Assembly: GCA_905234465.1 (NCBI GenBank)
Contig: CAJOHU010000004.1
Location: 1 to 45,901 of the forward strand
Origin: an uncultured Alphaproteobacteria bacterium
Lineage (GTDB): Bacteria; Pseudomonadota; Alphaproteobacteria; Rs-D84
DNA: 45,901 nt
Direction of reading: 5' to 3'
Part shown: piece by piece, positions 1 through 45,901 of the stretch
Numbering within the stretch: position 1 is the stretch's first letter
How the letters are laid out: each line of letters starts with the position of its first letter
Position numbers and translations under genes: made by a program
Notes under the pieces: generated by a model
Databases searched by the model: none
What the model saw: only the letters and a program-made list of their open reading frames with translations
What the model was told of the DNA's origin: nothing

Positions 1-74
1 CTGGAATTATCCGCAAATACCGCAGACGCCGCAAAAATTGCGGTCATCGCGATAAATATGCGTTTGATACTCAT
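1..74 (-). CDS. secreted/surface protein, N-terminal fragment (runs off window)
   Basis: Minus-strand ATG at 72-74 gives MSIKRIFIAMTAIFAASAVFADNS, a signal peptide; near-identical to the gene starting at 45820 on the + strand. Confidence 0.7.
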   Translation of the reverse strand, partial: MSIKRIFIAMTAIFAASAVFADNS

Positions 75-115
75 CTGATACTTCCCTTTCCCTTAATTTT
101 CAATGATTACAGTAT

Positions 116-137
116 AACAAAAAGGTACCTTTTTGTT
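116..137. promoter_or_regulatory. 22-bp perfect palindrome AACAAAAAGGTACCTTTTTGTT, proximal copy
   Basis: Perfect dyad centred at 126.5, just upstream of the secreted-protein start. Confidence 0.6.
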
Positions 138-249
138 ATGCCCCGAAACCGACAAAAATGGGCGAACACAAAAAGTGGCTGCATGCCACGGAATCCGTGG
201 TGTTGCGGAAAAAATTAAAAAAATTAAAAAAAGTGTAAAAAAGGGGTGG

Positions 250-269
250 ACAAAAAGGTACCTTTTTGT
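250..269. promoter_or_regulatory. palindrome ACAAAAAGGTACCTTTTTGT, distal copy
   Basis: Centre 259.5, 133 bp from the proximal copy. Confidence 0.6.
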
Positions 270-288
270 TCCGCTCAACCGCGCAGGA

Positions 289-362
289 TTAGTGGTTAGT
301 GATAGTGGTTAGTAAACGGTGGCAAATGCCACCGTTTTTTTTCCACTAGCCACTAACCACTA
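289..362. repeat. TTAGTGG-type repeat in inverted arrangement around a terminator hairpin
   Basis: TTAGTGGTTAGTGATAGTGGTTAG ... hairpin ACGGTGGCAAATGCCACCGT + T8 ... CCACTAGCCACTAACCACTA; the repeat provides the accC TAG stop. Confidence 0.75.
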
Positions 363-1718
363 TTTCTTTTTATTTTCTTTATTTAGATATTCTTCCAACC
401 AATGATTATCAAAATTCAATGTGCGGACATCACGATTGTTTAATAATTTCTTTTGCAATGGAATCGTTGTTTTGACACCTTCTATGACAAATTCATCCAA
501 TGCGCGTTCCGCACGCATTATACACGCCGAACGAGACTGAGCATGAACAATCAATTTCGCAATCATTGAATCATATGTTGGCGGAATAGTATACCCAGTA
601 TAAACCGCACTGTCCACGCGAACACCAAGCCCACCAGACGGGGCATACAATGTTATCTTGCCCGGGTTTGGAACAAAATCTTGCGGGTCTTCGGCATTGA
701 TTCTGAATTCTATGGCGTGACCGTGCGGAATAACATTAGATTGTGTATAACCCAACTTTTCCCCCGCCGCGATACGAATCTGTTCACGCACCAAATCAAC
801 ACCGTACACCATTTCCGTCACAGGGTGTTCAACCTGAAGCCGCGTATTCATTTCCAAGAAATAAAATTTTCCACCTTCATACATAAATTCAAATGTGCCG
901 GCATTTGTATAGCCCATTTTTTTCGCCGCGGTTTTACAAATTTCAATCATATCATCGCGCTGTTTTTGGGTCAATGCCGCCGCAGGACATTCTTCCATCA
1001 CTTTCTGGTTCTTGCGTTGCAAAGAACAATCGCGTTCACCAAATATCACAACATTGCCGTGTTTATCGCCCAAGACCTGAAATTCTATGTGACGCGGGTG
1101 CAATAATAATTTTTCCATATACAGTGTATCATCGCCAAAACCACTGCGCGCCTCGTTTTTGGTAATCTCAAACGCTTCTGCCATTTGGTCTTCGGACATA
1201 ACCGGGCGCATACCACGCCCGCCGCCGCCCGCCGCCGCCTTTAACATTACCGGGTACCCAATTTTTTTACCCCATTTAAGTGCGTCTTCCAATGTGTCAA
1301 CCGCACCATCAGACCCCGGCACAACGGGCAACCCACATTCTATGGCGGTCTTTTTGGCGTTAACCTTGTCGCCCATCTTGTTTATCATCGCTGCATCTGG
1401 TCCAATCCATATAAGACCATGCTGTTCAACCTTTTGGACAAAGTCTGAACGTTCAGATAAAAATCCATATCCAGGATGAATCGCATCAGCATTAGTCAAC
1501 AACGCCGCTGTCAATATCGCAGATTCATTAAGGTAAGAATCACGCGATGGTCCCGGACCTATACATACAGATTCGTCCGCTAACTGAACATGCATCGCAT
1601 CACGATCAACCGTAGAATAAACCGCAACAGTGCGTATCCCCATATCACGGCACGCACGAATGATTCGCAAGGCAATTTCCCCACGATTCGCAATTAAAAC
1701 TTTTTTTATCTTTGGCAT
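360..1718 (-). CDS. accC: acetyl-CoA carboxylase, biotin carboxylase subunit
   Basis: KKVLIANRGEIALRIIRACRDMGI, KAAAGGGGRGMR, EMNTRLQVEHPVTE. Confidence 0.97.
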   Translation of the reverse strand: MPKIKKVLIANRGEIALRIIRACRDMGIRTVAVYSTVDRDAMHVQLADESVCIGPGPSRDSYLNESAILTAALLTNADAIHPGYGFLSERSDFVQKVEQHGLIWIGPDAAMINKMGDKVNAKKTAIECGLPVVPGSDGAVDTLEDALKWGKKIGYPVMLKAAAGGGGRGMRPVMSEDQMAEAFEITKNEARSGFGDDTLYMEKLLLHPRHIEFQVLGDKHGNVVIFGERDCSLQRKNQKVMEECPAAALTQKQRDDMIEICKTAAKKMGYTNAGTFEFMYEGGKFYFLEMNTRLQVEHPVTEMVYGVDLVREQIRIAAGEKLGYTQSNVIPHGHAIEFRINAEDPQDFVPNPGKITLYAPSGGLGVRVDSAVYTGYTIPPTYDSMIAKLIVHAQSRSACIMRAERALDEFVIEGVKTTIPLQKKLLNNRDVRTLNFDNHWLEEYLNKENKKK

Positions 1719-1726
1719 GATTTTCT

Positions 1727-2173
1727 TTATTCAATAATTATCAGCGGTTGGTCAAATTCTACCGCCGCACCATCTGTAACCAATATTTCTTTGACTACAC
1801 CGTCCCGATCAGACTTAATTGGGTTAAATGTCTTCATGGCCTCTACCAATATCACTGTGTCGCCGGCTTTAATTTGGGCACCAACCTTGGTAAAAGGCTT
1901 TGCACCCGGTTCTGGCGAAAGATACGCAACACCAACCATCGGCGATTTTAATGCATACCCAGATGTCGCATTGTCAGATGGTTCACTGTTTGTGTGCTTT
2001 GCGTTTTCAGATATTGGCAATGCCGGCATGTTAACGGTTGTGCCCGTTTGTTTTGATAAATGTATATGCTTGCGATACACGCCGAACAAGAACTGGCGTT
2101 CTAAATCAAGTTCTGTAATTCCCATATCATCCATTATCTTTGACATGGATTCTACGGTTGCACGAAATGACAT
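1727..2173 (-). CDS. accB: biotin carboxyl carrier protein of acetyl-CoA carboxylase
   Basis: C-terminal biotinyl domain with VEAMKTFNPI; adjacent to accC. Confidence 0.95.
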   Translation of the reverse strand: MSFRATVESMSKIMDDMGITELDLERQFLFGVYRKHIHLSKQTGTTVNMPALPISENAKHTNSEPSDNATSGYALKSPMVGVAYLSPEPGAKPFTKVGAQIKAGDTVILVEAMKTFNPIKSDRDGVVKEILVTDGAAVEFDQPLIIIE

Positions 2174-2236
2174 ATCATAATCCTTTTGTAAATTTACATT
2201 TATGTTATATAAATTCTAACATAATTGCGCAACTTG

Positions 2237-2464
2237 TCAAGGAACAGGGTCAAACCCATATCCGCCCCCCGGTCTGCATCGCAGAATTCTGCGGATTCCC
2301 ATTAATGTTCCACGAACCAATCCATAGCGTAAAATCGCCGTTTTTGTGTATTCACTGCATGTCGGGGTAAATCGGCATACCGCACGTCCGCCAAATGCCG
2401 GTGATATGAAACGTTGGTACGCATTTATCATAAAAACCCCAACTTTGCGGGGAATTTTATGCAT
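2237..2464 (-). CDS. yidD: membrane protein insertion efficiency factor YidD
   Basis: INAYQRFISPAFGGRAVCRFTPTCSEYTKTAILRYG...RCRPGGGYGFDPVP; start placed at internal MHKIPRK, end coordinate approximate. Confidence 0.9.
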   Translation of the reverse strand: MHKIPRKVGVFMINAYQRFISPAFGGRAVCRFTPTCSEYTKTAILRYGLVRGTLMGIRRILRCRPGGGYGFDPVP

Positions 2465-2825
2465 TTTCTGCCAAATTTTGTGATTTTTTTCCACCATATT
2501 TTCGCAATATATGTTGTAAAGCCTGCGCCATAGCGGCACGTCCTTCTTCACGCGATGCGTCCAAAATAGATGCGTGCGCAAAGACAATATAATCATATTC
2601 CGGGGACATCAAATCTGCACAAAAACGCACCCAGTCACGCAACAATCTTTTTGCGCGATTGCGATGAACCGCCAATTTGAATGTGCGCTTGGTCACCATA
2701 AAACCGACACGCGGGTCAGATGGAAACTTTGCCGGTTTTGCCCGAACGATAAAAAATGCCGTACGCGCAGATGGGGTATCTTCATCTGTATGAAAATCTT
2801 TATGATTTTTTATTGTATCTCGCAT
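2457..2825 (-). CDS. rnpA: ribonuclease P protein component
   Basis: VGFMVTKRTFKLAVHRNRAKRLLRDWVR RNase P protein motif; internal Met start preferred (approximate). Confidence 0.9.
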   Translation of the reverse strand: MRDTIKNHKDFHTDEDTPSARTAFFIVRAKPAKFPSDPRVGFMVTKRTFKLAVHRNRAKRLLRDWVRFCADLMSPEYDYIVFAHASILDASREEGRAAMAQALQHILRKYGGKKSQNLAENA

Positions 2826-2924
2826 AATGCGTAATAATACCAAATTATAATTAAAGTCAAACCTTTTTATTCAGTCGTGCTTGATTTTTAATAATCGGGT
2901 GTTTATAGTGGTAAAAAATATTGA

Positions 2925-3986
<1,062 letters not shown>

Positions 3987-3998
3987 TGATAAAAAAGA

Positions 3999-4024
3999 CA
4001 CCGGCGTTTGCCGGTGTTTTTTAC
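3999..4024 (+). terminator. intrinsic terminator after mreB
   Basis: ACACCGGCGTTTGCCGGTGT followed by T-run. Confidence 0.8.
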
Positions 4025-4045
4025 AAAAATTATCGTTTTTGCCGG

Positions 4046-5695
4046 CTAAGACTTTCCATTCACCGCACGCAAAATAACCATTATGCCCGCCGGTGTTATA
4101 CCGGGGATTTTTTGTAATTCTGCAATATTTGCCGGGCGAATGCGCCGCATTTTCTCGCGCAGTTCGTTTGTTAGTCCGGGCAGGGCGTCATAATCAAAAT
4201 CTGCCGGTATTTTTATGATTTTATCACGATTATAAGATTCTATTTCCCGGTTGTTTCGCATAATATAACCAGCATAAAATTTATCGTTTTCGGAAATTTT
4301 CCCGGCTTTTTTATCAATTTTATTCAAAAAGACCGGCAATTCTATTAACCCTAAATCTACCCCGATTTGTCCAAGACGCGAAATGGCGTTATCCGAACGC
4401 AGGCTAAGCCGGTATTCTGAACGCGAAGTAAACATACGGTACGGTTCATCAACCCCCATTGTTGTTATATCATCAATCATAACCCCAATCATAGAATTCG
4501 TTCTGTCCAAATTCAGTGTCGGTATATCCAAAGCATATGCGGCGGCATTTGCGCCCGCAACCAAGCCTTGGGCGGCGGCTTCTTCATAACCAGATGTGCC
4601 ATTTATTTGACCTGCAAAAAACAGTCCGGGGTTATCACGCGACATCAGATGCGAATCCAGTGCGCGCGCATCAATCGCATCATACTCAATCGCATAACCA
4701 TAACGCGCTATACGGGCATTTTCAAGCCCAGGAATGGTTCGTATCCATTTGTCTTGAATATCACGACCGAAACTTGTTGATATTCCATTTGGATAAATTA
4801 AATCACTGTTCAAACCTTCGGGTTCTAAAAACACATGGTGCGAAGCATGTTCGGGAAAACGCATAACTTTATCTTCCAAAGACGGGCAATAACGTGGCCC
4901 AATTCCAGCAATATCCCCGTTATACATCGGCGCGTTTTTTATGTTTTTACGAATTATATCGTGCGTTTGTCCTGTGGTATGTGTGATAAAACATGTCGCA
5001 TGGTTGATATCTGTATCAAAACCATCAGAAAACCAATCATGTGGATTATCAGGTAATTGTTCTTCACACACAGAAAAATCAATAGAATCGCGGTATATCC
5101 GTGCCGGCGTTCCGGTCTTTAACCGCATAATATCAAATCCAGCCCCACGCAATACATCGGAAATAAAGGCGTCTGGCGATTGGTATTCCCCATCGTCTGT
5201 AATTCGCCCAGACGGAATTTTTTCAACACCCATCGTGACCAGTCCGCGCAAAAAAGTCCCAGTTGTAAAAACTATTGATTTTCCGGCGTATACACCATTT
5301 ATAATTTTTTTATCAACATCTATTGTTTCAACAACTTCAAATGCAATTGTCAAATTTTTATATTCATTCAGAATACCCGCAACCGCATTGTGATACAGGT
5401 TTCTGTCAATTTGTGCGCGCAATGCCTGGGTTGCCGGCCCGTGTGATGCATTAAGTGTTCTGAAATGAATACCCGCCATATCCGCCGCACGTGGCATCAC
5501 GCCGCCCAACGCGTCCATTTCTGCGACCATTTGTGATTTGCCCGGACCGCCAATTGATGGATTACACGACATCGCGCCCAAGTCAGTTTTTCGCATTGTT
5601 ATCAGTAATGTCTTTGCACCGCGACGCGCGGATGCAGCGGCGGCCTCAGTCCCCGCATGTCCACCACCAATAACAATAACATCAAAACACTTCAT
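4046..5695 (-). CDS. mnmG: tRNA uridine-5-carboxymethylaminomethyl modification enzyme MnmG (short form)
   Basis: FDVIVIGGGHAGTEAAAASARRG, MSCNPSIGG, YRMFTSRSEYRL; start at MKCFDVIV. Confidence 0.93.
   Translation of the reverse strand: MKCFDVIVIGGGHAGTEAAAASARRGAKTLLITMRKTDLGAMSCNPSIGGPGKSQMVAEMDALGGVMPRAADMAGIHFRTLNASHGPATQALRAQIDRNLYHNAVAGILNEYKNLTIAFEVVETIDVDKKIINGVYAGKSIVFTTGTFLRGLVTMGVEKIPSGRITDDGEYQSPDAFISDVLRGAGFDIMRLKTGTPARIYRDSIDFSVCEEQLPDNPHDWFSDGFDTDINHATCFITHTTGQTHDIIRKNIKNAPMYNGDIAGIGPRYCPSLEDKVMRFPEHASHHVFLEPEGLNSDLIYPNGISTSFGRDIQDKWIRTIPGLENARIARYGYAIEYDAIDARALDSHLMSRDNPGLFFAGQINGTSGYEEAAAQGLVAGANAAAYALDIPTLNLDRTNSMIGVMIDDITTMGVDEPYRMFTSRSEYRLSLRSDNAISRLGQIGVDLGLIELPVFLNKIDKKAGKISENDKFYAGYIMRNNREIESYNRDKIIKIPADFDYDALPGLTNELREKMRRIRPANIAELQKIPGITPAGIMVILRAVNGKS
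4301..4337. repeat. 37-nt palindromic element, copy 1, inside mnmG
   Basis: CCCGGCTTTTTTATCAATTTTATTCAAAAAGACCGGC. Confidence 0.8.
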
Positions 5696-6423
5696 TAAAA
5701 CCGTCCAAGACCGCCGTTGATATGTAATGTTTGACCGTTGATATACGACGCTTCGTCTGATGCCAAGAATACGCACGCATTCGCAATATCATCTGGTTCG
5801 CCAAAGCGACCCGCCGGAATTTGCGCCAAATAATTTTTCTTTAATTCTTCGGGCAAAACATCTGTCATCGGTGTCTTAATAAACCCGGGCGCGATTGCAT
5901 TCGCAGTAATGCCACGGGATGCAACTTCGGCGGCGATAGATTTTGTCATACCAATCATACCACCCTTACTTGCCGCATAGTTTGCCTGACCCGCACCGCC
6001 AATAACACCAATAATTGATGCCATGTTTATAATACGACCAAAACGTTGCTTCATCATTGGCATAATCGCCGCACGACACATTTTGAAACAAGACCGCAGG
6101 TTCGTATTGATAACATTATCAAACTGTTCATCGGTCATACGCATCAATAATGTATCCGCAGTAATTCCGGCGTTATTTATCAGAACATCCAACCGACCAC
6201 ATTTTTCAATCGTATCCATAACCAATTCTTCCGCACCGCCATCAGACGCTAAATCACACGGAATTTTGATGAAAGAATCATCAAATTCAGAATTCATTTT
6301 TGCGATATTACGCCCAGACACAACCACTGTCGCACCAGCTTCTTTCATTTTTCGCGCAATGGCACCACCAATTCCACCGGTTGCGCCAGTTATTAAAACA
6401 ACTTTGTTTGTTAAATCAAACAT
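5695..6423 (-). CDS. fabG: 3-oxoacyl-ACP reductase
   Basis: SDR fold: VVLITGATGGIGGAIA, NNAGIT, YAASKGG; start at MFDLTNK. Confidence 0.92.
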   Translation of the reverse strand: MFDLTNKVVLITGATGGIGGAIARKMKEAGATVVVSGRNIAKMNSEFDDSFIKIPCDLASDGGAEELVMDTIEKCGRLDVLINNAGITADTLLMRMTDEQFDNVINTNLRSCFKMCRAAIMPMMKQRFGRIINMASIIGVIGGAGQANYAASKGGMIGMTKSIAAEVASRGITANAIAPGFIKTPMTDVLPEELKKNYLAQIPAGRFGEPDDIANACVFLASDEASYINGQTLHINGGLGRF

Positions 6424-6425
6424 AT

Positions 6426-7301
6426 TTACACCTCTAATTTTTTCCCTTCCATTTCTGGACATATTCTTGTGGTCAGACCTGTTAAAACAGCACCTGGACC
6501 AACCTCTATTGTTTCACTTATACCCATATCGTGCATAGCCAACACACTTTCGCGCCAACGGACGCCATGCGTGATTTGATAAACCAACGCTTCACGAATT
6601 TCATCTGGGTCACTTATCGGGGCGCAGGTTTTGTTTGAAATCAGTGGCGCAGACGGTGTTTTTATCTTTGTGTCTTTTAGTGCCGCACGCATTTCGTCTG
6701 CGGCAGGCGATTGAATCCGGCAATGCACCGGTACCGACAGCGCAAGTGGCATTGCACGTTTTGCACCAGATGCCTTTGCATCTTCTAATGTTTTTTCAAC
6801 GATTTCTTTTGCACCGGAAATCACAACTTGACCCGGGGAATTATCGTTTGCAACATCACAATCATTTTTTGCACAAATGTCACGAACAACATCAATATCC
6901 AATCCTAAAATTACTGCGGTCAACCCATGCCCCACCGGCACCGCGCGTTGCATCGCATCGCCGCGCAAACGCAAAAGTTTCGCCGTATCCGCCAATGATA
7001 TTGCACCCGCCGCACATAATGCCGTATATTCCCCCAATGAATGTCCCGCAACATATTCTGTCAACGGCACACCAGATGCACGAAGCATCGCAATAGATGT
7101 TGCCATAATCGCCGGCTGAACATTTGCGGTTAATGTTAAATCTTCCATCGGTCCATTAAAGATAACATTGGACAATTTTTGATTTAATGCATCATCAACT
7201 TCGTCAAAGACCGCACGTGCCGCCGCATTATTTTTATACAATTCGTATCCCATACCAACGGTCTGTGAACCTTGACCCGGGAAAATAAGTATAGATGACA
7301 T
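6426..7301 (-). CDS. fabD: malonyl-CoA ACP transacylase
   Basis: ILIFPGQGSQTVGMG, AGHSLGEYTA. Confidence 0.95.
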   Translation of the reverse strand: MSSILIFPGQGSQTVGMGYELYKNNAAARAVFDEVDDALNQKLSNVIFNGPMEDLTLTANVQPAIMATSIAMLRASGVPLTEYVAGHSLGEYTALCAAGAISLADTAKLLRLRGDAMQRAVPVGHGLTAVILGLDIDVVRDICAKNDCDVANDNSPGQVVISGAKEIVEKTLEDAKASGAKRAMPLALSVPVHCRIQSPAADEMRAALKDTKIKTPSAPLISNKTCAPISDPDEIREALVYQITHGVRWRESVLAMHDMGISETIEVGPGAVLTGLTTRICPEMEGKKLEV

Positions 7302-7324
7302 AATCGTCACTCCTTTTTATTGGA

Positions 7325-7870
7325 TTATACTTTACGAATACTAAATTCGCAACCGCAATAATTTTGGCGGTAAAAGTCTGATTCACGGTTTATTTTTTGG
7401 CGTAAATTTTCATTCCATTTAATTGGTAAATACTCTATACCACCCGGTGCGTTTTGTCCCGCAACATCAACCTGATTTTGGTCTTTGTGACGCGACACCC
7501 CAAGAACACTTGCCACCGCATTATATCCATTTTCACGTGCAAATTTTTTCGCGTATTCAAACCGGTATGCAAAGCAAACACTGCAACGCGACCCGCGTTC
7601 CGGTTCAGATTCCAATCCACGCACCGCCGCGCGCCATGCATCATGGTCGTATTCGCCGATTTTATATTTCACGCCTAATTTTTCACAATATTTTACCTGT
7701 TCCTGCATGCGGCGCATGTATTCACTTTCTGGGTAAATATTCGGATTAAAAAACAGAACGATAAAATCATCCACCCCGGGAATTTCCCCATCGCACAGTT
7801 GCTTTATTGCGCCCGCGCTGCACGGCGCACAGCAAGACACCAAAACAAGTTTTATATTATTCTGCATCAT
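7325..7870 (-). CDS. queH: epoxyqueuosine reductase QueH
   Basis: LVSCCAPCSAGAIK, RCSVCFAYR, VLGVSRHKDQ; QueH/DUF208 family. Confidence 0.85.
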   Translation of the reverse strand: MMQNNIKLVLVSCCAPCSAGAIKQLCDGEIPGVDDFIVLFFNPNIYPESEYMRRMQEQVKYCEKLGVKYKIGEYDHDAWRAAVRGLESEPERGSRCSVCFAYRFEYAKKFARENGYNAVASVLGVSRHKDQNQVDVAGQNAPGGIEYLPIKWNENLRQKINRESDFYRQNYCGCEFSIRKV

Positions 7871-9479
7871 TTAATTCAATGCGCGTGAACAGATTTTCTG
7901 GCACGGTGAATTTTTCGCCTGATTCGATTCTGTGTTCGTACATTGTCGGCCAAGACAAATCGTGCGCGCCGGCAAATATGTTTTGTATCTTTTCCGCCGC
8001 GTCCGGTATAAACGGTCCAGATATGCGCGCAAACAAATCAATCATTTGAAAACATTCGTTCAGCACCGCCCCAGCCGCCCCCGTATCGCCATTTTTAACA
8101 AGTGCCCACGGTTCTTTTTCTGTCATATATTCATTTGCAATACCATAAATTTCGCGCAATGCGATTATGGATTTTCTAAATTCGCACGCGTCCAGCGCAC
8201 CCGTCAATTCCGCCAATTTTTCATTTATGCGGTGCGCCAATGTTTCGTCCATTTTCGCGCCAACTGGCACAGTATCGCCAAAGTTTTTCTGCGACAGTTT
8301 GCATACGCGTGATACAAAATTCCCAAGCAAACCATTAAGGTCTTTGTTCACGATTTCTGCGAACCGCGTCATTGTAAAATCTGTATCATCTGTTTCCGGC
8401 GCCGATGCCAGCAGGGCATAACGCCAACAATCAGATGGCGCAATATCTAACGCCGCATCCAAAAATATTCCGTTGCCGGTTGATTTTGAAATCTTGGCAC
8501 CATTAAAGTTCAAGAAATTAAACGCTTTTAATGTATCAACTGTTTTCCAACCATCATTCATTGCTAATTCTTGGGCAGGAAAGAACACAGAATGAAAAGA
8601 TACATTATCTTTGCCCATAAATTCTGTATAATGACAATCTGGATTTTTCCACCACGACGCCCAATCGTTCGTCGCCATTTGCGATATAGAAACGTATCCC
8701 CACGGTGCATCAAACCATACATAAAAAACTTTATCTTCATATCCCGGCTTGTTTACAGAAATGCCCCAATTTAAATCACGGGTGATTGGATTATCATGCA
8801 GACCTTCGTCTAACCATTTATTCGCAATCGCAATCGCGGTTTTTGGCCAACCAACACGCGAATTAACCCATTCGCGCAATTTATCCTGCATCGCACTAAG
8901 TCTAAAATACAGATGCTTGGTCATACGCATTTCAACCGGGGATGATGGGTCAATGGCACTGTGTGGTCGTATCAAATCAGACGGATCCAATGCCGCACCA
9001 CATTTTTCGCATTCATTACCATATGCGCGTTCATATCCACATTTAGGACATGTTCCGATAACATACCGGTCCGCCAAAAATTTTTCTTCATTAACTGAAT
9101 ATGGCTGTAAAGATGTTTCTTCTTTTATCATTTTTTGCAAATCCAGCCGACGAAATAACGAATGAATCAATTTTTCGTGCGCCTTGGTATGTGTACGACC
9201 ATATAAATCAAAAGACAATTTGAAATTACGGACCACATCTAAATGTCTTGCACGATATTTTTCAACATAATCTTCAACCGACATATTTTCGCGTGCCGCG
9301 CCAATCTCAGATGTTGTACCATGCTCATCAGAACCACCAATATACAAAACATCACGCCCCATTGCACGACAGAAACGCGCATAAACATCACTTGGCAACA
9401 GACATCCTATCAAATGTCCAATGTGCAAATTATTATTCACATATGGTAATGCAGAAGTAATAAGATATTTTTTACTCAT
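7857..9479 (-). CDS. metG: methionyl-tRNA synthetase
   Basis: YLITSALPYVNNNLHIGHLIG, C4 zinc knuckle, AKISKSTGNGI. Confidence 0.96.
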   Translation of the reverse strand: MSKKYLITSALPYVNNNLHIGHLIGCLLPSDVYARFCRAMGRDVLYIGGSDEHGTTSEIGAARENMSVEDYVEKYRARHLDVVRNFKLSFDLYGRTHTKAHEKLIHSLFRRLDLQKMIKEETSLQPYSVNEEKFLADRYVIGTCPKCGYERAYGNECEKCGAALDPSDLIRPHSAIDPSSPVEMRMTKHLYFRLSAMQDKLREWVNSRVGWPKTAIAIANKWLDEGLHDNPITRDLNWGISVNKPGYEDKVFYVWFDAPWGYVSISQMATNDWASWWKNPDCHYTEFMGKDNVSFHSVFFPAQELAMNDGWKTVDTLKAFNFLNFNGAKISKSTGNGIFLDAALDIAPSDCWRYALLASAPETDDTDFTMTRFAEIVNKDLNGLLGNFVSRVCKLSQKNFGDTVPVGAKMDETLAHRINEKLAELTGALDACEFRKSIIALREIYGIANEYMTEKEPWALVKNGDTGAAGAVLNECFQMIDLFARISGPFIPDAAEKIQNIFAGAHDLSWPTMYEHRIESGEKFTVPENLFTRIELNDAE

Positions 9480-9494
9480 TTGCTTTTCCCTTTT

Positions 9495-9535
9495 TTATAA
9501 AAAAGACGCCGAACGGGCGCCCCAAGAAATCCCGC
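9495..9535 (-). promoter_or_regulatory. terminator-like attenuator hairpin before metG
   Basis: Minus strand GGGGCGCCCGTTCGGCGTC followed by TTTTTT, located between mini-ORF MKRMQN and metG. Confidence 0.55.
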
Positions 9536-9554
9536 TTTTATGCCGTGTTGAAAA

Positions 9555-9575
9555 TTAGTTTTGCATTCGTTTCAT
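9555..9575 (-). CDS. putative metG leader peptide MKRMQN
   Basis: ATGAAACGAATGCAAAACTAA preceded by AGAGAG; two Met codons; upstream of terminator-like hairpin. Confidence 0.4.
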   Translation of the reverse strand: MKRMQN

Positions 9576-9627
9576 TTTTTAACTCTCTGGAATCATGTGG
9601 CTTGCCACACGAAGCCTTGGCGAAGTG

Positions 9628-9704
9628 TGGTGGGTGGTATTGGACTCGAACCAACGACCTTTACGATGTCAACGTAACGCTCTAACCAACTGAGCTAACC
9701 ACCC
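9628..9704 (-). tRNA. tRNA-Val(GAC) with encoded CCA
   Basis: GGGTGGTTAGCTCAGTTGGTTAGAGCG TTACG TTGACAT CGTAA ... GGTTCGAGTCCAATACCACCCACCA. Confidence 0.93.
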
Positions 9705-9729
9705 ATATCAATCAAGTGTTATCAGACAG

Positions 9730-9789
9730 GAAACCAACGACCTTTACGATGTCAACGTAACGCGGCTTCCCAACTGAGCTAACCACCCA
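9730..9789 (-). pseudogene. degenerate tRNA-Val copy
   Basis: Shares 32 nt (9732-9763 vs 9649-9680) plus GGGTGGTTAGCTCAGTTG, but D-stem and 3' acceptor are lost. Confidence 0.8.
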
Positions 9790-9831
9790 AAGTCACCGCA
9801 TTATAACAAAGAAAATCTGAATTGCAAGATA

Positions 9832-9868
9832 TTAGTGGTTAGTGATACTGGTTAGGGGTTAGTGGTTA
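9832..9868. repeat. TTAGTGG-type dispersed repeat
   Basis: TTAGTGGTTAGTGATACTGGTTAGGGGTTAGTGGTTAA abutting the stop of the 9866-10060 ORF. Confidence 0.7.
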
Positions 9869-10060
9869 AATAATATATGAATTTCCTTGTTTTCTGTCGT
9901 TTGCAAGACGATTTCCCAACCTTTGCGCCACAAACCCCAATATCGCAACAAATTCGCTTTGTTTTAATCTGAATTTGGGGTTGCGTTCAAAAAAGTATAA
10001 TAAATCACCATATAAAGATTTTTGGGCATATTCTGGTAGAACCTGATTTTTTTCTTTCAT
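9866..10060 (-). CDS. small hypothetical protein, RLxQSEFV family (64 aa)
   Basis: MKEKNQVLPEYAQKSLYGDLLYFFERNPKFRLKQSEFVAILGFVAQRLG...; SD AGGAAG upstream; paralogous to ORF at 45175. Confidence 0.7.
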   Translation of the reverse strand: MKEKNQVLPEYAQKSLYGDLLYFFERNPKFRLKQSEFVAILGFVAQRLGNRLANDRKQGNSYII

Positions 10061-10080
10061 CTTACTTCCTTTTTGAATCA

Positions 10081-10222
10081 AAAAAGCCATCTTTAATGAT
10101 GGCAGGAGGGTAAGAACTACTTTACACCAAATAGCCCGATGTATTGATTATTTCACCGGCCTCCTGCATAAGCAGAAGGTTATTTAATGTCGGCGCGCCG
10201 ACAGGTGCAAAGATGGTTCTTA
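10081..10222 (-). ncRNA. candidate structured attenuator leader, copy A
   Basis: Closing helix UAAGAAC/GUUCUUA + CUUUGCACC/GGUGUAAAG; H1 UGUCGGCGCGCCGACA; H2 CCUUCUGC-UUAU-GCAGGAGG; H3 CCGGUG/CAUCGG; downstream CCUCCUGC complementary to H2 3' arm; terminator GCCAUC/GAUGGC + U-run. Confidence 0.75.
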
Positions 10223-10253
10223 CTCCACCATATGACAATCGCCATACACGATA

Positions 10254-10282
10254 ATTATAAACATATTAATTTCTGATTGCAA
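10254..10282 (-). promoter_or_regulatory. sigma70-type promoter for leader A
   Basis: Minus strand TTGCAA (10282-10277), 17-nt spacer, TATAAT (10259-10254). Confidence 0.7.
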
Positions 10283-10286
10283 GGGG

Positions 10287-10943
10287 TTAGTATTTTTGCT
10301 TAAAATTACAATATTTTGAAATCGGGCACCCATCACATTTTGGACGCAATGCGGTGCATGTATATCGTCCAAACAGAACCATTACATGATTCGTTATCGC
10401 GTGGTATTTTTTGGGAATCTTTTTTAATAATTCTGATTCCACACGTTCCGGCGTATTCGCAGAATCATCCACCCATCCATACCGGTGGCTAAGGCGAAAA
10501 ACATGGGTGTCAACACCTATGTTCGGCGCAGCCCACAAAACATTCATAATAACATTTGCGGTCTTTTGCCCGATGCCCGGCAATTTCATAAGTTCCACGC
10601 GGTCATGATATTTTTTTGGAAACACCCATTGGGCGTTTTCCATGTTATCAAATTCTGCCAACCGTTCCGACAATGCGATTATATTTTTTGCCTTGTTATT
10701 AAAAAAAGAAATTACACGAATATGTTTTTTTAATCCGTCAATCCCTAATTCTAACATCTTGCGAGGCGTCGGCGCGATACGAAACAAAGCAGGTGTCACT
10801 TCGTTTACTTTCTTGTCTGTTGCCTGGGCGGATAAAATTACCGCCACAGCAAATGTGAATTCGTTAATAGAATACAATTCTGTCCGAATGTTCATATTCA
10901 AACCATTCGGTACAATTTCAAAAAATCGCTGTGGCGTTATCAC
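10287..10943 (-). CDS. nth: endonuclease III
   Basis: LPGIGQKTANVIMNV HhH motif, VDTHVFRLSHRYG, C-terminal C-x6-C-x2-C-x5-C cluster. Confidence 0.93.
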   Translation of the reverse strand: MITPQRFFEIVPNGLNMNIRTELYSINEFTFAVAVILSAQATDKKVNEVTPALFRIAPTPRKMLELGIDGLKKHIRVISFFNNKAKNIIALSERLAEFDNMENAQWVFPKKYHDRVELMKLPGIGQKTANVIMNVLWAAPNIGVDTHVFRLSHRYGWVDDSANTPERVESELLKKIPKKYHAITNHVMVLFGRYTCTALRPKCDGCPISKYCNFKQKY

Positions 10944-10944
10944 A

Positions 10945-13900
10945 TTATGCCTTTTCTATTGATATACCAAAGTTATATCCTTCTATATCCGCAAAGTGTT
11001 CTGCCGCGCCCGGTGACATTTCACGAATAAGCGCATCTGACATTATACGTTTCCGATGTTGTTCTATTGCACCAGATAGCGCCAAATCCGCTGTATAGGT
11101 CAAATTTATGCGGTCAGACACATCAAGTCCTATTTCTTTGCGAGTGTCTTGAATGAATCGCAGCGCATCGTTTGCCAAACCTTCGGCAATTAATTCTGAA
11201 TTTAATTCTGTATCCAAAATAACAACCGCCGTATTATCTGGCAACACCATACCGGTCACCCCATCACGAATGTTCAGACGATTTTCAAATTCATCAGAGT
11301 TCAATGTGTATTCGCCAACAATCAATTTATCGCCGTCCTTTTCATATTCACCACGCTTTACAGACGGAACAATTTCGCGCAACGCAGACCCCAGACGCGC
11401 GCCAATCTTTGGTGTCACCAAGTATATAAAACCATCTGCGACTTTATTCGCGCTGTCCAACCATTCAACAGTTTTTACATTTAATTCATCACGAATAATA
11501 TTGGTGTATTCGCGCATTGCCACCCCACCTGCAACTGTTAATTTATTAAGTGGCAAACGATTACGCAATTTATATTGTTCGCGCAATTGTTTCCCAACAG
11601 ATACAATTTCTTGAACCCGGCGCATATCGCCAACAATTTTTTCGTTCATTTCTATTGTTGTTGGGAAATCCGTTAAATGCACGGATTCTAAGCCTGTTAA
11701 ATTCTTGTAAATATATTCTGAAACAAATGGTGCAAATGGCGCAAGCACGCGGCACAGCATAATCAAAACCGTGTACAATGTATTAAATGCATCTGTGTCT
11801 TCGTCCCAGAAACGCGCACGCGAACGGCGTATATACCAATTATTCAACACGTCCAAGAATCTGACGAATTCTTTGACGGCAACATCCGGTTTATATTCTG
11901 CCAATGCTAAATCTGTCGTCTTTATCAACACATTCATTTCTGCCAGGATATATTCATCCAGCACATTGCGTGTCGGCGCCCCCCATACATCACGTGCGAT
12001 TATATTTGCAGCGTTCGCGTACAGCGTAAAGAAATGATACGCATTCCACAGTGGTGTCAGAATCGTCTTAATAGATTCTGCGAAAACTTTACCTTCTTTA
12101 TCAACTGGGACCGGTTCAGCCTTCATAAAATTACTGCCCAATATAAACAGACGAACCGCGTCTGCACCGTACACTTCCAATTGTTGTTCTGGGTTCACAA
12201 AATTGCCCAATGATTTAGAAAACTTGCGTTTGTTTTCATCAACAATCATACCATTCGCAGAAACTGTGCGAAATGCCGGCCTGTCAAATAATATAGCCGC
12301 AACCACCATCAATGAATAAAACCACCCACGTGTTTGGTCTTGACCTTCTATTATATAATCTGCCGGGAAAGTTTTTTCAAAAACATCTTGGTTTTCAAAC
12401 GGATAGTGCAGGGATGCAAACGGCATAGAACCAGATTCAAACCAACAATCTAAAACATCGGGTATACGTTTCCAACCATCTTTGGTTAGTGCATCCAGGG
12501 TTGGGCGATGCAAATCATTTATCTTAACACCAAAGAAGTCTTCTAATTCTGCAACAGACCCGAACACCTTGTATTCGCCGTTCTTTTCCCAAATCGGCAA
12601 TGGTACACCCCAAAAACGATTACGTGATATACCCCACGGGCGCACACCTTCTATCCAAGACATAAAACGATTACCCGCCGATGTCCATGTTGTGTCTTTC
12701 TTGGTTATTTCAACCAAACGGTCACGGATTTTTGGCACATCTATGTACCATGCATCTGTTGCACGATAGATAAGTTTTTCTTTGCTGCGCGGACCGAATG
12801 GATAACTGTGTTTATGCTGGTCCTTTTTAACCAGAATTCCATTAGAACGCAACCAATCAATAATCTTTGGATTCGCAACAAATATATTTTCACCCGCCCA
12901 ATCGGTCACCGTATTATCAAAATTACCATAATCATCAACATTTAATATCACCGGGAATTGTGGGTCAATCGCCTTGGCCACCATATAGTCGTCTTCGCCA
13001 TACGCAGGAGCAATATGAACGATACCGGTACCATCACTGTCGGAAACATAGTCCCCAGAAATCACCGTATACAGTCCGTGACCCGCCGCCGCCATATCTT
13101 TGTAATATGGGAAAATCGGCGTATAGCGCAAACCAATCATTTCAGACCCCATGACTGTTCCCAAATTTTCTGAATTTGCGAAAATCTTGTCGTATGCCCC
13201 AAGACGTGATTCTGCCAAAACATAAACATGACCATCATCGTGACGCATACGAACATATTTCATATTTTTGTTCACCGCCAATGCAGAATTTGCCGGCAAA
13301 GTCCATGGTGTTGTTGTCCACGCAACCGCACGGTCACCATTTTCTAATTCAAACCACACCGTCACCGTGTCATCAACAATGTCTTGATATTCGCTTGATG
13401 CTTCGGAATTAGATAAAACAGTACCCAATTTCCAATCATATGGGTTCACTTTGAAATCTTTGTACAATAATCCACGATTATACATTTCTTTGATTGCCCA
13501 TATCACAGATTCCATGAAATTTTTATCCATAGTACGATAACCATAATTATCGCCACCATCAACCCAACGCCCAACACGTTCAATAAACTTCAACCATTCG
13601 TTAGAGTATGTCATAACATCACTGCGGCACATGTCACAGAACGCAGCTATACCGTCATTTGCAACAATGTCTTTGGCGGTACGTTTTTGCTTTTTTTCAA
13701 CGGATGCTTCGGCAGGCAGACCATGGCAATCCCAACCCAACGCACGTTCTACATGTTTGCCTTTCATTGTTTGATAACGCGACACCATATCTTTGACCGC
13801 CGAAACCCCCAAATGCCCCCAATGTGGCAAACCATTGGCAAAGGGTGGACCATCATAGAATGAAAACGGGTGTCCCTGTTTCGTTTTTTCTAACGATTTA

Positions 13901-13989
13901 TGGAATGTGTCATCACTGCGCCAGAATTCTATTATCTGGTGTTCCATTGATGGAAAATCTGCCTTGGGTTCTGTTTTTGGGTATGCCAT
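10945..13989 (-). CDS. ileS: isoleucyl-tRNA synthetase
   Basis: FYDGPPFANGLPHWGHLGVSAVKD, GWDCHGLP, NKRKFSKSLGN. Confidence 0.97.
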   Translation of the reverse strand: MAYPKTEPKADFPSMEHQIIEFWRSDDTFHKSLEKTKQGHPFSFYDGPPFANGLPHWGHLGVSAVKDMVSRYQTMKGKHVERALGWDCHGLPAEASVEKKQKRTAKDIVANDGIAAFCDMCRSDVMTYSNEWLKFIERVGRWVDGGDNYGYRTMDKNFMESVIWAIKEMYNRGLLYKDFKVNPYDWKLGTVLSNSEASSEYQDIVDDTVTVWFELENGDRAVAWTTTPWTLPANSALAVNKNMKYVRMRHDDGHVYVLAESRLGAYDKIFANSENLGTVMGSEMIGLRYTPIFPYYKDMAAAGHGLYTVISGDYVSDSDGTGIVHIAPAYGEDDYMVAKAIDPQFPVILNVDDYGNFDNTVTDWAGENIFVANPKIIDWLRSNGILVKKDQHKHSYPFGPRSKEKLIYRATDAWYIDVPKIRDRLVEITKKDTTWTSAGNRFMSWIEGVRPWGISRNRFWGVPLPIWEKNGEYKVFGSVAELEDFFGVKINDLHRPTLDALTKDGWKRIPDVLDCWFESGSMPFASLHYPFENQDVFEKTFPADYIIEGQDQTRGWFYSLMVVAAILFDRPAFRTVSANGMIVDENKRKFSKSLGNFVNPEQQLEVYGADAVRLFILGSNFMKAEPVPVDKEGKVFAESIKTILTPLWNAYHFFTLYANAANIIARDVWGAPTRNVLDEYILAEMNVLIKTTDLALAEYKPDVAVKEFVRFLDVLNNWYIRRSRARFWDEDTDAFNTLYTVLIMLCRVLAPFAPFVSEYIYKNLTGLESVHLTDFPTTIEMNEKIVGDMRRVQEIVSVGKQLREQYKLRNRLPLNKLTVAGGVAMREYTNIIRDELNVKTVEWLDSANKVADGFIYLVTPKIGARLGSALREIVPSVKRGEYEKDGDKLIVGEYTLNSDEFENRLNIRDGVTGMVLPDNTAVVILDTELNSELIAEGLANDALRFIQDTRKEIGLDVSDRINLTYTADLALSGAIEQHRKRIMSDALIREMSPGAAEHFADIEGYNFGISIEKA

Positions 13990-14007
13990 ATCATTTTCTC
14001 CGTGATT

Positions 14008-14034
14008 TTATTATAAAAAACGGGCGCATGCGCG
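14008..14034 (-). promoter_or_regulatory. attenuator terminator hairpin before ileS
   Basis: Minus strand GGGCGC-GCAT-GCGCCC G TTTTTT (read from RC of aaaaaacgggcgcatgcgcgcccc). Confidence 0.65.
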
Positions 14035-14063
14035 CCCCAGCCAACGCCAAAGCGCGCCGCCGG

Positions 14064-14096
14064 TTATCCTATAATAATTATTGTTTTTTTGCTCAT
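14064..14096 (-). CDS. putative ileS leader peptide MSKKTIIIIG
   Basis: ATG AGC AAA AAA ACA ATA ATT ATT ATA GGA TAA: four consecutive Ile codons just upstream of terminator hairpin and ileS. Confidence 0.7.
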   Translation of the reverse strand: MSKKTIIIIG

Positions 14097-14248
14097 GTTG
14101 GTCACTTTAATATATAAAATAACAAAATTCCAGTATTTTTTTGCGCGACATCCGCCTGCGCCAATCTCGCTGTAACGAAGTGAAAGCGGAACGGCGAGAC
14201 ACTCAAAAATTTTAAATGCGCACACAGGTGCGCATTAACAATTTTTGG

Positions 14249-14324
14249 TGGTGCCGGTGATAGGACTTGAACCTACGACCCCCTCATTACGAATGAGATG
14301 CTCTACCAACTGAGCTACACCGGC
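14249..14324 (-). tRNA. tRNA-Thr(CGT) with encoded CCA
   Basis: GCCGGTGTAGCTCAGTTGGTAGAGCATCTCATTCGTAATGAGGGGGTCGTAGGTTCAAGTCCTATCACCGGCACCA. Confidence 0.95.
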
Positions 14325-14338
14325 ATGCGAGACACACT

Positions 14339-14755
14339 TTACATGACAATATTTCTATTTTCAAGTGTTTTAAGTGTGGTTTTGTTTATTTTTTCCCATA
14401 TTGTGCCTATGTCGCCCACAATTACACCCGTATACACCGGTGTTTCATCATTTAAGTTAAACATTCTGCGCAAATCTGGCAAATATTGCGAAACCAATTT
14501 CAACCCCGCAGGGGTTAATTCCCATTTCGCACCGAGTTGCATATCACAACCTTGGTACAAACAAATTTCGCCATTCATAAAATACCCACGGGGGTTAAAC
14601 GCCAACACAGAACGAATTTTCACAGACGGCATACCAATATCGGACAACATTTGTTCATGCGAAACATCGGAACCAGGCGCAGAAACAATCAACCCAGATT
14701 CCAACATTATAAACGCGCGCCGCATTATATGAAAATTCTTGGCGTATTCAGGCAT
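14339..14755 (-). CDS. hypothetical protein
   Basis: 138-aa ORF overlapping the preceding gene's stop (TAATG). Confidence 0.65.
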   Translation of the reverse strand: MPEYAKNFHIMRRAFIMLESGLIVSAPGSDVSHEQMLSDIGMPSVKIRSVLAFNPRGYFMNGEICLYQGCDMQLGAKWELTPAGLKLVSQYLPDLRRMFNLNDETPVYTGVIVGDIGTIWEKINKTTLKTLENRNIVM

Positions 14756-16140
14756 TATATTTGTCTTTGTCTGAAATAACCGTTAATTTTATCTGCAACA
14801 ATATCGCGACCACAACAACGCGAACCTTCGGGGCATTTGCCCATTGACAAACACGGCGGGGTCAAATATTTCATCAATTTTGCATTTTGACCAATATATT
14901 GCCCTAAATCGCGGCGCAAATCACAAGAAATATGATATATTGCTTCTTGGGCACACCAACATGTGCGTTTACCTTGTTCATGCATCAATGCATTCAAGTT
15001 CGCGTGTTTATTGTATTCAACCATCGCACCATATGGTGCAATCGTCAATATCATGTTTGCCGGAATTGCATTATCATTACGCAACACATAATATTTACGC
15101 ATAAAATTATCTGCATCTTTGCTTAAACCCGCCGCGTTCAATAATGGCGGCAAATAGAAATATCCGGTAAAGTGCGGTGCGGAACGCTGGATACTGCGGT
15201 GGCGTTGGTCTTGTCCCATTGTCGCCCCGGCATCAACATGAATTTTTGTATCTACATACATTAATGAATTATTCATATACTGAGGATGGAATTGCAATGT
15301 GTCTGCGGTATCAAGTGATTTGTTTTCTGCAAACATTTTATCATCATATTTATAAGATAATAACTTAAATTCCGGACGTGTTTTTATGCCGCGATATTTT
15401 TCAGATATGAAAAATTCTGGGGCATAATTATTAATGTGTGCACGTTTATCAGGATCAAACATATATTCAATTTTTGGATCATCATGTATTGCCAATTCTG
15501 CCATTTGATTTACCGCATCACGCATTTCCGGTGTCCACGCCGTACGATACAATGTAAACAGCGTGGCAAGGTCAATCGTGTAATCTAATGCGGTTGGTGC
15601 AATCATTGATACAAACATCCTTAATTGTTCTTGGGCAAATTTTGGCGCATTTTGTTCAACATATTTTTCAGACGCATGCGGTCTTTCGCGGTGAATCGCG
15701 TCACGTGCAATTTCTGTCACACGATTTTTATTCTTGGCATAAACTTCCAATCCGTTTTCAATATAATCACATGCACGATTTATTCTTGATTCTGGACAAC
15801 CCGGATAATATGTTTCCAACATATTCTTGATTGCAGCCATATCTGGGTTATCATACATTTTTGAAAAACGCCCAGAACGTTGATCTGTATTATAAAATGG
15901 CGCGGTAAGGTGCAGACCAAAAACAACACTGGATACCGGAATACCATCAATATTGAATGTGTAATAATTATGTTCCAATGTTGTGTGATGTCCGGTTTTA
16001 AACAGACGATTTTCAACATCAATCGTTTCGCCAATTTCCGGCACATCCGCCGCATAGCACGTGCGTGCCGCATGTGATGCCAAAATGGTTGGTTGCAAAT
16101 CTGTTCCGGCAATTTTTTTAACTTTAATGAGATCCGACAT
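14755..16140 (-). CDS. ThyX-like flavin-dependent thymidylate synthase-related protein, apparent two-domain form
   Basis: MSDLIKVKKIAG...; ThyX-like RSGRFSK and QDQRHRSIQRS segments; Cys-rich C-terminus. Confidence 0.65.
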   Translation of the reverse strand: MSDLIKVKKIAGTDLQPTILASHAARTCYAADVPEIGETIDVENRLFKTGHHTTLEHNYYTFNIDGIPVSSVVFGLHLTAPFYNTDQRSGRFSKMYDNPDMAAIKNMLETYYPGCPESRINRACDYIENGLEVYAKNKNRVTEIARDAIHRERPHASEKYVEQNAPKFAQEQLRMFVSMIAPTALDYTIDLATLFTLYRTAWTPEMRDAVNQMAELAIHDDPKIEYMFDPDKRAHINNYAPEFFISEKYRGIKTRPEFKLLSYKYDDKMFAENKSLDTADTLQFHPQYMNNSLMYVDTKIHVDAGATMGQDQRHRSIQRSAPHFTGYFYLPPLLNAAGLSKDADNFMRKYYVLRNDNAIPANMILTIAPYGAMVEYNKHANLNALMHEQGKRTCWCAQEAIYHISCDLRRDLGQYIGQNAKLMKYLTPPCLSMGKCPEGSRCCGRDIVADKINGYFRQRQI

Positions 16141-16221
16141 TTTCAATCCTTTTATCCTTAACAATTTTTTATTACAACATTTGAATAGCTTTTCAACATT
16201 TATTTTCCATTTTTTTATTTT

Positions 16222-16258
16222 CCCGGCTTTTTTGATAAAAAACATCAAAAAGACCGGG
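16222..16258. repeat. 37-nt palindromic element, copy 2
   Basis: CCCGGCTTTTTTGATAAAAAACATCAAAAAGACCGGG. Confidence 0.8.
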
Positions 16259-16261
16259 AAT

Positions 16262-16298
16262 GCCGGTCAAAATGATAAAAAATGCAAAAAATGCCGGC
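16262..16298. repeat. 37-nt palindromic element, copy 3 (opposite orientation, 3 nt from copy 2)
   Basis: GCCGGTCAAAATGATAAAAAATGCAAAAAATGCCGGC. Confidence 0.7.
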
Positions 16299-16300
16299 AA

Positions 16301-18607
16301 TTACTTGTCACGAAGGCGGGCAGGGCATTTCTTTTCCACCGCCGCAATAATATCACTATGCAATTTTGCCAAATCAGATTCCGACATTTTTTCGCGGGGT
16401 GTAAATGTAATTGTGAAAGCAATGGACTTTTTACCATCCGGCATTTCAAACGAATCAAATACAACCGCGCTTGATATCGGGTTTGTTGCATATCGCGCCG
16501 CCGCGACTAACTTTTCAGCCGGAAAATCAGACGGCACAACAAACGCAAAATCACGCGTTATTGGTTGAAAATCGCCCATAATGATTGGTCCATGTGACGA
16601 AACCCGACGGGGCAGGTTTTCTATATCGCCAACAATTCCGATAACAACATTTGTTTTTATCTTTAACGCACGCGCAACAGATGGGTGTAATTCACCAAAT
16701 TCTGCCAATACCTTTTTACCCTGAACAACGCGACCATAACGGTATGGGTGTGCCCAAAGCGGCGGATTTTCCGTTTCAATCGCAAAGTTTTGACCATTTA
16801 ATAATAAAACAACATCTGCCTTAACATCATATATATCAACGGCGCGATTACGTTTTTGCCAATGTTTTGGTGATGTTGCACCGGTGCGAACAATACAAAT
16901 TTCAGTATGTTGCGCGCCCGGCATATCGCCATCAAAAACCGTACCCAATTCAAATAAATTCAAATCTGGATATCCACGCTTTTCGTTTTCTACAACCGCG
17001 TTCAACATTCCACCCAACAATGTATTGCGCGCAGTATCTAAATCAGAAACAATTGGATTTGCCACGCGAATAATCGGTTTGTTGGTCAATATTTCTTCAA
17101 TGCGCGAATTTCCAAAACTGTACGAACGACACTCGTTCAGACCACGCGCCGCCAAAGACTTTTTAAGATACAAATCAAAATCATCTGAATGTGTCACATC
17201 GCCCATTGTATGCGTATCATTTTGGGCAATTTTTTCGTACCCATATATACGAATTAAATCTGCAACAACCGTTTCAGGAATACATACATCAACGCGCGCA
17301 GATGGTGCGGTTATTTCCCATTTGTTTCCTGTAAATTTGCCGGTGTATCCCAAACGGGTCAATATATCGCGCATATCGTCCACTGACATTTCAAGACCTG
17401 TTCTTTTGACGAACATATCAGGTGAATATTTCACAGGTGTATTTTTTGGCGAATCATCCCCCGCCGCATTAAATCCAACAATTTTACCACCACATGCGTC
17501 TGCGATAATCTTGACCGCGTACATCAACGCCGGACCCGTCACAGTTGGGTCTATACCGCGTTCATAACGATACGAAGCGTCGGTTGATATTCCTAAACGC
17601 TTGGAAGTTTTGCGTACAGATACCGGGTCAAAGTATGCGCTTTCCAAAATTATATTCTTGGTTTTATCAGATGTGCAACCGCGCACCCCACCGATAACAC
17701 CCGCCAATGCCAAAATTCCACTGTCATCAGCGATAACCATATCAGAATCTTGCAATTCATGTTCGCCCCCAAACAGGTCTGTGAATTTTTCACCTGGTCG
17801 TGCCATACGCACAACTATATTCCCATGTATTTCATCTGCATCAAAACAATGCATCGGTTGCGCCATGTCATAGCATATGTAATTCGTCGCATCAACTGGT
17901 GCATTCTTTGGATTAATCCCAATCGCACGCAGACGGTTGGCGATTTTTGTATCTGATGGACCAATTTTTATGTTATGGATTTCCGCCAATTTATATGCCC
18001 GACATTTATCTGTCTTGATTTCAACGCCACGCGCATTACCGGATACAGCGAACCCGTCATCGTGTGGTGCGATATATTCGCCCGCACCCGCCGCAGAAAG
18101 GTCACGCGCCACACCGCGCACCGCCAAATAGTCCGGTCTGTTCGGTGTAATACCTGCATCAAAAACAATCGGACATTCAATAACGGGTGTACCAATCTTG
18201 GTGTCTTTTGGTAATTCTATAATACCAGTGTGGTCATCGTTTATACCCAATTCACGACCACTGCACATCATACCATCGGACAACACACCACGCAATTTTC
18301 CACTTTCTATTTTATGTCCTTCTATGACACAGCCCGGTGTCGCCAACGCAGAAATCAAACCGACACGCACATTTGGCGCACCACAAACAACCTGGCGCAG
18401 GGTTGGCGATCCGTCATCAACCATTAACACATGCAAATGGTCACTGTTTTCATGTGGCCGACATTCTACAATTTTTGCCGCAATGGGCGGAATAGGGCAT
18501 ATAAGTTCTTCTACTTCAAGCCCCGTCCGCGTAAGCGTATCTGCAATTTCCGTCGCAGACAAATCTGTTTTCAAATAATCACGCAACCAATCAAAAGTCC
18601 ATTTCAT
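16301..18607 (-). CDS. pheT: phenylalanyl-tRNA synthetase beta subunit
   Basis: MKWTFDWLRDYLKTDLSATEIADTLTRTGLEVE; C-terminal FDX-ACB domain. Confidence 0.96.
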   Translation of the reverse strand: MKWTFDWLRDYLKTDLSATEIADTLTRTGLEVEELICPIPPIAAKIVECRPHENSDHLHVLMVDDGSPTLRQVVCGAPNVRVGLISALATPGCVIEGHKIESGKLRGVLSDGMMCSGRELGINDDHTGIIELPKDTKIGTPVIECPIVFDAGITPNRPDYLAVRGVARDLSAAGAGEYIAPHDDGFAVSGNARGVEIKTDKCRAYKLAEIHNIKIGPSDTKIANRLRAIGINPKNAPVDATNYICYDMAQPMHCFDADEIHGNIVVRMARPGEKFTDLFGGEHELQDSDMVIADDSGILALAGVIGGVRGCTSDKTKNIILESAYFDPVSVRKTSKRLGISTDASYRYERGIDPTVTGPALMYAVKIIADACGGKIVGFNAAGDDSPKNTPVKYSPDMFVKRTGLEMSVDDMRDILTRLGYTGKFTGNKWEITAPSARVDVCIPETVVADLIRIYGYEKIAQNDTHTMGDVTHSDDFDLYLKKSLAARGLNECRSYSFGNSRIEEILTNKPIIRVANPIVSDLDTARNTLLGGMLNAVVENEKRGYPDLNLFELGTVFDGDMPGAQHTEICIVRTGATSPKHWQKRNRAVDIYDVKADVVLLLNGQNFAIETENPPLWAHPYRYGRVVQGKKVLAEFGELHPSVARALKIKTNVVIGIVGDIENLPRRVSSHGPIIMGDFQPITRDFAFVVPSDFPAEKLVAAARYATNPISSAVVFDSFEMPDGKKSIAFTITFTPREKMSESDLAKLHSDIIAAVEKKCPARLRDK

Positions 18608-18622
18608 TTCATACCCCCAAAA

Positions 18623-19573
18623 TTAAAAACCACAAGATTTTAACCAACGAACATCATTACCATACAAATCTCGCAAATCAGGCAGGTTATACTTTAACAT
18701 CGCCAATCTGTCCCAACCGAAACCAAATGCAAAACCTTGGTATTCATTCGGGTCAATTCCACAATTACGCAGAACATTCGGATGAACCATACCCGCACCC
18801 ATCATTTCCAACCAACGTTCGCCATTCCATTTCATATCAACCTCTATACTTGGGTCGGTAAAAGGAAAATATGATGGACGAATACGCAGTTCTACATTAT
18901 CCAATTTGAAGAATTTCTTGAAGAATGCACGTATATCACCAATTAAATCAGCAAGTGTGACATTTTTATCTATATACAACCCCTCTATTTGCCCGAACAT
19001 AGGCCCGTGTGTTGCGTCCATCTCTCGCCGATATGTAGAGCCGATGGCGAACATTTTAATCGGCACCCCATCTGATTCCATCGCACGAATCTGAATGGCA
19101 GATGTTTGCGTACGCAAAACATTCCCGTTTAATAAGAAAAATGTATCCTGCATATCACGTGCCGGATGATAAGACGGTGTGTTTAGTGCGGTAAAGTTAT
19201 GCCAATCGTCTTCTATTTCTGGACCAGTATAACGCCGGTACCCAAAAGATTCTAAAATCGCAGATATTTCAGACAAACTTTGTGTCAACGGATGAATTGT
19301 ACCGCGGTTTTCGGGTTCCGCGTTTAATGATACATCCAATTTTTCACCCGCCAATGCCGCGTTTAATGCCTCATTTTCCAATTCAGACTGGCGATTTCTA
19401 AATAATTCGCGCAATTCTGTATTTTCGCGGTTTAATTCCGTACGCGCATCATTGTTCAGATTTTTCATCTCTTTCAGGCGCACGGTCATTGTTCCGTTTT
19501 TACCGAATGTATTAGTGTACAATTCCTGTAATTCATTTAATGTTTTCGTCTTTTCTATTTGTTCTTTTAGCAT
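18623..19573 (-). CDS. pheS: phenylalanyl-tRNA synthetase alpha subunit
   Basis: HPLTQSLSEI, HPARDMQDTFF, GFAFGFGWDRLAMLKYNLPDLR; start at MLKEQIEK. Confidence 0.96.
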   Translation of the reverse strand: MLKEQIEKTKTLNELQELYTNTFGKNGTMTVRLKEMKNLNNDARTELNRENTELRELFRNRQSELENEALNAALAGEKLDVSLNAEPENRGTIHPLTQSLSEISAILESFGYRRYTGPEIEDDWHNFTALNTPSYHPARDMQDTFFLLNGNVLRTQTSAIQIRAMESDGVPIKMFAIGSTYRREMDATHGPMFGQIEGLYIDKNVTLADLIGDIRAFFKKFFKLDNVELRIRPSYFPFTDPSIEVDMKWNGERWLEMMGAGMVHPNVLRNCGIDPNEYQGFAFGFGWDRLAMLKYNLPDLRDLYGNDVRWLKSCGF

Positions 19574-19650
19574 AACATTACCTTTTAATAAATATAGGGT
19601 CGCATACGCGGCCCCATAATCATAAACAAAAAACAACTTGCCGCCAAGGG

Positions 19651-20016
19651 TTATTTTTCACCCTTGATAAATCGTTTTGCGGTGTCAACCAATTTGGTGA
19701 AATTTTTATCACCAACATATGCCATTTCCGCCAAAACCTTGCGGTCCAGTTCAATGCCCGCCTTGCGCAGACCGTTCATAAACTGGCTGTATGTGATACC
19801 AGATGGACGCACCGCTGCGTTAATACGAACAATCCACAAACTGCGGAAATCGCGTTTTTTAGCACGGCGGTCACGATACGCATACTGACCCGCCTTTTCA
19901 GATTTTTCACGGGCTGCGCGATACGTGCTGCTGTGACGACCAAGATAGCCTTTTGCCCTTTCAAGAATTTTATTGTGCTTTTGACGAACCGTTGTTCCAC
20001 GTTTTACCCTTGCCAT
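19651..20016 (-). CDS. rplT: 50S ribosomal protein L20
   Basis: [27 protein letters not shown]...[14 protein letters not shown]. Confidence 0.97.
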
Positions 20017-20028
20017 TTTGCGCCCCCT

Positions 20029-20232
20029 TTATTTCAAACCATACGGCGCCAGGATTTTAGCCTGACCAACCATGTTTTCGTTAAGATATTGCGGTTTAGA
20101 CCCGGCGTTATTCGCACGCGCGGATTTTTTACGCAACAGTTTTTTGTGGGCGTTTCTGCGAACGTTGATTTTTCCGGTCGCAGTCATTCTTGCACGCTTT
20201 TTCAAGTATGACTTTGTCTTTAATTTTGGCAT
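20029..20232 (-). CDS. rpmI: 50S ribosomal protein L35
   Basis: MPKLKTKSYLKKRARMTATGKINVRRNAHKKLLRKKS. Confidence 0.95.
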   Translation of the reverse strand: MPKLKTKSYLKKRARMTATGKINVRRNAHKKLLRKKSARANNAGSKPQYLNENMVGQAKILAPYGLK

Positions 20233-20372
20233 TTTTTAACCTCTTGTTTAATAAATCCGGGTGGCAATGCCATTGCCACTTTGGATGTTTCCGGGGGTAA
20301 TTGTGACATAAATAAATGAAAAATCAAGTTTTTATTGAATAATAATTTTTTTATGTTTAAACTGAACCACAA

Positions 20373-21194
20373 ATGAACCCTAAGAAAGTATCTTCCAAAT
20401 TACGCACTATTATAAAATCTGCGATTGTCGCGGCAATTTTGCCGTTTATATTTATATACATTATTGTGGCAAAGCCTGATTATCGTGTTATGAATGATGC
20501 TGCTCATGTTTTATTGCCTGTTGTAAATGCAGTAGGCGATTTAGTCACATGGCCGCTGCGCGCAGGTGGAAATGTTATTAAAAGATTACATGATATATAC
20601 AATTTGGAACAAGAAAACGAAGAACTGCGCGCGCGATTGGACATGGCATTGGCAGACAAAAACAAATGTGATATCGCATTATTAGAAAATCAAAAATTGG
20701 AACAAGAACTTGATACCGTTCGCAACAGTCCATATGCCAGTGTGGTCGCAGATGTTATATTTGATAATTCTGCCATAAATCATGGTACTTTTATGATAAA
20801 TCGCGGTTTGCGTGATGGAATTAAGCCTGGGATGGTCGTGACATCATTTGATAACACTTTGGCGGGTATTATAATTGATGCAGGCGCACACTTTGCACGT
20901 GTACGATCACTGATAGATTCTAATACAAACATTGCGGTACGTGTTGCCGGGTCCGAAGTTTATGGGTTTTTACATGGCAATGGTTCTGATACCCCAACCA
21001 TAGGTTTTTTCAGCGACCAGAAATTTCAACCGTCACCCGGTGTAAAATTGATTACCAGTGGTATAAGTGGTGTTTTGCCATCGGATATATTTGTCGGACA
21101 AATGAAAGACGATACAGATGTTGATGTGTTATCTCCACGCAGATTATCACGCGTTATGGTATTAAAATTTAATGATACGGATAAGTATAAATGA
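20373..21194 (+). CDS. mreC: rod shape-determining protein MreC
   Basis: N-terminal TM, coiled coil, MINRGLRDGIKPGMVV; followed by mreD-mrdA-rodA. Confidence 0.92.
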   Translation: MNPKKVSSKLRTIIKSAIVAAILPFIFIYIIVAKPDYRVMNDAAHVLLPVVNAVGDLVTWPLRAGGNVIKRLHDIYNLEQENEELRARLDMALADKNKCDIALLENQKLEQELDTVRNSPYASVVADVIFDNSAINHGTFMINRGLRDGIKPGMVVTSFDNTLAGIIIDAGAHFARVRSLIDSNTNIAVRVAGSEVYGFLHGNGSDTPTIGFFSDQKFQPSPGVKLITSGISGVLPSDIFVGQMKDDTDVDVLSPRRLSRVMVLKFNDTDKYK

Positions 21195-21646
21195 AACAAC
21201 AGATTATTAAATATTTACAAATACTGTTCCCGTTCATTATTACGGTCGCATTGTGGCGGCTTTCTGTGCCATGGATAAATCCGGTGGGGATATTGGCAAT
21301 TATACCGATTTTTTATTGTTCTTTTATACGCCCGGTTCATTATTTTGTTCCGTTCGCGATTCTGATTTGTTTTCTTATAGACTATAAATTCAATACGGTT
21401 TTGATGTGGACAACATGTTATTGTGCTTTTTATGCGATTATGAATATTCAATCTTTTATAGATTTGACGCATACGAACAAATCCGGCATATACGCGTTTA
21501 TGGGATTTGTTGGGACAATCGTATCTATGATTATATTATCAAATTTAACATTGATGAATTTAGTGTCTGGAACGATTATGTTTTTGATTCTGACAATAAT
21601 GTATATTCCAATAACAACAACTATCCAGGTGGTAAAAGATGATTGA
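21191..21646 (+). CDS. mreD: MreD-like membrane protein
   Basis: Small multi-TM ORF between mreC and mrdA. Confidence 0.7.
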   Translation: MKQQIIKYLQILFPFIITVALWRLSVPWINPVGILAIIPIFYCSFIRPVHYFVPFAILICFLIDYKFNTVLMWTTCYCAFYAIMNIQSFIDLTHTNKSGIYAFMGFVGTIVSMIILSNLTLMNLVSGTIMFLILTIMYIPITTTIQVVKDD

Positions 21647-23411
21647 TATAGAAATATCAAAACAATTTGACCGCCGCAGCGCACTGTTTTTAACCGCAGG
21701 AACAGTTCTTACATCTGTATTGGTTTTGCGCATGTTGCAGATGCAGGTCTTTGGTTATCGTACATATAAAAAGAAAAGCGAAAATAATTCATTTCGTATT
21801 CAGATAAATATGCCTGAACGTGGAAAAATATTATCACGCGATGGGTTCAATATATCACACGACGCACCAATATATCGCATATATATTATTCCCGAAGAAT
21901 CGGATGATTTAGAAAAATTAATATCTGTAATAGAAACAGATTTGAAACTTTCAAAGAAACGTGTTGATAAAATATGGGCGCGAATAAAAAAACAGCAAAA
22001 ATTTCAACCTGTGTTGATAAGTGAAAACACTGATTGGAATACCTTGGCAAAAATTCAGGCAAAAAATTTGCCTGGACTGCATGTACAAAGTGGGTATGGT
22101 CGTGTGTATGAATTAGGGCCGGCGGGCGCACAACTCTTTGGATATGTCGGCGCACCTGATAAGCCTGTTGCGAACGCACCTTTCTTTACCAAGGGTATAA
22201 CAGGATTAGAAAAAACATTTAACAAAAAACTTTCTGGAATACCCGGACAAACCGTAATGATAACAAATGCAGTGGGACGTGTCACCGGCGAAGATAAAAC
22301 TCAATTCAGACCATCGGTTTCAGGGGGCGATATTAAGACAACTATAAATGATGACGCACAAAAAGTGTTATATGATTCTTTGACACTTCACAAATCTGGA
22401 TGCGGGGTTGCATTAGACATAGAAACAGGTGATATTTTGGCGATGGCATCTACACCAAGTTTTGATCCCAATAATTTTTCTGGGGATGATAGTGAAGAAT
22501 ATATTGAAGATTTGCGTCAAAATTTTGCCAAACCGTTTATGAACAAGGTTTTTGAAGGGCTGTATCCACCGGGGTCTACATTCAAAATTATTGTGGCGTT
22601 GGCTGCATTAGAAGCGGGCGCTGTCACCCCAGATGAGACGGTATTTTGTCCTGGACATTGGGATTATGGTGACCGGCGTTATCATTGTTGGGAAGCAAAA
22701 GGACACGGTAAAGTAAACCTTGTTGGTGCGTTAAAACATTCTTGCGATATATATTTTTATCAACTGGCGCTGCGTATAGGAATTGATTCTATTAAGCGCA
22801 TGGCTTTGCGATTGGGTATGACAGAAAAATATATACAAGATATTATTTCAAAACAAATGCCAGGCATCATCCCTGACAGAAAATGGAAAGAATCAAATAT
22901 CGGTTCAAAATGGGTTCATGGTGATACAATAATATCAGGAATAGGTCAGGGTTTTATATTGGTTAACTGTATGCAATTGGCGGTTATGATGGCACGTGTC
23001 GCGTCAAATCGGCGTGTTATTCCACGATTGCTATATGATGAAAGAAAACCAAATTTTGATAAAATGGGTTTTCAAGAAAAAAACCTTAGGTATGTTCTGA
23101 ATGGATTAGAAGAAGTATTAAAAAAGGGTGGAACCGCATCGGGCAGCGCGATAAATGTAGATGGTGCAAGAATGGGCGGCAAAACCGGTACATCCCAGGT
23201 ACGCAGTATTTCACGCGCAGAACGCATAACAGGTGTTTTAACAAACGAGCAATTAAAATGGAATATGCGTAATCATGGTTTGTTTGTTGGATATGCACCA
23301 ACAACCAACCCGAAATATGCCGTATGCGTGATTACAGAACATTCCGGGTCCAGTGGCAGTGCCGCACGCACCGCCGCCGCAACAATGAAAAAACTGTTGG
23401 AAAAAGAATAG
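21639..23411 (+). CDS. mrdA: penicillin-binding protein 2
   Basis: YPPGSTFKI (SxxK), KTGTSQVRS. Confidence 0.95.
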   Translation: MIDIEISKQFDRRSALFLTAGTVLTSVLVLRMLQMQVFGYRTYKKKSENNSFRIQINMPERGKILSRDGFNISHDAPIYRIYIIPEESDDLEKLISVIETDLKLSKKRVDKIWARIKKQQKFQPVLISENTDWNTLAKIQAKNLPGLHVQSGYGRVYELGPAGAQLFGYVGAPDKPVANAPFFTKGITGLEKTFNKKLSGIPGQTVMITNAVGRVTGEDKTQFRPSVSGGDIKTTINDDAQKVLYDSLTLHKSGCGVALDIETGDILAMASTPSFDPNNFSGDDSEEYIEDLRQNFAKPFMNKVFEGLYPPGSTFKIIVALAALEAGAVTPDETVFCPGHWDYGDRRYHCWEAKGHGKVNLVGALKHSCDIYFYQLALRIGIDSIKRMALRLGMTEKYIQDIISKQMPGIIPDRKWKESNIGSKWVHGDTIISGIGQGFILVNCMQLAVMMARVASNRRVIPRLLYDERKPNFDKMGFQEKNLRYVLNGLEEVLKKGGTASGSAINVDGARMGGKTGTSQVRSISRAERITGVLTNEQLKWNMRNHGLFVGYAPTTNPKYAVCVITEHSGSSGSAARTAAATMKKLLEKE

Positions 23412-23415
23412 AAAA

Positions 23416-24561
23416 ATGACAAGACAAACACGCGTTTCAAATGCAAATATGATGAGTTTTTCTGAAAAACTGACCCGTTTTTCATGGGTACTATTTGTGC
23501 CGATGTGTTTGGTTTTAATTGTATCTGAATTTATACTGTATTCCGCGGGTGGCGGGGCATGGAAACCTTTTGCTTTACCACAATTATTAAAAATTATTGT
23601 TGGGTTTGGTGTGTTTTTTATTGCCGCGTTTACGAATATAAAACTGTGGATAAAGTCCGCAAATATTATTTATGCTATTGCGCTGATTTTAATTATTTTG
23701 GTGACTTTTGTTGGGCATACAGGGATGGGGGCACAACGTTGGTTAAACCTTGGCATTATGCATATTCAACCATCTGAGATGTTCAAAATGGCACTGGTTT
23801 TGGCGTTGGCGCGATATTTTGCATGGATGAATTCCGTAGATTTGGATAAGTTCAAAAACTATATTGTGCCATCGTTGATGATGTTAATACCTTTTGGTTT
23901 GATTGTTATGCAGCCTGATTTAGGAACTGCGCTTTCCATTGCGATGATTACTATTGGTATGTTTTATATCGTTGGTGCAAATAAAAAATGGTTTATTATT
24001 GGCGCAATACTTGCGGTTATGGCGGCACCGGTGGTTTGGTATGGTGGGCTGCATCAATATCAACGTGAAAGAATCATCACTTTTATAAATCCAGATCACG
24101 ATGCGCGTGGTGCAGGTTATCAGATAAACCAGGCAAAAATCGCATTCGGCAGTGGCGGTCTGTTTGGCAAGGGTTATATGAACGGTTCACAATCTCAACA
24201 ATCATTTTTACCTGAAAAACAGACAGATTTTATATTTACCATGCTTGGTGAAGAATTTGGATTTTTTGGCGCATTTTTTATCTTAGCACTGTATACATTT
24301 ATTGTTGCAATTCTGTTCTGGGCGGCGAAAACATGCCGCAACAGATTCGGTCAGTTGGTCTGTTTTGGTTTTATGTTGAACTTTTTCATTTATTATTTTA
24401 TAAATATATCAATGGTCTTGGGGTTGGTCCCAACCGTGGGTGTGCCATTACCACTCATGTCCTTTGGTGGCAGCAGTCTTTTATCACTGATGTTTGGATT
24501 CGGACTTTGTGAAAATGCGCACATACACAAAGATCAACAATTATCTGCCAAAGGAAGTTAA
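23416..24561 (+). CDS. rodA: rod shape-determining protein RodA
   Basis: SEDS family: GHTGMGAQRWLNLGIMHIQPSEMFKMALVLALARY, QPDLGTALS. Confidence 0.95.
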   Translation: MTRQTRVSNANMMSFSEKLTRFSWVLFVPMCLVLIVSEFILYSAGGGAWKPFALPQLLKIIVGFGVFFIAAFTNIKLWIKSANIIYAIALILIILVTFVGHTGMGAQRWLNLGIMHIQPSEMFKMALVLALARYFAWMNSVDLDKFKNYIVPSLMMLIPFGLIVMQPDLGTALSIAMITIGMFYIVGANKKWFIIGAILAVMAAPVVWYGGLHQYQRERIITFINPDHDARGAGYQINQAKIAFGSGGLFGKGYMNGSQSQQSFLPEKQTDFIFTMLGEEFGFFGAFFILALYTFIVAILFWAAKTCRNRFGQLVCFGFMLNFFIYYFINISMVLGLVPTVGVPLPLMSFGGSSLLSLMFGFGLCENAHIHKDQQLSAKGS

Positions 24562-24563
24562 AA

Positions 24564-26792
24564 ATGAATTTGCTTATTGTAGAATCTCCATCAAAGGCCA
24601 AAACGATTGAGAAATATCTTGGGAAAGGTTGGCATGTTATCGCGTCTGTTGGTCATGTACGCGATTTGGTTCCTGAATCTGGCAGCGTTGATACAGAAAA
24701 CGATTTTAAAATGCGTTGGCAAATTATGCCTGGCAAAGAAAAACAATTAAAACTTATTATTGATAATGTAAAAAAGGCTGATGCGGTTTACTTGGCATCA
24801 GATCCTGACCGCGAAGGTGAAGCAATCGCATGGCATATTTTGGATATACTTAATTCAAAAAAAGCACTTGGAAAAACACCGGTGTATCGTGTTGCTTTTC
24901 ATGAAATAACCAAACGCGCCGTGATGGATGCAATCGCAAATCCGCGCGAAATAGATTCTAATTTGGTTGACGCGTATTTTGTGCGACGTGCATTGGATTA
25001 TTTGATTGGTTTTGAAATATCACCTTTGCTGTGGCGGCGCAATCTTGGAAAATCTGCGGGGCGCGTGCAATCTGTGGCCGTTAAATTGGTCGTTGACCGC
25101 GAACGCGAAATAGAAGATTTTAAATCAGATGAATATTGGTCCGTATCTGCAAAATGCGAATTTAATAAACATTCTTTTAATTCTGGATTGACATTTTTTA
25201 ATGGCGAAAAAATTGAAAAGATGACATTAAAAAATTCGCATGATGTTGATGCGATTGTATCAAAATTGAAAACCCCTGCAGGTGCCAGCGTGTCACATAT
25301 AGAACGCAAAAAGGTTTCAACCAAACCTTATGCGCCATTCACAACCAGCACACTTCAACAAGAAGCTGCGCGCAAACTTTATTTTTCTTCAAAAAGAACT
25401 ATGTCTGTGGCACAAAAACTTTATGAAAACGGTCTTATCACATATATGCGTACTGATGCAACAAATCTTTCGGCGGATGCGGTTAATGAAATTCGTACAT
25501 TCATATCAAAAAACTATGGTGACATGTTTTTACCAAAATCACCTAATATTTATGTCACAAAATCCAAGAATGCACAGGAAGCACACGAGGCAATTCGCCC
25601 AACACATTTTGATTCATCAGAAAATAATTTGTCGGGCGATGAACAAAAACTTTACGATTTAATATGGAAAAGAACTATTGCGTGTCAAATGTCTAATGCA
25701 GAATTTGATTCTGTTGCAACCGATATTTTAACCGATGATAAAATCGCAACTTTTCACGCCGTTGGTCGTACACGCACATTTGATGGTTTTATGAAAGTGT
25801 ATATAGAAGATAAAGATGATTCAGATGATGAATCTGATGCGAAATTGCCGGCGATGAATGTTGGTGATAAAATCAGCATTTCAGAAATAAAACCTGAACA
25901 GCACTTTACCCAACCCCCGGCACGTTATACAGAAGCATCTTTGGTTAAAAAATTGGAAGAATTAGGCATAGGTCGTCCATCTACATACGCAAGTATTATG
26001 TCAACAATCGTTGACCGTAAATATGTAGAGCAAGATAAACAACGTCGGTTTCACCCAACCCCCGGCGGATGGGTTATTGCGGCATATTTAGCAAAATATT
26101 TTTCCGATTTGGTTGATGTTAATTTTACCGCAAAAACAGAAGATACTTTGGATGATGTTTCAAATGGAAAAACAGAAAAATTGTCTGCATTAAATGAATT
26201 TTGGGGTGATACACACGATATGATTTCTGATGCACGCGATGTTAAAACACCAGATATTATTGATGAAATAAATAAATTTATGAAAAAACATTTATTTCCA
26301 AATGGCGATAATAAATGCCCAAAATGTGGCGGAAAATTGAGCATAAAATTGTCAAAGTTTGGGGCGTTCATCGGATGTGAAAATTATCCAAAGTGTGATT
26401 ATACTATGCGGTTAAGTTCAAATGAAGATAGTTCATCCGAAACAAACAAAAACGAACCAAAAGATTTAGGTGATGGTATATCATTTAAAATTGGTAAATT
26501 TGGTCCATATGTGACGGACGGTGAAAAGAACGCAAGTGCAAAAAAATATACACACGATACAATAACACTGGAAATCGCACGCGAATTATTATCTGGTGAA
26601 AAGAAAAAGGTTGAACCTGTTGAAATTGGCGTAAACCCGAAAACAAATAAAATGATTTATTTTTATCCAACGGGTCGTTATGGTGCATATATTTCGTCTA
26701 ATCGTGTTAATGTAAGTGTGACAGAAAAGCCAGATTTAGAAACAGCAATAGATTTAATAAATAATAAGAAACCGAAATTTTCTAAAAAATAA
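24564..26792 (+). CDS. topA: DNA topoisomerase I
   Basis: MNLLIVESPSKAKTIEKYLG, YLASDPDREGEAIAWHI, C-terminal zinc finger. Confidence 0.97.
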   Translation: MNLLIVESPSKAKTIEKYLGKGWHVIASVGHVRDLVPESGSVDTENDFKMRWQIMPGKEKQLKLIIDNVKKADAVYLASDPDREGEAIAWHILDILNSKKALGKTPVYRVAFHEITKRAVMDAIANPREIDSNLVDAYFVRRALDYLIGFEISPLLWRRNLGKSAGRVQSVAVKLVVDREREIEDFKSDEYWSVSAKCEFNKHSFNSGLTFFNGEKIEKMTLKNSHDVDAIVSKLKTPAGASVSHIERKKVSTKPYAPFTTSTLQQEAARKLYFSSKRTMSVAQKLYENGLITYMRTDATNLSADAVNEIRTFISKNYGDMFLPKSPNIYVTKSKNAQEAHEAIRPTHFDSSENNLSGDEQKLYDLIWKRTIACQMSNAEFDSVATDILTDDKIATFHAVGRTRTFDGFMKVYIEDKDDSDDESDAKLPAMNVGDKISISEIKPEQHFTQPPARYTEASLVKKLEELGIGRPSTYASIMSTIVDRKYVEQDKQRRFHPTPGGWVIAAYLAKYFSDLVDVNFTAKTEDTLDDVSNGKTEKLSALNEFWGDTHDMISDARDVKTPDIIDEINKFMKKHLFPNGDNKCPKCGGKLSIKLSKFGAFIGCENYPKCDYTMRLSSNEDSSSETNKNEPKDLGDGISFKIGKFGPYVTDGEKNASAKKYTHDTITLEIARELLSGEKKKVEPVEIGVNPKTNKMIYFYPTGRYGAYISSNRVNVSVTEKPDLETAIDLINNKKPKFSKK

Positions 26793-28406
26793 ATGACGAA
26801 ATATGATAATAATTTTACAGACCAATTACGTGAACGCCTTTCTATTGTAGACGTTATATCCCGCCGTGTGCCGCTGGTAAAAAAAGGTCAAAATTATTGG
26901 GGGTGTTGCCCATTTCATAATGAAAAAACACCGTCTTTTTCGGTCAGTGAAGACAAAGGTTTTTATCACTGTTTCGGCTGTGGAAAACATGGTGATATTA
27001 TCTCTTTTACTATGGAATCTGAACATGTAGATTTCAAAACTGCAATAGCAGAATTGGCGGATATGGCGGGGTTAAAATTGCCGGAATATAAACCCAAGTC
27101 ACCAGAACAAATAGAATCTGAAGAAACATATATTACAATTACGACGGCGGCGGCAAAAATTTATGCCGAAAAATTATTCGCCCCCGAAGGTGCACACGCA
27201 CTTTCGTATATCCGTGGTCGTGGGTTTAGTGATGAAATGATAAAAAAATACGGTATTGGATATGCGCCAAAAAACAATATTATTGCGAATAAATTTGTGA
27301 ATACTAAACAAGATAAATTAATCGCAACAGGTCTTGTCCGCCGCGGTGAATATGGTATGTATGATTTCTTTCGTGATAAATTAATGTTTCCAATTTTTAA
27401 TGCGCGTGGTCAAATCGTCGCATTTTCTGGACGTTCGTTGGATGGGTCGGAACCAAAATATATAAATACAACCGATACAGAAATGTTCCATAAACGCCAA
27501 ACATTATTTGGATTTAATTTTGCACGCGAAAGTATACATCGTGCAAATCGTGCCATTATAGTAGAAGGTCAAATTGATGCCATTCAAATGCAATGTAATG
27601 GTTTTGGTGAAACAGTGGCACCACTTGGAACCGCATTAACCGAAGATCATATCGCGATTTTATGTAAAGCAAATCGTAATATAATTTTCTGTTTTGATGG
27701 TGACGGGGCAGGGCAAAAAGCCGCTGCACGCGCATGTGGTATTATATTACCATTCTTGCGTGATAATTCCGATGTGCGATTTGCGTTTGTGACAGGTGGT
27801 AAAGATCCAGATGAAATACTGCGTAAATCGGGGCGGGCGGATATGGAAAAGATTATAAATTCTGCCGTGCCTTTGGTTGATTTTCTGTGGCAGATTACGA
27901 ATAAAAATTATGTAATTAATACGCCGTCTGGTCGTGTTCAGGCAGAAAAATTTCTTAAATCACAAATTGATAAAATTACAGACAGATTATTAAAATCTGA
28001 ATATGAAAACGAATATAATTCGCGTAAATTTAATGAATGGCATAAATGGAAAAAAAGCCCAGAAACACCGCACATAGAAGTCCCAGAAATAGATAATATT
28101 ATCAAGAAAAATTTAATTTATATTGTAAATAAATATCCCGAGATTGCCGAAAGATACGGTGATTTTATCAGTAAGTTTAACCTGGATTTAGATTCGTCTG
28201 TACAATCCGATTGCGATTTTGATTTAAAAACAGCGGAAAAATATATAATATCTTTAAAAATACAAAAGTATATAGAAAGTCTTGAACAACAAAAACGAGA
28301 TTTGACTTTGCGCGGGCTTTCGGGTGAAAACGATGTAAGCCAAGAAATCCGCCGTATAGATAATGAGATAAATAAAATGCGAGAAAAATTTGATTTATTG
28401 GTATAA
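26793..28406 (+). CDS. dnaG: DNA primase
   Basis: CPFHNEKTPSFSVSEDKGFYHCFGCGKHGDIISF, IIVEGQIDAIQM. Confidence 0.97.
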   Translation: MTKYDNNFTDQLRERLSIVDVISRRVPLVKKGQNYWGCCPFHNEKTPSFSVSEDKGFYHCFGCGKHGDIISFTMESEHVDFKTAIAELADMAGLKLPEYKPKSPEQIESEETYITITTAAAKIYAEKLFAPEGAHALSYIRGRGFSDEMIKKYGIGYAPKNNIIANKFVNTKQDKLIATGLVRRGEYGMYDFFRDKLMFPIFNARGQIVAFSGRSLDGSEPKYINTTDTEMFHKRQTLFGFNFARESIHRANRAIIVEGQIDAIQMQCNGFGETVAPLGTALTEDHIAILCKANRNIIFCFDGDGAGQKAAARACGIILPFLRDNSDVRFAFVTGGKDPDEILRKSGRADMEKIINSAVPLVDFLWQITNKNYVINTPSGRVQAEKFLKSQIDKITDRLLKSEYENEYNSRKFNEWHKWKKSPETPHIEVPEIDNIIKKNLIYIVNKYPEIAERYGDFISKFNLDLDSSVQSDCDFDLKTAEKYIISLKIQKYIESLEQQKRDLTLRGLSGENDVSQEIRRIDNEINKMREKFDLLV

Positions 28407-28408
28407 TG

Positions 28409-28440
28409 ATTAGTGGTTAGTGTTAGTGGTTAGTGTTAGT
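28409..28440. repeat. TTAGTGG-type repeat after dnaG
   Basis: TGATTAGTGGTTAGTGTTAGTGGTTAGTGTTAGT followed by terminator hairpin. Confidence 0.75.
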
Positions 28441-28442
28441 GT

Positions 28443-28473
28443 GAAACCGCTGGTGGTACCAGCGGTTTTGGTT
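28443..28473 (+). terminator. intrinsic terminator
   Basis: AAACCGCTGGTGGTACCAGCGGTTTT. Confidence 0.75.
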
Positions 28474-28474
28474 T

Positions 28475-28741
28475 TTATTGACGTTGAAAACGTTGTAGAA
28501 AATTAAAAGTTTCCTGTTGTTTTTGTTCAACTTTTTCTTTATTTGATTGTTTTTTTGCGTCTCCTTTCGCTTTTTCTTGTTCTTTATATGCTCTTACAAC
28601 ATCACCGCGTAATGTATATATTGTTTTTGGACTTAAATTTACCAATTCACCATTTATTTCAAGACGAAAATTTCCTTCATAACTTCTGTCAAACAATAAC
28701 CGAAATATACATTCATTTGTTTCGTTTGAATACACATTCAT
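28475..28741 (-). CDS. small hypothetical protein (88 aa, alternative start inside the 28475-28822 ORF)
   Basis: MNVYSNETNECIFRLLFDRSYEGNFRLEINGELVNLSPKTIYTLRGDVVRAYKEQEKAK... Confidence 0.5.
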   Translation of the reverse strand: MNVYSNETNECIFRLLFDRSYEGNFRLEINGELVNLSPKTIYTLRGDVVRAYKEQEKAKGDAKKQSNKEKVEQKQQETFNFLQRFQRQ

Positions 28742-28838
28742 ACTGTTGATTTTCTTTTGGTTCAATCCTGACAGGACTTTTTTGTAATATATCTTGCAAC
28801 ATTTGTAAAGTTGCGTTTTCAAAGTGACTTGGCTGCAT
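28713..28838 (-). CDS. small hypothetical protein (41 aa), first ORF after leader B
   Basis: ATG with SD AAAGGA: MQPSHFENATLQMLQDILQKSPVRIEPKENQQYECVFKRNK*; overlaps next ORF in +1 frame. Confidence 0.5.
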   Translation of the reverse strand: MQPSHFENATLQMLQDILQKSPVRIEPKENQQYECVFKRNK

Positions 28839-28863
28839 TGTTTTTCCTTTTTGTTTTTTTGTT

Positions 28864-29006
28864 AAAAAAACCACAAGAAATTATTTTCATGTGGTTGGAG
28901 TTCAGAAAACAATGCAGCATTGTCGTGCTTATTCAATATATTCACACACTCCAACCAATGGTTGGAAATTTAACGCAATCTTTTGCGGCTGCACGTGCTT
29001 TCTGAA
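28864..29006 (-). ncRNA. candidate structured attenuator leader, copy B
   Basis: Closing helix UUCAGAAA/UUUCUGAA + UGCAGC/GCUGCA; H1 CGCAA-AAGA-UUGCG; H2 UCCAACC-AUU-GGUUGGA; H3 GUG/CAC; downstream ACUCCAACC complementary to GGUUGGAGU; terminator AACCACA/UGUGGUU + U-run. Confidence 0.75.
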
Positions 29007-29092
29007 ACACATCCACGGAACACCCACGGACAATGTCACGTTAGCAAAAATTTAGACAAAAATCAATTAGAAAAAATATTTATGTTAAAAGT

Positions 29093-29173
29093 GTTAGTGG
29101 TTAGTAAAATCTGGAATAAGTTCACAATTACGAAATTATTCCAGATACCACTAACCACTTACACTAACCACTA
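29093..29173. repeat. inverted TTAGTGG repeats flanking an 11-bp terminator-like hairpin
   Basis: TTAGTGGTTAGT...ATCTGGAATAA/TTATTCCAGAT...CCACTAACCACTTACACTAACCACTAAA. Confidence 0.75.
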
Positions 29174-29782
29174 AAAACACGATTTTAATTCGCTGTTATC
29201 TTCGTTTTGGTCAACGCGTTTATTACGAATTTCTTGTGCCGCGTTTATTTTTTGTTTCATTAAAATAGATTCTGGGTGGTTTGTCATTTTATGATTTATT
29301 TCTTCAATCGCAAAATCTATATCTGTGCGTGATTGAACAAATATTGGCATAACAGAATTCGCAGAATTAAATACAGAATTTTCTATATCTGATTTTAAAT
29401 CTTTGATAACTGACAAATATGCATCTATGTGTTTTTTTTCATGATTTAATATTGCATCATATGAACAAGACCCGGGGATATAAGAACCATCAATCTTGAC
29501 AGAAAAATCATTATACCCAATTAACGCATCTACAGATTTTAATACAACACAATAACCGCCGTCAGATGAAAATATATCAACAACAATATCGTAATCTTCA
29601 ATTAATGTCGCAAGTACATTTCCGTGATATTTATCCATTGGTTCATCTGATAAAACAACACTGGTTTTATGCATTGGATTTAAAACATTTATTTTTGGTG
29701 CAGTTTTATAATTAACACAACTATCTGCGAATACAGAAAAATTCACAATACAAAATATAAAAACAATAAAATATTTTAACAT
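29171..29782 (-). CDS. hypothetical exported protein with HExxH-type motif
   Basis: MLKYFIVFIFCIVNFSVFADSC signal peptide; HEKKHIDAYL. Confidence 0.65.
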   Translation of the reverse strand: MLKYFIVFIFCIVNFSVFADSCVNYKTAPKINVLNPMHKTSVVLSDEPMDKYHGNVLATLIEDYDIVVDIFSSDGGYCVVLKSVDALIGYNDFSVKIDGSYIPGSCSYDAILNHEKKHIDAYLSVIKDLKSDIENSVFNSANSVMPIFVQSRTDIDFAIEEINHKMTNHPESILMKQKINAAQEIRNKRVDQNEDNSELKSCF

Positions 29783-29783
29783 A

Positions 29784-32201
29784 TTAAATATTACCTGCAC
29801 CTTGCTTTCTAAGGTATTCCGCAACAAAATTAGAACCATATTGATTATATAATTCTTCTGCCAATAAAACAGATGAACGACCTGATTCAAATAATTTTAA
29901 TAAACTGCCTAAACCACCAAGTTCTGTGTTCAAAATAACAGATTCATTATTCACAGGACGCGATAATAAAACCGCACGTTTCAGATTCGGATATGCTTTG
30001 CCCTGAATAAATGCCATTTCCAAAGGATTTAAATTCCAATGTTCATAATCCGCCGCATCCGCCGCAGGATTACGGAAAAATATTATAGTTTGTGCCTGGC
30101 CGCGGACAACATCACCAATCCCAAGTTTATCTAGAACATTTGCGCGTTGGAATGCGACCATATATGCTTGGCGATTTTTACGACCTTCTTGCAAACCAGT
30201 TATAAAATTATCACGGAACATTTTATTTTCCAACATTGGCGCAGTTTCATCAATCATAATCAATGACGGATTTCCCCCGGATACTGTCGTATTATTTATC
30301 CTGTGCAAGATATAAGAAATAACGGCGGGCGCAAGGGTAGAATCTTGTAATATATCAGTAAAATCAAATGTAGTAAGGCGTGATTGTAAATCCAATGTAT
30401 CTGTCACTTCATTAAATATGTCACCATATTGCAATGGGTCAACCCATTTTTTAAGCGCAGCACGCATTTTGCCATTTGATGAAAAACAACTTTCCCATAA
30501 ATTTTTCAACATTCTGTCTTTATCAGATAAATAATCAAAGTTTACAGATACTGCGCGCGCAATTTCATCCGCAGATGCCGCATCACCTTGTTCAGATATC
30601 ATCGCAAACCAACGCCGTAAAAACGCACGGTTTGCAACAGTGTCAGGCATTTTTAATGGATTAAGGTGTGTTAAAAATTCTGTTTCATTTTTCTCTTTAC
30701 CCTGCATAGTCACATATTTTCCGCCAACTGCAAGAGTGAATATTTCTGCACCTTTGTTACGGTCAAAGAAGAACGCTTTTAATTTTGGATGACGCAAAGA
30801 TTGCGCGATAAGAAATGAAAACAATGTTGTTTTACCGCCACCTGTGGGACCGATAGTAAGTGTGTGTGCAACCGCCGCTGGTTTATCGGAAACATGAAAT
30901 TGAAATTGATATGGTGTACCTTGGGCAGTTGGAAATACAACCAATGGTCCAGGACCCCAATCTGAATTTGCAACACCACGTGGTGTTGTAGACATTGGTA
31001 TAGATATCGCCGCCGCACGAGATAACATTTTATATGTGCGTGGGAATGTATCAAATCCAGGAATTACAGAAAACCATGAAACCTTGGTTGCAAAATTTTC
31101 TTGAACAGGTGAAACACCAAAAGATGCCGCAATTTTCTTGAATTCATCAACGTAATTTTTTAATTCGTCAATTGTTTTACCAAATACTAAAAATAAAGGA
31201 TAATAATTAACCAATGTCTGATTTCCAGAAACATTTTCATCCATCACAGATTGTGCAGTTGATATTTGTTCTTCGGTTGAATCGTTTTCTTTTTCCGCGA
31301 CACTGCGTCGTTGACGCAATATTGCATCAACAGATGCAGAATCCATAATCTTAAAACTGTTCATACAAATCATTTCTGTTTGAATTGTATTAACAGAATC
31401 AAAAAAATCTTCATCCAAATAATCTGGTGCACTGCGGAAAGATATTAATGCCGCATAGTATTCGCGATTACCACTTACATACCTTACAATACCGTTTCGC
31501 ATAAATTCAACATCATCAACCGTTGCAAGTTCTGTTATTTTGTTATCACATACCGCAGGTGCGGGCTTTGTTATTGGTGAAAATATACGACCAAAAAATT
31601 TTGCCATATTTTCACGCGAATTATTTTTTAACAATCGTGGTTTGTACGGTGCAAGTATTGATTCCAGATAATTTCCATATTGATTCAGTTTATCACGCGC
31701 ACCAATACCACGGACAGATAATACTATATAATAATTATTAAGGAAAATTCGCAATCCTTGGGAACGCCATTTATTATAAATTTCTTGTAATACAGGCTGA
31801 TCAAATTCGTAATTAGTATTTTCACCCGCCGCGTCACGAATTGTAAAAAACCGCAAAATTACATTTGGGTCATGAATTTGATTAAATATTTGCGCGCGCA
31901 GGTCAAGGAATTTTGCACGATTTTCTTCTGTCTGCATACTGGTTTGAACACCAGAAATATGATATACACGAACCAAAGAACCATCATTTAATTCCAAAGA
32001 ATCATCTGTATAAACAGTTTTGAATGGTATATATTCTGCATAATGTTTATAACCAAATTTTGGAAATATATTTTTTATAATTGTTGGAACAAATATCATC
32101 AGAACAATAAAAACTAAAATAACTGCTATTACCATGACTGTTAAAGTCATCGTTTCTGACATTCCACCACCTGCAAAAAATCTAAAAAAATTATCTATCA
32201 T
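29784..32201 (-). CDS. virB4: VirB4-family type IV secretion ATPase
   Basis: TIGPTGGGKTTLFSFLIAQ Walker A, FFDRNKGAEIFTLAVGG, SLIMIDETAPML. Confidence 0.9.
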   Translation of the reverse strand: MIDNFFRFFAGGGMSETMTLTVMVIAVILVFIVLMIFVPTIIKNIFPKFGYKHYAEYIPFKTVYTDDSLELNDGSLVRVYHISGVQTSMQTEENRAKFLDLRAQIFNQIHDPNVILRFFTIRDAAGENTNYEFDQPVLQEIYNKWRSQGLRIFLNNYYIVLSVRGIGARDKLNQYGNYLESILAPYKPRLLKNNSRENMAKFFGRIFSPITKPAPAVCDNKITELATVDDVEFMRNGIVRYVSGNREYYAALISFRSAPDYLDEDFFDSVNTIQTEMICMNSFKIMDSASVDAILRQRRSVAEKENDSTEEQISTAQSVMDENVSGNQTLVNYYPLFLVFGKTIDELKNYVDEFKKIAASFGVSPVQENFATKVSWFSVIPGFDTFPRTYKMLSRAAAISIPMSTTPRGVANSDWGPGPLVVFPTAQGTPYQFQFHVSDKPAAVAHTLTIGPTGGGKTTLFSFLIAQSLRHPKLKAFFFDRNKGAEIFTLAVGGKYVTMQGKEKNETEFLTHLNPLKMPDTVANRAFLRRWFAMISEQGDAASADEIARAVSVNFDYLSDKDRMLKNLWESCFSSNGKMRAALKKWVDPLQYGDIFNEVTDTLDLQSRLTTFDFTDILQDSTLAPAVISYILHRINNTTVSGGNPSLIMIDETAPMLENKMFRDNFITGLQEGRKNRQAYMVAFQRANVLDKLGIGDVVRGQAQTIIFFRNPAADAADYEHWNLNPLEMAFIQGKAYPNLKRAVLLSRPVNNESVILNTELGGLGSLLKLFESGRSSVLLAEELYNQYGSNFVAEYLRKQGAGNI

Positions 32202-32503
32202 GCCGGCAATCTCCGTGGAATTTTATCCCTAATCATTTTTATTTTAGCCATTAAAATTTGACCAAGTTGGGCATCGCGCTTTGAAAAAGTCGCCAAAATC
32301 ATGTGTACCAGAATAACAGATGCCAAAAAATACAATGGATTTAAGTAATCGTTTACTTTATTTACACCAAGTACAAATATCCCAATAATATATAAAGCAG
32401 TAAAAATAACGAACTGAATTATAAAATTCAGAACCGCCAAAGTATATGGCACATAGAACAAATGCGACGGATTCGCCAAAGCTTTCAGCACTTGTTGCTT
32501 CAT
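32198..32503 (-). CDS. virB3: VirB3-like type IV secretion protein
   Basis: Small membrane protein (LANPSHLFYVPYTLAVLNFIIQF...) immediately upstream of and overlapping virB4. Confidence 0.7.
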   Translation of the reverse strand: MKQQVLKALANPSHLFYVPYTLAVLNFIIQFVIFTALYIIGIFVLGVNKVNDYLNPLYFLASVILVHMILATFSKRDAQLGQILMAKIKMIRDKIPRRLPA

Positions 32504-32636
32504 TTTTATAAAACTCCCCCCTGGTTAAGTTTATCTTATTATAACAATTTCCACAGTTTTCAACAAGCATAAAAAACAAAAACATAAATTTGTTAAAAAT
32601 GTTGATATTTTATATTTTTTTAAACATTTTTTAAAA

Positions 32637-32673
32637 CCCGGCTTTTTTTAACAAAATTACTAAAAACACCGGT
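32637..32673. repeat. 37-nt palindromic element, copy 4
   Basis: CCCGGCTTTTTTTAACAAAATTACTAAAAACACCGGT. Confidence 0.7.
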
Positions 32674-32817
32674 ATTTTTATATAAAATTGTTGAAAACTT
32701 TGTTAAAAATGTATTTTCAACAAATTCAACAGGTTAAACAATAACAACAAAATATAAATATATTATTTGCTTTTTGTTAAAAAGTGTTTATAATGCCTTG
32801 GCAAAAAGGATATTGAT

Positions 32818-32952
32818 ATGAAATTTTTAAGTTCTTTAAAGGCATGGAAAAAACGCGGAAACATTAAACAGGTTCGTCGTGGTAAACAAGTTATCTTGAT
32901 TGATCCTGATAACCCAAAATTCAAAGCAAAACAGGGTTTTAAAAGAAAATAA
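32818..32952 (+). CDS. rpmJ: 50S ribosomal protein L36
   Basis: MKFLSSLKAWKKRGNIKQVRRGKQVILIDPDNPKFKAKQGFKRK; below the ORF-track length cutoff. Confidence 0.8.
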   Translation: MKFLSSLKAWKKRGNIKQVRRGKQVILIDPDNPKFKAKQGFKRK

Positions 32953-32976
32953 TTCCCCGTTTTTTGTGATGTTTTT

Positions 32977-33007
32977 ACGGTATTCTTGTCTGAATACCGT
33001 ATTTTTT
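32977..33007 (+). terminator. intrinsic terminator after rpmJ
   Basis: ACGGTATTC-TTGTCT-GAATACCGT ATTTTTT. Confidence 0.8.
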
Positions 33008-33012
33008 ATGTA

Positions 33013-33699
33013 TTAAAACAGATTAAAATCATTCATAAATGATTCTGTTAATATATCTTTGATTTCTTTGCCAGAAAGACCAGATTGGCGCAGATAATTT
33101 TCTTGTGCGTCTGTTCCATGAAACATATATGCACTGTGTTCTGCAAAATTTGGGACAGATGATATATTTTGTGATGGAATTATTCGTATTTTTGCACTGG
33201 TATCAGATGAATATGCACCAAATTGTATGTTTGATTTTACATTTTTTACATCTTTATTAATTATTGCGGTCCCAGATATTTTTGAAAAACTGTCTTTTTC
33301 GCCGATAATTTTTGTCTGTAATAAAATTCCGGTATCATCAGCCCTGTGTTCTGCTATTATTTTTACATCTAAATCAGAATAATTTTTTAGCATTATATGT
33401 CCACGAATTTCAGAATTTTTCCCGGCATTTTTGATAAAAATATTCAAAAAAGCCGGGAAATTGTTTTCTGTATTTATACTTAAAAATACCGGTTGGGACG
33501 GGGTGTTCAGATTTATATTTAATGTATTTTTCCCGGTAATTTTTCCAACATATATTATATGTACGGGTAGTTTATATTTACTTGAAATATTTTCAGAATC
33601 AGAAAGCGTTGAAAGTTCAGGATGAAAAACACCATCGCGGTAAACAACAGTTTCCGCCGGGAAAGTTTTTATATTGAATTCGTTCCACATGTATGACAT
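33013..33699 (-). CDS. SufD/SufB-like Fe-S assembly scaffold-related protein (short)
   Basis: C-terminal QENYLRQSGLSGKEIKDILTESFMNDF resembles the SufBD ending (LRSRGLsexeA..LL..AF). Confidence 0.55.
   Translation of the reverse strand: MSYMWNEFNIKTFPAETVVYRDGVFHPELSTLSDSENISSKYKLPVHIIYVGKITGKNTLNINLNTPSQPVFLSINTENNFPAFLNIFIKNAGKNSEIRGHIMLKNYSDLDVKIIAEHRADDTGILLQTKIIGEKDSFSKISGTAIINKDVKNVKSNIQFGAYSSDTSAKIRIIPSQNISSVPNFAEHSAYMFHGTDAQENYLRQSGLSGKEIKDILTESFMNDFNLF
33421..33457. repeat. 37-nt palindromic element, copy 5, inside the SufD-like ORF
   Basis: CCCGGCATTTTTGATAAAAATATTCAAAAAAGCCGGG. Confidence 0.8.
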
Positions 33700-33726
33700 A
33701 TTAATTATATTATAAAGGATTTTGTT

Positions 33727-34806
33727 ATGGGTTTCAATTGTGGAATTGTTGGTTTGCCAAATGTAGGAAAATCAACCTTGTTTAATGCTTTGACACAAAG
33801 TGCCGCCGCAGATGCGCAAAATTATCCGTTTTGTACCATTGAACCGAATACTGGGCGTGTTGTTGTACCGGATGAAACATTGCATAAATTGGCGGCGGTT
33901 GATAATTCTGCGAAAATTATACCGACACAACTAGAAATTGTTGATATTGCAGGTCTTGTTCGTGGCGCATCAAATGGCGAAGGTTTGGGTAATAAATTTT
34001 TAGGTAATATTCTGGAAACAGATGCAATTATACACGTTGTTCGGTGTTTTGAAAACGATGATATTGTTCATGTAGACGGACGTATAGACCCCGTTTCTGA
34101 TATAGAAACCATTGAAACAGAACTTATGTTGGCAGATTTGGAAAGTTTAAATAAACAAATAAAAAATCTTGAAAAAAAAGCGCATGGTTTGGATAAGGTT
34201 GCTATAAAATTACTGGCTGATGCGAATATTATTCGGGAAAATTTAGAAAAATCTGTGCCGGCGCGGGAATGTGGTGTTGATACAAAGCCTTTTAATTTAT
34301 TAACTGCAAAACCAGTAATTTATGTGTGTAATGTTGACGAATCATCTGCTGCAGGTGGAAATAAATATTCAGATATGGTTAAAAATAAATTTTCTGGTAA
34401 AAGCTCTGTATTAATAATTTCTGGAAAAATAGAGATGGAGATTGCCCAGATTGTTGACCCGGATGAAAGAAAAATGTTTTTAGAAGATTTAGGGTTAAAA
34501 CATTCCGGGCTAGAGCAGGTGATAAAAACCGGATATGAAACACTTGGGTTACAGACTTTTTATACTGTTGGTCCAAAAGAAGCGCATGCGTGGACAATAA
34601 CACGCGGTATGACCGCGCCACAGGCAGCCGGAAAAATTCATACAGATTTTGAACGCGGTTTTATCCGGGCAGAGGTTATTTCACCTGAAGATTATATTAA
34701 ATATGGTGGCGAAGTTGCGGTAAAAGAGGCGGGTAAAATGCGCCTGGTTGGTCGCGATTATGTTATGCAAGAAGGTGATATTTGCCATTTCTTGTTTAAT
34801 AATTAG
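33727..34806 (+). CDS. ychF: redox-regulated ATPase YchF
   Basis: CGIVGLPNVGKSTLFNALT, FCTIEPNTG, VDIAGLVRGASNGEGLGNKFL. Confidence 0.96.
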   Translation: MGFNCGIVGLPNVGKSTLFNALTQSAAADAQNYPFCTIEPNTGRVVVPDETLHKLAAVDNSAKIIPTQLEIVDIAGLVRGASNGEGLGNKFLGNILETDAIIHVVRCFENDDIVHVDGRIDPVSDIETIETELMLADLESLNKQIKNLEKKAHGLDKVAIKLLADANIIRENLEKSVPARECGVDTKPFNLLTAKPVIYVCNVDESSAAGGNKYSDMVKNKFSGKSSVLIISGKIEMEIAQIVDPDERKMFLEDLGLKHSGLEQVIKTGYETLGLQTFYTVGPKEAHAWTITRGMTAPQAAGKIHTDFERGFIRAEVISPEDYIKYGGEVAVKEAGKMRLVGRDYVMQEGDICHFLFNN

Positions 34807-34822
34807 TGGGTAGTGTTAGTGT
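34803..34822. repeat. TTAGTGG-type repeat overlapping ychF stop
   Basis: AATAATTAGTGGGTAGTGTTAGTG; TAG is the stop codon. Confidence 0.65.
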
Positions 34823-34860
34823 AAGTCCAGCCTTCGTCCTTTGGACTACGGCGCGGCACT

Positions 34861-34944
34861 GAATTTTCTAAATAAAAATATCGCCAATCAAGTCCCATAA
34901 ATGAAAAATTTGTGGGTGATACATGCGATATTTTTAGAAAATTC
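34861..34944. repeat. long imperfect inverted repeat (possible structured RNA or small palindromic element)
   Basis: GAATTTTCTAAATAAAAATATCGC ... GCGATATTTTTAGAAAATTC with inner CCCATAAAT/ATTTGTGGG stem. Confidence 0.65.
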
Positions 34945-35019
34945 GTGGTTGTGCAGTGTGTGCAATTCGCGAGCCGAATTGTTGGAAATTGGGCAAGAGA
35001 TAGATAATGTAAAAAAGAA

Positions 35020-35568
35020 TTATTTTAATATATCAGATTTATTCTGAACTTCTATACCAGTTTCAAATTCTTCAACAAATTTCCAAGAACCATTATCTAA
35101 AGTAAAATGGAAACATTGACAATTTTTTACACCATCTACTTTTAAACCACACGCATAACATAGTGCACGCGTAACTCCACCATGTGAGGCAACGGCTATG
35201 TTATTTCGTTTATCTTGCTCAACAATATGTTCTAAACAACTTTTTATTGTTTTAAAGTTATTTTCTATTTCTTTCTTTTTTTCTTCGCTTTCTGTATTCC
35301 AAAACCAAAAAATCGCTTCTTTTAATTCGTCTTTCGTTATAATTTCTATATTTTTATTGGTCAAAGCAACTTTTGCTGTATCTATTGCGCGTCTGTATGG
35401 GCTGGAATAAACAACATCTATATCTTTATCTTTGAAAAATTCAGATAATTTGTGTGCTTGTGCAATTCCTAAATCGGTTAGATACGCATCTATACCAGTG
35501 CCATACCTGATACCAACTTCGTTTTCATTGGTTTGACCATGTCTGAAAAAATAAAAATGCCTTTTCAT
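35020..35568 (-). CDS. histidine phosphatase family protein
   Basis: YFFRHGQTNENE, SSPYRRAIDTA, ASHGGVTRAL; start at MKRHFYFF. Confidence 0.85.
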   Translation of the reverse strand: MKRHFYFFRHGQTNENEVGIRYGTGIDAYLTDLGIAQAHKLSEFFKDKDIDVVYSSPYRRAIDTAKVALTNKNIEIITKDELKEAIFWFWNTESEEKKKEIENNFKTIKSCLEHIVEQDKRNNIAVASHGGVTRALCYACGLKVDGVKNCQCFHFTLDNGSWKFVEEFETGIEVQNKSDILK

Positions 35569-35578
35569 AAAACAACCT

Positions 35579-36262
35579 TTAATTTTTAACAGTGGCGTCA
35601 TCTATCAATTGTTTTACACGATGTGGCGCAATACGAAACTGCGGATCAACACCCAGAACAGATTTTAATAAAGCCTGGTTTTTGTCCGCCTCATCAAAAT
35701 CAGTTAAAGTCGAAAAATATTTAATATCTTCGGGATGGAATCGTGAAGTCATGCCGATGTACAGATTGTAAAAATCAAAAGCCGATTGTGGATTTATATC
35801 ATCAATTTCGGGGTTTAATTTTTTTAATTCTGGCAAGATCTCTTTCATACGAACAACGGCCTGCGGTTGTTCGGTCATAAAATAATTAGAGACATATTCT
35901 TTTTCTTCATAAGATAATGAACCTGTGATTTTCAGTAAGTCCGATAAATATATTTGTTGGACATTTTCTGGTACATCTGTACCAGCATAGAAATGTTGAA
36001 TATATTTTTTTGGAGCTAAAACTCTTTCTGGATCAAAAAGATGGATGTATATCTGTTGCATAATATACTGTTCAAAAGATGCCTCATCAAAGTTGGCAGG
36101 GAACTTATACGGATGACAGACCTCAACAGCAGGTACAATACCAAGTTTTCTTAATTCGGTATCAAAAATTTGTGCGGAAGATTCGTGTTTTTCGTACGGA
36201 AATAATGCCTCATGATTCAGCATATTTTTAATAACTTTTTGAACTTTTTGTTTGTTTATCAT
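35579..36262 (-). CDS. hypothetical protein
   Basis: 227-aa ORF directly upstream of the histidine phosphatase. Confidence 0.65.
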   Translation of the reverse strand: MINKQKVQKVIKNMLNHEALFPYEKHESSAQIFDTELRKLGIVPAVEVCHPYKFPANFDEASFEQYIMQQIYIHLFDPERVLAPKKYIQHFYAGTDVPENVQQIYLSDLLKITGSLSYEEKEYVSNYFMTEQPQAVVRMKEILPELKKLNPEIDDINPQSAFDFYNLYIGMTSRFHPEDIKYFSTLTDFDEADKNQALLKSVLGVDPQFRIAPHRVKQLIDDATVKN

Positions 36263-36393
36263 AATATCTCTATTATATCACAAATAGTTCGAAAGTGTCA
36301 AAAAATTGCGATGTTCTAAAAACAAACTTTCGAACTCGGTAAAAGGATTGTGTTTTCAACAAAAACCCGCCTTTATCGACGGGTTTGTCTATC

Positions 36394-36413
36394 TTGGTTG
36401 CGGGGGATGGATT
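36394..36413 (-). pseudogene. 3' fragment of tRNA-fMet (20 nt including CCA)
   Basis: TGGTTGCGGGGGATGGATTT identical to 36726-36745. Confidence 0.75.
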
Positions 36414-36725
36414 TCCCTTGGCATAAATGCCTGCTGGGAACCTGTAACGATTTGATTGCGTTTCACTTATCAAATCTACTTGTTGTCGCTCGCGCGGCAC
36501 ATTATGTGCCGGCTGCGCGCAAATTTGTATTTATTCGAACTTCAGGTTGTATGGATTTCGCGAAAATAAAATTTTCGCGGCAACTGCGCTCATCAACCTG
36601 CGGTTGACCGCCGTACTTCCGTCCGGCTTTCGCTTGTGGTGAACCACCTTTCTCGGTGGTTCAAAACCAACACAACACACGTTAAATAAAAAATGTGCCA
36701 CAAGGGCATATTTTTTTATTTAAAC

Positions 36726-36802
<77 letters not shown>

Positions 36803-37029
36803 ATAAGCAAGGGATATTATATAGTATATTTGCATATTGTCAAATAAAATCAGCGGATAATAACGTTTTTTTGAAATACTAATTTGCAAAACACTAAAAT
36901 AATATGCCGCCAGTGGCGGGAAATTAGTTTTTGTGCTGATATATTTTCATGATATTATTCCCATTGTATACTTGAAATATGCTTTTTTTGTTGATAAAAT
37001 GCCAATATCTTGAATAACATGGTATTTTT

Positions 37030-37812
37030 ATGATGTTTAGAAAATTATGGAAAAAATTTTGGGAACCAATTCTTGGGTTTTCCGGCTTTCAATGGATAAT
37101 AGCCGTGGTTATGGCTGCAATTATTTGGTTTATATATTTTACAAGCAGAAAAGAAATTGTAAATTATGAAACTTTTAAAAAATTTCGGCACAAACCTGCA
37201 ATTTTTGTGTTCTGGCATGGGCGCAGTTTAATGCTGTCGCCGATTGTGTGTTTGGGTGGAATGAAGTCTTATGCCGTTGCATCACGACACAAAGATGGTA
37301 AAATGATGGCAAAGTTGCAACATTTATTCGGTTTGCGCGCAATTTATGGCAGTTCGCATAACGGCGGTCTGTCTGTATTGCGTGATGGTATACGTGTGTT
37401 GCGTCGGGGTGATTATTCTATGTGTATTTCGCCCGATGGTCCGGGTGGACCGTCACTGCGTGTCCAAGAAGGTGCGCTGTATTTCGCAAAAATGACTGGT
37501 GCGCCAATTATTCCGGTGTGTTTCTCGGCGCGGCATGTGTGGATACAAAATCGTTGGGACAGATATTTGTTGGTTTATCCTTTTACAAAAATAAAGTGTA
37601 AGGTTGGTGAACCTATGTATATAGATTCTAAAATATCGTCTGATGATTTTGAAAAAAAACGCATAGAATTGGAAAATATTATGGTTAATCAGTTGCGCGA
37701 ATTGGATGCGGAATTTAACCTGTATGTGGTGGAACAAGACCTGAATACCGCGGAATTTAAACGCGCAAAAAGAGAAGGAAAAGAACCGAAATTGACACAA
37801 AGGTACAAATAA
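37030..37812 (+). CDS. DUF374-type lysophospholipid acyltransferase family protein
   Basis: FVFWHGRSLMLSP, YAVASRHKDGKMMAKL, ISPDGPGGPS. Confidence 0.82.
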   Translation: MMFRKLWKKFWEPILGFSGFQWIIAVVMAAIIWFIYFTSRKEIVNYETFKKFRHKPAIFVFWHGRSLMLSPIVCLGGMKSYAVASRHKDGKMMAKLQHLFGLRAIYGSSHNGGLSVLRDGIRVLRRGDYSMCISPDGPGGPSLRVQEGALYFAKMTGAPIIPVCFSARHVWIQNRWDRYLLVYPFTKIKCKVGEPMYIDSKISSDDFEKKRIELENIMVNQLRELDAEFNLYVVEQDLNTAEFKRAKREGKEPKLTQRYK

Positions 37813-37813
37813 A

Positions 37814-38740
37814 ATGAAAACACCGTGGTGGTTTTTATATAAAACGCCGTTGGCTTTTTTATTATTGCCGGCTTCTTTGTTTTATTATATTGGGTCGCGC
37901 GCTGTTTATGGTTGGCGCAAAATGTTCGCATATGAATCGCGGCGAAAAATTATATGTATCGGCGGATTATTTGCCGGTGGTGTCGGAAAAACACCAATCG
38001 TTCGCGAAATTGCAAATCGTTTTGATATGCCGGTGGTTATGCGTGGGTACCGACGCAGCGCCAAAACAGGAAATATCGGTGACGAAGCAACTATGATGAT
38101 GCGCGATGGGATTATCGTTCATGTTGGTCATCGTAAAAGTAATATAATTTTGTTAAACAGACAAACAAATGAAAATGGTCCGATTTTGATGGATGATGGT
38201 TTGCAAAATCCGTCTATAAAAAAAGACATATCAATCATAGTTATTAATGAAAACCTTGGGTTTGGAAATGGTTTTTTGTTGCCAGCGGGACCTTTGCGTG
38301 AACCACGCCGCGCCGCAGAAAAGGCGGATGCAATAATAATTATAAAAAGTGATAAAAATAAAAGAAAAATTAAATTGCCTGAGAATGTACCTGTGTTTTA
38401 TGCAGAAAATAAAAATGTTATGCCGTCCGGTAAATATGATAGGGTGGTTGCGTTCGCGGGAATAGGGTACCCAAAAAAATTCTTTCGTGCATTAAACAAT
38501 GTTGTTGCACATCGCGCTTTTGGTGACCATTATCAGTATACAGACAAAGATATTCAAGATTTGTTTAAATTAGCGGCGCGTAAGGGTGCAAAACTGTTGA
38601 CCACAGAAAAAGATTGGGTACGTTTGCCGCGGGATGTGCGAAAAAAAATAAACTTTGTAAAACTGGAAACAAAAATAGAAGAAAAATTCTTTGATTGGTT
38701 AAAGGAGAAAGTGAATGCCAACGATAAAAAAAATAGTTAA
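37814..38740 (+). CDS. lpxK: tetraacyldisaccharide 4'-kinase
   Basis: CIGGLFAGGVGKTPIVREIA, LMDDGLQNPSIKKDISIIVIN. Confidence 0.93.
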   Translation: MKTPWWFLYKTPLAFLLLPASLFYYIGSRAVYGWRKMFAYESRRKIICIGGLFAGGVGKTPIVREIANRFDMPVVMRGYRRSAKTGNIGDEATMMMRDGIIVHVGHRKSNIILLNRQTNENGPILMDDGLQNPSIKKDISIIVINENLGFGNGFLLPAGPLREPRRAAEKADAIIIIKSDKNKRKIKLPENVPVFYAENKNVMPSGKYDRVVAFAGIGYPKKFFRALNNVVAHRAFGDHYQYTDKDIQDLFKLAARKGAKLLTTEKDWVRLPRDVRKKINFVKLETKIEEKFFDWLKEKVNANDKKNS

Positions 38741-39650
38741 ATTTTCTGGGGTCGGTATTCATTCGGGTGCGCCGGTGGAAATGGTTGTACGCCCGTCAAA
38801 AAAATATGGGATTTTCTTTCGCAGAACTGATTTGAATTCTGAACTGATTCCTGCAAAATTTGATAATGTGGGCGACACGAAAATGCGGAATACAACCATC
38901 GGTGACATGGGTGGCGCACATGTAAAAACTATAGAACATTTTATGGCGGCAATGTTCGTTGCCGGAATAGACAGCGCGATTGTTGATATAAACGGTCCCG
39001 AAACACCAATTTTAGATGGCAGTGCAATAGATTTTTTTAAATCTTTGTCCGATGTGGGGGCAACACGCGGTAAATTAAAAAAAATAATCGTACGCAAGTC
39101 TGTTTGTGTTAATGCACGTGAAGTTTTTAGAACTTTGCCATTTTTGATGCGTATGAAAATTTGTTTAATGAATTTTTTATCTGGGCGAAAAAGTGACGGC
39201 TTTGTAAAATTGACACCGTCAGACGATGAATCTTTAAATATAAATGCAACATTGGTTTATCGTGAAAAAATTATCGGTACACAAAGTTTTTCATATAAAT
39301 ATAATGGAACAAAAAAGTCTGTGAATGATTTTATTAAAAATGTCGCGCGTGCGCGAACTTTTGGAAAATATTCTGAATGGGAATATTTGAAAAAACATGG
39401 AATGGCACGCGGGGCAAATGAAACCAATATTATCGCACTGAATGATACAGGTGATGGTACATTAAACAAAACTTTTTGGCCGGATGAATTTGTACGGCAT
39501 AAAATAGTTGACGCGGTTGGTGATATGTTCACATCTGGGGGGTGGGTGGTTGGAAACCTTACATCTTATAAGGGCAGTCATGCAATGAATAACATGGTGC
39601 TTAAAAAACTGTTTAGTAATCCGGATAATTATGATATAATAGACGCGTAA
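38715..39650 (+). CDS. lpxC: UDP-3-O-acyl-N-acetylglucosamine deacetylase
   Basis: GVGIHSGAPVEMVVRP, TIEHFMAAMFVAGIDSAIVDINGPETPILDGSA. Confidence 0.95.
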   Translation: MPTIKKIVKFSGVGIHSGAPVEMVVRPSKKYGIFFRRTDLNSELIPAKFDNVGDTKMRNTTIGDMGGAHVKTIEHFMAAMFVAGIDSAIVDINGPETPILDGSAIDFFKSLSDVGATRGKLKKIIVRKSVCVNAREVFRTLPFLMRMKICLMNFLSGRKSDGFVKLTPSDDESLNINATLVYREKIIGTQSFSYKYNGTKKSVNDFIKNVARARTFGKYSEWEYLKKHGMARGANETNIIALNDTGDGTLNKTFWPDEFVRHKIVDAVGDMFTSGGWVVGNLTSYKGSHAMNNMVLKKLFSNPDNYDIIDA

Positions 39651-39668
39651 ATAAAAAAGGATTTTTAT

Positions 39669-40100
39669 ATGAAAAAGTATTTGTTGATTGGTTTGTTCAT
39701 ATCTGTTTTGTCTGGTTGTGGCGGATATATTCAAAATGAAAACGGCAGTGAAAATATAAAACAATTGGATGCAGAACCAATAGGGTGTACTTTTTTATAT
39801 AAATTAGAATCTGAGGTTTCTGTCTATGACCAGGCCGATGCCCGCAGATATTTGGAAAACCGTATCGCAGACCAGGCACGTCCCGGCAATGCGTATTGGA
39901 TTGTTAGTCAAAGAACAAGACCAAATGAATGGGTTATTTTTGGTCCGGAACGCGCGTTCGTTTTGGCGGCGAATGTGTATGATTGTCCAAATTTAGAATC
40001 TGTTAAGACCGCGCGCAGTAATGACCCGATGCCGGAATATGATATAAAACCTTGTCGCAGCTTGTTTTATGGCGCAAAAAGTACAAGTTGTTCTGAATAG
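39669..40100 (+). CDS. putative lipoprotein
   Basis: MKKYLLIGLFISVLSGCGGY lipobox. Confidence 0.7.
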   Translation: MKKYLLIGLFISVLSGCGGYIQNENGSENIKQLDAEPIGCTFLYKLESEVSVYDQADARRYLENRIADQARPGNAYWIVSQRTRPNEWVIFGPERAFVLAANVYDCPNLESVKTARSNDPMPEYDIKPCRSLFYGAKSTSCSE

Positions 40101-40123
40101 CAATATAAAAAATGATAAATAAA

Positions 40124-40147
40124 AACCGTTATGAAAATAACGGTTTT
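40124..40147 (+). terminator. intrinsic terminator
   Basis: AACCGTTATGAAAATAACGGTTTTTT. Confidence 0.75.
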
Positions 40148-40210
40148 TTACACTGGAATTATTTTATCGTTTTATGTTATAATCTATCACAGGTTATATA
40201 GAGAGAGAAT

Positions 40211-41473
40211 TTGTCCGGACAATATATACATATTAAAAGAAAAAAATATGCGGCGGGTTTGCTGTGGCAACCGTTGGTGACGGGTTTTACTGCGCGCGCG
40301 TATGCATATAAATTGGCACGCGGTATAGACCACAGGTTAAACAGGTACATATCATATAAAGGTATGGTTGGGTTGGGCGCCCGTGCAAATGGGCAACATT
40401 CAGGTATGCCATCAATCGCCGCAGAAATAATAGAAGCTTTGCCAGGATACGCATCAATGCTGGGGGCGTTTCAGGTTGATGGAAAATATGTAATTATCGC
40501 GGTCCGAAACGGGGTCATATTAGAAGATTTGATTTTTGATTCTGAATCAGATGCACGTGAAAAATATGCCGAATTTGCCGAGATTCCCGACTGGAATGCG
40601 ACATTTGCGCCTGCGTCATGGGGAATGCCGCGCGCGGTAGAACGTGATTTGACTGAATTGATTTCCGGACCTTCGCATGGGGTGTTGCGTCCGATAAGTC
40701 GTTTGGGCGCAGGTATGATATCTGTGTTATTGATGTGTTTGTTTGGGCTTTTGTTTTTGTATCTTTTTCGTGAACCTATAAACGAGATGTTTTCACCTAA
40801 GCCGCAAATTGCAAAACAAAATCCGGAATTGGTGGCGGAATATCATCGCCAGATAGAAGAGAAAAATAAAGAATTAGACAAAGAATTTAATATGCGCCAA
40901 CCCGCACCTGTGGAACCATTGGTTATGCCATATGAATTATTGCCAAATATTTATGAACGCGCAGATTTATGTTATCGCGGAATTGGATTTTTGATGCAAC
41001 AAATTCCAGGATGGAACCAAACCGCAGCAGAATGTGGCGAAACGCATGTGTTCGCTAATTTTAAACGGTCTTTTGGAACATTGGATGATTTTTATGCATC
41101 GGCGGCGAATGTTATGCCTGGCGTGTTTGTTCAAGAAATAAGTGATGATGAAATATTAGTTCGTGCAAAATTGCCAGAACGAATTGCGGTGCCGTCCCAA
41201 GATGACCGTGATACAGATACACTGGTTCGCGAATTAACAAGTCGTTTCCAGGCAATAAATTTGGACGCAAATATAACTGTTGTGGTTGATGCGGTTTCAA
41301 ATGAAACACAAACTGTGGAATTGTATGTTGTTGAAGTTTCCGCAGAATCTAAACTGTTGCCGGAACAATTTATGTTAATTTTTGAAGATTTTGGTGGCGT
41401 ATATATGACACGGGCGGTGTGGAACGTTGCCAGAAAAACATGGAACTATGAGGTGATAATCTATGCAAAATAA
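40211..41473 (+). CDS. PilO-like type IV pilus accessory protein
   Basis: TTG start with GAGAGAGAA SD; single TM, position upstream of PilP/PilQ/PilR-like genes as in R64-type thin pilus clusters. Confidence 0.55.
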   Translation: MSGQYIHIKRKKYAAGLLWQPLVTGFTARAYAYKLARGIDHRLNRYISYKGMVGLGARANGQHSGMPSIAAEIIEALPGYASMLGAFQVDGKYVIIAVRNGVILEDLIFDSESDAREKYAEFAEIPDWNATFAPASWGMPRAVERDLTELISGPSHGVLRPISRLGAGMISVLLMCLFGLLFLYLFREPINEMFSPKPQIAKQNPELVAEYHRQIEEKNKELDKEFNMRQPAPVEPLVMPYELLPNIYERADLCYRGIGFLMQQIPGWNQTAAECGETHVFANFKRSFGTLDDFYASAANVMPGVFVQEISDDEILVRAKLPERIAVPSQDDRDTDTLVRELTSRFQAINLDANITVVVDAVSNETQTVELYVVEVSAESKLLPEQFMLIFEDFGGVYMTRAVWNVARKTWNYEVIIYAK

Positions 41474-42188
41474 AATAAAAATATTATTTGTTTCGTTGTG
41501 CGCGATGTTCGGTTTTGTGGCGTTTTGCCATGCCGATACAGTGTTTGAAAATGTTGTTGACGTCATAGAAGAAGTAAATTCTGATGACGCGGCGGCAAGT
41601 GAAGAATTTTCTGCCGAAGCCATAGAAGATTATCAGGTTGAAGGTTCTTTGTTTCAACAAATAACAGATTTGGAACAAGAAAAGGTTTTAATGCAGTTGG
41701 AAAAAGAACGGGCACAATTAAATCTTGATTTGGATAGATTGGCGGCGGAAAAAATAAAACTGCATATGGAAATTGATACTCTGTCTGGGCGTGCAGAACA
41801 ACAACAGCAAGAATTTGAAACCGAACGCGCGCGTTTGGAAGCAGAAGCAAAGCGTTTAGAAATTGAAAAAGATGCATTGGTTAGCAAACAGCAAGATATT
41901 ATACAACAACAGGCACAACCTGTGGTTCCTGCGCCGGCACCTGTTCAGGTTTCTGCTGAAAAATCAAGAGATACAAGTATAGAAAAAGATTATAAATTGG
42001 TAAATGTTTTTGGGGTGGGGTCTCAATTACAGGCAACGGTGCAAGACCTAACAAATGGGCAAAATAAACGCCTTAGTGTCGGAAAACAGTTGGATGGTTA
42101 TACGGTAAAATCTATATCATTGGATGATGGGGTTGTGTTTGTCAAAGATGGTGAAACACAGGCATTAAACATAGGTAATAAAAATTAG
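41463..42188 (+). CDS. PilP-like type IV pilus biogenesis protein
   Basis: Signal peptide, coiled coil, C-terminal KDYKLVNVFGVGSQLQATVQDLTNGQNKRLSVGKQLDGYTVKSI (PilP-like). Confidence 0.65.
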   Translation: MQNKIKILFVSLCAMFGFVAFCHADTVFENVVDVIEEVNSDDAAASEEFSAEAIEDYQVEGSLFQQITDLEQEKVLMQLEKERAQLNLDLDRLAAEKIKLHMEIDTLSGRAEQQQQEFETERARLEAEAKRLEIEKDALVSKQQDIIQQQAQPVVPAPAPVQVSAEKSRDTSIEKDYKLVNVFGVGSQLQATVQDLTNGQNKRLSVGKQLDGYTVKSISLDDGVVFVKDGETQALNIGNKN

Positions 42189-42196
42189 TTTTTGTT

Positions 42197-43834
42197 ATGA
42201 AAAATACAGATAAAAATTTTTTTGATGATGAACAGAATTCGGACAAGCCTTCTGTGCCTGCGGGTTTGGAACACGCCGATAACAAAGATATTGTTGAATA
42301 TCTGTTTTCAGAAGATAATCATCTGTTAACAGCGCCTGGGGGTGAATTTGAATTACCAAAAGAAACCCAGGGTTTATTGGCGTACTTTTCGGGTGGATGT
42401 ATTATAATTTCGCGTACGCATCGCTATGACGGGCGCGTTTTGGCGTTTATAGATTTGTTGCGCAAAAGAAATAAACCTGTAAGAACACCTTTTTATTCTG
42501 ATTTGGGTTTGGTTTCGGCGATATATAAGTATTATGAAAATAAACTTGGTGATGGTGCGCGTTCGCGTCTTGATTACAATAACCAAATGCAGAAAGATTT
42601 TGTTGATATTGTTGCCAAGGCCGCCGCACAAAAAGTTTCTGATATTCATATTGAGGTTGCAGACCAAACAACAATTTATTTCCGCATAGATGGCAGTATG
42701 CAGCCAGTGTTAGAATTTAATTCTGGGTGGGGCGAATCTTTTGTGCGCGCTGCGTTTGCGTCTGCGGATATATCAAATGCAAACTATGCGCAAAATGAAT
42801 ATCAATCTGCACAAAAAGATGGCCGTACACCATTACGCGGAACAAAAGATTTATATCTGCCCCAGGGGGTGTTGAGTATAAGAATGCAATTTAATCCGAT
42901 TGCGTTCGGTTCGCGTTATGTTGTTATGCGATTGCTGTATGATAATCCTTCGGAAAACATAACCAAAGAACAAGAATTTGGAAAATATGAACAAATATTG
43001 TTGCGGCGTCTGCGTTCGTATCCAACGGGTTTGGTTGTTGTTGCCGGTCCCACCAGTTCCGGTAAATCTACGACATTGGTTCGGAATATGGTGTTAATGT
43101 TAAAAGAACATAATTACGAAATAAACCTTATTACGGTTGAAGACCCGGTGGAACAGAAAATATTTGGCGCACACCAAATTCCGGTTGTGAACACCGCAAG
43201 TGAAGAACAACGCGAATCTGAATATACCGAAGCATTGGCGGCAGCATTGCGCAGTGACCCTGATACACTTATGGTTGGTGAAATACGAACATTGGCGGCG
43301 GCTCAGTTGACGGTTAAAGGTGCGTTGTCGGGTCATAATGTGTGGACGACACTGCATGCGAATTCTGCGATGGCGGCACTGGTGCGATTACTGGATATGG
43401 GGGTTGAGGCGTTTAAGTTAAAAGAAGAAACAATGATGCGTGGTTTGGTTTCTATGCGTTTATTTAAACGGCTGTGTCCGCATTGTCGTAAAAAATTATC
43501 CGAACATCCAGAATATGCAGAATACACACGTGTTATGGACGCGTTTGGTGAATTGGGATTGAATCAGGTCTATGTTCGTGGGGCGGGATGTGAACATTGT
43601 AATGGCACGGGTACATTTGGTCGTATCAAGGCCGGGGAAATTATTATCACAAACAGTGAGTTTCTGCGTCTTGCATTGGCAGGGAACACTGATGCCGCCG
43701 TTAAATACTGGTTGGAAGAAATGGATGGGCGGACATTAAAAGAATCTGCATGTGCATTGATGTTGCAGGGTATAATCGGGGTTGATGAATTAGAACGCTG
43801 GGTCGGATTATTGGACAGACCGGGGGTTTATTGA
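42197..43834 (+). CDS. PilQ/GspE-type type IV pilus assembly ATPase
   Basis: VVAGPTSSGKSTTLVRN, VEDPVEQKIFGAHQIPV, SDPDTLMVGEIRTLAAAQ. Confidence 0.9.
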   Translation: MKNTDKNFFDDEQNSDKPSVPAGLEHADNKDIVEYLFSEDNHLLTAPGGEFELPKETQGLLAYFSGGCIIISRTHRYDGRVLAFIDLLRKRNKPVRTPFYSDLGLVSAIYKYYENKLGDGARSRLDYNNQMQKDFVDIVAKAAAQKVSDIHIEVADQTTIYFRIDGSMQPVLEFNSGWGESFVRAAFASADISNANYAQNEYQSAQKDGRTPLRGTKDLYLPQGVLSIRMQFNPIAFGSRYVVMRLLYDNPSENITKEQEFGKYEQILLRRLRSYPTGLVVVAGPTSSGKSTTLVRNMVLMLKEHNYEINLITVEDPVEQKIFGAHQIPVVNTASEEQRESEYTEALAAALRSDPDTLMVGEIRTLAAAQLTVKGALSGHNVWTTLHANSAMAALVRLLDMGVEAFKLKEETMMRGLVSMRLFKRLCPHCRKKLSEHPEYAEYTRVMDAFGELGLNQVYVRGAGCEHCNGTGTFGRIKAGEIIITNSEFLRLALAGNTDAAVKYWLEEMDGRTLKESACALMLQGIIGVDELERWVGLLDRPGVY

Positions 43835-43835
43835 T

Positions 43836-44906
43836 ATGAATAAAATTGAAATTCTTTACGCCAAAATGATTTGCCGGTTTAGTAAAGACAAACGTATCGC
43901 GATTTGGCGTAAATTGGTTTCTTTGCTGAAAAATGATTTTACGTTGGTGAATGCGCTGAACAGATTACAGATGATAGAATCGCATGGTGGTGCCAAACCG
44001 AATGAACCATTTGCAATATGTATGCGCGAATGGGAAAAAAATCTTGAACGCGGAATGAGTTTTTCCGAAGCAACCCGTGGTTGGGTCCCGCCCGAAGAAA
44101 CATTACTGTTAACATCCGGGAATATGTCCAGTTTGATTGTGGCATTGGAAAATGTCGGGCGAATAATTGTTGCAAATAAAAGAATAGGGGGCGCCGTATT
44201 CAGCGCGATTGCGTATCCGACATTGTTGTTGGTTTTGGTGTTTGCAATAATTATTATGGTTGGGCTTTATTTGGTTCCGCCACTGTCCGCGGTTGCGGGT
44301 GAAGATATGGTTTGGTCGGGTGGGGCGGCATCACTTATATGGATATCAAACATTGCGGGAAAGTATTGGAAAATTTTTTCGGTTGCGGTGATTGTTATTG
44401 GTGTTGTTGTGTGGTTGTCTTTGCCGCGGTTTTCTGGACGTCTGCGTGCGGTGGCGGACAAATTACCGCCGTGGAGTATATATAAAATACGAATGTCTGT
44501 GGGGTGGATGATGTCATTGTCGGCCATGGTTGCCGCCGGGGTTGCGATACCTGATGCGATGCGTATGTTGGCGGATAATTCAAACAGATACATGCGGCGT
44601 ATTTTGGAAGAAACACTGCATTATATTGCAAACGGTGATAACCTTGGGAATGCGTTGCAAAATACGGGTATGGATTTTCCAAACCAAGAATTAATTGGTG
44701 ATTTGACTGTGTATGCCGATATGAACGATTTTGATGAAAACTTGACCCAGATTTCAAACGATTATTTGGAAAATTCAGTTAAAAAAATTGAATCTTTATC
44801 AGAAGCGTTGAATACAATTGGAATATTATTGATATCTGGGGTTATTGCATGGATAGTTCTAGGCACATTTCAGATGCAAGACCAAATCACGGCGTTTTTG
44901 AGTTAG
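43836..44906 (+). CDS. PilR/GspF-type pilus inner-membrane platform protein
   Basis: T2SSF-like duplicated membrane domain, follows pilus ATPase. Confidence 0.82.
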   Translation: MNKIEILYAKMICRFSKDKRIAIWRKLVSLLKNDFTLVNALNRLQMIESHGGAKPNEPFAICMREWEKNLERGMSFSEATRGWVPPEETLLLTSGNMSSLIVALENVGRIIVANKRIGGAVFSAIAYPTLLLVLVFAIIIMVGLYLVPPLSAVAGEDMVWSGGAASLIWISNIAGKYWKIFSVAVIVIGVVVWLSLPRFSGRLRAVADKLPPWSIYKIRMSVGWMMSLSAMVAAGVAIPDAMRMLADNSNRYMRRILEETLHYIANGDNLGNALQNTGMDFPNQELIGDLTVYADMNDFDENLTQISNDYLENSVKKIESLSEALNTIGILLISGVIAWIVLGTFQMQDQITAFLS

Positions 44907-44932
44907 TGGTTAGTGATAGTGTTAGTGGTTAG
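44904..44932. repeat. TTAGTGG-type repeat overlapping the GspF-like stop
   Basis: AGTTAGTGGTTAGTGATAGTGTTAGTGGTTAGTG; TAG is the stop codon. Confidence 0.75.
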
Positions 44933-45006
44933 TGTTTTTTTTGTTTGATTTTTAATTGATTTTATTATATCTTTTCCGTGTCGGCAGGTGTTCTGTTGAT
45001 AGGGTG

Positions 45007-45160
45007 TCACAGCCCTTTAATAAATCTAGGTGTCAGCGATGACATAAAAAATCCAGCCATTGGTTGGATGGGGTGATATATATAAATAAACCCACTATTT
45101 ACCTAGATTTATAGCTGTGAACATCCAACCGTCAAAAATTTTTTTAGGCGGTTTTTTATT
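45007..45160 (+). ncRNA. candidate structured attenuator leader, copy C
   Basis: Closing helix UCACAGC/GCUGUGA + 12-bp AUAAAUCUAGGU/ACCUAGAUUUAU; H1 GUCA-GCGA-UGAC; H2 AUCCAGCC-AUU-GGUUGGAU; H3 GGG/CCC; downstream CAUCCAACC complementary to GGUUGGAUG; terminator AACCGUC/GGCGGUU + UUUUUUAUUUUU. Confidence 0.8.
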
Positions 45161-45174
45161 TTTAATAAACAAAG

Positions 45175-45333
45175 GTGGAAAAAATAAGAAAAATAAAAAA
45201 CGCAGAATCACAAGAATTATTGATAAATGCGCTGCTTGATTTTTATTCTAAACATCGCGGATACAGGTTGTCACAATCAGAATTTGTTGGTTTGGTTTGC
45301 GCACTGTCGCAACAAATGTTAAGTGATATATAG
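45175..45333 (+). CDS. small hypothetical protein, RLxQSEFV family (52 aa, GTG start)
   Basis: VEKIRKIKNAESQELLINALLDFYSKHRGYRLSQSEFVGLVCALSQQMLSDI*; below ORF-track cutoff; paralogous to 9866-10060. Confidence 0.6.
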   Translation: MEKIRKIKNAESQELLINALLDFYSKHRGYRLSQSEFVGLVCALSQQMLSDI

Positions 45334-45336
45334 TTA

Positions 45337-45372
45337 TTAGTGGTTAGTGATAGTGGTTAGGGGTTAGTGTTA
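45337..45372. repeat. TTAGTGG-type repeat
   Basis: ATTAGTGGTTAGTGATAGTGGTTAGGGGTTAGTGTTAG. Confidence 0.75.
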
Positions 45373-45375
45373 GTT

Positions 45376-45600
45376 TCCACTTCGCCAAGGCTTCGTGGAA
45401 CAAGGGTTAGTATTCCAGATAATCGTCACACCGCCGAAGGGCGGTGCAAGTTCCCCTCCATTGGAGGGGTGGCGGGTAGCCCCCGCCGGGGTGGTCAGAG
45501 AATACAGAATAATAACGAATGCTCTAACCACCTCCCGGTGTTCCACACCGTACTCCTCCACAGGAGGAGAACCGGGTCTGTGGAATATGGTTTACAAAGC
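45376..45600. repeat. composite of short GC-rich palindromes
   Basis: TTCCACTTCGCCAAGGCTTCGTGGAA; CCCCTCCATTGGAGGGG; GGCGGGTAGCCCCCGCC; CTCCTCCACAGGAGGAG. Confidence 0.6.
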
Positions 45601-45623
45601 AAAGTTTCCGGGCGGTTGAGTGG

Positions 45624-45644
45624 AACAAAAAGGTACCTTTTTGT
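45624..45644. promoter_or_regulatory. palindrome AACAAAAAGGTACCTTTTTGT, distal copy (right end)
   Basis: Centre 45634.5. Confidence 0.6.
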
Positions 45645-45756
45645 CCACCCTTTTTTTACACTTTTTTTAATTTTTTTTATTTTTCTCGCAATGCCACGGA
45701 TTCCGTGGTGTGCAGTGCATTTTTATGTTCGCCCATTTTTGACCAAAACACGAACG

Positions 45757-45778
45757 AACAAAAAGGTACCTTTTTGTT
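45757..45778. promoter_or_regulatory. palindrome AACAAAAAGGTACCTTTTTGTT, proximal copy (right end)
   Basis: Centre 45767.5, overlapping the start of a TATACT -10-like box. Confidence 0.6.
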
Positions 45779-45819
45779 ATACTGTAATCATTGGAAATCA
45801 AAGGAAAGGGAAGTATCAG

Positions 45820-45901
45820 ATGAGTATCAAACGCATATTTATCGCGATGACCGCAATTTTTGCGGTGTCTGCGGTATTTGCGGATAATTCCAGTGTGACC
45901 A
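45820..45901 (+). CDS. secreted/surface protein, N-terminal fragment (runs off window)
   Basis: MSIKRIFIAMTAIFAVSAVFADNSSVT; near-identical to the 1-74 minus-strand fragment. Confidence 0.7.
   Translation, partial: MSIKRIFIAMTAIFAVSAVFADNSSVT

Follow-up and report, generated by a model that had tools for sequence, protein, structure and literature searches.

Copy A, which occupies positions 10282-10080 on the minus strand of the window (the whole stretch of DNA that was analysed, 45,901 nucleotides), is a real RNA with two shapes and, according to the folding models, probably either blocks transcription into the small downstream gene or lets it pass. We consider it fairly likely that copy A serves a 64-aa gene as its 5' leader and acts as a two-state cis transcription attenuator, i.e., a module of the C4/sRNA-Xcc1 type turned cis-acting. 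Compensatory changes across ~190 copies support two mutually exclusive structures. In state 1, the upstream strands a1 and b1 are paired with the 3' part of the leader (helix P1), hairpin H2 is closed, and the terminator overlaps strand D. In state 2, the 3' arm of H2 is paired with D (PAT), enclosing hairpins H3 and P4, and this pairing conflicts with the terminator.

Organization of copy A and of the window

As read from the sequence, the copy A leader is followed by AGGAAG, which resembles a Shine-Dalgarno (SD) sequence, and the 64-aa ORF. The promoter, helices, strand D, terminator with a 2-nt overlap with D, SD sequence, and 64-aa ORF that the first-pass annotation had described are all present on the minus strand, and its list of structural elements stands, except that it missed hairpins Pa and P4. 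The parts of copy A are as follows.

10254..10282, minus: promoter, TTGCAA (10282-10277), 17-nt spacer, TATAAT (10259-10254); direct reading
10212..10229, minus: hairpin Pa, GGUGG (10229-10225) / CCAUC (10216-10212), with loop AGUAAGAA holding the a1 strand
10216..10222, minus: a1 strand UAAGAAC, 5' side of outer P1; partner GUUCUUA at 10117-10111
10204..10212, minus: b1 strand CUUUGCACC, 5' side of inner P1; partner GGUGUAAAG at 10128-10120; inner P1 covaries
10188..10203, minus: hairpin H1, UGUCGG-CGCG-CCGACA; predicted fold and P1-state alignment
10172..10179, minus: 5' arm of H2, CCUUCUGC, the anti-PAT strand; predicted fold and alignment
10160..10167, minus: 3' arm of H2, GCAGGAGG, also the 5' strand of PAT; perfect complement of D; covaries
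10136..10159, minus: hairpin H3, CCGGUG (10159-10154) / CAUCGG (10141-10136), with a conserved AU-rich 12-nt loop
10134-10129 / 10122-10117, minus: hairpin P4, CUAUUU / AAGUAG; covaries in the family
10128-10120, minus: b' strand GGUGUAAAG, in the loop and 3' side of P4
10117-10111, minus: a' strand GUUCUUA, after b' (P4 to a' spans 10111..10134)
10102..10109, minus: strand D, CCUCCUGC, the 3' strand of PAT; sequence reading and covariation
10080..10103, minus: intrinsic terminator GCCAUC-AUUAAA-GAUGGC-U6, arms 10103-10098 / 10091-10086
9866..10060, minus: 64-aa ORF, ATG at 10060, stop ending at 9866; presumed to be controlled by copy A

The loop of H2 in copy A is UUAU (between 10179-10172 and 10167-10160), and the family consensus of the H3 loop is GAAUAUAUUGAAUAA. 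H1 is optional across the family, being missing, for example, from units u2 and u4 of genome G003, and TATAAT-like boxes are also found upstream of many other copies. The structure drawn for copy A is exactly the minimum free energy (MFE) structure, with −65.3 kcal/mol compared to −39.1 ± 4.3 for shuffled sequences (z −6.07, 0 of 200 shuffles as good). As for the 64-aa ORF, it is a distant paralogue of the ORF of copy B and has no Pfam match and just two relatives, on which grounds a conserved small protein as the functional unit was rejected.

Two further copies, B and C, lie in the window. In the list below, bit scores refer to R2, a full-structure covariance model from which copy A was left out and which knows the P1 state only.

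44999..45153, plus: copy B leader and terminator; PAT strands 45062-45070 and 45122-45130; 73.6 bits
45175..45333, plus: 52-aa ORF 3' of copy B, GTG start
28871..29012, minus: copy C leader and terminator; PAT strands 28956-28949 and 28900-28893; 80.2 bits
28713..28838, minus: 41-aa ORF 3' of copy C

Both folds are far more stable than their shuffles (z −5.93 for copy B and −6.15 for copy C). The claim of one RNA architecture with differing pairing sequences in A, B, and C holds in model-guided alignments and extends to ~190 copies. In the region 28475-28838 (minus strand), a 115-aa ORF and the 41-aa ORF of copy C overlap in different frames; the pair could be two genes or one frameshifted gene.

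An intergenic repeat of the TTAGTGGTTAGTG type adjoins all three RNA-ORF units in the window (289-363, 9832-9864, 28410-28435, 29094-29174, 44903-44934, and 45337-45369) and is absent around other units. With 39 exact copies in its own genome and none in four congeners, the repeat is species-specific, and it is absent near several leader copies of the same genome; a mobile cassette bounded by TTAGTGGTTAGTG was therefore rejected. A partial, broken tRNA-Val(GAC) copy is located at about 9785-9720 on the minus strand, directly upstream of the intact tRNA-Val (9704-9628).

Covariation of the two structures

According to the alignment of 36 copies, the P1 state, comprising outer and inner P1, H1, H2, and H3, has 91% of cells paired and double changes at 26 of 31 pairs, with 0 of 500 shuffles as good; when the strands are slid, pairing falls to ~40%. 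On the R2 alignment, 95.2% of P1-state cells are paired, with a covariation score of 0.683 and 879 double-change cells vs 224 in shuffled alignments. Outer P1 alone reaches 97.6% and has double changes at every pair.

Regarding the second structure, Pa, PAT, P4, H1, and H3 together have 96.5% of cells paired. The PAT columns of alignment A11 are biased, because 80 loci were fetched by a pattern fixing GGTTGGAG and CTCCAACC; loci obtained in this way are excluded from alignment A12, used for the 109-copy test of Pa, PAT, and P4. In these 109 copies, aligned on R2 with its P1 state only, 93.2% of cells are paired, 124 cells carry double changes (37 expected), and the covariation score is 0.251, compared to 0.123 for shuffled and at most 0.075 for slid strands. 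The first-pass annotation had made its reading depend on the 3' arm of H2 and D covarying, and the pairing is indeed kept through two-sided changes, e.g., GCAGGAGG/CCUCCUGC in copy A vs GGUUGGAG/CUCCAACC in most copies. Pair variants are likewise found in Pa (GGGG:CCCC, GAGG:CCUC, GUGG:CCAC, and GCGAG:CUCGC) and P4 (CUAU:AUAG, CAAU:AUUG, CUGU:ACAG, and GAUA:UAUC). PAT is better kept than hairpin H2, which often has G-U pairs or mismatches.

Pa and P4 are conserved in the family, and each is incompatible with the P1 helices. P1 and P4 forming simultaneously as a pseudoknot was rejected, since their strands share bases in many copies, which makes two states the simpler description. Judged from the alignments, both structures are evidently under selection.

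Size and distribution of the family

Searching at the DNA level with copy A as the query uncovered a tandem array in a congener. R1, a covariance model of the core built from four sequences other than copy A, recovers copy A at 30.8 bits; R2 recovers it at 59.9 bits (E 5.4e-12, own-genome search) and finds 8 copies in its 0.9-Mb genome. According to R1, 33 of the 35 genomes of the genus (order Rs-D84, Candidatus Enterousia) have 2-42 copies each, elsewhere in the order matches are fewer or zero, and six genomes from outside it have none. R2 matches 2 of 399 Pseudomonadota genomes, both belonging to copy A's genus. When 84,980 species genomes were scanned for an exact pattern, the matches listed came solely from uncultured gut Alphaproteobacteria and termite-gut metagenome-assembled genomes, the named ones being Candidatus Enterousia, a member of order Rs-D84 with reduced genomes (PMC12306168). 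Compared with 4,227 Rfam families, none of the scanned leaders scores at or above a family's cut-off, and in the window nothing except tRNAs does so. The leader family is new and, in the genomes sampled, restricted to order Rs-D84.

For approximately 22 of the 191 copies, no clear ORF follows; some stand in tandem, with two to several leader units in a row and no evident ORF between them (L010:8240-8800, minus strand; L069, L070, and L022). Three IMG/VR contigs (L109, L110, and L111) carry the leader as well. The ABC-transporter gene on L110 is that of bacterial copies, so these contigs may be host or island DNA. A phage origin by DNA similarity was rejected, with no match among 50,697 phage records.

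Termination and downstream genes

In 150 of 174 copies, D leads into a hairpin with a U-tract, compared to 13 when shuffled, and the terminator usually begins 2-6 nt inside D; in copy A, its 5' arm shares just 2 nt with D. The short terminated transcript foreseen for copy A stands as a prediction, with a slightly greater length: the end predicted at the U-tract gives ~165-170 nt rather than 140-165 nt. Among 169 copies with an ORF, 149 have the start codon 30-69 nt downstream of D, and it is ATG in 144. An intrinsic terminator is thus located before the start codon and is predicted to be mutually exclusive with pairing upstream.

ViennaRNA MFE predictions for 150 full leaders contain the terminator in 132 cases and PAT in 2. 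Removing a1/b1 leaves the terminator in 106; trimming the leader further, to the PAT 5' strand, yields PAT in 124 cases and a terminator in 38. When structures are forced, the P1 (OFF) state is better by ~10-12 kcal/mol in nearly all copies. Since the predicted resting state is OFF, an outside event would have to remove the 5' strands for switching.

As for the downstream genes, 81 of 169 proteins start like signal peptides according to a crude rule. Pfam comparison of 132 of them assigns HTH_31 to 16; other matches include ABC transporters, GmrSD_N, glycosyltransferases, PLD, trypsin, and a tyrosyl-tRNA synthetase. The classes listed are thus HTH, exported, transport, or unknown small proteins, and no single pathway stands out. 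A type III toxin-antitoxin system was rejected, there being no ToxN-like toxin among the 25 Pfam families listed for the 132 proteins.

With antisense- and riboswitch-type attenuators the leaders share a predicted pair of mutually exclusive antiterminator and terminator; they differ in reaching no Rfam cut-off and in having no ligand, leader peptide, or antisense RNA assigned. As is typical of riboswitches, the leaders combine two covarying states with a terminator and a loop that is conserved though unpaired, and tens of genes per genome share them. A ligand-sensing riboswitch, whose 4-way junction or conserved H3 loop would bind a metabolite or protein and stabilise one state, is however unlikely, given that the controlled genes have no common pathway, that the junction sequence varies while the pairing strands and H3 loop are conserved best, and that this loop resembles the P2 loop of sRNA-Xcc1.

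We regard as quite improbable that the leaders are free-standing trans-acting sRNAs, with the ORF having its own promoter and the terminator serving just to end the sRNA. Described as a trans-acting sRNA of 88 nt, sRNA-Xcc1 was found as an RNA of about this length (PMC2996969), and the promoter and terminator of the leaders, together with the ORF-less tandem arrays, would suit such a role. An sRNA of this kind, however, would need neither a fixed distance between D and the start codon nor a terminator built into D.

Relation to sRNA-Xcc1 and C4

The motif c4-a1b1 is the complementary region upstream of c4. It has been catalogued separately (PMC2864571), and the C4 antisense RNA of phages P1/P7 consists of a closing stem, two hairpins, and strands a' and b', of which b' covers the ribosome-binding site (PMC5320573). 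As for sRNA-Xcc1, it is found upstream of symE in integron cassettes (PMC12444791). A literature search found no paper linking sRNA-Xcc1 to C4. An integron attC site was rejected for the leaders, since the order and spacing of the complementary boxes do not fit the generally known attC layout.

Over its full length, one better-conserved copy scores 37.9 bits with RF02221 (sRNA-Xcc1); the match region in the leaders is PAT with H3 and P4, aligned to the full RF02221 consensus. Genome searches give at least 32 sub-threshold matches in Rs-D84, the best in four genomes of the order having 50.3 bits (E 1.6e-8), and never reach the cut-off of 53. The best RF01695 (C4) hit in copy A's genome has E 2.35 and lies away from any leader, and neither R1 nor R2 matches sRNA-Xcc1 loci. 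Common descent therefore rests on sub-threshold scores and shared layout.

In terms of layout, both the leaders and sRNA-Xcc1 have two hairpins inside an outer helix; the loop of the first is of the AAUACAA...AAUA type, and the a' strand comes after the second. In both, strands complementary to the 3' part lie upstream, and a gene follows on the same strand. What sets the Rs-D84 copies apart from sRNA-Xcc1 is that they do not attain the cut-off, that a terminator overlaps D, and that most are missing the second complementary copy in the start region of the downstream gene; they also number up to ~40 per genome and precede exported-protein or XRE genes. With C4 and c4-a1b1 they share the three-stem layout, the a'/b' strands, and complementary strands within one transcript; they differ from C4 in having no RF01695 match, b' off the ribosome-binding site, and an intrinsic terminator instead.

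RF02221 is present in 57 of the 399 Pseudomonadota genomes. At 30 of its loci, upstream strands are complementary to the 3' part of the core (mean score 10.25 vs 8.06 ± 0.23), and downstream, in the vicinity of the start codon, there is a second complementary set (8.71 vs 7.11 ± 0.24), with 0 of 100 permutations as good. At these loci (L226-L255, other Pseudomonadota), complementary strands thus flank the core as in C4, and genes follow; the N-termini of some of their products resemble those of phage antirepressors or of SymE. Further, a U-rich hairpin located upstream bears a strand complementary to the 5' arm of sRNA-Xcc1. A CRISPR array lies just upstream of one such locus (L240:24-1193).

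The Rs-D84 leaders keep the upstream strands, with a1:a' as outer and b1:b' as inner P1. The usual ribosome-binding-site target, however, appears to be largely lost. It is thus highly improbable that the leaders are C4-type translational repressors, with a' and b' binding the ribosome-binding site of the downstream gene: 6-9 nt complementary to a' occur near the start codon in some copies (L108, L107, L148; GUAAGA in copy A), with a small overall excess (4.93 vs 4.65, sd 0.08), but b' shows no excess, nor does a second Rs-D84 leader type, whereas sRNA-Xcc1 loci clearly do.

This second type (L256-L260, L263, L264, L266, and L267) has an sRNA-Xcc1-like second stem (P2), b1:b' pairing of 9.27 vs 6.51 ± 0.47, a terminator overlapping D, and RF02221 scores up to 50.3 bits. 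It seems to bridge the Rs-D84 leaders and sRNA-Xcc1. Going by such sequence comparisons, the Rs-D84 leaders would best be read as derived from, or sharing their design with, sRNA-Xcc1/C4 antisense RNA modules. Copy A, whose identity the first-pass annotation did not give, is likewise best read as a two-state leader related to these modules.

Proposed mechanism and significance

By default, a1/b1 would pair with a'/b' and H2 would be closed, leaving D free to start the terminator, so that a leader of ~165 nt is released and the gene is off. We infer that PAT acts as an antiterminator in the cell: once the 5' strands, above all the 5' arm of H2, are removed or occupied by some trigger, the 3' arm of H2 would pair with D around H3 and P4, consuming the base of the terminator and letting transcription enter the gene. 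Candidate triggers are trans pairing by RNA of the same locus, RNase P-type cleavage at the 5' end of PAT, and a bound protein. The nucleotide after D is usually A or G, so that the end resembles ACCA or ACCG, which is at most suggestive of RNase P processing.

PAT with H3 and P4, together with a'/b', would correspond to the P1[P2,P3] fold of C4/sRNA-Xcc1, and a1/b1 to their upstream complementary strands. Given these correspondences, the Rs-D84 leaders are best explained as C4/sRNA-Xcc1-type modules turned into cis attenuators, which would have been placed ahead of many genes for exported proteins and small regulators. More tentatively, it is possible that an antisense module of the phage-immunity type was domesticated into genome-wide, self-specific attenuators throughout this order of gut bacteria with reduced genomes, with released leaders acting in trans on matching a1/b1 strands and each gene for an exported protein or regulator sensing the level of its own or sibling transcripts.

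The analysis points to sRNA-Xcc1, regarded as a virulence sRNA that acts in trans, being part of a C4-like module whose complementary strands lie both up- and downstream. As for the gut bacteria themselves, a structured-RNA family outside Rfam appears to control up to ~4% of genes in some of their smallest genomes, and the genes controlled are often those for exported proteins and small regulators, the ones most likely to be important when the bacterium lives with a host or partner cell.

Follow-up and report, generated by a model that had tools for sequence, protein, structure and literature searches.

The ileS gene of this alphaproteobacterium is very probably controlled by a ribosome-mediated transcription attenuator that tunes its expression to charged tRNA-Ile. 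The gene lies in the window, the whole stretch of 45,901 nucleotides that was analysed. On the minus strand, a promoter-like pair is followed by a leader ORF, a GC-rich segment with alternative pairings, a terminator, and ileS (Table 1). The leader ORF (14096-14064) reads ATG AGC AAA AAA ACA ATA ATT ATT ATA GGA TAA. Direct reading confirmed the leader peptide named in the first-pass annotation, MSKKTIIIIG, with its four Ile codons ahead of a terminator. This terminator consists of GGGCGC (14037-14032), a GCAT loop, GCGCCC (14027-14022), a single G, and TTTTTT (14020-14015), and a terminator scan of the window recovers it independently. Twenty-five nucleotides separate its U-tract from the ileS start (13989), where an SD-like GGAG precedes the ATG. 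The gene itself scores 743.7 bits against TIGR00392 (cut-off 621.4). Sequence and comparison establish the ORF, Ile run, antiterminator, terminator, and spacing; translation, stalling, masking, termination, and induction at the leader are what we infer from them.

Table 1. Positions of the leader elements and associated genes in the window.
Feature	Position	Strand	Basis or remark
tRNA-Thr(CGT), upstream of leader	14249..14324	minus	
Putative leader promoter, TGGAAT-17 nt-TAAAGT	14104..14132	minus	relatives keep TTGAtt/TGGAAA-17-TAwAwT
Leader peptide ORF, MSKKTIIIIG*	14064..14096	minus	kept in 65/66 same-genus ileS upstream regions
Regulatory codons ATA ATT ATT ATA (four Ile)	14070..14081	minus	3-5 consecutive Ile codons in 59/59 distinct relatives
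Upstream hairpin, 14059-14052 with 14047-14038	14038..14059	minus	predicted in folds with ribosome on Ile4
Antiterminator 5' arm, GCGCGCUUUGGC	14046..14057	minus	RNAalifold, folds, pair counts
Antiterminator 3' arm, GCUGGGGCGCGC	14030..14041	minus	common to terminator 5' arm
Intrinsic terminator, GGGCGC-GCAT-GCGCCC-G-UUUUUU	14015..14037	minus	direct reading and terminator scan
ileS, isoleucyl-tRNA synthetase, regulated gene	10945..13989	minus	TIGR00392
metG leader, MKRMQN*	9575-9555	minus	followed by GC hairpin and six U
metG leader hairpin, GGCGCC/GGCGTC	9521-9505	minus	six U at 9504-9499

The proposed pathway would begin with RNA polymerase starting at or beside the leader AUG and a ribosome translating a peptide of the form M-xxxx-IIII-K/R/G-stop. 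A ribosome at the stop codon would reach about 10 nt further with its 3' edge, masking the antiterminator 5' arm (UGCGC...). With this arm masked, GGGCGC would pair with GCGCCC and transcription would stop at the U-tract. Under scarce Ile-tRNA, the ribosome would stall at one of the Ile codons, some 17-26 nt before the 5' arm. The free arm would then pair with GGGGCGCA while the terminator 3' arm is still untranscribed, and polymerase would continue into ileS.

Relatives were used to evaluate this arrangement. The antiterminator, UGCGCUUU/GGGGCGCA, is mutually exclusive with the terminator, and RNAalifold, run unprompted on the alignment, picks the same pairing (5'-UGCGCUUUGG / GCUGGGGCGCA-3'). 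Its positions are paired in 94.6% of alignment cells, while slid controls pair in 28-62%. Double-sided changes occur at 4 of its 10 pairs, a count equalled by 1 of 500 shuffles. In two relatives, all three segments change together. L061 has GCAC in the antiterminator 5' arm, GUGC in the shared arm, and GCAC in the terminator 3' arm; L010 has ACGC, GCGU, and ACGC at the same places. Such joint change is what mutual exclusion predicts. Terminator hairpins with a U-tract are found in 59/59 sequences (median -13.1 kcal/mol). The alternative pairing claimed in the first-pass annotation holds, but the regulatory arm is located shortly past the stop codon, not inside the ORF.

The distance from the stop codon to the antiterminator 5' arm is 7-9 nt in 56 of the 59 sequences. 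With this spacing, a ribosome at the stop is predicted to mask the arm, and one stalled on the Ile codons to leave it free. For the folds, the ribosome 3' edge was assumed to lie 12 nt past the A-site codon's first base. By this computation, a ribosome on Ile4 leaves the 5' arm free to pair in 57/59 sequences. On the stop codon, it masks the first bases of the arm, and the computed pre-terminator fold is weaker by a median of 5.4 kcal/mol. At equilibrium, the full RNA in most sequences has the terminator plus an upstream hairpin as its minimum-energy fold in every ribosome state (43/59 with the ribosome on Ile1, 56/59 on Ile4). Since the terminator wins at equilibrium, the switch would have to work kinetically, with the antiterminator forming before the terminator 3' arm emerges. 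A kinetic decision is usual for attenuators, and we infer one here. The upstream hairpin is a candidate pause or anti-antiterminator structure. A ribosome on Ile4 masks only its lower part, whereas in trp the stalled ribosome prevents the 1:2 hairpin.

We asked how far the element is conserved. The first-pass annotation had proposed aligning the ileS leaders of relatives and had taken relatives lacking Ile codons as evidence against attenuation. Of the 66 ileS upstream regions from the genus, 65 contain the ORF, its Ile codons, and the rest of the element; they amount to 59 distinct sequences, from relatives that are not phylogenetically independent. The sole exception, L058, lacks the whole element and has a tRNA-Glu gene directly before ileS. 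This genome comes from horse faeces, and its tRNA-Glu lies at L058 2903-2977. With Ile codons, terminator, and alternative pairing all kept in relatives, the comparison supports the peptide-coupled isoleucine attenuation suggested at first reading.

The peptide has one pattern: M and a short variable stretch, then 3-5 Ile, one residue that is usually K/R, and a stop. Across the 59 distinct sequences, the Ile run has four residues in 54, five in 3, and three in 2. Changes at Ile positions 1-4 are synonymous only (ATA/ATC; ATT/ATA/ATC; ATT/ATC; ATT/ATA/ATC), and each of the four positions before the run (residues 2-5) takes 8-11 different residues. The first Ile codon is ATA in 56/59 leaders, against 37% ATA among the Ile codons of five window genes. 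Because the first codon is mostly ATA, the leader would usually sample the tRNA-Ile that reads AUA as well as the one for AUU/AUC, a pattern that is only suggestive among such related genomes.

Chance origin of the Ile ORF was rejected on the synonymous Ile run, the same-genus conservation, and Markov shuffles of the window. No other short ORF on either strand combines a run of at least three identical residues with a GC-rich hairpin and a U-run behind it. In first-order Markov shuffles, such ORFs number 0.05 per window, or 0.0 when the run is at least four. A dispersed repeat was also rejected. A whole-genome DNA search gave only partial matches of 30 nt and 26 nt (contigs C26 and C18); these cover the terminator end of the query, and the sequence read at both loci resembled ordinary coding sequence.

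Codon counting gives no reason for the K/R that is conserved behind the Ile run. This residue could belong to a nascent-peptide arrest, in which IIII-K/R-stop at the C-terminus halts the ribosome from within the exit tunnel, perhaps by sensing free Ile, and codon occupancy plays no part. This reading would explain why the conserved part is the C-terminal IIII[K/R]* (K/R in 55/59) of an ORF of only 8-12 codons, but the last residue can also be G, E, Q, or absent. A stall at the stop would moreover mask the antiterminator arm, lowering ileS once the peptide is complete. The codon-gene matches in the genus (Ile/ileS, Thr/thrS, His/hisS) also fit tRNA charging, and we consider peptide arrest quite unlikely.

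The element appears confined to the genus. A covariance model recovered it from 44 of the 47 genus genomes, each of which had a match at the ileS leader; a few extra matches in genus members were weak or at contig edges. In the 24 other nearby genera the model gave no match at E<=0.1, and a search of 289 class genomes, under strict filters that unrelated analogues could escape, gave none beyond the genus. Direct reading of 80 class ileS upstream regions revealed no IIII leader followed by a terminator, and the element was absent from the sampled upstream regions of other families of the order. On this survey and the absence from those families, ancestry shared with other members of the class was rejected. 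Three other alphaproteobacteria (L137, L138, and L141) have short ORFs ending I-I-P-stop before ileS. Their stop codon lies within CCC(C)TARGGGG with inverted repeats at its flanks, and they are possibly an unrelated type of ileS leader.

The leader seems to have its own promoter. In the window, the -10 of the promoter-like pair ends 7 nt before the leader ATG. In 65% of the 46 leaders that have no close tRNA gene, the -10 stops 6-8 nt short of the ATG, vs 7% of shuffles. From this spacing we predict that transcription probably starts at the AUG and that the mRNA is leaderless. No clear Shine-Dalgarno sequence was seen before the leader ORF. Thirteen of the 59 relatives have a tRNA gene whose end lies no more than 60 nt upstream of the leader, and the two are perhaps co-transcribed there. 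The close gene was tRNA-Thr(CGU) in the 6 loci of that kind that were scanned.

These 13 relatives raise the alternative of a purely constitutive terminator, such as one serving the tRNA gene upstream, with the Ile ORF being chance or a translation-coupling uORF. In the window, however, the tRNA-Thr gene carries its own terminator-like hairpin (14236-14215), and most of the leaders come with a conserved promoter-like pair of their own. A plain terminator also needs no Ile run, antiterminator covariation, or fixed spacing. We regard this explanation as highly improbable. A near-identical element of about 50 nt (TTAATGCGCAC..GTGCGCATTTAAAATTTTTGAGTGTCTCGCCG) lies at 14240-14191 in the window and at G000:C18:19122-19173, after two different tRNA genes (tRNA-Thr in the window, another tRNA on C18). 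This post-tRNA element is a repeated terminator-like unit.

Control of ileS by tRNA-Ile charging has another known form. In Firmicutes, ileS is a common target of the T-box, a riboswitch whose leader RNA binds tRNA directly, without translation. In some Actinobacteria, too, ileS is a T-box target (PMC1262725). No Rfam match to a T-box structure was found in the window, where the matches at the gathering threshold are only three tRNAs. The predicted start-to-terminator distance of about 80 nt is short for a T-box, and what is conserved instead is a translated-looking ORF with cognate codons. We hold a T-box or other ligand-binding leader to be extremely improbable. The comparison with Firmicutes made in the first-pass annotation does not apply, as the host is an alphaproteobacterium.

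The host genome is 0.9 Mb in 32 contigs. The relatives that share 70-90% identity with its ileS are alphaproteobacterial MAGs from rumen and gut, of which some bear the name Candidatus Enterousia. The order Rs-D84 (GTDB) has been described as having reduced genomes without amino acid biosynthesis (PMC12306168). We found no ilvD in the host genome or in 29 searched relatives; 14/14 control genomes were positive. With ilvD missing, the proposed response to Ile shortage would be raised synthetase rather than Ile synthesis. Stalled-ribosome attenuation of ileS in such a lineage would serve tRNA charging alone.

Judged by its sequence, the leader has the testable defining features of a known kind, the classical ribosome-mediated attenuator: a cognate-codon ORF, a terminator, an exclusive antiterminator, and the ORF position, this last by computation only. 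The pheST operon of E. coli, encoding an aminoacyl-tRNA synthetase, is regulated by an attenuator with a Phe-codon leader peptide (pheM), a terminator, and an antiterminator. The ileS leader resembles it in its cognate-codon peptide, terminator/antiterminator pair, and synthetase target. It differs in that pheST belongs to a gammaproteobacterium, uses Phe codons, and has an ordinary start, whereas the ileS leader is predicted to be leaderless. A leaderless attenuator ORF, with RNA starting at the AUG, has been demonstrated for trpL of Sinorhizobium meliloti (PMC7298713; PMC10117765). That system is likewise an alphaproteobacterial ribosome-dependent attenuator, but it uses Trp codons and controls trpE biosynthesis, and for the ileS leader the leaderless start is only predicted. 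Streptomyces trpS and leuS have bioinformatically predicted classical attenuators (PMC1262725), also on synthetase genes. They concern Actinobacteria and other amino acids, and ileS there has T-boxes. In Caulobacter crescentus, another alphaproteobacterium, the short ribosome-profiled CDS CCNA_03934 precedes ileS and served as a negative control; the accessible portion of that paper reports no attenuation (PMC4117421). The likeness is one of position. No published Ile-codon attenuator of ileS was found in our search. Priority is possible in Lopatovskaya et al. 2010, which lay outside it and which, from the excerpt of PMC4833913 that cites it, covers attenuation of aminoacyl-tRNA operons.

The small ileS leader is a highly conserved candidate switch that carries its own covariation tests. 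Beyond ileS, it suggests that minimal-genome gut symbionts, whose regulation is commonly presumed sparse, have cognate leader ORFs before several of their synthetase genes. Further cognate ORFs occur in the genus upstream of thrS, hisS, and metG, so that with ileS at least four genes have them. Leaders were not seen for valS, leuS, trpS, or tyrS, nor for three genes taken as serS, proS, and glyS, in the few genomes checked. Whether the four form a genus-wide network of cognate leader switches, a counterpart of the Firmicute T-box regulon, we put at about even odds. Such a network would include leaders on leaderless RNAs and a metG switch reading AUG codons in a leader of 5-6 residues (M(K)RMxx*).

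Upstream of thrS, Thr-rich ORFs with up to seven Thr in a row end in TTPxGV directly before a CCCC/GGGG hairpin. They occur in nearly all same-genus loci examined (among L300-L329), and other families of the order have related ORFs with TTTT at three loci (L327-L329). In most genus members (L330-L356), hisS is preceded by ORFs ending HHA[HR]xG.. over a GCCC/GGGC hairpin. Both the thrS and the hisS hairpins fall within the ORF and have no strong U-tract, so their mechanism may differ from that of ileS. For metG, M(K)RMxx* is followed in 15 of 30 genus members by AACGGG, which is able to pair with the terminator CCCGUU. Among the 179 Arg codons of five window genes, 6 are CGA, the codon that this leader always uses for Arg.

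Follow-up and report, generated by a model that had tools for sequence, protein, structure and literature searches.

Probable attenuator-type leader RNAs of Candidatus Enterousia form a widespread family with a core distantly related to sRNA-Xcc1

Riboswitches that terminate transcription and occur in many copies, such as those for c-di-GMP, combine a conserved domain with mutually exclusive terminator and antiterminator pairing, and they serve many unrelated genes per genome. Another described multicopy RNA is sRNA-Xcc1 (Rfam RF02221), which was cloned and detected as a discrete RNA of 88 nt (PMC2996969). The integron cassette most widespread in Xanthomonas carries it ahead of symE (PMC12444791), and in Xylella five copies form a cluster (PMC12189769). 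It is called a trans-acting sRNA in the title of Chen et al. 2011, cited in PMC12444791, and its Rfam type is ‘Gene; sRNA’. Our literature search found no account of a cis role for sRNA-Xcc1 or of the Enterousia family described here.

The window, i.e. the whole stretch of 45,901 nucleotides that was analysed, comes from a genome of 904 kb in 32 contigs belonging to Candidatus Enterousia, an uncultured gut alphaproteobacterium. Its order, Rs-D84, has reduced genomes and a lifestyle presumed to be that of an obligate symbiont or parasite (PMC12306168). Three copies of a leader RNA are found in the window. The first-pass annotation had described copy C (plus strand) as a four-helix junction with a pseudoknot and had stated that the layout recurs as copies A and B; both are indeed present, and both lie on the minus strand, which it left unstated. 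We consider it probable (roughly 0.72) that every copy forms the 5′ leader of the gene behind it and attenuates transcription by folding in two ways that exclude each other, with a core distantly related to sRNA-Xcc1. The parts of copy C are listed below, where R3 is the core model, trained on alphaproteobacterial copies only.

44941–44968, plus: candidate promoter in the sequence, TTGTTT (44941–44946), 16 nt, TATTAT (44963–44968)
44979–45001, plus: 5′-most hairpin with GUGUU loop (computed fold); a UGUU/UGAU-loop version lies upstream of other copies
45007–45120, plus: P0, 45007–45013 with 45114–45120; double changes in 7/7 pairs, 96% of cells paired (104 copies)
45020–45112, plus: P1, 12 bp in the sequence, 45020–45031 with 45101–45112; covariation in 104 copies
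45031–45044, plus: H1 hairpin; double changes in 4/4 pairs, 97% paired (104 copies)
45051–45069, plus: H2, 45051–45058 with 45062–45069; double changes in 5/8 pairs, 94% paired
45062–45130, plus: conserved core, a three-way junction; 49.8 bits with R3
45062–45130, plus: core helices by the 96-copy core alignment, PC 45062–45070/45122–45130, H3 45070–45093, H4 45095–45098/45111–45114
45127–45157, plus: intrinsic terminator in the sequence, AACCGUC/GGCGGUU and U-run, 5′ arm starting inside PC
45175–45333, plus: 52-aa ORF with GTG 45175 as candidate start codon; small-protein family in common with ORF A and downstream ORFs of other genomes

Every pairing that had been proposed for copy C is present at these positions, and the single-stranded parts said to be conserved are so. 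The 9-bp pairing PC joins CATCCAACC (45122–45130) to GGTTGGATG (45062–45070), the anti-core strand is the 5′ arm of H2, and H3 carries the conserved AAUA. The shared strands confirm that H2 and this pairing exclude each other, as do this pairing and the terminator. The interpretation of the folds has to be changed: the ‘pseudoknot’ is the helix that closes the core, and the four-helix junction is the alternative fold. H1 is optional in the family and absent from some copies.

Several other features of the window were seen near the copies. Genes of the T2SSE and T2SSF families (secretion/pilus) occupy 42197–44906 and end just 5′ of copy C. An intergenic motif resembling GTGGTTAGTGTTAGTGG recurs in both orientations at 44905–44935, 29085–29170 and 45330–45410, and GC-rich palindromic intergenic repeats (e.g. 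CCCCTCCATTGGAGGGG) at 45420–45620 were weak H2 mimics in the search with R1, the model of the three window copies. Integron attC sites have outer arms of the consensus RYYYAAC...GTTRRRY. An attC site was considered for the GTT/AAC arms and set aside, the outer arms being GTTGGAG...CTCCAAC, in the opposite order.

Copies A and B are organised similarly, their RNAs running from 10230 to 10101 and from 29012 to 28893. R2 is the full-length model, built on 82 copies.

10254–10282, minus: copy A promoter in the sequence, TTGCAA (10282–10277), 17 nt, TATAAT (10259–10254)
10101–10230, minus: copy A leader; 73.8 bits with R2, 53.7 bits with R3
10222–10111, minus: copy A upstream pairings, P0 10222–10216/10117–10111, P1 about 10210–10204/10128–10122, H1 10203–10188, H2 10178–10171/10168–10161
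10168–10101, minus: copy A core, PC 10168–10160/10109–10101, H4 10134–10131/10120–10117
10080–10103, minus: copy A terminator in the sequence, GCCAUC/GAUGGC and U6, overlapping PC
9866–10060, minus: copy A 64-aa ORF, homologue of ORF C
28893–29012, minus: copy B leader; 86.2 bits with R2, 60.2 bits with R3
29004–28903, minus: copy B upstream pairings, P0 29004–28998/28909–28903, H1 28987–28974, H2 28967–28960/28956–28949
28956–28893, minus: copy B core, PC 28956–28949/28901–28893
28864–28894, minus: copy B terminator in the sequence, CCACA/UGUGG-type hairpin and U-run, overlapping PC
28713–28838, minus: copy B 41-aa ORF with ATG and AAGG Shine-Dalgarno (SD), U-run 25 nt before

A tiny ORF had been reported after each copy. 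Those of A and C encode homologous proteins, as seen by alignment and by a search of the genome with ORF A, in which ORF C was the sole other match (E = 0.011); the 41-aa ORF of copy B is unrelated to both. Pfam returned no match for ORF C, and searching the proteins of 40 relatives with ORF A gave no convincing homologue, the A/C family having come to light only via the RNA. At 9866–10060 and 45175–45333 and at four loci elsewhere (L038, L040, L106, L109), fast-evolving proteins of 50–90 aa are encoded directly 3′ of the RNA; they carry a motif around F..NPxY/F and have no confident Pfam match.

Covariance models were built starting from the three copies. Plain MAFFT put H1 and H2 in the wrong places, and the first model was bootstrapped from hand-trimmed copy sequences, all later ones being made from unaltered sequence. 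R1 scores its own three copies at 69–88 bits, by construction, and has matches in nearly all genomes of the same genus. The proposed search of related genomes thus had a clear outcome: with R2 the element is present in 179 of the 201 genomes of the order, where the per-genome copy counts are lower bounds (at least the number given), up to 17 candidates having been scored per genome. As models derived from the window copies match well over 100 additional copies elsewhere, in genomes other than this one, the pairings in the window are not due to chance. Outside the genus, R3 found the core in 27 of the Alphaproteobacteria sampled (about 381), for the most part with small genomes; among 399 Pseudomonadota it found the core in 5, besides two Enterousia genomes within that sample. 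Counted without palindromic reverse-strand matches, R3 copies number 8 in the window genome, about 24 in the single-contig genome G043 and about 48 in G010. The MAGs in which a pattern scan of GTDB contigs detected the motif bear the titles Candidatus Enterousia or uncultured Alphaproteobacteria, and many of them come from ruminant and other animal guts.

The covariation claimed from three copies held in 104. Their alignment contains 745 double-sided changes (210 ± 14 in shuffles), a covariation score of 0.532 (0.165 shuffled) and 91.4% paired cells (70.3% shuffled, 35–44% in slid controls), with P0, P1, H1, H3, H4 and PC all covarying. In a 96-copy alignment of the core from several alphaproteobacterial lineages, 95% of cells are paired and 224 show double changes, against 59 after shuffling; PC reaches 99% pairing, and 7/9 of its pairs show double changes, while for H4 the figures are 92% and 4/4. 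These shuffle counts are not probabilities, as the alignments hold related sequences and one of them (A13) was fitted to a model. An unsupervised scan of column pairs recovered P0, P1, H1, H3 and an extension of PC.

The order of parts, promoter, leader, terminator, SD and gene, is conserved together with these pairings. The 5′ part of the leader comprises the promoter, a hairpin with UGUU/UGAU-type loop, a GGG...CCC hairpin whose loop is the 5′ strand of P0, and the 5′ strand of P1. Optional H1, UUAAA and the 5′ arm of H2 follow, and then the core of about 67 nt, a three-way junction closed by PC: PC 5′ strand, H3 (with invariant unpaired nucleotides and a conserved GAAUA/GAAUA loop), H4 5′ strand, H4 loop, H4 3′ strand, junction and PC 3′ strand. 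The terminator starts inside PC and is succeeded by the SD and the start codon. A −10-like box is present in 126 of 171 copies, in a sharp peak at a median of 31 nt 5′ of the motif start (shuffled rate 40%), and an ATG with an SD of at least 4 nt follows 126 of 172 copies at a median of 51 nt. A leader-peptide mechanism was also considered; the variation in the lengths of P1 and of the loops ignores codon frame.

P0, P1 and H2 are formed by upstream segments that are complementary to segments of the core. The 3′ arm of H2 is the 5′ strand of PC, the H4 loop is the 3′ strand of P1, and the core junction is the 3′ strand of P0. The first-pass annotation had staked its reading on homologues retaining the PC complementarity, and they do: of 172 copies, 149 have all 9 pairs of PC, where permuting the partners yields 58 on average. 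H2 is complete (8/8) in 82 of the same copies, so the downstream pairing is better kept than H2. It is also under separate selection, since the column beside but outside H2 (101–158) covaries on its own. A terminator-like hairpin begins at, or within the last 4 nt of, PC in 164 of 172 copies; hence the conserved, covarying PC excludes the terminator by overlapping its 5′ arm. An attenuator would be expected to look like this, with a promoter 5′, an intrinsic terminator ahead of the gene and a short distance to SD and ATG, and the earlier assignment to cis-regulatory leaders of the riboswitch or attenuator class, with exclusive pairings and a downstream ORF, was right.

According to this model, P0, P1 and H2 would sequester strands of the core in fold I, leaving the PC 3′ strand free to start the terminator, and transcription would stop (predicted OFF). 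In fold II the core would form through PC, H3 and H4 and capture the 5′ arm of the terminator, and the polymerase would continue into the gene (predicted ON). Some factor, be it a ligand, a protein or the RNA itself in its short, terminated form, would bind the core and shift the balance between the folds in the cell. In nested folding, in which pseudoknots are unscored, the H2 fold has the lower energy for 106 of 125 copies, the mean difference being 8.4 kcal/mol, so termination is likely the default. One objection to the balance as drawn is that PC might form alongside P0 and P1, at the expense of H2 alone.

The window copies match no Rfam family, as had been supposed; scans of these and of other Enterousia members returned only tRNAs. 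Even at E values up to 5, RF02221 does not match the window copies, and by its gathering cut-off (53 bits) they are not members. The class is nevertheless not an entirely undescribed one, since the core, judged from the shared fold and conserved nucleotides and from linking intermediates, is a distant relative of RF02221. The best scores of RF02221 on other alphaproteobacterial copies are weak (L320, 33.8 bits; L319, 30.0 bits). In the other direction, R3 matches outside the Alphaproteobacteria coincide with RF02221 loci in place and strand: R3 finds one such locus at 50.0 bits (E 6e-10, 4.7-Mb genome), and Rfam confirms R3-found loci at 75.5, 71.8 and 69.9 bits. The core fold is already known, and what is new is its extension into a long attenuator-type leader, the number of copies and the set of genes that it would control.

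The RF02221 core lies tens of nt 5′ of SymE toxins (PF08845), KilA-N and P22_AR_N antirepressors and small uncharacterised proteins. DNA similar to it is found just 5′ of ant in the phages Aaphi23 and Rac-SA53, the core being confirmed by R3 in Rac-SA53 only; plasmids scanned by BLAST with an RF02221 locus gave no matches. The H4 loop/junction of RF02221 copies is complementary to their own downstream leader (−17.3 kcal/mol, against −13.2 for other loci; p 4e-7), the partner including the SD core in 26 of 31 loci, and also to upstream sequence (p 3e-10). The position before SymE and antirepressors, taken with complementarity to the SD region, suggests that RF02221, annotated as a trans-acting sRNA, may be cis-acting as well. 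Copies complementary to the SD region of the gene just 3′ are L309, L312, L322–L351 and L353.

The genes that follow the Enterousia leaders are diverse, their proteins forming 62 unrelated clusters. They include secreted and envelope proteins, porins, glycosyltransferases, an ABC exporter, small HTH proteins, a Bro-N antirepressor and the tiny protein family. By a crude hydrophobicity rule, applied equally to both sets, 74 of 126 downstream genes and 11 of 36 window genes encode a hydrophobic N-terminus. Five further copies lie in the window genome outside the window: L305, L306 and L354 precede near-identical HTH proteins, L040 a member of the ORF A/C family and L065 a protein with hydrophobic N-terminus. 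Tandem RNA arrays occur at L102, L088, L099, L056 and L109, with units roughly 75–240 nt apart, some of them bare core. Many array units have promoter and terminator, and an ORF is found only 3′ of the last unit. As the core also stands alone in such arrays, it appears to be the functional domain; a pure leader role does not account for the approximately 20 array copies without an ORF of their own.

What acts on the core can be envisaged in two ways. As a special case of the attenuator, the core might be an aptamer for a small molecule, perhaps a second messenger, by which genes of the cell surface and of regulation are switched on. Its compactness, the invariant unpaired nucleotides of H3, the attenuator layout and the many copies ahead of unrelated envelope and regulator genes are in keeping with such an orphan riboswitch. 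We nevertheless hold it to be rather unlikely, as the gene set indicates no single metabolite or ligand candidate and the H4 loop and junction, varying with their own partner strand, cannot be a fixed binding site. Alternatively, the terminated leader could be a stable sRNA acting on the read-through mRNA of its own gene, or on other copies. Such a mode would resemble IsrK, which lies upstream of an antirepressor and employs terminator read-through and alternative structures (PMC4825925), and it would suit the discrete 88-nt sRNA-Xcc1 (PMC2996969), the RF02221 copies ahead of antirepressors and SymE with complementarity to their own SD region, and the stand-alone core arrays. In the Alphaproteobacteria, the H4 loop showed no significant complementarity towards the leader downstream (p 0.09 and 0.07), which makes this mode unlikely as well.

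That these are ordinary trans-acting sRNA genes, adjoining their neighbours by chance, would agree with the Rfam annotation and with arrays whose units have their own promoters and lack ORFs. It is quite improbable given the tightly spaced ATG and SD after the terminator. Moreover, in the Alphaproteobacteria the H4-loop/junction strand is complementary to its own upstream leader, with −17.7 kcal/mol against −10.6 for the leaders of other copies (p 3e-34). Locus-specific complementarity of this kind is most simply explained by intramolecular pairing and argues against general trans action. An element acting as DNA, i.e. an attC site or a mobile palindrome, is suggested by the integron cassettes that carry sRNA-Xcc1 (PMC12444791) and by the numerous copies of varying number; it is very improbable, as promoter and terminator flank a strand-specific RNA and P0 and P1 are unique to each copy. 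Least credible is the type III toxin-antitoxin-like unit raised in the first-pass annotation, in which a structured RNA neutralises a small protein. Structured RNA, terminator, small ORF and occasional tandem repeats fit this description. Against it, single RNA copies predominate, the genes downstream encode unrelated products, secreted proteins, porins and glycosyltransferases among them, family scans of 123 of these proteins showed no ToxN/CptN/TenpN-type toxin among the most frequent families listed, and the families listed by PADLOC include no type III toxin.

Returning to the attenuator, we suggest tentatively, at somewhat less than even odds, a superfamily of orphan RNA switches with sRNA-Xcc1 as one branch. 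Its three-way-junction core would sense a common signal and set the expression of surface and regulatory genes, with as many as about 48 sites in a 1-Mb genome. Unusually, the partner for the alternative pairing would be copy-specific; it lies upstream in the Alphaproteobacteria, and in RF02221 it lies upstream and also downstream, at the SD. If so, one type of switch would govern dozens of genes in a bacterium with about 900 genes, a very dense use of attenuation, and many of these genes encode surface proteins, the contact of a presumed symbiont with its host. sRNA-Xcc1, reported as trans-acting and virulence-associated, would be reread as a cis-acting switch, as its position and SD complementarity suggest. 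The attenuator model predicts effects of compensatory mutations and of ligand or protein binding.

Compared with known systems, the Enterousia leaders share with terminating riboswitches the conserved domain, the exclusive terminator/antiterminator pairing and the many unrelated genes per genome; unlike in these, the anti-core lies upstream of the core instead of downstream, and the H4 loop and junction are variable. With the ToxIN class they have in common a structured RNA, a terminator and a small ORF, but their genes are heterogeneous and mostly non-toxin, and the RNA is usually single, without a short-repeat array. IsrK of the Salmonella Gifsy-1 prophage (PMC4825925) is likewise a leader with terminator read-through and alternative structures, in its case controlling a gene next to an antirepressor; its short form activates translation in trans. 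Closest is RF02221, with the same closing helix, H3 with GAAUA...GAAUAA, H4 and junction; its copies, too, occur in a cluster, as in Xylella (PMC12189769), or ahead of a gene, as with symE (PMC12444791). The Enterousia copies differ from it in falling below its cut-off, usually undetected by it, and in their strong terminator overlapping PC, whereas RF02221 copies also pair with the downstream SD region.
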